Position numbers and translations under genes: made by a program. A model generated the notes under the pieces. It saw nothing but the letters and a program-made list of their open reading frames with translations. It did not search any database and was not told the DNA's origin. 64,000 nt of DNA from Hyperoplus lanceolatus (Eukaryota; Chordata; Actinopteri; Uranoscopiformes; Ammodytidae): assembly GCA_026929865.2 (NCBI GenBank), contig CM049404.1:30753501-30817500 (forward strand), in the 5' to 3' direction. The stretch's first letter is position 1; the number at the start of each line of letters is the position of its first letter. Below, piece after piece: positions 1-64,000 of the stretch.

Positions 1-270
1 TGATCAAAGGGTTGGCGGTTCGATCCCCGCTCTGCCACCTGTGTCATGGTTGTTGTGTCCTTGGGCAAGACACTTCACCCGACTTGCCTCGTGTGAATGT
101 GTATGACTGCTGTATGTTTGAGGTGGTGGTCGGAGGGGCCGTAGGCGCTGAATGGCAGCCACGCTTCCACCACCGGTATGACTGTGTCTGAAGGAATGGA
201 ACCTGGAACCCTGTAAAGCGCTTTGAGTGCTTAGAAAAGCGCTATATAAACCCAATCCATTATTATTATT
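1..270 (+). mobile_element. tRNA-derived SINE, cut by the window start
   Basis: A Pol III B box (GGTTCGATCCCC) lies near position 17. It is followed by the body 'tccttgggcaagacacttca' and a 3' part with 'aaagcgctttgag' and 'agcgctatataaa', ending in a short (TTA)n tail. The same architecture is complete at 54566-54877, which supports calling it a SINE. The 5' tRNA-like head lies outside the window. Confidence 0.7.
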
Positions 271-351
271 AACTGTGCTGAAGTGTAAGTGTACTGTCTG
301 TTGAGTGTGTGTCTCTGCCCCTGTGTCATTGCCCTGCTGTTGTGTCTGCAG

Positions 352-399
352 ATATCTGTCTGCATCCGCCACTTTGGATGACATTGCCCATTCTGAAGC
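352..399 (+). CDS. tpd52l2: tpd52l2 48-nt in-frame exon, probable cassette
   Basis: The sequence ctgcag precedes position 352 and gtgagt follows 399. The exon reads YLSASATLDDIAHSEA and keeps phase 1 on both sides, so it can be skipped without changing frame (…A|YKKTHETL). Human TPD52L2 has an alternative segment at the same place before YKKT, which supports a cassette role. Transcript evidence is needed to say how often it is used. Confidence 0.75.
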
Positions 400-1403
400 G
401 TGAGTTAACCCTTTTATTGTTTTGTTTATAGATGAGCTAATGGTATAAGCTAAGGTTTCTTTGAGTTTGGGTTGTTTGGGATTTTTATCTATTGTTTGTC
501 TGACTTGCCCTCTTTTTTTTTCTTCTTTTTTTTCTTTTTTTCTTTTGCTTTTGTGATGGTGAGGGTGATTACGAAGCATTTTATGTTCCTGAATTCAAGA
601 AAGTTTTTTTTTTCTGGTGTCTGAAGGCCTAGGCATACTTTCAAACGTGCCTTAACAAAATAGATATTGTACTTATTTTAATTTTTAAAGTACAAGAGCT
701 AATAGTATAAGTTAAGGTTTCTTTTGAGTTTGGGTTTCATTTTGGTGCTTGCTTGTGTAAATTGTCTTTTTTTTTTTTTTTTTAACCTTTATTTATACAG
801 GTAAATCCCATTGAGACCAGAGACTCTTTTGCAAGGGAGACCTGTTCCAATTTACACCTTACCATTCACACACACATTCATACTCTGATAGCAGGCCAAC
901 TATCGACATTCACACGTCTTTTGCTTGTGTGATGGTGAGGGGGTGTGCGGTGTATTTGTATATTTTAAGTTGTTGAATTTAAGCATGTGTTTCTGCCTTA
1001 ACAAAACCAGTTATATATATTGTACTTATTTATTTTAGAGCTAATAGTATAAGGTAAGGTTTCTTTGAGTTAGGGTTTCATTTTGGGACTTTTTTTCTCC
1101 TGTTTGTCTGACCAGCCATCTTGCTTACTTTGCTTTTGTTATGGTGAGGGGGTGTTTGCGGCGTATTTTTATGTTTTTAAGTTGTGTGAATTTAAAGATT
1201 TTTTTTCTGGTCTGTAGGCCTAGGGATACTTTTAAACATTCCTTGCCAAAACGATTGTAATTATTTTAGTTTTTTAGATTCGCTAGATTTTTTGAATAGG
1301 CGCGGCTAAAATCATGAAAGTGTATAGAGGGATTATTTTCCCTCAGTGTGGAAGGTTAACCTTGTGTGTTTATCCCCCATGATTGTGTGTGTGTTGCAAA
1401 TAG

Positions 1404-1492
<89 letters not shown>

Positions 1493-3964
1493 CGAATAGT
1501 TCAACATTTAAGAAATTTGCTTAAATACAGAGAGTGATTCAGATGCTGATACCACTCTGTAGTCTGTGAATTCAATATAAAAAGTTGCTGGGAGGCAGTT
1601 GGCTTATCTAGAGAGACCAGGCTAGTTGTTTCTCTGGCATATGTCAGTGTATAACTGAACTGTGCTATTGAAAAAAGTATAAAGTAAAGTTGTATATTGA
1701 ACAATATTGAACCGCCTTTAACAATCCGTCACTCAATTAACATTTTAACTTGAACATCAGTTTAAATTGAAAGAATTTGTTGTAAATTGTTGTTCAGGAT
1801 CCTTATTTCATCCAGTCTTTAATCCACATAGTTTTAGCATGTTAAAATATGATATATTAATATATCCGTTAGCGTAGTGGATAGAGCGTGTACCATATTG
1901 GCTCAGGCCTTTGTTGCAGTGATCGCGGGTTCAAATCCAACCTGTGGACCTTTACTGCAGGTCATCCCCCCCTCTCTCTCTCTGTCTCCCCATTTTAACT
2001 CTGTACTATCTAGTAAAGCTTGAAAATGCCCAAAAATAATCTTTAAAAAAAACTGAAAATATCTTTTTCCGAATTGGAGACGGCATCAGATAAATTCTGT
2101 AATATTTGTAAAACGTGACAATCCTACAATCACGTCCACTTAATATGCAGATTTTGGAGTCGTCATATTGTCATTTTCATAATGTGCTTCAAAGAATCCA
2201 GCTTCTATTCTGATACCTGATACGTAACCACGCTCTAATATGCTGAGTCATTCCTGCCATCATACTAATGGGTTTCTCTATGGGCTTCCATACAATTAAA
2301 CTGTGATGTAAACTAACTCCTCTTAGACACGGTATAGGCTGGGAAAATGAGTCTCTCTCTTTGTCTGTTTCATAAGATGTAAATATTCAGGATGGTCATT
2401 GTACAATCTCTGGCTATTTTGTGATACAACAGCCTTTTGGCCTAGTTTCCTGTAATGTCTGACTGTATTTTATGTAAATGCCAACTAGGGATGCACTAGT
2501 TAGAATAAGCACTAGATGACTTGCTTTTTTATTTTTCTCTCTCTCTCTCTCTCTCTCTTTTCTTTAAAAAAAAAAAAGTTGTATTACCATGACTATTGTG
2601 GTAAACAGTGTTGCCAAAGCATTATAATATTACTGATAATAATAACAAAAACTCTCTCTTTTCCCCTCCCTCCCTCCCTCCCTTCCACAGATACAAGAAA
2701 ACTCACGAGACCCTCTCCGTGGCGGGGCAGAAGACCAGTGCGGCTCTGACCACAGTGGGCTCAGCCATCACCAGGCGACTGGGAGACATGAGGTACAGTA
2801 CAGAGCCAAAATGGCCGACGCTCCGGGGTCTCTAGGCAATAAGAACAAATGAGCTGAGTATTGACAGTGTTGAAACTGAAAGATCCCAAACTCTTAGGAT
2901 AATTTACAAAAACGGTGAAGCAGATATGGACACTCAGTCCTCTTCACAGCAGACCCGGGTTAGAATCCAGCCCGGGTCGTTCTCTGCATGTCATTGCCCT
3001 CTCTGACACATTTCATCTCTGTCTCTACAAAACTGTCTTAAGAAAAAAATGCCAAAAATTAATATTATTAAAAAAAACTGTTTGAAACCCACTAAACATT
3101 CATTCTTTGTTACACTGTCCACGGCTGTTATTTTGTTCTTGTAGCGCAGACTCTGTGCCAATGTGCTGAACTGGGATCAGCTTCATATTCCCTTGTCCCT
3201 CCACTAGCCTTAGTAGTGCTGTAGATGGGCTGTAGAATCACCCCTAACAGACCCGTGTGTGTGTGTGTGAGACAGTGTGTGTTTGTTGAAACTAAATATA
3301 TTTAATAGTGTTGTTGTCTTAAAATGGTCATTTCACAAACTCCAGGGATGGTTCAATATGATTTAATTTGTTTTATAGATTTACAAAATTAAGTTTTGAA
3401 TTTTTATTTTTTCGGCATTGGAAAAAGCAAGAAAAATAAATAAAATTTAGGACATTTGATTATAATTTATTTGTGTTCTGACATAGTTGGACCATCCCTG
3501 TAATGTAGAAAACGTTCTCTTTTCACCCTGAAATCGAACAACTAACTGTGCTTAAAGGTGCTCCGAGGAACTTTCAGTTTGTGTTAATTCTTGCACCCCC
3601 CTTTGGACAAAAGCGGTAGTGTTTTTACTACGCCAGCTGTTGTTCCTGGGTGAGCGTATATCCATGACAAAGGCATTAAGAAATACTATATAAAAATAGC
3701 ATTCTTTGCACTGATGGTCTCGTTTGCTGTTACATTTAATTCATGATCATCAGAGGAAAAATTAGACTGTTTCAGAAATATTTCAAAGTTCCTCGTAGCA
3801 CCTTTTAACCTTATGTCACAAAGCAATAAGTACTCGAGTGTGATTAAGTGGTGAGAATGAGAAAAAGCATTTAGCTGTGAAGAAAACAAAATGGATTCCG
3901 AATCTTCACTGACTCCTTCACGTCGAACTCATCTCTGTGACTCACACAAGCATTAGTCATTATA

Positions 3965-4008
<44 letters not shown>

Positions 4009-5978
4009 CATTGGATTCTCATAAATTACATTCGCACTAACATCTCATTTCAGCAGTTTTTGACGAGGGATGTGAACTATATATTTCGACTCAACGACCA
4101 ATTTTCAAATCGTGCTCAAGTCAACTCTAAAAATAGAAATCAGAAAACTAGATTACAAAACTGCAGTGCAAATAATGAAGCATAAAGTTTGATGTTAAAT
4201 CATCTTACAAACAAACAAACAAACAAACAAACAAACACCCAAAGCTTTCGTCAGAGCAAAGCAGTGTGGCTGATTTTTACTGTGAAACCGTTTCAGTGTG
4301 ACTTGGTGGCTAAGATGATAGTCGGAGATATTCTGCACGTTAGCGACTTCAAGGGGAAAGGCTTCAGTGATTTTTATGTTTTAATTTCTCCATCCCAAAT
4401 TCACAGTCATGTCACCAAACAAAACACAATGCCATGTCGTTGAACAATGACTGTGCAACTAGAGAAAATGTCCATTGAAACAGCCGCCTTCCCTCTGTAA
4501 GATTCTCTTTACAACCAACAATGTTTTAATCACCACCGACGCATGGACAGCATTAAATTAAAAACTTTAATTTTAATTTTAATTTTTTTTTTTTTTACAC
4601 ATTCTGAGGTCTGAACATTTATGGCAACAACAGTAGTGTTGCTTAAAGGAAAAGCGCATTTTGAACTTTATTTTCAGCACCATAACTTCCCCCTCCCCCG
4701 ACAAATAAAGACACACGCAAACTAGGCCTACATCGATCAACTAGTTAAAGACCTCCTTCACCAGTGGGAATATGAAGGTGTATTGAACTCTTGAGATCCT
4801 ATGTAGTATAAATGTGGAAATATTTTTAGAAATCGGTTCATCCTAGCCTGAGAAAAGGCAGAAAGAGTGTTTTATGGTCTCACTGTCTAACCCTACAGTT
4901 TGCCCAGTTGTAATTTTTGCACATTCATACTACGTAGGATCTCAGAGTTCGATACACCTTCATATTCCCACTGGTGAAGTAGGCCTTTAATCTTAACAAT
5001 AATAATTTGTTCACATCCCTAGTTTTGACCTGTTTTACTCCGTTTGTCTGCGATGTCCGTCCCTGCATGTTGCATGTTTACGACCCATATGTTTCCCTGT
5101 AATAATTCACCCTATTTTTTCATGTACATTTTTCCTTTATTTATCCTCAAAAGATCAATTGTGGGGTGGACCTCATTTACAATGGTGTCCAGTAATATAA
5201 TCCAATCTTATTTCCTTTATCTCTTGTTTTTAAATGTCCATATTTTTGCGTGTGTGCCCTGACTCCTAACGCTGCTTCTTGAGGCTCACGCTCTCTCTCC
5301 TTGTTTTGTTTTGTTTTGTTTTCTTGCTGCCTTGGTTTCTCCTGCAGAGCGCTTCCTTTCTCTAATTCCTTTAGGTAAGAACAACATTTCCTGTTAGAAC
5401 AAACCGACGGTCATGTGGACTGAAATTTAAAGGTGGAGTCAGTGATTCTGGAGAACGCTTGTTGTCAAAATCACTTTTTAGTCAAAATCAGTGAATATCT
5501 CCTCACGATCCACTACCTGTCTGTACTGTGCGTGTGTGCGCTGGAAACAATACACCCTTTGTTAACATACCAGTTTACAGAACCTAGGCTGTGTATTAAC
5601 AAGATTTTAGTATTTTTTTTTTTGGAGAATTTTGTGGATTTTTTTTTTTCAGCGCACACACAGTACAGACAGGTAGTGTATAGAAGATATTCACTGATTT
5701 TTGTCAAACGTTCTCCAGAATCACTGACTCCACCTTTAATAACACAGGAAAGAATATGTAATTCATCATAGAGGTTCAGCTCGGACAGTTTTGCTATTTC
5801 TCCCTTAGTGCCATTTACTTTTGTTTTTTTAGACTTAAAAAACTTTGCATCCTGTGTTATTTGAAACCCTAATATTTATGTATATCTTTTTTTTTTATCG
5901 TTAATTTACATTAAGTTCTATCAATTTGGAGGCCTAACACTACTTTAACTGGTGTATTAATTGTGTGTGTGTGCGTGC

Positions 5979-6022
<44 letters not shown>

Positions 6023-8329
6023 ACAGCTTGCTTGCTTTATAACACTTGCACTTCTGTCTCCTCTCTTTCTAACTCTTACAAAGTAGCAACTATTCCATTC
6101 GCCAATCGATAAGTATGCCCGCCATGAGGTAACGTAACTCAAGCTACTGATTCCCCCCATGCTGTGTACTGTCTTTACTATATGTCTGGTACTGTGCTGC
6201 ATATCATTTCTTAACTGAGTTACAGTGCCCTCAAAGTATTGGAACAGTGAGGCCAATTATAAGGTCTTATTAACTTTAATTTATTTTAAGTCTTATCTGT
6301 TCCAATACCTTTGCTCACCCAAACATTTTGGTGTTCCTTTACAAATAATGCTATCTTCTCAGTTGTGTATCAGATCCAGATGTAAATACCTGGAAATGAA
6401 AGCTGAAATGTTGATCTATTGTCTCATATTCATATTTTGGTGTCAAACCCAAATGTTTCCAGTCTACAGCAACAATAAAGGAATTGGCCCTCACTGTTCC
6501 AATACTTTTGGAGGGCACTGCATATTACGTTTAGCCAAGGTTGCTCTTGCTTCATGTTATTATCATTTTAAATTTATTTTAAAATCTGAATTTTTAGCTT
6601 GTCAAGTTTACAATTTTCTTTTTTCATTTGCAGCTATTGAAATACACAAATTGAGTACCGTACTTTTCGGACTATAAGCCGCAACTTTTCCCCCATTTTT
6701 GGACCCTGTTATTCCACAGCACAGTATATGTTCTGTAGCTAGTCTACTATTGCACTAAATGGTGACACTTGAATACGTTATGCAAATATGCAACTTGTTT
6801 GTTAAAATGTTAATAAATGGGAGCTTCCTCAAGCAGCCATCTCTTTCCCCGACAATCCCCTCTGTGCACCAACTCTTACATATGGTGATTAAACATTATA
6901 ACAGCTGCGGTTTATAGTCCAGTGCGGTTTATAGTCCAGTGCGGCTTATAGTCCAGTGCGGCTTATAGTCCAGTGCGGTTTATAGTCCAGTGCGGCTTAT
7001 AGTCCAGTGCGGCTTATAGTCCAGTGCGGCTTATAGTCCAGTGCGGCTTATAGTGCGGAAAATACGGTGAATGTCGACCAGCATGAATGTTTATTGTTGT
7101 TTATTTTTAACTCATGTTTTTGCTTGTGAAGTTTTTCAATGTGATGTAACCTGTGGTGTTCAAATATGAAATGCAGAATTAACTTATGTCACTTTTTGGA
7201 GTCAATTTATAACTTAAAAGGTTCTTTTCCGATGTGTTTTCCTGTTTTCAACTGGACATTTTTATAATGTTTGTGAGAATATATCAGCTGAAATCATATT
7301 TTACAATTTTCTGTGCACTCTGAGCAAAATGATGTGTCCATGTTAGTTTAGTTTATGCTTTGTAGCAGATTATATGGCAGATACGTTTCATTGCAAATTA
7401 AGCAAAAAACCATCAAGAAATTCACTCATTCTGAAAATGCAAATTATTATTATTATTATTTCATTTAAAATATAAGGTTCAATGTTTTGCTTCCATCATC
7501 TGGAGTAAACAGTTAAACTTGCCTGTTTTAATAGCCATGTTATTGTTGTATATAACGTTAACATAAGTGTGTGTGTTTGTGAACGTAACATTGTGTGTTT
7601 TCCGTGTTGCAGGAACTCGGCGACCTTCAAGTCCTTTGAGGATAAAATGGGAAACCTGAAGGTGAATCAACCTCAACAGCTCTAATGTAACTATGACAAC
7701 AAAATCAAAACAAGCTGTTTGACACTTCAGATTATTTACTAACTACTAATTGTGTTGAAATGTGTGATAATATGTGAATTTCATATAAAGAAAAAAACAA
7801 GGCAAGACAATTTTAACGGCCTTACACGTTTTTATATATAGTATAGTGGGCGTCCTGGGGAAATGCACCTGTTGGAAGACCAAGAAGAAGAAGTACTATA
7901 GAATAAATAACTAAATACATCTTCACCTCATCACTTGATATTGTGGAAAGACTTGAGGCAGTGGTGGATGATGCCTTCTTGAGTAACTATAGCTTCTTGT
8001 CCTTGAAGGCCACCGTAGCTTCTGTGAATTCTCCCCAAAGTGAGGGGTTAGCAAGGGAGCGTTGACATAGACTAAAATCTGCTTATACATTTGAGACACG
8101 ATGATGGATTTTTAATGGGCTCTACCCAACTGTTAACAGCTTCGGGAAACGGAAACCGCGATGAGTCATAAACGTACATTAACACTGACCGATCAATAAC
8201 ACTCTGCTCTCTCTCTCTTTCGCTGTCTTTCTCTCTGTCTCTCTCTCTCGCTCTCTTTCTCACTCGCTCTCTCCCTCCCTCTCTCTCTTTCGCTCTTTCC
8301 CTCTCTTTCCCTCTCGCTGTCTCTCTCCC

Positions 8330-8376
<47 letters not shown>

Positions 8377-8524
8377 GTACATAAGTTATACAAAAATAGA
8401 ATGTTAAAAATGCAATAGTGGTAATGTATAGAAAATAACAGAAAGTAAGAAATAATAGTCCAATAGAGATGTTTAAATTAATCTAAAAAGTTAAAGCTAC
8501 ATTTTATCTGAATAATAATAATCC

Positions 8525-8607
<83 letters not shown>

Positions 8608-8732
8608 GTCTCTCTCTCTATGTCTCTCTCTCTCTCTCTGTCCAGTATAAGGTTGCGGGCCCCAAAGGGAATGGAGAAGCCGTCAGCTCCTCGACCGAAA
8701 CCACCCCGACTCAGGAGAATCCGCCATTTTGA
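352..8732 (+). CDS. tpd52l2: tumor protein D52-like 2 (TPD54 family), 3' half of the gene
   Basis: Exons visible: 352-399, 2691-2792, 5348-5374, 7613-7661 and 8646-8732 (stop TGA at 8730-8732). All junctions are GT-AG and the frame is continuous. The second exon encodes YKKTHETLSVAGQKTSAALT followed by TVGSAITRRLGDMR; the fourth encodes NSATFKSFEDKMGNLK; the last encodes 28 residues ending in ENPPF. As I recall the families, SATFKSFED and a C-terminal PF fit TPD52L2 better than TPD52 or TPD52L1. These are small cytosolic coiled-coil proteins linked to vesicle traffic; human TPD54 marks small intracellular transport vesicles. The coiled-coil N-terminus and start codon lie upstream of the window. 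Introns are full of SINEs, MITEs and microsatellites. I cannot tell whether this is the a or b paralogue of fish. Confidence 0.9.
425..1300 (+). repeat. Imperfect threefold direct repeat inside a tpd52l2 intron
   Basis: A unit of about 250-300 bp starting 'gagctaatggtataag…aaggtttctttgag' occurs near 432, 685 and 1034. Each unit continues into 'ttttg…atggtgaggg' and a 'gaattyaag' stretch. The middle unit is split by the unrelated insertion at 777-925. Confidence 0.7.
777..925 (+). repeat. Dispersed repeat inserted in the intronic triplication
   Basis: Begins with poly(T) and 'acctttatttatacaggtaa', then 'cattgagaccagagactctt', ending near 'cacattcatactctgata'. A close relative occurs at 48640-48775. 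It interrupts the middle unit of the 425-1300 repeat. The superfamily is not recognised. Confidence 0.6.
1406..1491. repeat. (GT)n microsatellite
   Basis: About 85 bp of uninterrupted GT dinucleotides in a tpd52l2 intron. The intron from 400 to 2690 otherwise holds only repeats and AT-rich sequence. Confidence 0.97.
1863..2052 (+). mobile_element. tRNA-derived SINE, second family
   Basis: A-box-like 'tagcgtagtggatagagc' and B-box-like 'gcgggttcaaatcc' are followed by a CT-rich stretch and a 3' end 'aaagcttgaaaatgcc' plus poly(A). The same element occurs in reverse orientation at 32325-32512. Confidence 0.75.
2939..3080 (+). mobile_element. Truncated tRNA-type SINE
   Basis: Contains 'agacccgggttagaatcc' (B-box-like) followed by 'gggtcgttctctgcatgtca', a CT-rich stretch and 'aaaaatgcc' plus A-rich tail. 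Close relatives lie at 37930-38090, 31773-31895 and, reversed, 39475-39655. Confidence 0.6.
3552..3808. mobile_element. TTAA-flanked MITE, family 2
   Basis: Terminal inverted repeats: TTAAAGGTGCTCCGAGGAAC at the left and the reverse complement of a near-identical sequence at the right, ending TTAA. The inside carries the 'gtagtgtttttactacgcca' block. Other copies: 12725-12905 (deleted), 22601-22857, 30461-30640 (partial), 35881-36130 and 37148-37390. Confidence 0.85.
4745..4990. mobile_element. TTAA-flanked MITE, family 3
   Basis: Palindromic element whose ends read TTAAAGACCTCCTTCACCAG and, reversed, TTAAAGGCCTACTTCACCAG. Related copies: 10986-11225, 18300-18625, 25014-25157, with fragments near 21190-21360 and 32750-32820. 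Confidence 0.8.
5348..5374 (+). CDS. tpd52l2: tpd52l2 27-nt micro-exon, probable cassette
   Basis: Flanked by ctcctgcag and gtaaga. Joining AG|…|AG gives MR-ALPFSNSFR-NSATFK, inserting nine residues in frame between LGDMR and NSATFKSFED. The human TPD54 long isoform carries a related AHPFSHSF insert at exactly this point, so this tiny exon is very likely real and alternatively spliced. Confidence 0.8.
5427..5739. mobile_element. TTAA-flanked MITE, family 1
   Basis: Long inverted repeats beginning TTAAAGGTGGAGTCAGTGAT at the left and the same sequence reversed at the right. Most of the element is a near palindrome. Other copies: 11337-11588, 41076-41236, 43565-43793, 54541-55213 (interrupted), 57586-57746, 57990-58155 and 60501-60722. 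Confidence 0.85.
5962..6020. repeat. (GT)n microsatellite with GC interruptions
   Basis: GT repeats interrupted by 'gcgtgcgc'. No other feature is seen beside it in the intron. Confidence 0.95.
6223..6520. mobile_element. Tc1/mariner-type MITE
   Basis: About 298 bp with inverted repeats of roughly 36 bp starting CAGTGCCCTC. The left end is preceded by TA; the right flank reads CATA, so one copy of the TA duplication has probably mutated. The interior is non-coding and AT-rich. Confidence 0.75.
6658..7067. mobile_element. MITE ending CCGTA(T/C)TTTTC with internal tandem array
   Basis: The left end reads CCGTACTTTTCGGACTATAA and the right end is the reverse complement of CCGTATTTTCCGCACTATAA. 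TA precedes the left end. The right-hand inverted repeat has expanded into the tandem array at 6905-7050. Confidence 0.75.
6905..7050 (+). repeat. 17-bp tandem repeat, about 8.5 copies
   Basis: The unit is GTGCGGCTTATAGTCCA, with GGTTTAT variants in some copies. The unit is part of the MITE terminus, so the array grew by slippage or unequal exchange from the right inverted repeat. Confidence 0.9.
7813..7985. repeat. Dispersed repeat shared with an RBL-C intron
   Basis: 'tacacgtttttatatatagt…gtgggcgtcctg' through 'gaggcagtggtggatgatgc' recurs almost unchanged at 29377-29545. No inverted repeats or coding capacity were seen. Confidence 0.75.
8203..8645 (+). repeat. CT-rich and (CTGT)n tract running into the last tpd52l2 acceptor
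   Basis: A long CT-rich tract (8203-8371) is followed, after a 150-bp AT-rich gap, by about 19 CTGT units (8524-8600) and a (CT)n stretch ending tctgtccag at 8645. The microsatellite itself forms the polypyrimidine tract of the terminal exon. Confidence 0.95.
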
Positions 8733-9758
8733 AAAAAATCATCATCTTCTTCCTCCTTCACTCCTCCTTCTGTCTCTCCTCTTCGCTGCCACTCTCCTCA
8801 CAACCCGAGACTGTAACTGTTACCACCATGACGTCATCGCACAGTTAACCCCTACACGCACACACACTCGCACTCGCACTCGCACTCACACTCACAGACA
8901 CACACACACACACACCTCACCAACGCAACAAAACCCTTGCGTTTCATTGGTTGTTGCTGGTTACCGCGGCAAACGGAATTCTGGAAAGGGAAATGTTTTG
9001 TTGATGTTCTAAACTCAGTCATTTACAGGTCTTGCTTTCGTTACATCACTTTTACCGCCATGCCTTCTCCTCGTCCTGCCATGTTAGGATCCCGCCATTT
9101 TGTCAAGTCAGAATACAGACATAGGACACACTTTAAACAGGTTTCAAGCAGCCAATAACGAGATATTTTTTCAGTTTTTAACGTAATAAAAGCTGATAAT
9201 CTAGTTATTTGCCAAAAAACGTCAAGTAACATTTCTGAACAAATAGCTTTTTGCCCGTAATCTTAACAAGTTATTACACTACTGGCAGTAACGGTAAGGC
9301 TAAGTGTCATTAAAGTACCATGAACTTTATAACCAATAAATTCAACTTAAATAAAGTGATATAGGCAACTACATTATTGCCTTTTTATCACATTAAAAAC
9401 TGAAAAATGTGTACATTTTTTGGCCGCTGCGAAGTTGTGACTGTTTCAGTAGATCAACTGGCTAAAGACAAATGCTGAAAAGATTCTTTAAACAAAATGC
9501 GAAATCTCACATTAAACACTCCGATTGTGTTTTTTCGTAAAGTTGCATTGTTGGGCCCTTAAACAAGAGTTTAGGACCCAGGCTTAAAAGGTGGAGGGTT
9601 CATTTCAGTGGTTGATTATGCGCTACGTTAACCTACAAGCTGAATGGTCTTGCTTATCATGTATCTCAATCTAAATGCATTTACACTGTGAGCCGCTGCT
9701 ACTGTCTACACTAGTGTCGCGGGATAAACCAGGTTTGGTTGCTAGGGGACTCAACCAG

Positions 9759-10048
9759 CCCTGCGTTCCAAATCACATACTTTTTCTTTTTACTACACTA
9801 CATACTAAAGTACAGACGAGTTTTAGGGCCACAGACGGGAGAGAGAGAAAAAAATCAGATAAGGAAGTTTTCTTTTCATTATGTCAAGAAATGTCCAGAA
9901 TAAAGACGAATACTACAAAATGCTATTGGAGTTAGTGGGGCATTTATGTATTTTCAGCATACTGCATTTGACGTGAATGTATTGGGACATCCTAAATCTT
10001 TTTCTGGCATACTGAATAGTAGGGAAGTATGTGATTTGGAACGCAGGG
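9759..10048. mobile_element. Palindromic MITE (CCCTGCGTTCC ends)
   Basis: The left end CCCTGCGTTCCAAATCACAT is matched by its reverse complement at the right end. The same family at 47545-48895 is broken up by later insertions. Outside it, 'aggtttggttgctagggg' (9731) and 'aggtttggttattagggg' (10050) form a flanking direct repeat. Confidence 0.8.
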
Positions 10049-10324
10049 CAGGTTTGGTTATTAGGGGCCTTCACTCACTGGTTTAAAGCTCAGTACTTTG
10101 AATGGGGAGGAGGGAGGTATTTAAAAAAAATGCTTTATGGAACAATGTATTGTGAATTTAAATGGCACAATTCGAAAACATGTTCACTTCTTTATGTAGT
10201 AACATCTGCTTTATATATACTCTGCCATTTGTAATAAATTATTAAATCATGTGGTAGCTCTTTTTTTTTTTTTTTTTTTTTTTAAACTAACGTATAGCAT
10301 GACGCATTGTTATAACCAGCCAAG

Positions 10325-10521
<197 letters not shown>

Positions 10522-10985
10522 CCTACCTACCTTCAAGCAAGCTAACAGGGTTTCAAAATATTAGTTTAGAAAAGGACACATTGTGTAATAATTTACTACA
10601 AAGTGCAGAGACATTTCTCACATATGACATTCAGGCTGTTTGTTACAAAATGAAGTGAAAATGTATTGAATTTTGACATTTTATCACATAATACATTGTA
10701 ACAAGGCAGCAGCCAGAACATCTCAACCCTTCTTATCCCTTTTACTGCTACATGCATGTGCATAGTTCATCTCACCAACAACGCAAAGACCAGCCAAGTC
10801 TTGTGTTTAAAAAAAAAAACTATTTAAAAAAAAAAAAAAAAAAAAAAAAAGCACCCTAGGATGTACAATAAAAAAATAAAAAACCTTAAACCATTTTGTA
10901 TTAAAACTATTTTACACTGCTTTGCATAAAGTTTTTACATAACTTTTATCAATATGTAATAAATATATATTATGAATTAAGTCTA

Positions 10986-11225
10986 TTAAAGGCCTTTCTG
11001 GGAATTGAGGTTATTGAATTCTATCTATGAAGTATAAATGTGCAAAAAAAAATAGAAATTGGTTCATCCTAGCCTGAGAAAGGCAGAAAGAGTGTTTTAT
11101 GGTCTCACTGTCTAACCCTACCTTTCTCTTACTGTGATGTCACAATTTTTTTTGCACATTTATACTACATAGGATCTCAGAATTCAATACGCCTTCATAT
11201 TACCACCGGTGAAGTAGGCCTTTAA
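10986..11225. mobile_element. TTAA-flanked MITE, family 3
   Basis: Left TTAAAGGCC and right GGCCTTTAA, with the family-3 core 'ggttcatcctagcctgagaa'. About 240 bp. Confidence 0.75.
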
Positions 11226-11336
11226 GTCACTGAGGCTGCCGGATGGTGGTTGTCAGGTTGGGAGGTTGAGGTTTAAAAAAAAAAAGCAAGATGGAGGCTG
11301 GAGATAAAGAAGGAACATTATCAAACTGGTTTCATT

Positions 11337-11588
11337 TTAAAGGTGGAGTCAGTGATTCTGGGGAAGGCTTGTTGTCAAAATCAAAGCGTATGTCAACAAA
11401 GGAGGGCCCACTGTAGCTAGCAACGTGCCCATTTACAGAGCCTAGGATGTGTATTATTAACACTGGATTTTTTTTTTCAGCACACACAGTACAGACAGGT
11501 AGTGGATCATGAGGAGATATTCACTGATTTTGACAAAAAAGTGATTTTGACAACAAGTGTTCTCCAGAATCACTGACTCCACCTTTAA
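11337..11588. mobile_element. TTAA-flanked MITE, family 1
   Basis: TTAAAGGTGGAGTCAGTGAT at the left and its inverse at the right. Shorter than the 5427-5739 copy because the middle is reduced. Confidence 0.85.
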
Positions 11589-11930
11589 CACACAGAGAGT
11601 CAATGTGTGTCAATGCTTTGCTCTGTAAACACTACCTGGTGAATGTCAATGCTTCTTTATCGGCCTTATTCACTTTAAATAGTTCACCTGTTATGATTTA
11701 GTTGGTAGAAATGAAAAAAATAATTAGCTTTTTTTTTTTTTTTTTTTTTGTTTAGTTGTATGTACTGGTTCTATGGAAGGAAGGGGAGTTAGCATTAAGA
11801 TATGTAGAATTTGTCCAAAACAAAATGTGTCATTGAAAAAAATATCTCGCTGCCATAGCAACTACTTCGCCAACAACCCCTTTATGTTCACAAATGCACT
11901 CCAGTTAAACACACTTGATGCTACTAAATG

Positions 11931-12137
<207 letters not shown>

Positions 12138-12724
12138 TGCTATAGGCCAAACTAACACAAACGTTATGTACACATTTCACTGTTGCTCTTACCATCTTGC
12201 ACCTTCAGTGATTAAACAGAAGCTCTCACAAACTCAACTAAACAGCCTCTGAAACGGTGACTTGTGTGTCACTTTTCTCCTTTTAAAAAGTACATTTTTA
12301 AGTTGCTTCTACAAGGGCAATATTGCCACACACAAAAAATACACATACAGGGCAACTCTTGGAAGAAAAAAAAATCAGAAATTGTCTCCAAATATTTAAG
12401 TTGTTGGGCATTTTTTGTTGAAAAGTTGCCAAAAATCTTCTTAACCCATGTTGCTCACGTATACCAGCTCAGCTTTGGTGTTGAATTCAGGCAGTAAATA
12501 GAAATATGCGTTGTTATTAACATTTATAATATTTTGGAACAATATTTGAATGAAGCCAAAACGTCCCAAAGGTTTAAAACTAGTTTGTGAAACAACAACT
12601 TGAGCAACAAATTTAAAAAAAACTGTGATAGTGGCGAAATTAAAATTCACCATTTATAAACAAACCCATCAAGCTGCTGCCAGTGTACCATAACTTTAAG
12701 TGTATTCTGTTTGTGTTTTGGTAG

Positions 12725-12905
12725 TTAAAGGTGCTACGAGGAACTTTTAAATATTTCTGAAACTGTCTAATTTTCCCTCTGGTCATAAATTACATGTAAC
12801 AGCAAACGAGGCCCTCAGTGCAAAGAATGCTATTTTTTATATAGTTTTTCTTAATGCCTTTGTCATGGGGATACGCTCACCCTAAAAGTTCCTCGTACAC
12901 CTTTT
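12725..12905. mobile_element. Internally deleted family-2 MITE
   Basis: Starts TTAAAGGTGCTACGAGGAAC and ends 'gttcctcgtacacc'. It lacks the central 'ctacgccagctg' block present in full copies. Confidence 0.75.
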
Positions 12906-13562
12906 TACATATATATATTCCTGTTAGGTGAATTTGTTAAGTTTTTTCTCTGGCTTTTCTGTCTGTTAGGAGAAGTAGATTTTGCTTTTATGATTTCCTT
13001 AATTTTGTACAGAATAATTTTTGCCATCACTTTAGCACACAAAGCAAGTTGCCAATATTTAAAATATTCAAAACATATGTTACAAAAAAAATCCTTCTTC
13101 CTGCCTGTCTAAATCTCATGGAATCAATTTACTTTCTGCTTTGCCAATATGAGAGAAAATACACAGATGCTCACTTTAAAAAAAATATATTAATCTCAAC
13201 ATAATTTGCTTTACAATGTCAAAAAAAATTGTTTTCTTACAAAATGATTTAATTCCGTCAATTTTCTCACTGTGTACAAGGAAAGTATAACTGAAATGAA
13301 CAGCGTATTCTTTGCAGTGTAGCAGTCGCCTGTTTTTGAAGCTGCAGTCAGTTTATTTTTGGGGATGATCGCGAATAGAAAATAAATAATGTAATTTTGT
13401 TTTTTGGGTGCCAACGAATGGACCGTTAGATACTTTATAGCTTTATTTGAGGTCCCGGGTCTTTAGCTGATGTAGAATATATGAAGGGATCCGATCTGGA
13501 AGATTATGGTGAATTAATTTCAAAAAAACACTTTTGGGTTTTGTTGTATATGTTTGGATATC

Positions 13563-13568
13563 AATAAA
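13563..13568 (+). promoter_or_regulatory. Candidate poly(A) signal AATAAA for tpd52l2
   Basis: AATAAA is followed within 40 bp by the GT-rich stretch 'gtgagtggtgttttgaattt', the usual arrangement of a vertebrate cleavage site. It is assigned to tpd52l2 only because no other plus-strand gene lies upstream. Confidence 0.35.
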
Positions 13569-14051
13569 GCATTCCTTTAAAATGAGTGAGTGGTGTTTTG
13601 AATTTGTGTGTTTTTTTAACTCCTTAAAGTCGCTATGAGCAAGTTTTAAATATTTATGAAATAGTCAATTTTTTTCCTCTGATGACTGTTTATTTATTTA
13701 TTTATACTGTAGACATCAATTGAGGGGGTGACCCTCATTTACAATGTCGAGTCAAACAAATGCAAAGCAAAAAAACAACACATACACAGTATACAATGCA
13801 AATACATCAAATACACAAGAACTGGCCAAGATACATTTTTTTTTGTAAAAGTACAGCATAGCCTAATTGCAAGTTAAAGGTAGAGTTTGGCAGTTTTAAG
13901 ATTGTAGGCCTATGTTTAAATTGTTTAGAGAATTTATATTTATCTGTATCTAGTTTGAGAGTTGGCTAGAAGTACCGATCGCTTACTAAACCTTTAATCT
14001 ATCGGTTTTCTATCTGTTGAAATAAATGTGTTACTATGGTGAAAACAGCAG

Positions 14052-14123
14052 TTCCCTGACCGGGAATCGAACCCGGGCCGCGGCGGTGAGAGCGCCGAAT
14101 CCTAACCACTAGACCACCAGGGA
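14052..14123 (-). tRNA. tRNA-Glu (anticodon CTC)
   Basis: The reverse complement folds into a full cloverleaf of 72 nt. The acceptor stem is TCCCTGG paired with TCAGGGA, the D arm contains TCTAGTGGTTAGGATT, the anticodon loop CGCTCTCAC carries CTC, and the T arm GGGTTCGATTCCC matches the B-box consensus. The sequence appears the same as the standard vertebrate tRNA-Glu-CTC. No intron and no mismatch are seen in the stems apart from the usual G-T pair, so it looks functional. A T-rich terminator would be needed just below 14052 on this strand but is not obvious. Confidence 0.95.
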
Positions 14124-14273
14124 AACTTGCACTCCAGCGCAGTATCATCCTTAAAGAAAAGATGCATCAAGTCACTCTGTGTGTGTGAGAGATTTATTAT
14201 TATAGACATCAATATGTAATGTTATATTGTTATGTAGCCAACATACTGTTTTGAATGTTCTCTTTTAGTATTA

Positions 14274-14342
<69 letters not shown>

Positions 14343-15620
14343 AGAGAGTGAGACTACAAGGAAAAACAATGCATTAATATATGAATATTTATGGATGTTG
14401 ACAGAAAGTGGTTTTACACTTTTCTTTTTTTATCAGCACCAATTGCACCAACAAGTAACACTGTGTGTGTGTGTGTGTGTGTGTGCGTTAATATGCCATA
14501 GGCTACGTTTAATTTCAAATGTCTTATTAACCGATTTAAAGGTGCAGTGCGTAGAATGTGTTGATATTACCGTAGTTTGTTTTCATAAGTCTATACTGCC
14601 GTTCAAAAATCTGTTGGCTAATGTAGCCCAAATACACTTTTCCGGTTCTCTAGAATCACTGATAGGCATATGTTTGAGTCAAATGAACATTTTGGTTATG
14701 TAATATAAATTACTGACAACATTTCTACCAAATTCCAATATTGTTTTTGACATTAAGAGCATTTTCAATGAGTAATGTAGAGATGGAGATTTAAGAAAAA
14801 ATCAGACTAGTCTCTTCATTTTTTCCAGAGCTGTATATTCATATTTGATTTTCACCTGTTCAAATTGAACCAAATAATAATTATCCTGATGTATTCAGTT
14901 GGTATTTATTGACTCAGGAAAAAACACAAATGTTATGTACGGTGTGAGATTCAAAAAACAGTTGTTCAGCAAGGATTTAAGATAAGTTTATTTTCCCTTT
15001 CAGATACAGATGCAATTCAAAGTGCTTTTTACATTATGAGTAAGAATACAATAAACACAACATTTTATTGGAATACAATTTTAACAGACCCAGAGTTAAG
15101 GTACACATTAAGGAAAATAAAAACATGCAGCCAACCTGTACGTGTCTTATATAGGCTAATATACTGCATAGCTTTGTCTTTTTTTAAATGTATTGGTTAT
15201 TGATCCCACTATTTTTTTTGTCATTGCACCTTATTACTAGATTAATAATACCAGTTATAACCTTTATCTATATCGCACTTTTGCACCAATTGCTTTACAG
15301 ACCAAATTAAAAATGTGTACATAAAATCAAGTAAATACAGAAAGAAATACATAAAATCAAAGTTTTTTTTTTTTTTACATGATCAAATGCACAATAATTA
15401 GTTTTTTTGTAATTATTTTTAATGTATTTTTTCTAAATGCCCAGTCATTTGTTAATAACAGCAAATGTGGTCTCATTATCCCAAAAATCCCAAATCAAAC
15501 TGTGTCCCAACAATTTTCAGTGTGTCCATACATGGACTATACAACCTTGTTCTAAGATTGTGTAAGACACCCCAACATTGAGAACATTTCTAGAAAAGGG
15601 GTGGTGCCCTGAGGTACTTT
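14124..15620. other. Intergenic DNA between the tRNA and RBL-A
   Basis: Contains a (TG)n tract (14276-14340), a family-4 MITE start near 14536 (TTAAAGGTGCAGTGCGTAGA) and a truncated MITE (14660-14833). From about 14840 it is the 3' flank shared with RBL-B (19828-20600) and, reversed, RBL-C (about 33160-33957). No coding exon seen. Confidence 0.6.
14660..14833 (-). mobile_element. Tc1/mariner-type MITE, truncated
   Basis: Ends TTTTTTCCAGAGCTG next to TA and matches the complete copy at 33961-34184 in reverse. Both copies sit at the same place relative to their RBL gene, so the insertion is older than the duplication that made A and C. Confidence 0.7.
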
Positions 15621-15624
15621 CATA

Positions 15625-15630
15625 TTTATT
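15625..15630 (-). promoter_or_regulatory. Candidate poly(A) signal of RBL-A
   Basis: AATAAA on the minus strand about 115 bp past the RBL-A stop codon. Confidence 0.5.
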
Positions 15631-15743
15631 AAAGTAATTACTAATTTCGATACTTTCTGAAACCAGAATCGATCTTAATTAACTGTCACCGTTACAGTAC
15701 ATTACAGATTTGTCTAATTAAACATCTCAGACACACCTTGAAG

Positions 15744-16983
15744 CTAGTTGACGCATGTGTAAACCACCTCCAGGTACTTTGATGTTCCCCAACAGGGGTC
15801 CCCGTGGTCTGAGTTGGTCGCGCCGATGGTACAGCTGTGTTGCCTGTTACAGCTGTGGATAAAGAGTGATGTTACTGAGGCTTGATTCCATGTTAAATCT
15901 GTGTGTTTTTAGTATTTAAAAAAGACTCGGGAACCTACATGTTATTCACTTTGACAGCGTTCCTTGCACAATTGTGGTTAATGAACAACCAAAAAGGTTG
16001 TCCATGAGTACATGTGTGTCCGTCTCTCCGGCCGTAAAGTGCACTCTGGACGGATATAACCCTCGAGTCACCTGAAACAATACATTGGGTGCTTAACATT
16101 TATATTTACCTTTATTTAAACAATGTCTTAGAAACCTAGTATTTAAAAAAAAAGCAGAGAGGAGATAAATGTTTGTTAATGCAGGTTTGATACATTTTAA
16201 TGTAGATTGTAATTATGTGATGTAATGCCCCAAACATACTGTATAATTATATATAAAGAGATGGTGATCTTACCACAGTTCAGGTGTGCAACATTCCCCT
16301 CACAGGTCACACTGTGATCAGCTATGGAGAGAAATAAGAAGAACATTTTCATCTCTAGCTATGCAAAATGTTCTTATAATTTCAAATACCAATCAGTGCA
16401 TTAGGGAACAAAACAAACACACAACATCAATGCTCTGTTCTTGTAAATGCAAACGGGGACAATCATTCTTGATCTAAATGCATCAGAGATACTGTATAGT
16501 AGGCCTATTGTATAGTTTTTTTTAATAAATTATTTTGTAAAATTTCAAATGATGCATTAGAATTATTATCATATCTCTCTCACTCAGATATTTACCTGCT
16601 GTCAAGAACACACACGCTGCTACAAGCACTGCAAGAGAAACACACAGTCAGACATTTAAAACAAACAAAACAGAACCTCACAGTAAAACACAATAAAATG
16701 ACCATTGCCCATAATTTTTATTCATAAAATAATCCAAAGTGCAAAGTTTGTTGTAGTTCCAATGCAGGGTCAATTAAATACAGTTTATTAGAGATTAACC
16801 TTGAAGTATGAGAGTCATACAACTGAATAACTGAGTAATACAGCGAAACAGTAACTTTTCAGGAAGCTTTCTAACTTCAAACAGTGTTCCAGGGATCAGT
16901 TTTGCCGCTTTTTTTTCACACACAAACCAATAACAAGTAGTTGTGTACTCACACAGTGTGCAGGTGAGTCTGGTCGAGAGCAT
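15744..16983 (-). CDS. Rhamnose-binding lectin, single domain (RBL-A)
   Basis: Coding exons in transcript order: 16953-16983, 16596-16628, 16274-16321, 15939-16071, 15744-15852; 354 nt, 117 residues plus stop. All introns are GT-AG with phases 1, 1, 1, 2. Residues 1-22 are a signal peptide (MLSTRLTCTLLLVAACVFLT). The rest is one Gal_lectin (SUEL) domain: VTCEG, LNCG, the YGRR motif, (H)GDPC, KYLEVVYTC, and all eight cysteines expected for four disulphides. Fish RBLs are secreted proteins that bind L-rhamnose and D-galactose, bind microbial glycans and agglutinate bacteria. The usual F of FGDPC is H here. It forms a family with RBL-B and RBL-C, which have the same exon structure and promoter. 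The start was chosen because it opens the signal peptide and is conserved in all copies. Confidence 0.93.
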
Positions 16984-17004
16984 GGTGGTTGAAGATCTAA
17001 AGTC

Positions 17005-17215
17005 AAAAAGTCAAATTTATTTCTAGAGCACATTTAAAAACAACATCAGTTGACCAAAGTGCTGTACAAGATACAATACAAAACAACATATAAGATACAT
17101 GAAAATTAAAATAAAAAAAAGTGTCAAATTCTCTTGTGTTAAAGGCCAATGCATTTTTTTTAGTCTTCAGCAACGTATTAAACTGGTCAATAGACTGGGC
17201 AGTCCTTAAATGGTG
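17005..17215. repeat. Dispersed 3'-tail-type repeat in the first intron of RBL-A
   Basis: 'tcaaatttatttctagagca…accaaagtgctgtacaag' and following sequence recur at 23511-23720, in reverse at 29542-29758, and as a relative at 25540-25660. Such 'gtgctgtacaa' tails are typical of fish retroposon 3' ends, but the family is not certain. Confidence 0.6.
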
Positions 17216-17275
17216 AATGGACTTGACTATAGCGCTTTTTAGCCAATTTTCTATTTTTTTCTTATAGATTGCTAC

Positions 17276-17416
17276 CTTGATATCCTTGACTCCACAGATG
17301 TCGGTTGGTCTTGGTGTTTGAAATTCAGCTTCAGAGGTGAAGACGTCAGAAAATGAATCTGCAGGAGAACTAACTTTTACAAAGAGTAACGAGGTCTTTA
17401 TACCATTTCTAAAGAA
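17276..17416 (-). promoter_or_regulatory. RBL-A promoter and non-coding first exon
   Basis: Reading the minus strand: TTCTTTAGAA (17407-17416), TATAAAG (17396-17402), then an untranslated exon of about 90 nt ending AAG|gtagca at 17276. It joins the acceptor just before ATCTTCAACCACC-ATG. The same arrangement is found for RBL-B and RBL-C. Confidence 0.7.
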
Positions 17417-17559
17417 AGAGGTTTGAACTGCACAGTCCAATCATATCCCAGTTCCCTCTACTTACCCCTTTTCATCCAAATACAGTTATCTAGGCCTATT
17501 TATTGTCAATGTGCCTTTGGATTGGCAATATAAGTTCTCATCAAACAACAAGTGCAAAG

Positions 17560-17985
17560 TGCATAATATCCTGTCTATCCATGTCCTTATCCCCCTTGGC
17601 CCTTAGCATATACTCTTCTGTGGATAAACAAGCTACAAGTTCAGACCTCTAATAATAAGTCCATGTGTTCATAATGTATGGAAGAAAGGTAAATGGTAGG
17701 GCGCACTTCCCCATAAGATAATATGAGAACATTTTAATATCACAGCTGGTCATGATGCAGCTATTTTAGAGTTACATTCTGGGAATTGAATAGGCCTAAC
17801 CATTCTTAAAACATCTCTTGCTAATTATTTGTAATGAAACTATATGAGGGTATGATTTCTGATCTCTGATATTATTTAGTCTAGCCCTGTGTGAGGCCTC
17901 ATTTCACTTTTTTGATTTCATTACTGCCTTGTTCTTCCTTGTAGTCTATCTCTCTCTCTGTCTCTCTCTCTCACACACACAGACA

Positions 17986-18018
<33 letters not shown>

Positions 18019-18911
18019 ACACGCACGCACGCACGCACGCACACACGCACACACGCACGCACGCACACGCACGCACGCACACACACACACACACACAGTT
18101 AAAGGTGCAATGTGTAAAATGTATTGGCATGTAACAGAGAGAAGATACTGTCTATAAGTATGTTTTGAATAGTGAATAATCGCTTGAAAATTAACATTGT
18201 TGTTTCTTTTGAGAAGTGACGTCTTCAAATGTTTTGGCTGAGCTTGTGGGGATCTGAGTACACAAACAGACTGGACGCCATGTTTCCCTCTGAGCTAAGT
18301 TAAGACCTACTTCACCAGTGGAAATATGAAGGTGTATTGAACTCTGAGATCCTATGTAGTATAAATGTGCAAACATTTTGGAAATCGGTTCATCCTAGCC
18401 TGAGAAAAGGCAGAAAGAGTGGGTAATGGTCTCACTGTCTAATCCTAAATTTTTTCCCACATATGGCATCACACATGGTAAAATGTAGGGATAGGATTAA
18501 CAGGACAGCTGGGCCAAGGGAAGACTGAGGAAAGACTGAGGAAAGAAAAACCTCATTCATTATATTATAATAGCGATTTTATAATGATAGAACACCGGTT
18601 CCATATGGGTGAAGTATTCCTTTAATATTTCCACATGGTGAAAACACACCAAACACAAACTTGTTTTTGTGTTTTTTTGACACATTTCTACATATTTTCC
18701 TAACAGACACAATAACAATGATTGTTGTCGAATTTAGGGCTCTTACTTGTTTAAAAGTAGTAAAACCACACTGTCATAATATAGTTACAAGTCAAGCCAT
18801 TCACTTTTTATAAATACACCAAATTTGAAACATATTAATTTGTTGTTCCAGTAGGCTAATACTAAATGGGTTATCTTCAGCCATTTGATTGACATGCCAA
18901 CATGTATGCTA
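17560..18911. other. Gap between RBL-A and the next element
   Basis: Contains a GC-interrupted (AC)n tract (17971-18096), the start of a family-4 MITE near 18098 and a family-3 MITE (18300-18625). No coding exon found. Confidence 0.6.
18300..18625. mobile_element. TTAA-flanked MITE, family 3, long form
   Basis: Left TTAAGACCTACTTCACCAGT. The right end is the different variant '…gggtgaagtattcctTTAA', also seen at 21190-21360. The inside includes 'ggttcatcctagcctgagaa'. Confidence 0.7.
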
Positions 18912-19792
18912 GGGGAGACCGGGGATAGTAGGCACACTTTTTACTCTAGTGAGAATTGCTCATCACCTAAATATCTTTCAATAGTCATTCCTAATGTGTA
19001 CCCCTCACTTTTTCTAACGTATTGTAATAAAGAAGAAATTAATCATCAAAGACACCCTTACACATTGTGACAACCAACCCCATCAAGGGGTCGGTTGTCA
19101 CACACTATGGGGTTGTTTGTCACAATTTTACCTTAATGGGAATAATCTTGAAAAGAAGGCAAGAAAGCAGAACAAAATTTGAATGTTTAATTGCATTGTC
19201 AAGTTGACAAATAGGCCTACACAACTTACTGTAGCCTTGGCAGCTGGTCTAGTTTGGGATGCACTGGGTTGTTTTGATTTTGTTGCCCTTTTTTCTTTTG
19301 CATGCTATCTGCCTTTTCCTGCTCTATTCTTTCCTTCTCTGGGTGCGTTATTGGGTTCCTTTTCTGGCTGCAGCCTTTGGATAACATGTGACAACCAACC
19401 CCCCAAACAATGTGACGACCAACCCCAACTTGAATTTCTTGCTATCATCAAGGCCAACAACCATCAGACAACTAATTAGCTTGCTAATCACAATCTAAAC
19501 TATAGTTTACCCTTCACACTTTTTTAGGGTAACAAGTGTTTTGTTATAAACCCATTGTGTAAAAGCCTAGAAGAAAAATACTGAGGAGCTAAATATTTTC
19601 AATTTGACATTAAAACACAAACAGTCGTCTCACCGCAAATTCAGCAGTCTAACTCCAAGGAAGACTATGTATGTGACCTCTGATCCCAATTCTGGATATT
19701 TACAAACCAAAATTTCACAGACAGTGCCTTCTGGTTCCGAGATATAACGATTGTGACAACAAACCCGTGTGACATATAACCCCGTTCTCCCC
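18912..19792. mobile_element. TA-flanked DNA element with GGGGAGA ends (pogo/Tc1-like, non-autonomous)
   Basis: 881 bp with TA on both sides. The ends are GGGGAGACCGGGG and the reverse complement of GGGGAGAACGGGG. Inside are several 'gtgacaacc(a)acccc' motifs, some as inverted pairs (19068-19130). No transposase frame seen. Confidence 0.6.
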
Positions 19793-19827
19793 TAATGCTT
19801 CAACCCTATTCATATTAGATTTGCACC

Positions 19828-20600
19828 TGTTCAAATTGAACCAAATAATAATTATCCTGATGTATTTAGTTGGTATTTATTGACTCAGAAAAAACACAAA
19901 TGTTATATACGGTGCGATTCAAATAAGAAGTGTGCAGCAGGATGTAAGGTACAAGTTTATTTTTCTTCTCAAATACAGATACAATAGAATTCGCTTTTTA
20001 CATTATGAGTAAGAATGCAATAAACACAACATTTTATTCAATTACAATTTTAACAGACCTAGAGTTAAAACGGGAAATTAAAACACAAAAGATAAAAAGG
20101 AACACATTAAAGGAAAATAAAAACATGCAGACAACCTGTACATGTCTTGAATATACTGCATAGCTTTGTCATAAACATTTTTTTAATGGTAATTAAGCCC
20201 ATAATATTATTGGCATTGCACCTTACTAGATTAATAATACAAGTTATAACCTTTATCCATATCGCACCTTTGCACAAATTGCTTTACAGACCAAATAAAA
20301 AAAGTGTACATAAAATCAAGTAAAACAACAAGAAATACATTAAAACAAAGTTAAAAAAAACTATAGTTGATATATGCATATTGCAGTAATGTTGTGATTT
20401 CAGTCTGCAAGTGGACCTGCAATGGGAAAGGTAAAAACATAAATGTTAGACAAATAATTCAAGGAACTTATGGCACAAAAAGTTATTCAGGATTCACACG
20501 TGATCAAATGCACATTAATTTGTTAATCATTATAACAACAGAAAATGTGGTCTCATTATCTGAACATAAAAGTGAGTGATTTTTGTGTTGAGCAACATTA
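19828..20600 (-). repeat. Shared 3' flank of the RBL genes (arm B copy)
   Basis: 'gttcaaattgaaccaaataataattatcctg…' is repeated downstream of RBL-A (from about 14860) and, reversed, downstream of RBL-C (33160-33930). It marks the outer limit of the duplicated RBL unit. Confidence 0.8.
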
Positions 20601-20829
20601 TGTGAAACTACTGTATATCTGTATTACTGCTTTTTTACTGTATACTGTGTGTGACATATTCCTATTCAGTGTAAGGACGACTTAGCCTAACCAGCCATAC
20701 AGAGGGCCAAAAGCACACAGCCTTTTGTTCCAATGACAAAATGACAGTCATTTGAACTCAAACTTTAAAAGTATGTCTGTTTGTGTTGGTCTCACTCCTA
20801 TTCTAACCTCTCCCTGTCCCCTTTAACCT

Positions 20830-21190
20830 AACCCTAACCACCCAACTGTGATGCATGAACCTTTCATTTCCATTTTCAGGATCATAGGGCTGTGGGAACA
20901 AAGGGATGACCCCACATCCTGTTTTATTTTATTTCCTGTTTAAATGTTTATAGTGATCAAAGTCTTTTACTTGTTTTTTATCGAGTGATTTTGTATAATT
21001 CCTTTTTAATTTCTGAATGTAATATGTTTCTCTGTCTGTGATTTGTGGGGAGGGAAGGGGGGGAGGGGGTGGTATTGTTCTGTTTTCTTATCTTATTTTA
21101 TTTTTATATAGGCCAACTTGTAAAGCACTTTGTGTTATCTTAACTGTATATGAAAAGTGCTATATAAATAAAGTTTGATTTGATTTGAAT
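20830..21190 (+). mobile_element. 3' end of a non-LTR retroposon
   Basis: Ends 'agtgctatataaataaagtt' followed by (TGATT)n, a tail typical of fish LINE 3' ends. No reverse transcriptase frame is present. Confidence 0.5.
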
Positions 21191-21455
21191 TACAGAGGCT
21201 CCGAAGGGTGACATCACAAATGGTAAAATGTAGGGTTAGGATTAACAGGACAGCTGGTCCAAGGGAAGACTGAGGGAAGACAAACCTCATTCATTATATT
21301 ATAATAGCGATTTTATAATTATAGAACGCCGGTTCCGTATGGGGGAAGTATTCCTTTAAAAGTAATCATTTTGATACTTTCAGAAACCAGAATCGATCTC
21401 AATTGACATGTCACCGTTACAGTACATTACAGATTTGTCTAGACGCACCTTGAAG

Positions 21456-21875
21456 CTACCAGCGGCATCCGTAGACCACCTCCAGGTACTTGTAAATTCC
21501 ATGACAGGGGTCTCCAAACACACCGTTGTTTGCTCCGATGGTACAGCTGTGTCTCCCGGTACAGCTGTAGATAAAGAGCTATGTTAGTGAGGCTTCAACA
21601 CAGATTTAATGTGGGTCTTCTCGTGTTTAAAAAAGACTCAGAACTTTACCGGTTAGCCACGGTGCCCCTCACGTTCCTATTGCAGCGGGTGTTATTGGTC
21701 TGCCACCAAGGACGTCCTTGAGAACATGTGTTCTTGTTTCTCCGGCCGTAAACTGCACTCCAGACTGATATAACGTGTGATCCTTAAACGATATGTTACA
21801 GAGTCAGAGAGTTTGCTATTAATGCAGGTTTTGAGATACTAGAGTTGAAATGTATTGGAAAAATAATTGTGTTCA

Positions 21876-21942
<67 letters not shown>

Positions 21943-23494
21943 AATACATTTGATTTAAAGGCGCCTTTCACGGCTCTCACGTACTATTAAACAAATACAC
22001 AGTACAATCAATGCATATTAGTAATTGTGATCTTACCACAGTTCAGGCGTGCAACACCCCCCTCACAGGTCACACTGCGAGAAGCTTTGGAGAGAAATAA
22101 TAACAAACATTTTCATCACTGCTTTTCCCCACACAGTATTTTAAACAACATGAAACTCCCTTCCTGAAAAAGCAGAGATACTGTATTGTAGGCTATTGTA
22201 AAGTTTATTATTTTTTCGAATAAATGATTTGTAAAAATGTAAAATGATACATTAGGATTATTATCATATCTCTCCCACTCAGATATTTACCTGTGGTCAG
22301 TACCACACACGCTGCTACAAGCACTGCAAGAGAAACACACAGTCAGACATTTAAAACAAAGAAAACAAAACCTCACAGTATAAAACACAATAAAAGGACC
22401 ATTGCCCATAATTTGTAATAATAAAATAATCCAAAGTGCAACGTTTGTTGTTGTATCAAAGCAGGGTCAATAAGATACAGTTTATTAAACATGAACCTTG
22501 AAGTGTGAGAGTCATAAAACCGATAAACTGAAAGTAAGTAAACCACAGAGGTGCAAACATTGAATTAAACTTTTTGAAGTTCGGATGATAAAAATAAGAT
22601 TTAAAGGTGCTTCGAGGAACTTTCAATGTGTGTTTATTCTAGCGCCCCCTTTGGACAAAAGTGGTAGTGTTTTTACTACGCCAGCTGTTGTTACTGGGTG
22701 AGCGTACCCATGACAAAGGCATTAAGAAAAACTACATAAAAATAGCATTCTTTGCACTGATGGTCTGTCTCGTTTGCTGTTACATGTAATTTATGATCAT
22801 CAGAGGAAAAAGGAGACTGTTTCGAAAATATTTAAAAGTTCCTTGTAGCACCTTTAAAACAGAGACCCTGTTTTTTTTTTAATATATATTCACAGAGCCT
22901 GCAGTTAGTTTACAAACGCATTTTCTCATGTAATTCTTAGTATTGAATCATTCTATCGTCATAAATCAAAACATTTAAATCAACACATCAAAAAAACACA
23001 TCAAAAAAATTATTTTTGAGTAACCTGGAACCAAACGTTAGACTAGAATATTTGTGTAAATAAAACTGCTGCTGTAAACAACAACAGTGAAACAGTAACT
23101 TTTCAGGAAGCTTTCTAACTTCAAACAGTGTTCCAGGGATCACATTTTCCTGTGAGGAAAGATTTTTTATTCAGTTATGAGAATATATCTTTAGAAAATG
23201 TTTCACTTCTCTGACTCAGCCAAAGTTGCATTGTGCACCATAAAGTGCTAAGGTATTAAACATTTTTATTTTCTTTATTTATTATTATTCTTTCGGACAA
23301 TTCCACACAATACACAATTTTCTCTTGCAAATATTCATACATCATACTTTGTGTTGTCCGAAAATAACTGGTGTTATTGCATCCTACTCATTCTTTATTT
23401 ACAAATCCCCTTCTAGATATTCCTACATGAAGCTTGATGCTGTTTAGAAGTAGTTGTACTTACACAGTGTGCAGGTGAGTCTGGTCGAGAGCAT
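21456..23494 (-). CDS. Rhamnose-binding lectin, single domain (RBL-B)
   Basis: Coding exons in transcript order: 23464-23494, 22291-22323, 22037-22084, 21650-21782, 21456-21564; 354 nt, 117 residues plus stop, intron phases 1, 1, 1, 2 as in RBL-A. The signal peptide is MLSTRLTCTLLLVAACVVLT. The Gal_lectin domain has VTCEGG, LNCG, SAVYGRRNKNTCS, RHSCTIGA, VFGDPC and KYLEVVYGC with eight cysteines, so both sugar-pocket motifs (YGR, DPC) are intact. No frameshift or stop was found. The role is inferred from the family: secreted lectin binding rhamnose or galactose on microbes. Its domain is closest to that of RBL-C, with which it forms the inverted duplication. The introns hold an (ATT)n tract (21877-21941) and two TTAA MITEs. 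Confidence 0.93.
21877..21941. repeat. (ATT)n microsatellite in RBL-B intron
   Basis: About 21 units of ATT between exons 3 and 4 of RBL-B. Confidence 0.95.
22601..22857. mobile_element. TTAA-flanked MITE, family 2, full length
   Basis: TTAAAGGTGCTTCGAGGAAC at the left and the inverse near-match at the right; 257 bp, the same size as the 3552-3808 copy. Confidence 0.85.
22893..23245. mobile_element. MITE, family 5 (degenerate ends)
   Basis: Carries the family-5 core: 'cacagagcctgcagttagtt', 'tcaggaagctttctaacttc' and 'gttccagggatcac'. Clear copies with TTAA ends lie at 29935-30278, 36287-36643 and 52922-53281. Confidence 0.65.
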
Positions 23495-23809
23495 TGTGGT
23501 TGAAGATCTAAAGTCAAAAAGTCAAAGTCAAATTTATTTCTATAGCACATTTAGAATTCAGTAGACCAAAGTGCTGTACAAGATACAATACAAAACAACA
23601 TATAAGATACATGATTTTATTTACATTTTTTAAACGTAGGAGTGTCAAAGTCTCAACTTGTGTTAAAGGCCAATGCAAAAAAGTGAGTCTTCAGCAACGT
23701 ATTAAACTGGTCAATAGACTGGGCAGTCCTTAAATGGTAAATGGACTTGACTTACGTAGCGCTTTCTAGCCTATTTTCTCAGCCCCAAAGCGCTTTATAT
23801 TTCTTATCA

Positions 23810-23844
<35 letters not shown>

Positions 23845-23988
23845 ATACACCGATGGCACTATTAGACTCAGGGGAAGAGACTGATGGTGTTAGGATCTGC
23901 CACACCTTATATTTATACGTTTCACAATGTCATGAAAACACTCAAAGACAAAACCTGATATTCCTATAAGTTTGATAATGTGAGAGTG

Positions 23989-24247
23989 TTAAAAGTGCAT
24001 TGTGTAAAATGTATTGGCATTTTTCAGACAGAAAAGAATATCCATAAACTAGAGAATGCATTGCAGACAGGGTCCTACCATAGAGAATGCATAGCAGATA
24101 GGTGATCCGCCTAGAAAACATCGCCCCTAAGGCCGTTAAGTTTGTCTGTTCATTAAAACACACTGGTACTTATTAATATAGGCTATTACTCTCCACTTCT
24201 ACCAAGTCTGAAAAATACCAAAAAAAATCTACACACTGCACCTTTAA
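23989..24247. mobile_element. TTAA-flanked MITE, family 4
   Basis: Left TTAAAAGTGCATTGTGTAAA; the right end, reversed, reads TTAAAGGTGCAGTGTGTAGA. Other starts of this family are near 14536, 18098 and 29331. Confidence 0.8.
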
Positions 24248-24297
24248 GTACAATAATACAATAGTTAGATAAATGGATAAATTGGAGGAATTTCTAC

Positions 24298-24473
24298 CTT
24301 AATATCCTTGACTCCACAGATGTCGGTTGGTCTTGGTGTAGTTTGAAGTTCAGCTTCAGAGGCGAAGACGTCAGAAGAAAGATGTTTGATTGCAATAATA
24401 ACACTGGAGTGGAATCTGCAGGAGAACTAACTTTGACAAAGAGTAACAGGGACTTTATACCATTTCTAAAGAA
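24298..24473 (-). promoter_or_regulatory. RBL-B promoter and non-coding first exon
   Basis: On the minus strand: TTCTTTAGAA (24464-24473), TATAAAG (24453-24459), then an untranslated exon of about 130 nt to AAG|gtagaa at 24298. It matches RBL-C almost base for base and RBL-A apart from a missing block of about 40 nt. Confidence 0.7.
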
Positions 24474-24796
24474 AGAGGTTTGAACTGCTCTGTCCAATCA
24501 TATCCCAGTATCCTCAACTTACCCCATTTTATCACATGTGCGTTATCCAGGCCTATTTGTTGTCAATATGCCTCATGTTTTTGATTGGTTATACAAATTC
24601 TCATATCAATTCTTATATCAAACAACAAGTGCAAAGTGCATCCTTTCTACGCGGCTAATTAAAACCATTGTTTCATGGTAGCTTACCGGTCGTAATGTTA
24701 TCAGTCATTAACATCTCAATTTACCTTGTATTATAATGTCAGCATGTATTTGAGTAACACACATGGCCTATATTTAGTCCTCAGAGAATAAACAAA

Positions 24797-24811
24797 CGTG
24801 TGTGTGTGTGT

Positions 24812-24841
<30 letters not shown>
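24797..24841. repeat. (TG)n at the inner end of inverted arm B
   Basis: GT repeat with two GCGT interruptions, directly after 'gagaataaacaaacg'. The mirror copy in arm C is the (AC)n at 26281-26360. Confidence 0.9.
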
Positions 24842-24842
<1 letters not shown>

Positions 24843-25715
24843 ACCTACATTGCGAGTTTGTGTTCAATTGACAATCAAGTAGTTACTTAATTTAACTTAA
24901 ACACATCAGAATTTTACACACAGACAAAGCACGGTAAAGAGAGAGAGTGGGGAGGGGGGCAATCGTGCTCGAGCACGGAACAGGCAAACTTGCCTCGTGT
25001 GAGTGCGCCCTTAGACAGTGAGACCATAAAACAATCTGTCTGCCTTTTCTCAGGCTAGGATGAACCGATTTCTAAAATATCTGTACATTTATACTACATA
25101 GGATCTCAGAGTTCAATACACCTTCATATTCCCACCGGTGAAGTAGGTCTTTAACTAGTTGGGATATGTAGAGCATGTTGCAATGTGACACTACACAGCC
25201 TATTCGGGCCGACACGTGCATTGTTATTATTTTACTGTGTTATGATAATAAACAAAGTGAATCTAATCTATTCTAATCTTATTTGATATCTGGGAATCGC
25301 CACAAGGAAGTGCGTCCAACCATTTACCACACGTCCGTTAATTTTTAACACGTCCGGTCCGAGCCGCTGACCTATTCTTAGAGGTGTGAATCTTTTATAT
25401 ACTTTCTATATCCAACTGGAACAACAAATTGATACATTTCAAATTTGGTGTATTTATACAGTGAATGAATAACATACAAATTATACTAATGAACGAAACT
25501 AGTTGGGATATGTAGAGCATTCTGTTTTGTTCAGGTCAATCAAGTCAACTTTATTTCTATAGCACGTTTATAACAGCCGAGACAGACCAAAGTGCTGTAC
25601 AGTAAAATAAGTCAAATACATTTCATTCAAAAACATCATAAAGACACAAAAAAGCAAAAATTTAAATTAAATTTAAACACAAAACAATAGTAAAACTTCT
25701 AGTAGACATTGCTGT

Positions 25716-25773
<58 letters not shown>

Positions 25774-25775
25774 TA

Positions 25776-25842
<67 letters not shown>

Positions 25843-26283
25843 GTTCTAGTAGACACTGCTGGGATAGAACACTCAACTAGAGATAAAAGCAGAGTAAAAT
25901 AAGTGGGTTTTAACAAGGATTTAAACTGATCAGTTGTGGCAGCAATGTTATGATATTAATGTGACACTACACAGCCTATTTGGGCCAACACGTGCATTGT
26001 AATCATTTTACTGTGTTATGATAATAAACAAAGTGAATCTAATCTATTCTAATCTAATGTGATATATCTGGGAATCGCCCTACTCGCCCGTTAATTTTTA
26101 ACAATCGAGTTCGGAGCTTGTTTTTCTACTGAAGTGTATAAGGGTCATGGGAGAGGAGGAAGTTTATATTTATTTTTCATTAGGCCTTTGCGCGCAAGAA
26201 TTAAGTCAAAATGTTGAGATTCGAATAAATTATAAATATGGTGTGTGTGTGTGTGTGCCAAGGGAATCTCTCTGTCAAACACA
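24843..26283. other. Spacer of the RBL inverted duplication
   Basis: No gene. A direct repeat of about 130 bp ('tgtgacactacacagcctat' to 'ctgggaatcgcc') occurs at 25185-25310 and 25960-26070. The spacer also has a family-3 MITE (25014-25157), a retroposon-tail fragment (25540-25660), and (ACAG)n then (GATA)n (25720-25845). Confidence 0.7.
25720..25845. repeat. (ACAG)n then (GATA)n compound microsatellite
   Basis: About 13 ACAG/GACA units followed by about 16 GATA units with one AATA interruption. Confidence 0.97.

Positions 26284-26360
<77 letters not shown>
26281..26360. repeat. (AC)n at the inner end of inverted arm C
   Basis: About 78 bp of AC preceded at 26240-26257 by a short (GT)n in opposite sense, so the two can form a hairpin. 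Confidence 0.9.
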
Positions 26361-26366
<6 letters not shown>

Positions 26367-26612
26367 TTATTCTCTGAGGACTAAATATAGGCCAGTGTGT
26401 CACTCAAATACAGTGGAGGAAATAAGTATTTGATCCCTCACTGATTTTGCAAGTTTGCCCATTTACAATGAAATGAGCGGTCTATAATTTTAATGCTAGA
26501 TTTATTTTAACAGTGATAGACAGAATATCAAAAAAAAATCCAGAAAATCACATGAAAAAAAAGATAGAATAATTTTGCATTTCATTGAGTGAAATAAGTA
26601 TTTGATCCCCTA

Positions 26613-28588
26613 TCAAAACATTGCTAAGTACTTGGTGGAGAAACCCTTGTTGGCGAGTACAGAGGTCAGACGTTTCTTGTAGTTGATGACCAGGTCTGCA
26701 CTAGGGCTGTCACTTTTTCCAAAAATGAAATTCGAACGAATTTCGAATGTCCCTAATTAATTCGAATATATTCGAATATATTCCCCCAGTGTTCTGTCCA
26801 AGCCCGGCCCATTCTATTAATCGTATTTCTTATTTAGGCACGCGCCTGATTTTAAACCCTTATTTTTTAATAAGTTGGCTGCTATAATTTAAGTTTTAAA
26901 ACACAAATCTGCGTTGTTTGAATGACAGAAATCTGTTCAGAAGAGAACTTAATGAGCGGCGCAACACAGCCTCCGTCAGTACAGCACAGGGAGGAGCCGC
27001 AAAGCACTGAGAGCAGCAGTAATTACGATCGGCTTGAAGGCGGTGCTCCGTAGGAGACACACCGTGCCGCAGTGTTGTCTCTTATAACATTACTAAAACG
27101 GAAGCCCTACCGCTCGGGCAGAGAATCTAACTCACACAGGGCTGTAGTTCCATGGTCATATAAAGAAAGGCCTGTACCTGTACACTGGGCGCTGCGCTGC
27201 TCCGCTCGGCTAAGCTAGCGGCTAAGCTAGCGGGGAAGCTGCAAATTGACGTCTTTGAAAAGTACGACAGGTCTTCGTAACGTCCCCGGTGTTGAACCCA
27301 CATACTCCCACACGCTGCTGCTCATATGTCCTGGTGATCGTCCAGGCCGACAATGCTCACTATGGCCCATTCTGGTCGCAAAGCAACAGATGAACATCAT
27401 GATTAACATTAGCTTTGTTTACTGATGGGTCAAGAGGGGTTACAGCAGGTCACACTGATAGGACAGTTAGAAAGCGCCCTCTGCAGGGTCAAAAGGGAAA
27501 CTACTTTAAATGCTTATGAGACGGCAGCACATTATTTTATATACTGTCTATGGGCAGCACACAGTCCGAATGGAGAAATACAATTCGAATTCGAACTTTT
27601 CACCCCAACTTCGAACGAATGTTCGAACTTCGAATAAAAAGTGACAGCCCTAGTCTGCACACATCTCGGGAGGATATTTGGACCACTCCTCTTTGCAGAT
27701 CCTCTCCTAATCTTTAAGGTTACGAGGCTGTCGCTTGAGCTTCAGTTCCCTCCACAGATCTATTGGATTACGGTCCGGAGACTGGCTATGCCACTCCATG
27801 ACCTTAATGTGCTTCTTCTTGAGCCACTCCTTTGTTGCCTTTACTGTATTTTTAGGGCCATTGACGTGCTGGAAGATCCATCCACGACCCATTTTTACAG
27901 ACCTGGCTGAGAGAAAGAGGTTGTCACCCAGTGTTTCATGGTACTTGGCCCCATAGTTCCCTTGATGCAGTGAAGTCCGCCTGTCCCCTTAGAAGAGAAA
28001 CACCCCCAAAGCATAATGCTTCAACCTCCCTGCTTGACTGTGGGTATGGTGTTCTTGGGGTCATAGTCAGAATTCCTCTTCCTCCAAACATGGCGAGTCA
28101 CTATGATACTAAACAACTTGATTTTGTTCTAATCTGACCACATCACCTTCTCCCAAGCATTCTCTGAGTCGTTGAGGTGTTCATTTGCAAACTTCAGACG
28201 GTTCTGTATGTCCCTTCTTGAGCAGGGGGACCTTACGGGCATTACAGGATTACAATCCATTACGGCATATTGTGTTACCAATGTTTTTCTTGGTGACTGT
28301 GGTCCCAGCTGCCTTGGGATCATAAACAAGCTCCTCCCGTGTAGATCTGGGCTGATCCCTCACCTTTCTTATGATCATTGATACCCCACGAGGTGATATG
28401 TTGCATGGAGCCCCAGACCAAGGGAGATTGATGGTAATTTTGTGTTTCTTTCATTTTCGAATAATCGCACCAACAGTTGTCTCCTTCTCACCCAGCTTCT
28501 CGCCAATTGTCTTGTAGTCTATTCCGGCCTTGTGCAGGTCTACAATCTTGTCCCTGATGTCCTTAGACAGCTCTTTGGTCTTGGCCAT
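26613..28588 (-). pseudogene. Tc1-type transposase pseudogene
   Basis: The minus strand begins ATGGCCAAGACCAAAGAGCT (28586-28588 start), giving [20 protein letters not shown] and then a helix-turn-helix-like [13 protein letters not shown]. Downstream come pieces of the DDE domain, [20 protein letters not shown] and [20 protein letters not shown]; in active Tc1 elements I expect SPDLNPIE here, so the catalytic region is mutated. The C-terminus YKKRLTSVLANKGFSTKYL lies beyond the 951-bp hAT insertion and ends at 26613. Several frame changes make it non-functional. Confidence 0.88.
26702..27652. mobile_element. hAT-family non-autonomous element nested in Tc1
   Basis: The ends are TAGGGCTGTCACTTTTT and its perfect inverse. 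The 8-bp target duplication GTCTGCAC lies at 26694-26701 and 27653-27660, as hAT elements make. Near both ends are arrays of TTCGAA-type motifs ('ttcgaatatattcgaatata'). No transposase frame. Confidence 0.93.
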
Positions 28589-29094
28589 GATGGAGATGTT
28601 GGAGTTTGATTTATTGATCATGTGAACAGGTGTGTTTTATACAGGTAACACATTGAGACAGGTGTGTTTTATAAAGGAAACTAGTTGAGATTAGGAATAC
28701 TTTCTTAAAGCACAAACACTAATCTATGGGGGCCAACATCCGTTATGGTTGGTAAGATCAAATACTTATTTCACTCAATGAAAAGCAAAATGATAATTTA
28801 TATATTTTTTTTAATGTGATATTCTGGATTTTCTTTTTGATATTCTGTGTCTCACTGTAAAAATAAACCTAGCTTTAAAATGATATGTGGGGATCAACTA
28901 CTTATTTCCTCCACTGTACATGCTACCATAAAACAATTGCTTGAATTAAGCCGCGTAGGCAGGATATTTTGCACTTTGCACTTGTTGTTTGATGAGAACT
29001 TTTATAACCAATTAAAAACGTGTGGTATATTGATACAGGTATGAAAAGGGGCGAGGAAACTGGGATATGATTGGACAGAGCAGTTCAAACCTCT

Positions 29095-29270
29095 TTCTTT
29101 AGAAATGGTATAAAGACCCTGTTACTCTTTGTAAAAGTTAGTTCTCCTGCAGATTCCACTCCAGTGTTATTATTGCAATCAAACATCATTCTTCTGACGT
29201 CTTCGCTTCTGAAGCTGAATTTCAAACTACACCAAGACCAACAGACATCTGTGGAGTCAAGGATATTAAG
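29095..29270 (+). promoter_or_regulatory. RBL-C promoter and non-coding first exon
   Basis: An inverted CCAAT (tgattgg near 29069) and TTCTTTAGAA at 29095-29104 precede TATAAAG at 29109. The untranslated exon runs from about 29140 to 29270 (AAG|gtagtt) and would splice to 29770, 13 nt before the ATG. Confidence 0.7.
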
Positions 29271-29376
29271 GTAGTTAAGGCAATTTATCCATTTCCCTAA
29301 CTTAAAACCCAAAATGTTATTCTTGTACTTAAAAGGTGCAGTGTGTAGAATTTATTGGCATTTTTCAGACCAGTAC

Positions 29377-29545
29377 ACATTACACGTTTTTATATATAGT
29401 GGGCGTCCTGTGGAAATGCACCTGTTGGAAGACCAAGAAGAAGAAGTACTATAGAATAAATAACTAAATACATCTTCACCTCATCACTTGATATTGTGAA
29501 AGACTTGAGGCAGTGGTGGATGATGCCATCTTTAGTAACTAGCTA
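29377..29545. repeat. Dispersed repeat shared with a tpd52l2 intron
   Basis: Near-identical to 7813-7985. Here it lies in the first intron of RBL-C and is absent from the matching intron of RBL-B. Confidence 0.75.
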
Positions 29546-29782
29546 GATAACTGCCCAGTCTATTGACCAGTTTAATACGTTGCTGAAGACTCACTTTTTT
29601 GCATGGGCCTTTACACAAGTTGAGCTTTTGACACTCCTATGTTTAAAAAATAAAAAATAAAATCATGTATCTTATATGTTGTTTTGTATTGTATCTTGTA
29701 CAGCACTTTGGTCTACTGAATTCTAAATGTGCTATAGAAATAAATTTGACTTTGACTTTTTTACTTTAGATCTTCAACCACC

Positions 29783-32644
29783 ATGCTCTCGACCAGACTC
29801 AGCATCACACTGTGTGAGTACAACTTCTAAACAGCATCAAGCTTCATGTACATCTAGGAATATCTAGAAGCGGATTTGTTGATGAAAGAATGAGTAGGAT
29901 GCAATAACACCAGCACTTTTAGCACTGTTGGTACTTAAAGGTGCACTATGCAACTTTGGGTGTGTCAGAGAAGAGAACATTTTCTAAGGTATATTCTCAT
30001 AACTGAATAAACAAACTTGACTTTCCTCACAGGAAAATGTGATCCCTGGAACACTGTTTGAAGTTCTAAAGCTTCCTGAAAAGTTACGGTTTACAAACAT
30101 ATTCTAGTCTTATGTTTGGTTTCAAAGGTGTCTCAAAATAATTTAATTTTGATTTATGATGGTAAAATCATTCAATACTAAGAATTACATGTAGAGAAAA
30201 TATATTTAGTAAACTAACTGCAGGCTCTGCGAATGTAAACAAATCTCCCTCCTCTGAAACTGCATAGTGACCCTTTAAGCTCTTAACACCAAATTTGTTC
30301 GGTGAGCAACATTGTGTATTGTTTGTCTGTTTGTTTATTGCACTAATTTACAGTTATTTTTCTTATTTATTTATTGTGTTGGAGCTTGTTAATTTAACAT
30401 CAACCTGCCAATGTCCTGAAGAAGTTATTTACCGGCTATAATGTTGCATATTTACACACAAATATTTCTGAAACAGTCAAATTTTTCCTCTGATGATCAT
30501 AAATAACATGTAACAGCAAACGAGACCATCAGTGCAAAGAATGCTATTTTTATATAGTTTTTCTTAATGCCTTTGTCATGGGTATACGCTCACCCAGGAA
30601 CAACAGCTGGCGTAGTAAAAACACTACCGCTTTTCATTTCATCCAAACTTCAAAAAGGTTTAGTTAAATGTTTTGCACCTCTGTGTTTTACTTCTCAGTT
30701 TATCAGTTTTATGACTCATACTTCAAGGTACATTTCCGATCAACTTTATTTTATTAACAATTGGCAATGGTGGTCTGCGGTTTTGTTTTGTTTGTTTTAA
30801 ATGTCTGACTGTGTGTTTCTCTTGCAGTGCTTGTAGCAGCGTGTGTGTCCTTGACAGCAGGTAAATATCTGAGTGTGAGAGATATGATAATAATTCTAGT
30901 GCATCATTTGAAATTTTTACAAATAATGTATTTAAAAAAAACGATAAAATACTATACAGTATCTCTGATGCATTTGAATCAAGAATGCTTGTCCCCGTTC
31001 GCATTTACAAGAACAGAGCATTTATTTTGTGTCAGGGCTCGACAATAAGGATTGACTGATGACCTAGGGCAAGTAAAACGTCGGACCAGTAACTATGACA
31101 ACCCGCTTTCCCGAACTGGCAACCCGGAGTGTCCGCTGAAATTATTGATTTTTTATTTATTTTTAGATTTTTATACATATTTTTTTTTAGCACCAAATAC
31201 AAGTCATCTTTTGATTAAAAATTTAAAAAAAAATAATAATAATACAAGTCATCTATCTACGGTCTATTTTCATATAGAACTGGTGCTAATTATTAAATAA
31301 ACGCTTATGTTATTTATCTAATTTATTTGCGCGTAGTAGTAGTTTGACAGAAAATCCAAAAGCCAACGAGTAAATTAGTCGACCTCAACCGTCTGAAAAG
31401 CAGCGAAAATATCTGCGTTTTTTAAATGCATCCAAAGTGAATCTAGTAGTAGCGAGGATGCTAACGTTAGCTCTGCTGCTAGTAGCCTACTACCAGCTAA
31501 TGTGCAGGTCAACACAAACATCAGCAACAGTTTTATTAGATTAAATGGGCCAGAGGTGTCTGAAATACCAGGAGGCAGTGGAAGCTTGAAAGTAAGCTAC
31601 TGGAAAAGTTTTCTAAACAGCTTGTCCTAAGCCAAATTTTGAGATTTTGAATATAATAAAATCAAAAAACTTTTAAAACAGATTGTTGTAGGCCTAAAAA
31701 ATGTCTTCCAGAAAAAAGTTTTAAAGAATTGCTATTGTGAAATGAATACGGTAAAACAAAAAAAGAATTTTGATCACAGGTTAGAATTCGGCCCAGGTCG
31801 TTATCTGCAAGACATTTCCCTCTCTGCCTCATTTCATTTCCGTCCCTCCAAAAAACTGTCTAATAAAATAGAAAAATGCCTAAAAAAGACTTTGAGGTCT
31901 TAGTGTCTCCATTGGCCGTTACTTTTTCAGGATGTTGTGTAATAAAATACTTGATGATACTTGAAAAGCAGTGATGAAAACGTCTTTTTATTTCTCTCCA
32001 TAGCTAATGTGGCATGTGAGGGGAGTTTTGCACGCCTGAACTGTGGTAAGATCACAATTACTAATATTAAAATAATTATTTTTCCGATACAATTCAACTC
32101 TCGTATCTCAAAACCGTCATTAATAACAAACATTTATCTCCTGTCTGTCTTGAAAACGTTTAATGTTTAAGGATCACGCGTCATAAACGTCCAGAGTGCA
32201 GTTTACGGCCGGAGAAACAAGAACACATGTTCTCGTGGACTACCGTGGTGGACAACCCATAACACCAACTGCTATAGGAACGTGAGGGGCAGAGTGGCTT
32301 ACCGGTAAAGTTCTAAGTCTTTAAAGATAATTTTGTGGCATTTTCAAGCTTTATTAGATAGAACAGAGTTGGAATGGGGAGACAGAGAGAGAGAGGGGGG
32401 GGGATGACCTGCAGTAAAGGTCCACGGGTAAGATTTGAACCCGCGACCACTGCAACGAAGGCCGGAGCCGATATGGTACGCACTCTATCCACTACGCCAC
32501 CGGAGCACCCCACTAACATCACTCTTTATCCACAGCTGTAACGGGAGACACAGCTGTACCATCGGAGTGAACAACATTGAGTTTGGAGACCCCTGCTGGG
32601 GAACTGTCAAGTACCTGGTTGTCGACTACAGATGCAGCAGCTAG
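29783..32644 (+). CDS. Rhamnose-binding lectin, single domain (RBL-C)
   Basis: Coding exons: 29783-29813, 30828-30860, 32004-32045, 32172-32304, 32536-32644; 348 nt, 115 residues plus stop, intron phases 1, 1, 1, 2. The signal peptide is MLSTRLSITLLLVAACVSLT. The domain has VACEGS, RLNCG, SAVYGRRNKNTCS, RHSCTIGVN, EFGDPCWG and KYLVVDYRCSS, with all eight cysteines and both sugar-pocket motifs. Exon 3 is two codons shorter than in A and B. Lies head-to-head with RBL-B as the plus-strand arm of an inverted duplication. A reversed SINE (32325-32512) lengthens the last intron relative to A and B. Expected to be a secreted, rhamnose- or galactose-binding defence lectin. Confidence 0.93.
29935..30278. 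mobile_element. TTAA-flanked MITE, family 5
   Basis: Left TTAAAGGTGCACTATGCAAC; right, reversed, TTAAAGGGTCACTATGCAGT. The core carries 'gatccctggaacactgtttg'. Confidence 0.85.
30461..30640. mobile_element. Partial family-2 MITE
   Basis: 'aaatatttctgaaacagtca' through 'gcgtagtaaaaacactaccg', lacking both TTAA ends. Confidence 0.7.
31031..31650. repeat. Degenerate dispersed repeat in RBL-C intron 2
   Basis: Segments such as 'gaggatgctaacgttagctc' and 'gaggtgtctgaaataccagg' recur around 49150-49330, and 'cggtctattttcatatagaa' recurs near 47000. No ends could be fixed. It may be remains of a larger DNA transposon. Confidence 0.45.
32325..32512 (-). mobile_element. tRNA-derived SINE in the last intron of RBL-C
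   Basis: Reverse of the 1863-2052 family: tail 'ggcattttcaagctttatta', B-box region 'gatttgaacccgcgac' and head 'ctctatccactacgccac'. The corresponding introns of RBL-A and RBL-B lack it. Confidence 0.8.
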
Positions 32645-34718
32645 TAGCTTAAAGGTGACAAATCTGTAATGTACTGTAACAGTGACATGGCAATTAAGAT
32701 CGATTCAGGTTTCAGAAAGTATCAAAATTATTAGTGTGATGTCACACTAGTAAAATGTATGGTTAGACAATGAGACCATAAAACGCTCTTTCTGCCTTTT
32801 CTCAGGCTAGGATGAACCATATTTGCTGTTGTTATAAAGATTAACAAATGACTGTGCATTTAGAAAAAAATACATTAAAAATGATTATAAGATAAACAAA
32901 TTAATATGTAATGTAAGGGCAGAGGGTGTCATACTGTATGGAATGTAAAGCCCACTGAGGCAAATGTCTATTTGTGATATTGGGCTATACAAATAAAACT
33001 GATTTTGATTTGATTTGATTTAGGAATTTGTCACACACAGTATACAGTGAATAAGCAGTGATACAGAGATTAAAAAAAAATGTATCATTCACTTTTCTGT
33101 TCAATAATCCAACAGTCAGATAATGAGACCACATTTGCTGTTGTTATAAAGATACATATTACTGGGCATTTAGAAAAAGTCCAATAAGAATAATTATAAA
33201 AAACTAATTAATGTGCATTTGATCATTTGTGAAGATGTGTTTGTAAAGTCTGAAATGCTGGTTCATATACAGCCGTCCTGAATAACTTTTTGTGCCATAA
33301 GTTGCTTGAATTATTTGTCTAAAATGTATGTTTTCACCTTTCCCATTGCAGGTCCACTTGCAGACTGAAATCACAACATTACTGCAATATGCATATATCA
33401 ACTATAGTTTTTTACTTGTTTTAACTTTGTTTTAATGTATTTCTTGTTGTTTTACTTAATTTTATGTTTACATTTTTTATTTGGTCTGTAAAGCAATTTG
33501 TGCAAAAGTGCGATATGGATAAAGGTTATAGATTTAGTATTATTAATCTAATAATAAGGTGCAATGACAAAAAACAAAATGGTGGGCTTATTAACCAATA
33601 CATTTAAAAAATGACAAAGCTATGCAGTATATTAGCCTATATAAGACACGTACAGGTTGTCTGCATGTTTTTATTTTCCTTAATGTGTTCCTTAACTCTG
33701 GGTCTGTTAAAATTCTATCCCAATAAAATGTTGTGTTTCTTGTATTCTTACTCATAATGTAAAAAGCAAATTCTATTGTATTTGTATTTGTAAAGAAAAA
33801 TAAATGTATATTACCTTACATCCTGCTGCACACCTCTTATTTGAATCGCACCGTACATAACATTTGTGTTTTTTCTGAGTCAATAAATACCAACTGAATA
33901 CATCAGGATAATTATTATTTGGTTCAATTTGAACAGGTGAAAATCTAATATGAATATACAGCTCTGGAAAAAAATTAAGAGACCAGTCTGGATTTACTTC
34001 AATCTTCATCTCTACATTACTTATTGAAAATAATGTCAAAACATGTATTGGGAATTTGGTAGAAATGTTGTCAGTAGTTTATATTATAAAACCAAAATGT
34101 CCATTCTACTCAAACATATGCCTATAAATAATAAAACGAGAGACACTGAACATTTGGAGTGGTCTCTTTATTTTTTCCAGAGCTATATGTGTAGCCTACC
34201 AATGTAAAGTCTCACGGGTTAGGGTTAGTGCCTGATGAAAGAACATAAGCCAAACGTTGTAAAGATGTAGGCTACGAATTAACACATTTGTTTACAAGGT
34301 CAATTTAGCCAAACTATCACCTGCCAGTACTGGAAGCCACATAGGTTTTAGCATCTTCAAGGCCAAAATTATAATATAAAAAAGCCCACAATTACTTGAA
34401 AATAAGTCATAAAAAACATGGGTATTGCCAACTAAATGGCCCAGAAAGTGAAGGCCTACTACTTTAAAAATACTACTTAAAAAAATATATAAGCCTATGG
34501 TGTTGCCATTGTTGATTATTAATTCTTCTTATCTACAGTCAATGTTTTAACTTGTGCTAGTGCCGGTGCATTTTCATGTGTCCATGTGTTTCCTGTTTTA
34601 TTTTGTTAAGTATTGTCACTTCCGGTCAAGTTTTGATTACCGGCCCCACCCTAATGTGTTTCACCTGTGTGTAGTTGTCTCCCATTGAGTTAAGTTAAGT
34701 CCCCGGCAAGAATAAATG
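32645..34718. other. Intergenic DNA between RBL-C and RBL-D
   Basis: Holds the family-3 MITE fragment (32750-32820), a retroposon tail ending (TGATT)n near 33010, the RBL 3' flank repeat (33160-33957) and a MITE (33961-34184). No coding exon seen. Confidence 0.6.
33961..34184 (+). mobile_element. Tc1/mariner-type MITE
   Basis: Left CAGCTCTGGAAAAAAATTAA, right '…ttttttccagagct', with TA before the left end and ATA after the right. The truncated sister is at 14660-14833. Confidence 0.75.
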
Positions 34719-34726
34719 TATAAATA
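34719..34726 (+). promoter_or_regulatory. TATA box of RBL-D
   Basis: TATAAATA 48 bp upstream of the ATG, so transcription would start near 34750 with a short 5' leader. RBL-D therefore lacks the spliced non-coding exon of RBL-A, B and C. Confidence 0.6.
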
Positions 34727-34773
34727 TGAGGCCTGCCAGAACCTAAAAAAAAAAACAATCTTTCTCAACCACC

Positions 34774-35614
34774 ATGCTCTGCCCCAGATTCAGCGCCACA
34801 CTGTGTGAGTACGCAACTACTTGTTAAACAGCATTAGGCTTAATATAGGAATGTCTAGAGGTGCGTTTTTAAATAATCTATGTACACAATGTAAATGTAG
34901 TTGTGGTCCAAACTTCAAAAAGAGTATTTAAAAATTGTGAATGGAAACTTGCATGCGTAAGTGTTTATAGATAGTTTAACTCGGTTTAAATCTTATGACT
35001 GTCCTGCATATTTATAAAAAGTGTTTTATTGACTCTGCTGTGATAGGACAGAGAATTCTGCACTTGATTAATTTATGAGTACTATTAATGTGAAATTCTA
35101 TTTTGAGTGTTTTTATTTGTAGTTTACTCTGAGGTTTTGTTTTATATCAACTGTCTGACTTTGCTATTTGTCTTGCAGTGCTTGCAGCAACGTGTGTGTT
35201 TTTGAAAGCAGGTAACTATCTGTGCGTGTGTGGCAATCTTCAAACCACAGGCGGGGAATAAAAGCACAGATGAAAATATTATAATTCTTTCTCTTCTTAG
35301 GTGGTTTGACAGCTGTCGGTGTGAGTATAACATGTGAGGGAAATGTGGCACGCCTGAATTGTGGTAAGATCACTATTTATTTCTATACACTCACTCTCTC
35401 ACTCTATATTTATTAAAACTGCTTAAGTGGAATTGGCAGGGGTCAAAATGACTCCAGCACCACAAGATTGACTTATGTTGCTAGGGGCAAGCCGAGGGAC
35501 TTTGTCGAGCTCTGGGAGCGATACGTGGCTATCATGACCAGAACATGAGAAGGATTTGCCTTTTTTTTTTTTTCTGTTTCTTTGTCATTGCATATTTTCA
35601 CATTGTTGGTGATA

Positions 35615-35671
<57 letters not shown>

Positions 35672-38059
35672 CATTGTTGTTGTTCTCTCTAATGTATTGT
35701 TGCAGATGGCGGAAAGGTCATAACCGTGCTAAGTGCCTTTTATGGGCGCACAGACCGGACCACATGCTCTGTTGGACATCGGGCATATAAGGTCCGAAAC
35801 ACCCACTGCTCCACTCCTGCTAGGACAATGTCTACCATGTAAGTCCCCAGTCTTTTTTAAACCTCAAATAACATTATTTTCAAAGGTGCTACGAGGAACT
35901 TTTAAATATTTCTGAAACGGTCTAATCTTTCCTCTGATCATAAATTACATGTAACATTAAAGGAGACCATCAGTGCAAAGAATGATATTTATATGTAGTT
36001 TCTTAATGCCTTTGTCATACACTCACCCAGGAACAAGAGTTGGAGTAGTAAAAACACTTTTGTCCAAAGAAGAGGCAAAAAAGAGGGTGCAAGAATTAAC
36101 ACAAACTGAATGTTCCTCTGAGCACCTTCTTTATATGAATTCAAGCCTTGCTAACATCATTCTTCATCCACAGCTGTGATGGGAGAAACACCTGTGCCAT
36201 CAAAGCAACCAACTCAGAGTTTGGAGACCCCTGTCGTAAAACTTACAAGTACCTGTATGTGGTTTACAAATGTGAATGTAAGTAGTTTAAAGGAGCAATA
36301 TGTAACTTTGTGTCAGAAGTGAACATTTTCTAAGGTATATTCTCATAACTGAATAAACAAAATTTCCACACAGGAAAATGTGATCCCTGGAACATTGTTT
36401 GAAGTTAGAAAGCTTCCTGAAAAGTTACTGTTTCACTGCTGTTTACAGCAGCAGGGCCCACAGTTTGGTTTACAAACATATTCTAGTCTTACATTTGGTT
36501 TCAGGTTCCTCAAAATAATTTAGCTTTTTGATTATGGTTATTCATTAATAATATTTACATGTAGGGTAATTATGTTTTGGTAAACTAACTGCAGGCTCTG
36601 TGGATGTAAACGAATCCCCCTCCTCTGAAAAACTTCACCTTAAAGGCTCAGTTTGTTTTGTCCTGTGGAAGTTTCATGCTGTTAAATATGTTCAGGAAAA
36701 GCAGTAATGGTTAAATACTGTGTAATTTCTCTCCATAGTTGGTTTGAAGACTCGCAGTGTGACATGTGAGGGAGACAAGGGTCACCTATATTGTGGTAAG
36801 ATCACAAGTGTGTGTATGTATATTTGGGGCATTTCCTGAATACAATTATTATATTTAAATCACATTTCAACACTTGTTATAATATCTCAAACCTTGATAA
36901 ACTACATTTCTCCTGTCTGACGTATTGTTTCAGGTGTCGGTCAGGTTATAAAGGTACTGAGTGCTGTGTATGGACGCAGCGACCGCTACACATGTGCTGT
37001 TGGACAACCGAAGTCTAAGACCTACAACACTGGCTGCGCATCTTCAGATAGCAAAGTGGCTGACATGTAAAGTTCCCCAGTTTTTTTGTATTACATTTTT
37101 ATTTTTATTTATTTTTTTAAAAATGTTTTACTACAAAATACCTAGATTTAAAGGTGCTCCGAGGAACTTTCATTTTGTGTTCATTCTTGCTTTGGACAAA
37201 AGCGGTAGTGTGTTTTAACCACGCCAGCTGTTGCTCCTGGGTGAGTGTACCCATGACAAAGGCATTAAGAAACTGTATATAAATAGCATTCTTTGCACTG
37301 ATGGTCTCGTTTGCTGTTACATGTCATTCATGATCATCAGAGGAAAAATTAGACTTTCAGAAACATTTAAGAGTTCCTCGTAGCACTTTTTCTTTTCTTT
37401 TATGCATTCAGGCCTCACTGAATAACATCACTTTATCCACAGCTGTAACGGGCAGGACACCTGTGCCATCAACGCGACCAACGCCATGTTTGGAGACCCG
37501 TGTCGTGGAACTTCTAAGTACCTGGATGTGGTTTACAAATGCATCGGTCAGGTGAGTGTAGTAGCCGACATTATCCCCAAGGCTGAAAAAGACCTGAGGT
37601 AAGTTCTCACATGTCAATCTGTGTGTGTTCCAGTCCTTCCCCAGTGACCCCAAACTCAAAACTGCTTACCATGCAACCGCTAAATCTACCACATGAGTCT
37701 GAGCCGTGTCACTGGGAGAAAGCATATGAAAGCGCAGTTAACATCATTTCGATATAATGTTACACAACCAAAATCGCCAATAATTAAAATGTATATTGTT
37801 AGAACAAGGTGCCAAATTTTCTGCAAATGGTTGAACTAAATTGACATTCGTCCCAGCAGTTTAGGGAGGTGTTAAATGGTTACTTCTTGCAACGTCTGGT
37901 GTACCCCCCTCTCCCCCCCCCCTCCATAGTCTGTCCTCTTCACAGCAGACCCGGGTTAGAATCCAGCCCGGGTCGTTCTCTGCATGTCATTCCCGTCTCT
38001 GACCCATTTCATCTCTCTCTCCAAACTATCAGACGCTTCTAAAATGCAAAAGAAAAACT

Positions 38060-38094
<35 letters not shown>

Positions 38095-38326
38095 GGTTCT
38101 GTAATCTTTAGGCACTAGGTCAGATAATGAGAACACATTTGCTGCAGTTATAAAGTTGAACAAAAACATGACTTTTATTTGCTCATGTCTGTAGATTGTT
38201 TAAAGGGTGAAACACTGGTTTATAAAGAGCCTTACTGCTAAAAAAAATAATGTAGCCATCTGAGTAAGTTGCATGAATTGTCTGTTCTAAAATTCTAATT
38301 TGTCTGTTCTCTTGCAGGGCCTGTGA
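34774..38326 (+). CDS. Rhamnose-binding lectin, two domains (RBL-D)
   Basis: Coding exons: 34774-34804, 35179-35211, 35301-35363, 35706-35838, 36174-36277, 36739-36795, 36934-37066, 37443-37551, 38318-38326; 672 nt, 223 residues plus stop. Signal peptide MLCPRFSATLLLAATCVFLK. Domain 1 shows ITCEGN, LNCDGG, FYGRTD, ICDGRNTCAI, EFGDPC and KYLYVVYKC. Domain 2 shows VTCEGD, LYCG, VYGRSD, ICNGQDTCAI, MFGDPC and KYLDVVYKC. Each has eight cysteines. The last exon adds only GL before TGA; AATAAA follows at 38346 and 38383. An alternative last exon could begin at 37634 (SFPSDPKLK…). Two-domain RBLs usually agglutinate cells better than single-domain forms. Not part of the A/B/C duplicated unit. Confidence 0.9.
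35619..35670. repeat. (GT)n microsatellite in RBL-D intron
   Basis: About 52 bp of GT ending roughly 35 bp before the acceptor of exon 4 (35706). Confidence 0.95.
35881..36130. mobile_element. Family-2 MITE in RBL-D intron 4
   Basis: Starts 'aaaggtgctacgaggaactt' and ends 'gttcctctgagcacctt'. Confidence 0.75.
36287..36643. mobile_element. TTAA-flanked MITE, family 5, directly after exon 5 of RBL-D
   Basis: Left TTAAAGGAGCAATATGTAAC begins 9 bp after the splice donor at 36278; the right end is a TTAA at 36640-36643. Confidence 0.75.
37148..37390. mobile_element. Family-2 MITE in RBL-D intron 7
   Basis: TTAAAGGTGCTCCGAGGAAC at the left; 'agttcctcgtagcac' at the right, where the TTAA is lost. 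Confidence 0.75.
37930..38090 (+). mobile_element. SINE fragment in RBL-D intron 8
   Basis: 'agacccgggttagaatccag' and 'gggtcgttctctgcatgtca' as at 2939-3080, with a long A tail to 38090. Confidence 0.65.
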
Positions 38327-38345
38327 TTTGAGCCAGAAGCATGGA

Positions 38346-38388
38346 AATAAAAAAAAATTAAAATATTCTGTACATGCTTTTTAATAAA
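38346..38388 (+). promoter_or_regulatory. Poly(A) signals of RBL-D
   Basis: AATAAA at 38346-38351 and again at 38383-38388, 20 and 57 bp after the stop codon. Confidence 0.65.
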
Positions 38389-38399
38389 ATACTGAATCA

Positions 38400-39985
38400 G
38401 AAGAATGTCTGTATCAGTCTGTCGGTGTGTTTCCATGGGACAACTAGATTGGATTAAGACGTATACCGAACTTGCCACTCGAACGGACAGTGTCACTTCG
38501 CCTTTCAGAGAATCGGCTTAATGGCCGGAGCATGGCTGTCTCCACTATGCTAGGTGGCGCTGTGGCCCTTTCAACAAGTGGTTATAGAGCCACGTCCGGT
38601 TCCAATCCAGCAACAACCCTTCTATTTATTACGTTGTCTCCTTCCACTTCTTGTGAAATCCTCCGCAGGGATTCCGAGCAAGCGCAAAACGCAAACTCCG
38701 ATATGCGATCCTGTTTACATGCATATAGAATGCCGACTATGAACGAGTTATCTAGGTGTTCTTATCCGACTTCGCGTGTCCGTTAATGTGCCAATTTGTG
38801 TGTGTGAAGTAGATCGGATAAAGGTGTTTACATGCGTTTTACAAGTCCCGTTGAAGTCTTATTCGTTTATTTACCCGATTATGAGTCTGCATGGAAATGC
38901 ACTGTGATGTATCGTAGACTAGAGTGTAATCGGGGAAAAAAAAGAAATTCACAATTAACGCCATATATCTGAGAATTGCATATTGTTTTTCAAAGGGTTG
39001 ACGATTATAAATGGGAGAACGTTACAAAATATATACAACCCTCTTTTCCAACTTACCCTACAACAATGAACATGTTTTCTACACTTACAAATAGACCAAA
39101 AACCAACCCAAAAGAAAGTAGAATTACTTGGTCTTAGGCTATGATTGACTGATTTATTTAAGGCCAGTTAAATGCACTGGGGCATTGTGAAGTTGTGTCT
39201 GGGTACTTTTGGTAATATAGGCCTACTGTTTTTCAATTAATTGTATTGAAGCATTCTCAAATATAAATATATAAATCAAAAGTACTCCATATATCTTAGA
39301 ATGAATAAGACAAGCTTATAGATAAGAATTAAATAAAAAATATACATACATATAGTCATACATAAAACAGTGCAATACAATAAATATTATAATCATTTCG
39401 CTTCAAATTTTTGTATATTAGGATAGTTTTGATACTTTTTAGTGCCAATGTTTTAATAAATTTTTTTTTTTTTTAAAGATATTTTTTGGGCATTTTTTTT
39501 TATGCTTTATTGATAGTGCAGAGAGACAGAGGTGAAATGGGGCAGAGAGGGGAGTGACATGCAGAGAACGACCGCTGGTGGGAATCGACCCGGGTCTGCC
39601 GCTGGGCCCGGCCCGGGAGGGGGACACCTTACCAACTGAGCTTAAGGCACCCCTGTTTTAATATATTCTTGGAATTCAGCTAGGAAACCAATAAAGTTAG
39701 GGGAAACTTTTGCAAATTTGCATTTACATATATGACATTTTCCAATTAGAATAGATAAATTAACTATATATACAATGTTAGTGGATTTATGTTCAAAGTA
39801 TCCTACATCTCTTTATTTATTCCCCAACCATGGCAATTCTTACAGTAAAATATGAATAAAACGCAAAAACAAGGCAATATAATTTTGCTCTTTAGTAAAA
39901 ATATATTCTTGTGCAATTAAAAGACAAAAATATATTAAACAGTAGGCACTCTTTCCGTCAACATGCTAGACAATATTACCGGCAT
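38400..39985. other. Gap between RBL-D and the CTL segmental duplication
   Basis: No coding exon seen. A reversed SINE-like element (39475-39655, with 'ggtgggaatcgacccgggtc') is the only recognisable feature; the rest is AT-rich. Confidence 0.6.
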
Positions 39986-42100
39986 TTTTTTTTTGTTTTA
40001 ATTGTCTAAATAGGGGTGTTATCCTTGAATAAAGTGCTACTAAACTGATAAAGCCTGTGTGTGTGTGTGTGTGTGTGTGCGTGTGCGTGAAACGTTTATT
40101 AATCTAGTTTAATCCTAAATGTTGTATTGACAAAGAACCCTTCTTTTGGAAACTGTGCTATCAAAAAGGAATCAAGGTTTTAGGTGATTTCTAGGATGAG
40201 GGAAAAATTACATAATTAAAAAAAAAAAAAAAAAAAATTATCCCACCAAAATCAAACTGGTGTTATTAGCAGCTGAGGCGTCTGCTGATACAGACCTTTG
40301 GCTGTGCTTCTGTGGCTCCCCCTAGTGTGGACATCTGGCATCACACTTTAGACTATTTTGGAAAGGGTCATGAGGTCAGCAGCATATTATTCCATGCTGC
40401 CTCTTAACTCTGAGGAAGATTTGTCAGCCCTTAGATTGACATGGGAAGCTGATCTTAATATAGCTTCATCAGAGAACTGGAGTTTGATCCTTAAAGATTG
40501 AAAAATAATTCACTACAAGTAAAAATCCTGCATTCAAAACGTTATTCACGTAAAAGTATGTCTAAAGTAGGCCTATCATTGAACCCAATATAATCAAATC
40601 ATAATCAAATAAATAATGAAAACTCAACTCATCATGATGGAATGTTGTTTATTAATTTTCATGATAATGTCACATTAGATATTACTTTGATTTCATAATA
40701 CACAAATTTATATTTAGAATTTTTCCCACTGGCACTTTTATTTCATGTAACGTCTCATTTAATTTCAAACTTATTAACGTGAGAATTTATTTAATTTTGT
40801 TATTTCCTTATACAATGGTAGGGCCACCGCCCCTTTAACTTTCAGCCAATGCTGTAAACACCCTGATTGGCCAAAATGACCATACTTTTTAAGAATTTTT
40901 ATACAAAAAGGTTAAATGACAAATTTTTTACTCATAAAAAAAATATTTTAAAGATCTTCACAAGAATAAAGCTGATTTTAGTTAATGTGGTTAGTAACAT
41001 CCATTCAAATTTTATTTTTTCTATCTTAACAGTATCCTAAAGAAAGTTGGTTAAATATGAAATCCTTCAGTGTGGAGTCAGAGATTCTAGAGAATGCTTG
41101 TTGTCCAAATAACGTCAGAATCAGTGAATATCTCCTCGTGATCTGCTACCTGTTTGTACCGTGTGTGCGCTGAATTGACAAAAAGTGAATTTGACAACAA
41201 TTGTTCTCCAGAATCTCTAACTCCACCTCTAACTTGGTGATACAAAATCACTCGCCTACAGCGGCAACTCACGTCTACTATCAATATCGTCTAACTAATT
41301 TTTTTGTTTGTGGATGAATCAGTTAAAATATTAAGTGTCAGAAAAGTGATACATTTCCCACAGCCCAAGGAGATACATCTTCATATATTGCATTAATCAA
41401 CCACAACTCTTAAAACCAAATATATAAAATTCTTGATTATATATGACAAAAACACACAAAAAAACATCAAAATCCTCAAAACAGAGCCGGTCCTGGTCTC
41501 TGGGGGCCCATAGAAAATATATTTTTAAATGAACAAGAGACAAGAAGGAACTAAAGATTTCCTGAACAACATCTGGAGACGTTGGCACTCCCAGGATTCT
41601 GTGGTAAAAACAAAGTTTAACTAAATTAAGTAAAGTCAACTCAGACTGGGAGAAGTGTCTTCACAAGCTTTTCCTGGACAGTTTGCAGCACTGACAGTGA
41701 AATCAATGACATTTGGAGTTGGCTGCTTTAAGAAAGTGTTCTGATTGTTTTCATATTGTAGCAGACATAGATTTTGTCCTGACGTGCAATGTGCAATGGA
41801 ATTTACCGTGTCACTGCAAATGATTAGATTTACAAGTTTTGGACATTATGTCAGCTTTAACTTATAGTGGCATTCTATAGTAACACAAATTGGTTCAAAA
41901 CCGAATCCTGCTTAGGACCCCAAAAGTCTAGAGCCGGCTCTGCTTGGAAGATGTTACAGTTACATACTTATAATCACATGAGTAATATGACAGCTTAAGA
42001 ATAAAAAATATATAATTATTTTCTATATAAATTGAATATAGTCTGACGCACTACAGCTAGACAACAAAACAGTATTTGGACACAATCTTATATTAAAACT

Positions 42101-42653
42101 AGGGATGCTCCGATCAATCGGCCATCAATTTAAACCGTCTGATTTTCTCTCCAAATGACTGATCGGCCTTTAGCCGATTTGCTAAGGTAGATCTTTTAAT
42201 TATTAATAATGTGTTTTTATTAATCTTAAATAATTAAGACAATAAAATAATTTTTGTTCAGGTCTGCAGAATTATTGATACTATATTGCATCCTATTTAA
42301 CTGCAGCAGACACTCATTTTTAAGTTTGTTTTAATCGAAAGAGGTTACCAAATTTAATTAATTGTGTTACTAAGCATTTGTTTTACATTGCATAATAAAG
42401 TATAATATATCTGAAACTGAAAAATATTTGAAGTCCTATTCATGAGTTTAAATGATGTTTAATAAGGGGTAACCTTAATCTAAGTGACAGTTATATAAAT
42501 TAATCATAAGAGTAAAATAATATGTATTAGGCCATTCTAAGAAGAGACAGCCAATACAATTACATTACAAGTATCTACATTTTAAGTGGTAGCAAAGAAA
42601 AAAATATTAAAAATGTGTGTACTGATCGCCCAAAATCAAGATCGAGCATCCCT
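42101..42653. mobile_element. hAT-like MITE, copy A
   Basis: The left end AGGGATGCTCCGATCAATCG and the right end '…gatcgagcatccct' form an inverted pair. AAAACT lies on both sides (42095-42100, 42654-42659). It is present at the same site in copy B, so it predates the duplication. Confidence 0.7.
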
Positions 42654-43564
42654 AAAACTTCTATTCTATTAAATCTTAAATGAAGATTTTTTTTTTTTCA
42701 TAAAACCAAAGATCTTCATATCATTAAATTGTCTTCCCTTAATGGTGTTCAAATCTTATCCCACAGAATATTATCTCATCTTGTTTTATCTTACAGCGTT
42801 TTTATGGCAGTTGTCTAAAACAGCTCTAATAATTTATCTGACATATCATAATTACCTGAATGCTGCAGCTCTATTCTGACCCATTACATGAGGACTTTGA
42901 GGAATTAAAACAGACAAGAAATTCAACATTAAAGCCTCTGGAAACCTGCTCTAAAATAGTAAAAAAAAAAATTATATGATATCAAAGTTGGGTGTCTCAA
43001 TAAGCTTACAAAAATCTGATTGAAAATAAATGTTCATAAATATTATAAAAGTTAGTTAAAAAAAACAGTTTTACTGTCTAGAATATTTGACAGGACTGTG
43101 TGGGCGTGGCCGTATCAAACGGTCTCCATGGCAACAGTCATTGTTTTAATAGAATGTTTGGGCAGAGAACTGTCTGATTGGTTCAAAATACTTAATGTGC
43201 ATATAAGAACCAGAGCATAAGCCCCCTCATATAAACCAAATTTCTGTCAAATTTATCAAACTTAAACGACAACATCTTGAATTTGGATTGATGGATACGC
43301 CTTACTCTTTTCAGATGCTTTACTATCATAAAACTAACTCCCCACATTACATAGTTAGAAGGAATTAGAGGATTTGGGTTTACATGGGGTTTAAAAATCC
43401 TTTTTCTTCTCTTCCTTGGTGAAGAACTTTCCATCCGCCTGCTTCCTGAAGGACACTTTGACGTGTTCCAGCCCCTGATCCTTCAGCTTATGTTTGACCT
43501 GAGACACAGAACTCCTCAGCATTATCACTCACATAGATAAACCTTGATGCTAAATGCACTCTTG

Positions 43565-43793
43565 TTAAAGGGGGAGTCAGTTATTCTGGAGAACGCTTGT
43601 TGTGAAAATCACTTTTTTTTTCAAATCAATGAATATCTTCAGAATCCACTACCTGTCCAGATTGTGTGATCAAATTCAAAAGTCTAGGCTCTGTAAATAA
43701 AGCATAAAGGTCATGTTAACCCACCATAGTTGGGGGCAACGTGGTGTTTTCTGGACAACAGTTTACTCAAGAATTGCTGACTCACATCTTTAA
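43565..43793. mobile_element. Family-1 MITE in the last CTL-1 intron
   Basis: TTAAAGGGGGAGTCAG at the left, TTAA at the right. It is also present in copy B (60501-60722), so it was inserted before the duplication. Confidence 0.8.
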
Positions 43794-46702
43794 GTTACAA
43801 CCTGCAATCCCTGTTTCTGTTTTTCTACCTCTTCAGTTTTTTGTGCTGTTGTAACATGAAATGCTTTTCTTGAAATCAGTCATTCTTAATCTTTTTTAAA
43901 TGTTCCTTTTAAGAGTAATTTGGTTATTCTGTTTTAACGTAAAATAATAATCAAACCAAACATGATTTACCTGCTCCAAGAGGGCGTCCTTCATCGCTTC
44001 GTCATCCAGATCCTGACCGTCTTCTACGCGCAGATGCAATTTGAACACTTGCCTTGTCATCACGGGGGCTTTGGGGGCCAACTCTGCCAGGGAATATATG
44101 CCACAAATATAGATTCAAAAACCCATTTCCTGTGATTCTAATTTGCTTTAAAAAATTATTATTATTATTATTATTATTATTATGTTGGAATCATTTTTTT
44201 TAAATACATTTTTACAATAATGTCTATTTGTGCTAATTTCCCTCTGTTGTATTGTACCCTGTCATCTCTTTAATAATCTGGCTGTAGTGAAATGTCATTA
44301 TTGGTTCCGTGTTACATTGACAGCAAGTGTCCCATCAGCAGCTGATGGGAACATTAAACCTCCTTAGACAAACCACACGAGAAATTCACTAAACAGTAAA
44401 ACTAGAAACCAGAATAAATAATAAAATGGCTATTTAAATGTTGTAAGTTGTTATATTTATAATTCCATTTGATACTTTATTAGAAATAAGTGAGACTCCC
44501 TGTCGTGACACAGCAAAGAAAAAATGTATTATATTTTTTAAATCAATATATTCAGGGGGACTTTTTGTGCATATTTTTACATGGGAGGGTGGAGGGGGGT
44601 GTAGATACAGCCTTATGAGCTGTGAAAATGTGGTAATTAGATCGTCCATGTTTTGCATAGTGTTCAGCACACACCTATCATCTGCAGCTGATAACCAACG
44701 CATGCTTCCAAACAATTTCTGGAAAACCTACCAGACAGCTTATGTAATTTTAATTTGGAACATTTGATGCTAAAAATGTCCCAAATCTTTTATTTGAATA
44801 AATGGGCTACCTTTGGTTAGACTGTAGCAAATGAATGGCAGTCAGTGGTTACAGAAGTAGTTATTCCATTTTTAGCTTCGCTGAAGTCTGCAAACACACA
44901 ATCCTCCCCGGCGTCAGCAGGTTCACCCTCTCTCCAGAACCTAAATGAGGAATTACTCCGTCTCGACCACTTCCAGGAGTCTCTGAAAAGGCCGATCCAG
45001 ACTCCTGTTCCTGGAGGTACCAGCTCTTTCACCTTCTCGTTCTCTGCATTGTTTCTCACACTGACCAGGTCTGTGTAGTTTTCTCTGCAGGAGCTCTGAG
45101 CCTCAGTCCATGACATACTGCTGCTGGTGAGGTGATATGTGACATTCGACCCTGAAAATAGAGAGGCACTGTTATGTAGAGGGACCATAGCATACAATTT
45201 GTTTAAACAATTTTTTTTCCAGTCTTTCCAAATCAATAAGAAACAAAAATCCCTAAAATCTACACTCAGTACATGGTTACAGATTATTTTTCTCAAAAAA
45301 TTCAAAAATATTTATTTTGTAAAACTAAGGTGTTGTGTACAGAAACTGTATGAAAAGTGTTACACATATAATGTTAGTATGTTTCACTGATTAATACATC
45401 AAAGTCTAACGTGTCAAAGAGAAGGAGAGAAGTGGAGAAATGGAAGATCAAGAAACTAAACTCATGTTATATGGTGTGACTTAATATCCTCACCTTGGAC
45501 ATCACAGCAGACTGCCTTATAGAGTCCGCTACATGATGGGTGGCTCCACAGTCCATCATTCCCCATCAGTCCGCAGTATTTTCCACTGCCTATTCCGGTT
45601 GGTTCTCCGGTCGACCAGTTTCTAAACTCCATCTCTCCGTGTTTGTAGAAACCACTGTTTGGCAGTGACCACATCCAGCTGAACATGTCAGTATGGTGCA
45701 GTCCTATCCAGGCAACCTGAAAGCAATATTTGATTGTGTTACTTTAGCCTCAACTGTTATATGAAGCTGAAACAGATGCCTATAGAGGACAAGAATACTC
45801 CAAAAAGGGGCTGGAGCTTGAAACTGTGCAAACAGACAAACTGTCTTCATCAAAATGGACAAAGACATACCTTAAATCTACAAATACAAATCAAATACTC
45901 ACATATACAACTAGGTCAATACACATACCCATATATACACATCATTATGATGGTGGAAAAGAAATGGGAAGATGGAGCAGCAAATGCAATAAACAAAATG
46001 AGATTAAAAGGTGCTAGGATACAAAGATAATGAGAAAGATGATAAAGAGACGGCTTCACATGAACGTAAGTCTATAAAAATGTGTTTTAAGAAGTCAATC
46101 CAAAGAACTTACTGATTGAGCAAGATTTATCTTGGTTTTTTGTATTCTTTTGTACTTTTGTATTCATTTAATCATTAGTTTTTTTGTGTGGATAAAACTG
46201 GATCATTTGAACTCCAACATTGATTTAAATGGAACCAGTTTTACGACAACAAGCTAAAAAGGTTGTGAACCAGCAGGGGTTAAATAACATATTTGATCAA
46301 AAAGTAAAGGACAAAGTAAGTCTAAATGTTACTGAAGTACAGTCTATCTACATTAACTTTACTCAACATAATTAAAATAGATCTTCGAAATCTCAGAGAG
46401 AGAATTTACATGTCTCCCTTTACAATTGTCTTTTCAAGTTCAGGATTTTCAAAAAATATTTGAAATGTCAGAGAGAGACAAGTGAACTTACATCTGTAAG
46501 TGTCATGTTGATCAGGCTGTTCAGGCTGTTCACATCCTCCATGTTGTCTATAGTTGCCAGGTCGCGTAGTGTTCTCTGCAGTAACTCTGCGCTTCAGCCC
46601 AGTTCTTATGTTCATTGAAAACATGGAACTGACTTAACAACATGTGACGAGACAGCACACAGCCCTGTAGAGACAGACATGAATAATTATAAAATATAGG
46701 CA

Positions 46703-46806
<104 letters not shown>

Positions 46807-47160
46807 AATATATCATATTATGCTGGCTACTATAATAAAAACAAATACTGATGAAAATGCATTTGGTTTCACTGTACATCAAAAGATAAGTATTGTAAAT
46901 CTTAAGTTATAGTGTTTGTTTCACAATGTGGTCAACAGTCTATGGCCCTATTTATTAATGTTTTAACAGTACCAAATAAAAACAGAAGTCATTCATCCAC
47001 GGTCTTTTTTCATAGAACAGCTACTATTTTATTAAATAAACAAAACGCTCATGTTATTTCTAATTATGAAATTAATTTGCAGGTAGTGTCTACTACTGGG
47101 TTGTCTGCTCTCCTCTTCTGTTTGTGAAGGGCGGGGCTACACAGCCACCACACACACAGG

Positions 47161-47162
47161 TG

Positions 47163-47235
<73 letters not shown>
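47161..47235. repeat. (AC)n microsatellite
   Basis: About 74 bp in CTL-1 intron 1. Confidence 0.97.
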
Positions 47236-47238
<3 letters not shown>

Positions 47239-47582
47239 TTTGCATGTTTCTAAAACAGTCTTCCTAGAAATGAAGGCGAGCCACTGAAGGCATTATTTTT
47301 TAAAGAACTGGTCAATTTAGCTATTTTTGTCTCCTTACATAATATTATAAATAAATCGAGTGATCTTCTTTCTATTAACCGAAAACTCAAACAGAGCAAA
47401 AGTCTTTAAGGGTATTCTCTCTCTCTCTCTCTCTTTTCAAAGTGAATATCACCTGTTACCTCTCCCTCTATAGTAAAGCTGTGTGAGAAACACCCTGCTT
47501 GGCACTGAGGCATATTTCCATATCCATGTTTTTCTTAAACAACATCCTCATGCTCCAAATCACATACTTTATCTTTACTATA

Positions 47583-48627
47583 GGGGAAGGTGGGGTGATT
47601 TGTGCAACTTTTTACTCAAAGTGATTTTAAAGTGAGGCCTTGACAGTTATGTATCCAACTCAAATATGTACATATATTTCAGGATGTTGTGCATCCCTGG
47701 CAATAAAAACTTTGGATCTGGAATAAACTGTTTAAGAAATATAGCTTTCGGAAAAAAAGTTGTCTTGTCGCCATCTGAACTCTCATCAGTGGTGTCGTTA
47801 AGTGGAATTGAGATGTCACTCTCTTCTGAGCTACTGTAGACAATCACTTTCTTTTGGTGACCAGCGTATACAGCCATGCCACTGGCACAACTCTCAGAAA
47901 TGTACTTTGCACTAGTTGCTCCGTGCTTGTGGAACCAACTGCCACCTGACAAATGTGATTCCCTACATTTCTGCCTTTAAATCAAGGCTCAAACCCATAT
48001 GTACACCCTGGTGTTTCTTCCCCATTAACCTCTGCACTACTTACTTACCTCTGCACTACTATCTGTGTTTATGTGGATGTATGGGCTTTACGTCTTTTAT
48101 TTTGGTTATTGTTATTTTACCTTCATTGTTTACCTACTGAATGCACTATGTACAGCACTTTGGACAGTGCAAACTGTCATAAATGTGCTTTTATAAATAC
48201 ATTTTACTTACTTACTTACTTACTTATAACTCACCCAGGCCCTTGCGCACAAATCACCCCATCCCCAGAATTTTGGATAATAGGCATGATGCAGCAACTT
48301 AGGGTTGACATTGTGCTAACTATATAGACTCAAAGTGTAGCATACCAAAGCACTAAAACATGTGTCAAATGTTTTCAAACGTGTCTATAATTGTTCAGAC
48401 ACAATAATCAAAAACCTTGATCATGGAAATTTTACTTTGAAAGGCAAAACACAGTTTTTTGAGCTTAAATGTGCTTATATCTTATTCCTTAGTCTTCCTT
48501 CTTTACAGGATGAGTCAAATGGATGGCTCTTCTTAAATATGTGGTCACATTTCCAATTTCTTCCACGGTTTTCTAGAAACAAGGGGTTTTGCAACTTCCA
48601 AAATGCACAAATCACCCCACCTTCCCC
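47583..48627. mobile_element. pogo/Tc1-like element with perfect 24-bp inverted repeats
   Basis: Both ends read GGGGAAGGTGGGGTGATTTG and four more identical bases inward; TA flanks both sides (47581-47582, 48628-48629). The minus strand between 47650 and 47900 encodes an acidic stretch (SSSEESDISIPLNDTTDESS) like the C-terminal tails of pogo/CENP-B-type transposases. It carries a LINE fragment at 47905-48230. Confidence 0.7.
47905..48230 (+). mobile_element. 3' end of a CR1/L2/Rex1-type LINE
   Basis: The plus strand reads APCLWNQLPP…CLKSRLK, the typical last residues of such reverse-transcriptase frames, followed by 'acagcactttggacagtgca' and a (TTAC)n tail. Strongly 5' truncated. Confidence 0.65.
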
Positions 48628-48639
48628 TACTACATACTA

Positions 48640-48775
48640 AATTTTTTTTTTTTTTACCTTTATTTCTACAGGTAAATCCCATTGAGTCCGAAGACTCTTT
48701 TGCAAGGGAGACCTGTTCCCATTTACACGTTACCATTCACACACACATTCATACACCGATAGTCATGCTGGTTTC
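48640..48775 (+). repeat. Dispersed repeat, relative of 777-925
   Basis: 'acctttatttctacaggtaa…cttttgcaagggagacctgt' and 'cacacacattcatacaccga'. Confidence 0.65.
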
Positions 48776-49022
48776 TACATTTCAAAATGTAATTGGGTGT
48801 ATTAGGGCACCCTGGTATTTTTGGCATACTTCATTTGACATGCATGTATTGGGACATCCTTATTATTTTTCTGGCATATTAAATAGTATGGGGATAAGTA
48901 AGTGTAAGTAAGTTTAATGTCAAAGGGTAATTTTAATGTAGCTGAGCTCATTTGCAGAAACTGGGACTTTGTGTGTGTCCCTCCCCTCCCCCACACAAAC
49001 ACACACACACACACACCCATTG

Positions 49023-49057
<35 letters not shown>

Positions 49058-49610
49058 AACCCACACACAGGTGCGCACACACTCACAGTCAGAGAGGTAG
49101 AAGAGAACTACATCTGTTACGTTAAAGTGCAAGAAAGTTCAAAAGTAAATAATAAATTAAGCGACTTTAACCCCAACCGTCTGAAAGGCCCCCAACGTGA
49201 ATCTAGAACCAGTGACTAGGATGCTAACGTAGCTCTGCTGCTAGTCTGATGACAGACATCAGCCTGCATGTAGATCTCAATAAACGGATCGGAGGTGTCT
49301 GACTTTACATAGGAGGCAGTGGAAACTGCTTGAAAATAGGATACTTATAAAATGAAGTCGTAAAACAAACAGACAAAAAAACTTTAAAGGCAGATTGTTG
49401 TAAAAAAATATTGTAAAAAGAAACATCTGCCCACAGCAGTAACTTAGAGGAAACATTGATACATTAAATTAAAACATTTATAAATATATAAAACACTTAC
49501 CTGAAGCCAGGACGATGCTCAGAAGAACCTTCTCCATCGTTGTCTGTTCCCCGTCTGCCCTCTGTCAGTCTGTGACCGTCGATATGAAGCTGCTGGGATG
49601 AACCATTGTG

Positions 49611-49619
49611 CTATATATA
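49611..49619 (-). promoter_or_regulatory. TATA box of CTL-1
   Basis: TATATATAG on the minus strand, 74 bp upstream of the ATG. The leader between them is nearly the same as in CTL-2, whose TATA-like TATATTT is at 63734-63740. Confidence 0.6.
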
Positions 49620-50093
49620 ACATAATGATGTAAATATGCGTGTTCCTGCACATTCAAATGTAATGTAAAGTGATGATGGGAACACACCTGTTTGCTGGTA
49701 CCGTACTGAACAGATATGGGGGGTCAAGAATGAGCCTGTTTTTCTGACATTTGATTTGATGGAGGTTTTGTTAAGGATTTACACAATGCAGCGCATCTTG
49801 GAGAGCGACAATAAAAACTTGTACTGTGTTCTTTCATAACTAGATGTGTTTATATGGTTATAGGGCACTTTTTTAATATACACTATTCGTATTTCTATCT
49901 CCCAACTAGAGATCAACAATAGTATAGTAATATTGATTACTATATAATAATCAACGATTAGTACTATAAGGGTAACTCCTTGCCCCTGTTGGAGTGTGTG
50001 TGTGTGTGTGTGTGTTTTACTGAGAGTCTCCCAGCTCCATCAACCCTCCCTCCTCCCATGTCTCTTTCTAAAATATAGAATATTTCCATATGC

Positions 50094-50193
<100 letters not shown>

Positions 50194-50280
50194 GAACCAG
50201 TGAGAAACACAGATGTTATCATAGTTCCTGATATGGATATAGTGAACCTGTCTGCAGCTCATTACTGTCCTGTCACATGC

Positions 50281-50480
50281 AGAGAATTTGCATGTTTGTA
50301 AAACAGTCTTCCTAGAAATGAAGGTGAGCGTCTGAAGGCAAGTCATTCTTTATTTCAAGAACTGGTCACTTTTGACTTTTGCTATTTTTTCTCCTTACAT
50401 ACTAGTATAAATAAATGAAGTGATCTACTTTGTTTAATTCACCAAAATCTCAAACAGAAAAAGCCTTGAAGGGTCTATTA
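50281..50480 (-). repeat. Remnant of CTL intron 1 (third copy)
   Basis: 'agaatttgcatgtttgtaaa…cttcctagaaatgaagg' through 'ctcaaacagaaaaagcc' matches 47235-47420 inside CTL-1 intron 1. It supports a decayed third CTL unit between copies A and B. Confidence 0.7.
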
Positions 50481-50481
50481 C

Positions 50482-50551
50482 CGTAAAGGATGCAGAGCCT
50501 GTTCCCATTCCAGGGAATTGTCCAAAAGGGCCCTCTTCAAAGTCAAAGTCA
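50482..50551 (-). CDS. Orphan exon candidate of unknown gene
   Basis: The minus strand has a strong acceptor (pyrimidine tract, ttttgtag) and a donor (ACG|gtaata) around 70 nt. One frame is open across it and encodes DFDFEEGPFGQFPGMGTGSA followed by SFT, an acidic and glycine-rich segment with codon usage that looks coding. I do not recognise the protein. No partner exon with matching phase was found, and nothing similar exists in copy A or B. It could be the remains of a different lectin-cluster gene or a chance pairing of splice sites. Confidence 0.3.
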
Positions 50552-51951
50552 CTACAAAATACAAAATAAGATTAGATGAAATAAGCAATAATATATACAA
50601 TACACATGATTTTAAATAGTGAAACAGCTAAGGCAACACAAAATATATAGAAAAAGTAAATAATTGAAATGTGCAATATGAGGAACATTCTCTTCACTGC
50701 TCCAGCACGTTAGTCAACTGGACACTTTGCCAGCTCCATAGTGCAGTTAGCCTTGAGTTCCGGTCAAGACAATACCTATACAGCCCAGTGTCTGACATAG
50801 CAATTTACTTCAGGGGGCTTTACATTATGTACAGCATAGGACACCCACTATCCTTAGATCTGCGTTTCAGATTAGGAAATACTTTCCCAAAAGTGGAAGT
50901 GGAAGACAGCTCAGAAAGAGGGACAGAGGTGGAATCCTTCTCCAAGAACAGACAGGCAGGAAATGGATGTCATGTGAACAGAACAACAAAAATCACAGTT
51001 TAACAAGTTTCTATAGCAGGGAAGGACACGGTAATACGGCTACGGCTCTTTACATTAACGCGGTTAAGTTACCGTGTGCAAACAGATCATTTCCTGTGCG
51101 CCTTCACATTAAAAGCATGGTATAATCCAAATGTGACTTGACTTTTATTTTGAAGCAGATAAGAACAGGAAGTTAGAGCTTCACAGGCCTCTAGTGCTCT
51201 AGCTTGAAAGGCAACTGGTCTTTCAGCCGCAGAGCAGTCAACAGAAGCCTATAAACAAAGTTTGAAATAAGCCACGGAAGAACTATTCCCAAAACATTCA
51301 CAACAACTTATTTGATTTATCCTTAATTGTACAAATATGTATACTAATTAATTTAATAGGTAATGTTCAATGTTTTAAAGTTTGGTTTTAATTAAAAGGA
51401 AATGTTCTAAAAAAATTGTTATTATTAATATAATAATAATGTGAATATATAAAAAAATATATATTAATATTATAGTTCTATGGGGGAAATAATTCTGAAT
51501 AAGCAAAAGTTGCTATTGGCAGGTTAGACTATTTTGTCTAAATGCAAATGTCACATCAGTGCACCCTATTCATTTTTCTACAATTAGTACTGCACAGGAG
51601 GATATAATATTGATTGAGAATCTGAAATGAGACCAAGATGACATGCTCAAAGGCAATTAGAGCGAAATGCAAGGGTTAAGGTTATGCAAGTTTTCGATCA
51701 TACGATGCTATTGCACTTGTTTTTGTGCTACTGAATTTTTTAGCTTGCTAGCACCAGTCCTACCACTTGAAAAAATAAGCGCACAGCCCTGATATATCCT
51801 GATAATTCTTTCATTTGGTTTCACTGTAAATCAAAGGATTATTATATATATATATATTAATATTAAAGTTATAGTAGTAGTCTCAGAATGTGATCACAAG
51901 GATCCCACAATACATTATATTAAAACATTTATTAATATATTAAACACTTAC
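50552..51951. other. Gap without recognised gene
   Basis: AT-rich sequence with no supported exon. The open frame of about 110 codons at 50671-51003 has no splice context or recognisable motif. Confidence 0.5.
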
Positions 51952-51985
51952 CTGAAGCAGCAATGACGGTCAGAAGAACCTTGGG
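51952..51985 (-). pseudogene. Relic of CTL signal-peptide exon 1 (third copy)
   Basis: The minus strand reads AAGGTTCTTCTGACCGTCAT then TGCTGCTTCAG|gtaagt, matching CTL exon 1 (KVLL…AS|G) including the donor. The initiator ATGGAG has become GCAGCC, so the copy cannot start there. Confidence 0.75.
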
Positions 51986-52178
51986 CTGCAAATTGAAAGT
52001 CGATGATTTGGAAATCGGAAACTCGCAGTCGGCGTACTTTGAAGTTGAGCTTGAAGTCAGTGTGCATTACATTTAAAGGCATCCTCAGTCATTGTAATAC
52101 AGAACACGTTTTGACAAATCAGCTAATATCTACTCACCATCCGCATGTTCTTAACATACTGCACATATTACCTGCAGC

Positions 52179-52390
52179 TTAAAAGTGCACTATGCAGTTT
52201 CAGAGGAGGGAGATTTGTTTACGTTCACAGAGCCTGCCGTTAGGTTAAAAAACGTATTTTATCTGTAATTGTAATTCTTAGTAACAAATATCTCTATTAT
52301 AATTCTATCATCTTAAATAAAAAGGAAAATTATATTATGGCACCGGAACCAAACGTAAGACTAGAATATATTTTAGTAAAAGTACAGCAT
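52179..52390. mobile_element. Family-5 MITE, partial
   Basis: Starts TTAAAAGTGCACTATGCAGT and runs to 'ccaaacgtaagactagaata', then is lost. Confidence 0.7.
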
Positions 52391-52686
52391 TAACTTTTCT
52401 ACCTAAGTAAAAGTAAGAAAGTACTGGCTTTAAAAATATACTTAAAGTATAAAAGTAAAAGTACATGCCAAACGTATTCCCTAAGGCAACAGTCTACTAC
52501 AGTCTATACTGTATATAAACAGTATATGAGATATATTTAAAAAATCAGGGAAGATGTTTTTCCATTAAATTATATTGAACTTCTTTCCATTACTATTGTA
52601 CATCTTAAGTTATAGTAGTTGTCTCAGAGTCACAAGGATACCACAATATATTATATAAAACATTTATTAATATAATAAACACTTAC

Positions 52687-52719
52687 TTGAAGCAGCAATG
52701 ATGGTCAGAAGAACCTAGG
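52687..52719 (-). pseudogene. Relic of CTL signal-peptide exon 1 (fourth copy)
   Basis: The minus strand reads AGGTTCTTCTGACCATCATT then GCTGCTTCAA|gtaagt. It is about 735 bp from the 51952 relic, with similar sequence on both sides, so the two are a small tandem duplication. ATG is lost as in its sister, and the last exon base is A instead of G. Confidence 0.75.
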
Positions 52720-52921
52720 GCTGCAAATTGAAAGTCGATGATTTGAAACGTCAGTCGCAAACTCTCAGTCGGCGTAAATTTTTAAAATCCAGCGTGAAGT
52801 CAGTGTGCATTACATTTAAAGGCCTTCTCAGTCATTTTAATACAGAACACTTTTTGACCAATCAGCTAATATCTACTCACCATCTGCATGTTCTTAACAT
52901 ACTGCACATATTACCTGCAGC

Positions 52922-53281
52922 TTAAAAATGTGCACTGTGCAGTTTCAGAGGAGGGAGATTTGCAGTTAGTTTACAAAACACATTTTCTCTACATGTAATT
53001 TTTAGTATTAAATAATTCTATCATCTTAAATGAAAGAAAAATTGTATTATGGTACCTGGAACCAAACGTAAGACTAGAATATCTTTGTAAACCTAACTGT
53101 GGGCCCTGCTGCTGTAAACAATAACAGTGAAACAGTAACTTTTCAGGAATCTTTCTATCTTCAAACAGTGTTCCAGGGATCACATTTTCCTATGAGGAAA
53201 GTTTGTTTATTCAGTCATGAGAATATACCTTACAAAATGTTTACTTTCTGACACACCCAAAGTTACATAGTGCACTTTTAA
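52922..53281. mobile_element. TTAA-flanked MITE, family 5, full length
   Basis: Left TTAAAAATGTGCACTGTGCA; right, reversed, TTAAAAGTGCACTATGTAAC. Confidence 0.8.
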
Positions 53282-53514
53282 CTCAAAGTTGCAACACGCA
53301 TATCCGAGGCACTAGTCTAGCACAGCCAGACCAAAACTACAGCTAGTAGTACAGTCTGTCAGCACCCTAGATAGGGGGAGAAAACGCCCGCCGGGCAGGG
53401 GCCGGGGTGGAAACTTGTTTTGATGGAGCATTTACATGTGAAGAGGTTGGCAGTGAAATGGCTACTGTAAATCAAATACATAGAAGTATGTCCATATAAT
53501 CAGGGAAATGTACA

Positions 53515-53779
53515 TTAAAGCTGGGGTATATGATTTCTGATTGGTCAAAGTTAACATGAGCTGTACACTTTGACCAATCAGAGCGAGGCTCTGAGTCTCT
53601 GTTCTTATTGGCTGTTGGGACTGACCATTCACTTTGGCACGACTTTGTTGATTTAGAGTGTGTCAGGGAAGGACCATAGGGGAGGGACCAAAGAGAACAA
53701 GTGGAGCGGTTGAGGTATTTGGATTCGAATCTCTATCCCAACTGCCATTCTCTCCCAGAAACCTCCACCCCAGCTTTAA
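53515..53779. mobile_element. TTAA-flanked MITE, family 6
   Basis: Left TTAAAGCTGGGGTATATGAT; right, reversed, TTAAAGCTGGGGTGGAGGTT. Contains an inner hairpin 'gattggtcaaagt…actttgaccaatc'. Single copy in this window. Confidence 0.8.
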
Positions 53780-54379
53780 GTATTACAAATAAAATACTAT
53801 AATATATTAGATTAGATGATGAGGTTGAGCTCATCTGTATGGGACAGCAAATACATATACACTTCATTTTCATTGTGATTGTTTTATCATTTATAGATAG
53901 ATTGTTTGCTCGATCAAAATTCAAATTATTAAAAGGGAGAAGCACAGACTTCAATTTGAGAGGCTGGAAACATGAAAATTTGGCATCTTTCCCTTTAAAA
54001 TTACTATTAACAAAGTAAGAAGTCACTAGGAAACTTATTTATAAATCAACTAATGTTTCATCCTACATTTCGTTGTAACCTGTTACTGAGTAATGACCAT
54101 ATAAAGTTAATCTAAACTCTTCATGTCACAAAAATCTTCATTTTCTAAAGTAACTTATGTTATCAGATAAATGTAGTTAAAAGAAGCATGGAAAGAAAAT
54201 TCAGGTAAGTGCCTTGAACTACAGTACTTGAATTACTTTTTTTTGTACAGCGACCGGAATGCAACAGCTTAAACGTTCAACCATTCAACAGACTAGTTAT
54301 GTGCATCCCTAGCAGCAATTAAAAACCACTCGTGTACCAGTGTGTACCACAAAAATATAAGCAAAGTGAATTGTCCTAC

Positions 54380-54451
54380 CACGCTCTCGCCAGTCTGCGG
54401 CAGTAGTCCAGGGATGAAGAGCAGGATTCAGGATCCAACCAGGTTTCGCCA
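54380..54451 (-). other. Candidate 72-nt exon, minus strand
   Basis: Acceptor 'ggttgatag|TGGCG' and donor 'GCGTG|gtagga' bound 72 nt of higher GC content, open in two frames. With the donor at 55700 it could be the second exon of an unidentified transcript. It may be non-coding. Confidence 0.3.
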
Positions 54452-54540
54452 CTATCAACCAAAACAAAACAAACAAAACAGCATGAACAACAAGCAAACA
54501 TACCTATTTGCAGTCAATTTATAAAATCAGTTTCAGTCAC

Positions 54541-55213
54541 TTAGAGATAGAGTCAGTGATTCTGGGGCGGCAGTGGCGAAGTGGGTAGGGAGTTCGCCTC
54601 TGGTGTGCAGGGTCGGAGGTTCGATCCCCGTCTCCCCGCCACATGTCGAAGTGTCCTTGGGCAAGACACTGAACCCCGAATTGCTCCCGATAGTTAGCTT
54701 AGTTAGCTTAGCACCCTAGTGCTAAGCCTACCCTGCGTGGTAGTTGGGCACGGGTGTATGAATGTGTGTGTGACTGGGTGAATGTGTACAAAAACAATGT
54801 AAAGCGCTTTGGGTCTGTGATAAACGGAGATATAGCGCTATACAAGACCATTACGATAGATAGATAGATAGATAGATAGAGATAGAGTCAGTGATTCTGG
54901 AGAATGTTTTTGGACAAATTACGTCTTCACTCTTTTCTCAAAATCATCGATTACCTCCTCACGATCCCAAAAAGTCCAGTGTTGATACACAGCTTAGGCT
55001 CTGTAAACAGGACGGTTGTAAGCTATGGTGGGCCACTTTTGTTAACATATCCTTTGTTTACATATCAGACTACAGAGCCTAAGCTGTGTATTAACACCTG
55101 ATTTTTTATCAATGCACAGTCGCACACACAGTACGGACAGGTAGCAGATCATGAGGAGATATTCACTGATTTTCACAAGTGTTCTTTCTCCAGAATCACT
55201 GACTCCACCTTTA
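54541..55213. mobile_element. Family-1 MITE interrupted by a SINE
   Basis: The left end 'gagtcagtgattctgg' is cut by the SINE at 54566 and resumes after the duplicated target at 54878. The right end is '…cagaatcactgactccacctt'. Confidence 0.85.
54566..54877 (+). mobile_element. Full-length tRNA-derived SINE with target duplication
   Basis: Starts 'ggcggcagtggcgaagtggg' (A-box region), B box GGAGGTTCGATCCCC, body 'tgtccttgggcaagacactg', 3' part 'tatagcgctatacaagacca' and (GATA)n tail. The 23-bp target sequence beginning AGAGATAGAGTCAGTGATTC occurs at 54543-54565 and again at 54878-54900. Confidence 0.92.
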
Positions 55214-55423
55214 CTCACAACTTGTAGCCTATAGCTCATATAACTATCACCACACGGCAAATTAACACGTCTAGCCACATTAACGCCTACTCTTTAACAC
55301 ACTGCAAATCCCAGACAGGAAGAAAATGCAAAACCACAGTCTGCCCGCTGGCGACCTGTAGCTAAAGCACCGAGCCTCACATGATGGTTCAGAGAGCGCT
55401 TGCATGGCAGCTACTGTCATCGG

Positions 55424-55452
55424 TGTGTGTGTCTGTGTGTGTGTGTGTGTGA

Positions 55453-55505
<53 letters not shown>
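55424..55505. repeat. (GT)n microsatellite
   Basis: GT with one GAGT interruption, followed by 'agcgctatataagtcaagtc', a SINE-type 3' end. Confidence 0.95.
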
Positions 55506-55509
<4 letters not shown>

Positions 55510-55699
55510 GGTGAAAAAAAGCGCTATATAAGTCAAGTCCATTTACTTTGACATTACTTTTCAAGTGTAGCAACGATAGACACGACAACACGCGCTATGC
55601 TACTACACCGTTAGGATAGCATTAAAGGCTGCGGCTAGTAAGCACTTAATTTCTCTACACTTAAACTATTCTAGCAACTTATTTTTCATAGAGACTCAC

Positions 55700-56000
55700 C
55701 AAGGGAATCGCTTCACAGTGCGGGCTCCACGGGACTCGTAGTGGAGGAAAAATATTTTTCTGACGTAGCTAGCTAGCTAAAAACTCCTCTAAAATTTTTT
55801 TTTTAATATTAGCAGGTCCTTCACGAGTTTTCACAGTCTCAAAAATCACTAATTCATCATCAAAATATCTATTCCTGTGTTCTAAATCAACACTCAAAAT
55901 CATTAAAAATTAGCTTCGTTTACACAGAGAGGTTTGACTCAGCCACTGTCACTGTCCCGAAAGGAGCGATTTTCAGTTGCTCTCGCGGGTAGACGGTAAA
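55700..56000 (-). promoter_or_regulatory. Candidate promoter and first exon, minus strand
   Basis: Relatively GC-rich for this window, with an inverted CCAAT box (gattggctgg near 56022) upstream and a consensus donor CCCTTG|gtgagt ending at 55700. No ATG-led frame of note, so an untranslated first exon is the best guess. A link to 54380-54451 is possible. Confidence 0.3.
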
Positions 56001-57588
56001 AGAAGGCGGGTCTAACTCCTGATTGGCTGGCTAACTAGGCCAACTAATACTCATCTGACTCTTTGATTTACAGGTGAATTAATGAATCAAGCTATATTAA
56101 AAAGCTACAGAATATAGAATAGAGATTAAAGGCATTTTAATATTTTCCATTAGGCCTATCTATTTGATCTGTTTTTCTGACAATATTTAAAATGAAATCG
56201 CAATGTTTTTGTTACTGATTAGTTACTAACTACTTTAAATTGGTTCTTATTTAAAGCCATTTGACCATTTCAATAAGTTATTGCTTATTATTGCTAACTT
56301 GCTTCTTGTACTTGAAAAAATTTTTTTTAATTGTCTAAATGGGGGCATCATCCTTGAATAAAGTGCTACTTATATACTAATAATACTAATACTGCCTATG
56401 TGTGTTGCGTTTATTAACGGGTTGTTCTTGAACGCAGCTCTAACTACTAATAGAAACCCATCATAAAAGCGGGGAAAAAATATTTATATATATATATATT
56501 TATTTCATTAAGCTATCTTCATTTACATGCAGGAATCTGGTTTAATCCTAAACTTTGTATTGACCAATAACCCTTATTCTGGAAACTGTGCTATCAAAAA
56601 GGAATCAAGGTTTTAGGTGATTTCTAGGATGAGGGAAAAATTACATAATTAAAAAAAAAAAAAAAAAAAATTATCCCACCAAAATCAAACTGGTGTTATT
56701 AGCAGCTGAGGCGTCTGCTGATACAGACCTTTGGCTGTGCTTCTGTGGCTCCCTCTAGTGTGGACATCTGGCATCGCACATTAGACTGTTTTGGAAAGGG
56801 TCATGAGGTCAGCAGCATATTATTGCTTTGTCAGAGAACTGGAGTTTGATCCTTAAAGATTCAAAAAAGATGTTGAGAGAACTGAAAACAAGACATATTT
56901 AATTATTTAAAACATTGCATTGAGTCCATTGGACCCCATCCAGGTTACACAGAGCAGGGTTGAGGGAGGATGCAGGGTGTTGGAGGTGCACTGTGAATAA
57001 TGGTACTCTGGTTCAGAGGCTATGGGGATGCCCAAAAGTACTGTTGGAATTTTCAAAGTAGGCCTATCATTGAACCCAATATAATCAAATCATAATAAAA
57101 TTAAAAATTAAAACTCAACTCATCATGATGGAATGTTGTTTATTAATTTTCATGAGAATGTTACATTAGATATTACTTTGATTTCATAATACACAAATTT
57201 ATATTTAGAATTTTTCCCACTGGCACTTTTATTTCATGTAACGTCTCATTTAATTTCAAACTTATTAACGTGACAATTTATTGAATTTTAGTTATTTCCT
57301 TATACAATGGTAGGGTCACCGCCCCTTTAACTTTCAGCCAATGCTGTAAACACCCTGATTGGCCAAAATGGCCAAAAGGGGAGAGGCTGAATTATACTTA
57401 TGAAGAATTTTTATACTAAAAGGTTAAATGACAAATTTTTTACTCATAAAAAAAACTATTTTAAAGATCTTCACAAGAATAAAGCTGATTTAGTAAATGT
57501 GGTTAGTAACATCCATTCAAATTTTATTTTTTCTATCTTAACAGTATCCTAAAGAAAGTTGGTTAAATATGAAATCCTTCAGTGTGGA

Positions 57589-58400
57589 GTCAGAGATTCT
57601 AGAGAATGCTTGTTGTCCAAATAACGTCAAAATCAGTGAATATCTCCTCGTGATCTGCTACCTGTTCGTACCGTGTGTGCGCTGAATTGACAAAAAGTGA
57701 ATTTGACAACAATTGTTCTCCAGAATCTCTAACTCCACCTCTAACTTGGTGATACAAAATCACTCGCCTACAGCGGCAACTCACGTCTACTATCAATATC
57801 GTCTAACTAATTTTTTTGTTTGTAAATTAATCAGTTAAAATATTAAGTGTCAGAAAAGTGATACATTTCCCACAGCCCAAGGAGATACATCTTCATATAT
57901 TGCATTAATCAACCACAACTCTTAAAACCAAAGATATTAAATTCATGATTATATATGACAAAAACACACAAAAAAAACAATCAAAATCCTCTACACAGTC
58001 AGAGATTCTGGAGAACGCTTGTTGTCCAAATAACGTCAAACTCAGTGAATATCTCCTCACGATCTGCTACCTGTTCCTACCATGTATGCGCTGATTTTGA
58101 CAAAAGGTTTTTTTGTTCTAAGTGTTCTCCAGAATCTCTGACTCAACCTTTAACTTGGTGATAGAAAATAAATAACTCGTTACACATATATCACGGCAAC
58201 TCACGTCTACTATCAATATCGTCTAACTAATTTTTTTGTTTGTAAGTTAATCAGTTAAAATATTAAGTGTCAGAAAAGTGATACATTTCCCACAGCCCAA
58301 GGAGATACATTTTCATATATTGCATTAATCAACCACAACTCTTAAAACCAAATATATAAAATTCATAATTATATGACAAAAACACACAAAAAAGCATCAA
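57589..58400. repeat. Local tandem duplication of about 410 bp in copy B
   Basis: 'gtcagagattct(a/g)gagaa(t/c)gc…' starts at 57589 and again at 57999. Both units continue through 'caactcacgtctactatcaa' and 'gcccaaggagatacat'. Copy A has one unit (41088 onward). Confidence 0.85.
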
Positions 58401-59022
58401 AATCCTCAAAGCAGAGCCGGCCCTGGTCTCTGGGGGCCCATAGAAAATATATTTTTAAATGAACACGAGACAAGAAGGAACTAAAGATTTCCTGAACAAC
58501 ATTTGGAGACGTTGGCACTCCCAGGATTCTGTGGTAAAAACAAAGTTAAACTAAATTAAGTAAAGTCAACTCAGACTGGGAGAAGTGTCTTCACAAGCTT
58601 TTCCTGGACAGTTTGCAGCACTGACAGTGAAATCAATGACATTTGGAGTTGGCTGCTTTAAGAAAGTGCTCTAATTGTTTTCATATTGTAGCAGACATAG
58701 ATTTTGTCCTGACGTGCAATGGAATTTACCGTGTCACTACAAATGATTAGATTTACAAGTTTGGACCTTATGTCAGCTTTAACTCATATTGGTATTTTAT
58801 ATTAACACAAATTGGTTCAAACCGAATCCTGCTTAGGGCCCCAAAAGTCTAGAGCCGGCTCTGCTTGGAAGATGTTACAGTTACATACTTATAATCACAT
58901 GAGTAACATGAACAGCTTAAGAATAAAACATATAATTATTTTCTATATAAATTGAATATAGTCTGACACACTACAGCTAGACAACAAAACAGTATTTGGA
59001 CACAATCTTATATATAAAAACT

Positions 59023-59584
59023 AGGGATGCTCCGATCAATCGGCCACCGATTTAAACCGTCTGATTTTCTCTCCAAATAACTGATCGGCTCTTTAGCCGA
59101 TTTGCAAAGGCAGATCTTTTAATTATTAATAATGTGTTTTTATTAATCTTAAATAATTAAGACAATAAAATAATTTTTGTTCAGGTCTGCAGAATTATTG
59201 ATACTGTATTGCATCCTATTTAACTGCAGCAGACACTCATTTTTAAGTTTGTTTTAATCGAAAGAGGTTACCAAATTGAATTAATTGTGTTACTAAGCAT
59301 TTGTTTTATATTGCATAATAAAGTATAATATATCTGAAACTGAAAAATATTTGGAGGCCTATTCATGAGTTTAATGAGTGTTTAATAAGGGGCAACCTTA
59401 ATCTAAGTGACAGTTATATAAATTAATCCTAAGAGTAAAATAATATATATATAAATGTATTAGGCCATTTTAAGAAGAGGCAGCCAATACAATTACATTA
59501 CAAGTATCTACATTTTAAATAGCAAAGAAAAAATATTAAAAATCGGTACCGGGATCGGCCACAAATTGAGATCGGAGCATCCCT
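59023..59584. mobile_element. hAT-like MITE, copy B
   Basis: AGGGATGCTCCGATCAATCG at the left, inverse 'gatcggagcatccct' at the right; same insertion as 42101-42653. Confidence 0.7.
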
Positions 59585-60323
59585 TAAACTTCTATTCTAC
59601 TTAATCTTAAATGAAGATTTTTTTCTCATGAAACCAAAGATCTTCATATCATTAAATTGTCTTCCCTTAATGGTGTTCAAATCTTATCCCACAGTATGTT
59701 ATCTCATCTTGTTTTATCTTACAGCGTTTTTATGGCAGTTGTCTAAAACAGCCCTAATAATTTATCTGACATATCATAATTACCTGAATTCTGCAGCTCT
59801 ATTCTGACCCATTACATGAGGACTTTGAGGAATTAAAGCAGACACAGAGATTCAACATTAAAGCCTCTGGAAACCTGGTCTAAAATAGTAAAAATCTATA
59901 TATTTATTATATTAAAGTTGGGTATGTCAATAAGCTTTTACAAAAATCAGATTGAAAATAAATGTTCATAAATATTATAAAAGTTGGTTAAAAAAAAACA
60001 GTTTTACTGTCTAGAATATTTGACAGGACTGTGTGGGCGTGGCCGTATCAAATGGTCTCCATGGCAACAGTGATTGTTTTAATAGAATGTTTGCGCAGAG
60101 AACTGTCCTGATTGGTTCAAAATAATATTTGTATAATAAGAACCAGAGCATAAGCCCCCTCATATAAACCAAATTTCTGTAAAATTTATCAAACTTAAAC
60201 GACAATATCTTACATTTGGATTGATGGATACGCCTTACTCTTTTCAGATGCTTTACTATCATAAAACTAACTCCCCACATTATAGAGTTAGAAGGAATTA
60301 GTGGATTTGGGTTTACAGGGGGT

Positions 60324-63082
60324 TTAAAACTCATCCTTTTTCTTCTCTTCCTTGGTGAAGAACTTTCCATCCGCCTGCTTCCTGAAGGACACTTTGACGT
60401 GTTCAAGGTTGTGATCCTTCAGCTTCTGTTTGACCTGAGACACAAAACTCCTCAGCATTATCACTCACATAGATGAACCTTGATGCTAAATGCACTCTTG
60501 TTAAAGGGGGAGTCAGTGATTCTGGAGAACGCTTGTTGTGAAAATCACTTTTTTTTTCAAATCAATGAATATCTTCAGAATCCACTACCTGTCCATTGTG
60601 TGTTCACCCAAAAGTCTAGGCTCTGTAAATATGTTTACAAAGGTCATGTTAACCCACCATAGCTAGCAACGTGGTGTTTTCTGACAACAAGCTTACTCAA
60701 GAATTGCTGACTCCACCTTTAAGTTACAACCTGCAATCCCTGTTTCTGTTTTTCTACCTCTTCAGTTTTTTGTGCTGTTGTAACATGAAATGCTTTTCTT
60801 GAAATCAATCATTCTTAATCTTTTTTTAAATGTTCCTTTTAAGAGTAATTAGGTTATTCTGTTTTAACGTAAAATAATAATAAAATCAAACATGGTTTAC
60901 CTGCTCCAAGAGGGCGTCCTTCATCGCTTCGTCATCCAGATCCTGACCGTCTTCTACGCGCAGATGCAATTTGAACACTTGCCTTGTCATCACGGGGGCT
61001 TTGGGGGCCAACTCTGCCAGGGAATATATGCCACAAATATAGATTCAAAAACCCATTTCCTGTGATTCTAATTTGCTTTAAAAAATTATTATTATCATTA
61101 TTATTATTATTATGTTGGAATCATTTTTTTTAAATACATTTTTAACAATAATGTCTATTTCTGCTGTTTTCCCCCTGTAGTATTGTACCCTGTCATCTCT
61201 TTAATAATCTGGCTGTAGTGAAATGTTATTATTGGTTCCGTGTTACAATAATAAGTGTCCCATCAACAGCTGATGGGAACTTTAGACTCCTTAGACAAAC
61301 CACACGCAGAAATGCACTAAACAGTAAAACTTGAATCAGTATATGGCAATTTAAATGTAGATTTATTTATAATTCCATTTGATAATTAGAAATAAGTGTG
61401 AATGTCTGTCGTGACATAGCAAAGAAAAAAATATTATATTTTTTACATCAATATATTCAGGGGATAATGTGGTATGTAGATCGTCCATGTGTTGCATATT
61501 TTTCAGCACACACCTATAATCTGCAGCTGATAACCACTGCATTCTCCCAAACAATATCAGGAAAACCATCCAGACTGCTCAAGAGTATTTTTAATTTGGG
61601 ACATCTTGATGCTAAAACAAACCTAAATCTAAATGTTATTTGAATGAATGGGTTACCTCCGGTTAGACTGTAGCAAATGAATGGGTAGTTGTTGCCACAT
61701 TCCCTGTCATACCATCTTCCAGAGTCACCAAAGTTTGCTAACACACAATCCTCCCCGGTCCTGTTAGAAGGTTCACCCGTTGACCAGAACCTGAATGAGG
61801 AATTACTTCCGTCCGACCTCTTCCAGGAGTCTTTGAGAAGGCCGATCCAGACATCCTGAAACTAATATTTGATTGTGTTACTTTAGCCTCAACTGTCATA
61901 TGAAGCTAAAACAGACAAAACTTTGTAAACAGACATATTAACTTTGTCTTCATCAAAATGGACAAAGACATAAGGCATCATCAAAACAAAAGGACACAGA
62001 CATACCTTTAAAAAACAATAGATCACAAAGTGCTTTGACATGATAAATAGGAGCAAATACACATAAACATTAAGTCAATAGACATCATTGTGATGGTGAG
62101 AAAGAAAAGGGAAGATGGAGCCGTAAATGCAATAAACAAAATGAGATTTCAAGATGCTAGGATACAAAGACAATGAGAAAGACGATAAAGAGATGGCCTC
62201 ACGTGAACCCAACACTATACAAATGTGTTTTAAGAATTGATTTAAAAGCACTCACTGATTCAGCCAGATTTATCTCCGTTTTCTGTATTGTATTTGTATA
62301 TTTGTTTTAATTTTCTCTAATCATTAGTTTTTTTGTGTGAGTGGATAAAACTGATCATTTCAACTCTAACACTGATTTAAATGGAACCAGTTTAAATGTA
62401 AGAGAATAAAAGGGTTGTGAACCAGCAGGGGTTAAATGACATATTCAATCAACAAAAAAGTAAAGGACAAGTACGTCTAAATGTTACTGAAGTACAGTCT
62501 ATCTACTTTAACTTTACTCAAACATAAAAAAGAAAAATCTTTTAAATGTCAGAGAAAGAGAGACAAGTGAACTTACATCTCCCACTGTACGTGTCATGTT
62601 GTTCAGGATGTTCATATCCTCCATGTTGTCTACAGTTGCCAGGTCTGTGTAGTGTTCTCTGCAGTAACTCTGCGCTTCAGTCCAGGTCTTCAGTTCATTA
62701 AAAACATGGAACTGACGTGCAGCATGTGAGGAGACAGCACACAGCCCTGTAGAGACAGACATGAATAATGATACAATGTCAATGTCAATATTAAATAACC
62801 AAATAATAGTCTTGGCTTTAGGTCTCAGTGTATTTAGGTTAGATTGGTCATTTGTTCGCCTTCATTAATTTCCAGTTTAATATAGTGTGTGGCTTTCTAC
62901 ATGTCCACGTTGATGCAGGTTGTTGGTTGAACAGGTGTTATAAAGTTTGAGCTTTTTTCTTTTGAAGGTTTTATTGCACTCAGGCTACTAACGAGCGGAG
63001 TTCACGTCAGCTGGGTAACTTTAATCTATAGGTTATCTTTCATCACTCTTCTGTGACTGTGACTGGAGCCCGACGGCGACTC

Positions 63083-63133
<51 letters not shown>

Positions 63134-63157
63134 ATGTCTGTCTGTGGTGTGTCTGCA

Positions 63158-63231
<74 letters not shown>

Positions 63232-63664
63232 GGACAGAGAGATTCTGCAGAATAACTTTTATGTGTTATTTGTGATGTGAAATTAATAATTGCGTGTCTC
63301 CAGAACATATTTAAATAATTTTCAAAACTTTATTTATATAAATATATATAAAAAAAGGTTTTCGTTGAATGATTTTTCCTAAATGGTTAAGATTTACTAA
63401 CCAGTTACATGTTTACACCTACTGTCAAATTTTGAAAGTTGTTTTTGTGACCTGCTGTTACTAGCATTTCCAATAAGGATGTCTTGAAAGTATAATATTA
63501 TAATATATACAACAATAAAAACAAATAGCTACTAATGAAAATATTTTTTCTAAGTATTGTACATCTGAATGTATAGTGTCTCACAATACATTATATTAAA
63601 ACATTTATAAATATATAAAACACTTACCTGAAGCCACGACGATGCTCAGAAGAACCTTCTCCAT
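60324..63664 (-). CDS. Secreted C-type lectin, chimeric single domain (CTL-2)
   Basis: Exons in transcript order: 63628-63664, 62577-62746, 61657-61855, 60901-61013, 60324-60434; 630 nt, 209 residues plus stop. Signal peptide at residues 1-19 (MEKVLLSIVVASGLCAVSS). The C-type lectin domain spans about 22-134: WTEAQSYC at 34-41, VWIGL at 71-75, GEPSNRTGEDC at 96-106, RWYDREC at 116-122, FIC at 128-130. Four cysteines (41, 106, 122, 130) give the two standard disulphides. The calcium/sugar motif EPN is EPS and WND is WYD, so classical mannose binding is doubtful. Possible N-glycosylation at 62, 87 and 100. A tail of about 75 residues, rich in K, D and E, ends KKKDEF. Family role: secreted glycan recognition in defence. 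Exon 3 joins two ancestral domains (see findings). Confidence 0.92.
60501..60722. mobile_element. Family-1 MITE in the last CTL-2 intron
   Basis: TTAAAGGGGGAGTCAGTGAT at the left and the inverse plus TTAA at the right; same insertion as 43565-43793. Confidence 0.85.
63084..63228. repeat. Opposed (GT)n and (AC)n microsatellites
   Basis: (GT)n at 63084-63131 and (AC)n at 63161-63228 are separated by about 29 bp, so the strand is self-complementary and can form a long hairpin. Lies in CTL-2 intron 1. Confidence 0.95.
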
Positions 63665-63744
63665 CTTAGTCTGTTCCCCGTCTGCCCTCTGTCAGTCTGT
63701 GACCGTCGATATGAAGCTGCTGAAATTAAGCAGAAATATACATC

Positions 63745-64000
63745 AACCTCTTTACTGCACATTCAAACTGTATGCAAAGTGATTATGGGACTAAACTGTT
63801 TATCTTATACTGTACTGAACAGACTATCAGGTCAAGAATGAGCCCTAAAAAAATGTACATTTGATTTTTTGATCATTCTTTTATAGTTGAAACATAATTG
63901 AGTTTCCTAATGGAGCATAGACACATACAGCCATAGGAAATAAGAACATCTGAGATGAATTCCCATCAGCAGTTTGTAAAAACATTTAAATCAACTTCAC
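63745..64000. other. Upstream of CTL-2, to the window end
   Basis: Similar to the CTL-1 upstream region as far as about 63870 ('gtcaagaatgagccc'); nothing recognised beyond. Confidence 0.6.

Follow-up and report, generated by a model that had tools for sequence, protein, structure and literature searches.

A single-domain lectin gene of Hyperoplus lanceolatus, very probably derived from a dual-CTLD gene by in-register recombination at the WIGL codons

The window analyzed here is a stretch of 64,000 nt from Hyperoplus lanceolatus (assembly GCA_026929865.2, contig CM049404.1, positions 30,753,501-30,817,500). Two related lectin loci, CTL-1 and CTL-2, lie in it on the minus strand. CTL-2 is an intact five-exon model; in the frame spliced from the DNA it comprises 209 codons followed by TAA, and all four introns start with GT and end with AG. 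Its features are listed below, the bounds of exon 3 being those predicted originally (61855-61657) and borne out by the spliced model.

63628..63664, minus strand: CTL-2 exon 1, with the start codon and the first part of the signal peptide; the same exon is found in relatives
62577..62746, minus strand: CTL-2 exon 2, with the rest of the signal peptide and the N-half of the lectin domain, which derives from domain 1
61856..62576, minus strand: CTL-2 intron 2, equivalent to the domain-1 intron, acceptor included; best full-length alignment to L043 and L041
61657..61855, minus strand: CTL-2 exon 3, opening with the codon GAT as a domain-1 exon 3 does, then the C-half of domain 2
61842..61852, minus strand: fusion point, GTCTGGATCGG (V-W-I-G codons); the break lies inside or at the edge of this stretch
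60901..61013, minus strand: CTL-2 exon 4, conserved tail exon of the family; identical in CTL-1
60324..60434, minus strand: CTL-2 exon 5, last coding exon, with the TAA stop

The joined domain of CTL-2 gave one continuous match to the Pfam profile Lectin_C (PF00059), covering profile positions 2-106 of 107 with 68.5 bits (curated cut-off 22.6 bits); six domains of three two-domain relatives scored 62.5-87.1 bits. The spliced protein contains the VWIGL motif and four conserved cysteines, the pairing of which is predicted. The best three PDB matches listed were of mannose-receptor type and aligned over the join with small gaps at most. Inspected by eye, the 209 amino acids hold no long hydrophobic stretch beyond the signal peptide. 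CTL-2 thus has one CTLD, and its relatives have two. The reading frame, the splice sites and the full-length Pfam match agree with the original prediction that frame, acceptor and all four cysteines survive in an intact domain. A second AG lies six bases upstream of the exon 3 acceptor (TTAG/TTTCAG/GAT, 61856-61865) and is absent from the 11 other exon 3 starts compared; either acceptor keeps the frame, the difference being the addition or omission of Phe-Gln.

In a base-by-base alignment, CTL-1 and CTL-2 were colinear over exon 2, intron 2, the 3' half of the lectin domain, the next intron and the tail exon. A single large clean gap was present in CTL-2 at the start of exon 3, and smaller indels were seen in the introns. 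The tryptophan codons of the two WIGL motifs in CTL-1 are located at 45710 and 44999, 711 bases apart, and CTL-2 has one such codon, at 61849, in their place. The exact ends of the missing segment are uncertain by several bases because the two sites look alike. The following features of CTL-1 are relevant to this comparison:

45003..45713, minus strand: CTL-1 segment absent from CTL-2, 711 bases comprising the C-half of domain 1, intron 3 and the N-half of domain 2
46492..46664, minus strand: CTL-1 exon 2, two opposite frameshifts with stop codons in between
44811..45151, minus strand: CTL-1 exon 4 (domain 2), frame lost past the second conserved cysteine

The alignment had been proposed as a check of the claim that the C-half of domain 1, one intron and the N-half of domain 2 were lost, and the one large gap of 711 bases within colinear flanks agrees with that claim. 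Exon 3 of CTL-2 does correspond to the second half of CTL-1 exon 4, as claimed, but the correspondence starts at 45002 (GTC TGG) and not at 45037. CTL-1 had also been treated as an intact two-domain gene, and here the claim failed, as exons 2 and 4 both carry frame lesions. CTL-1 looks like a pseudogene unless these lesions are assembly errors.

Further members of the family were located on C10, C14, C15, C20 and C24 by a DNA search with CTL-1 of the window's own genome (807 Mb). We examined 14 family loci, consisting of CTL-1, CTL-2 and 12 fetched loci (L039-L050). Another locus, L051, was left out; it has a 151-base exon-2-like match but no lectin exon by tblastn. All of the 14 except CTL-2 have the two-domain order. 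Within the stretches fetched, tblastn placed the C-half of domain 1 and exon 4 in 12 of 12 loci, and exon 2 as well in 11 of them.

The most serious alternative is that the chimera, though genuine at the DNA level, has decayed or is not expressed, as appears to be the case for CTL-1. We regard this as possible though unlikely. Frameshifts or stops are present in CTL-1 and L050, and the frame is split in exon 4 of L044 and in exon 3 of L043 and L046; lesions, whether from decay or from base errors, are thus frequent in the family. The CTL-2 model, on the other hand, is free of lesions over its whole coding length and its four introns, its domain scores like those of three relatives, and L039 and L043 match the full 336 bases 5' of its ATG at 90-91%. 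The intactness of CTL-2 could also reflect a young fusion.

The position of the break was compared in the 11 loci in which both WIGL sites are readable. In the relatives, GTC TGG ATC GG or a slightly different sequence comes after a single opening codon of exon 3; the exon 4 sequence is GTC TGG ATC GGC, ATC being replaced by ATT in L050. CTL-2 reads cag/GAT GTC TGG ATC GGC, that is, the opening codon of exon 3, the 11-mer and then exon 4. The opening codon is GAT in L050, as in CTL-2, and NAT in L039, L040, L041 and L048. Five of the 11 loci (L040, L042, L043, L046 and L048) have GTCTGGATCGG in register in both exons, and in these five it is also the longest word common to the compared stretches of exon 3 and exon 4. 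The other six, CTL-1 included, have an in-register match of 6-9 bases, and their longest common word lies elsewhere or is tied. A break in register at the WIGL codons keeps the acceptor, the frame and the four cysteines without repair. The original prediction placed the break within a few bases of the acceptor; its actual place is the V-W-I-G codons, and no lucky match at the acceptor is involved.

It is improbable that the break instead fell outside the WIGL register, by way of CAGG words in CTL-1 (45719-45716 and 45007-45004), with the frame regained later. Such words do exist both at the acceptor (cag/g) and in CTL-1 exon 4 (acagga). A join through them yields CAG/GAGTCTGG, which is out of frame and one base short of the CAG/GATGTCTGG found in CTL-2. 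No extra base is needed for the in-register join, since L039, L040 and L048 open exon 3 with NATGTCTGG. The CAGG reading also has to reckon with how rarely random breaks in exon 3 and exon 4 fall exactly in register, which by our computation is the case for 0.3% of pairs.

Separate protein trees of the two halves, which had likewise been proposed as a check, were built from loci of the same genome. In the N-half tree CTL-2 sided with 10 domain-1 rows against 12 domain-2 rows, and in the C-half tree with 13 domain-2 rows against 12 domain-1 rows; each split had 100/100 support, with CTL-2 on opposite sides. Within the clades the trees were poorly resolved, and the bootstrap of the N-half tree had not yet converged; they therefore name no parent. 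When CTL-2 was the query, 11 of the 13 two-domain loci had a match that stopped at base 942, and all 13 had another, separate match that began at 923-929. Among the best candidates scored, the CTL-2 junction pattern had one exact match in the genome, CTL-2 itself, and the only other match within three mismatches was the exon 3 start of the two-domain locus L046; no other single-domain fusion was seen among these candidates. The opposite 100/100 splits and the single exact junction match show that the joining of the halves is not due to chance. Alignment and trees thus agree with the original view of CTL-2 as a chimera of a domain-1 N-half and a domain-2 C-half. The tail exon was matched at 11 places among the best candidates scored, namely CTL-1, CTL-2, L042, L044-L049, C10:31320007 and C10:31355708, of which the last two are outside the 14 loci examined.

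Within this genome, CTL-2 shares exons, introns and tail with the two-domain loci, which points to descent from dual-CTLD genes. As 13 of 14 loci are two-domain and the junction was matched exactly once, the two-domain state is likely to be ancestral and CTL-2 derived. The reverse order, an ancestral single-domain form with the extra segment added later in CTL-1 and the remaining copies, is very improbable. Nothing beyond its logical possibility was found in this genome, and no ancestral single-domain gene, which the original prediction had named as the case that would overturn it, was found among the 14 family loci. Besides the locus count, the trees separate domain 1 from domain 2 as two deep clades, from each of which CTL-2 takes one half. 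In addition, the Fugu and zebrafish members of a similar group are described as dual-CTLD, with one triple member in Fugu (PMC514892). Equally slight is the chance of an assembly artefact joining two copies at the common 11-mer, for which the repetitive family and the 527 contigs of the assembly might speak, because the exon 3 loop of CTL-2 is only 69-77% identical, over 66-120 bases, to 12 of the 13 other loci and is matched by L046 in a 25-base piece alone, so that no fetched copy could be its source.

We therefore consider it highly probable that CTL-2 is a derived single-domain member of the fish secreted-type dual-CTLD lectins, made by in-register recombination at the WIGL codons. The ancestor would have carried GTCTGGATCGG, or nearly so, at both WIGL sites, and recombination between these sites may have been a deletion inside one gene or an unequal exchange between two. 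One domain's worth of sequence would have been removed, 711 bases if judged by CTL-1; the corresponding length is 497-747 bases in the six most compact of ten relatives measured. Since the two domains are homologous, an in-register break would have left the acceptor, the reading frame and all four cysteines in place.

The nearest relative changes along CTL-2. The 336 bases 5' of the ATG are closest to L043 and L039, as given above. Around exon 1 the whole 161 bases are matched by L043 and L041 at 93-94%, and CTL-1 is closest over 79-123 bases of this region (97-98%). For exon 2 the nearest locus is L040 (94%). Intron 2 matches L040, L041 and L043 at 88-90% in its first third and L043 at 94% in its second. 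In the 190 bases that directly follow exon 3, identity to L039 is 95%. CTL-1 becomes the nearest locus at about 61237 and remains so to the end of the tail exon (96-100%); beyond that exon CTL-1 has 93-95% identity and L042 97% in one block. Exchange or conversion is, on these comparisons, evidently common among the copies, and conversion of this kind blurs the parent. Each side of the join gave a mixed signal as to its nearest relative; relatedness therefore does not separate a loss inside one gene from an unequal exchange.

CTL-1 was also considered as the parent of CTL-2 and was rejected for most of the lectin part, because other loci are the closer matches to the promoter, exon 2 and intron 2. 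The window further contains a tandem duplication (40101-44558 / 56534-61463) that covers the lectin tails and the 3' flanks at 92-96% identity. In the lectin parts the identity is lower, about 80%, which marks a conversion or exchange boundary near 61240-61460.

The protein predicted from CTL-2 would carry the variable loop of domain 2 on the conserved half of domain 1, followed by the family tail. CTL-2 keeps the variable loop of domain 2, and that of domain 1 has been dropped. Over 13 loci, pN/pS in the C-half of domain 2 was 0.38 (codon bootstrap 0.07-0.84) in the first 25 codons, a conserved framework, and 1.67 (codon bootstrap 1.20-2.34) in the next 35; the values were computed as context only, and the 13 copies are not independent. 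A ratio of 1.67 would fit diversifying selection acting on a binding surface. The excess of amino-acid change maps to 61657-61780 in CTL-2 and to the same part of exon 4 in L039-L050. Canonical Ca2+-dependent sugar-binding CTLDs have an EPN or QPD motif plus WND. CTL-2 departs from this pattern with EPS and WYD, and domain 2 of L042 has EPN and WND. With these substitutions, calcium-dependent sugar binding by CTL-2 is uncertain, although a variant site may still bind. Judged from its sequence, the product is a predicted secreted lectin-like protein with one binding site, compared to two in its relatives.

Tandem homologous domains are known to contract by in-register recombination, as in the kringle IV repeats of apolipoprotein(a). 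There, as is proposed for CTL-2, homologous repeats in one gene recombine to give a hybrid repeat with the frame kept. The repeats behind CTL-2 differ in being old and divergent, and they share only a short identical stretch where the break lies, within a coding motif (in the relatives, 11 bases at most). Soluble dual-CTLD proteins of fish, group F1 / FDC, have been described in Fugu (Zelensky and Gready 2004, PMC514892); according to that description they are soluble and mannose-receptor-like, have two CTLDs, occur in several copies and evolve fast. Their layout is like that of the two-domain relatives of CTL-2, a likeness drawn from the description of the group and not from Fugu sequences. 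Members of group F1 / FDC are described with two or three CTLDs, whereas CTL-2 has one, made from halves of two. In its final layout, soluble with one CTLD, CTL-2 is like the single-CTLD soluble fish lectins and antifreeze-like proteins of the same account (PMC514892), for which an intron downstream of the WIGL motif is described. Unlike these, CTL-2 has its intron just upstream of WIGL, as in its two-domain relatives, and on the intron position described for the former its single-CTLD layout was therefore reached by domain loss. In the literature searched, we found no half-domain fusion in the lectin family of CTL-2.

The process is of a known kind; the instance here is the origin of a single-domain lectin from a dual-CTLD one at the WIGL codons. 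CTL-2 offers a clean and readable single-step route from a two-domain protein to a complete single-domain one. With a conserved fold motif as the recombination site the join is automatically in register, and the break separates a conserved half from a half with a fast-changing binding loop. The join suggests that scaffold and binding surface can be re-paired simply in an immune-type gene family, and the five relatives with the 11-mer in both domains predict where further fusions should occur. It is a tentative and rather doubtful extension that the family has a standing site of recombination in GTCTGGATCGG at the WIGL codons, where relatives with this word in both domains would repeatedly lose or exchange half-domains. 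If it were true, new pairings of conserved and binding halves should be found in other individuals or species as well.

In L045 the domain-1 binding loop is lengthened by an insert in exon 3 that keeps the frame and is rich in K, E, D and S. L050 (C14:6937500-6947000) is a two-domain locus in which the exon for the C-half of domain 1 is present twice, and it has stops in exon 4.
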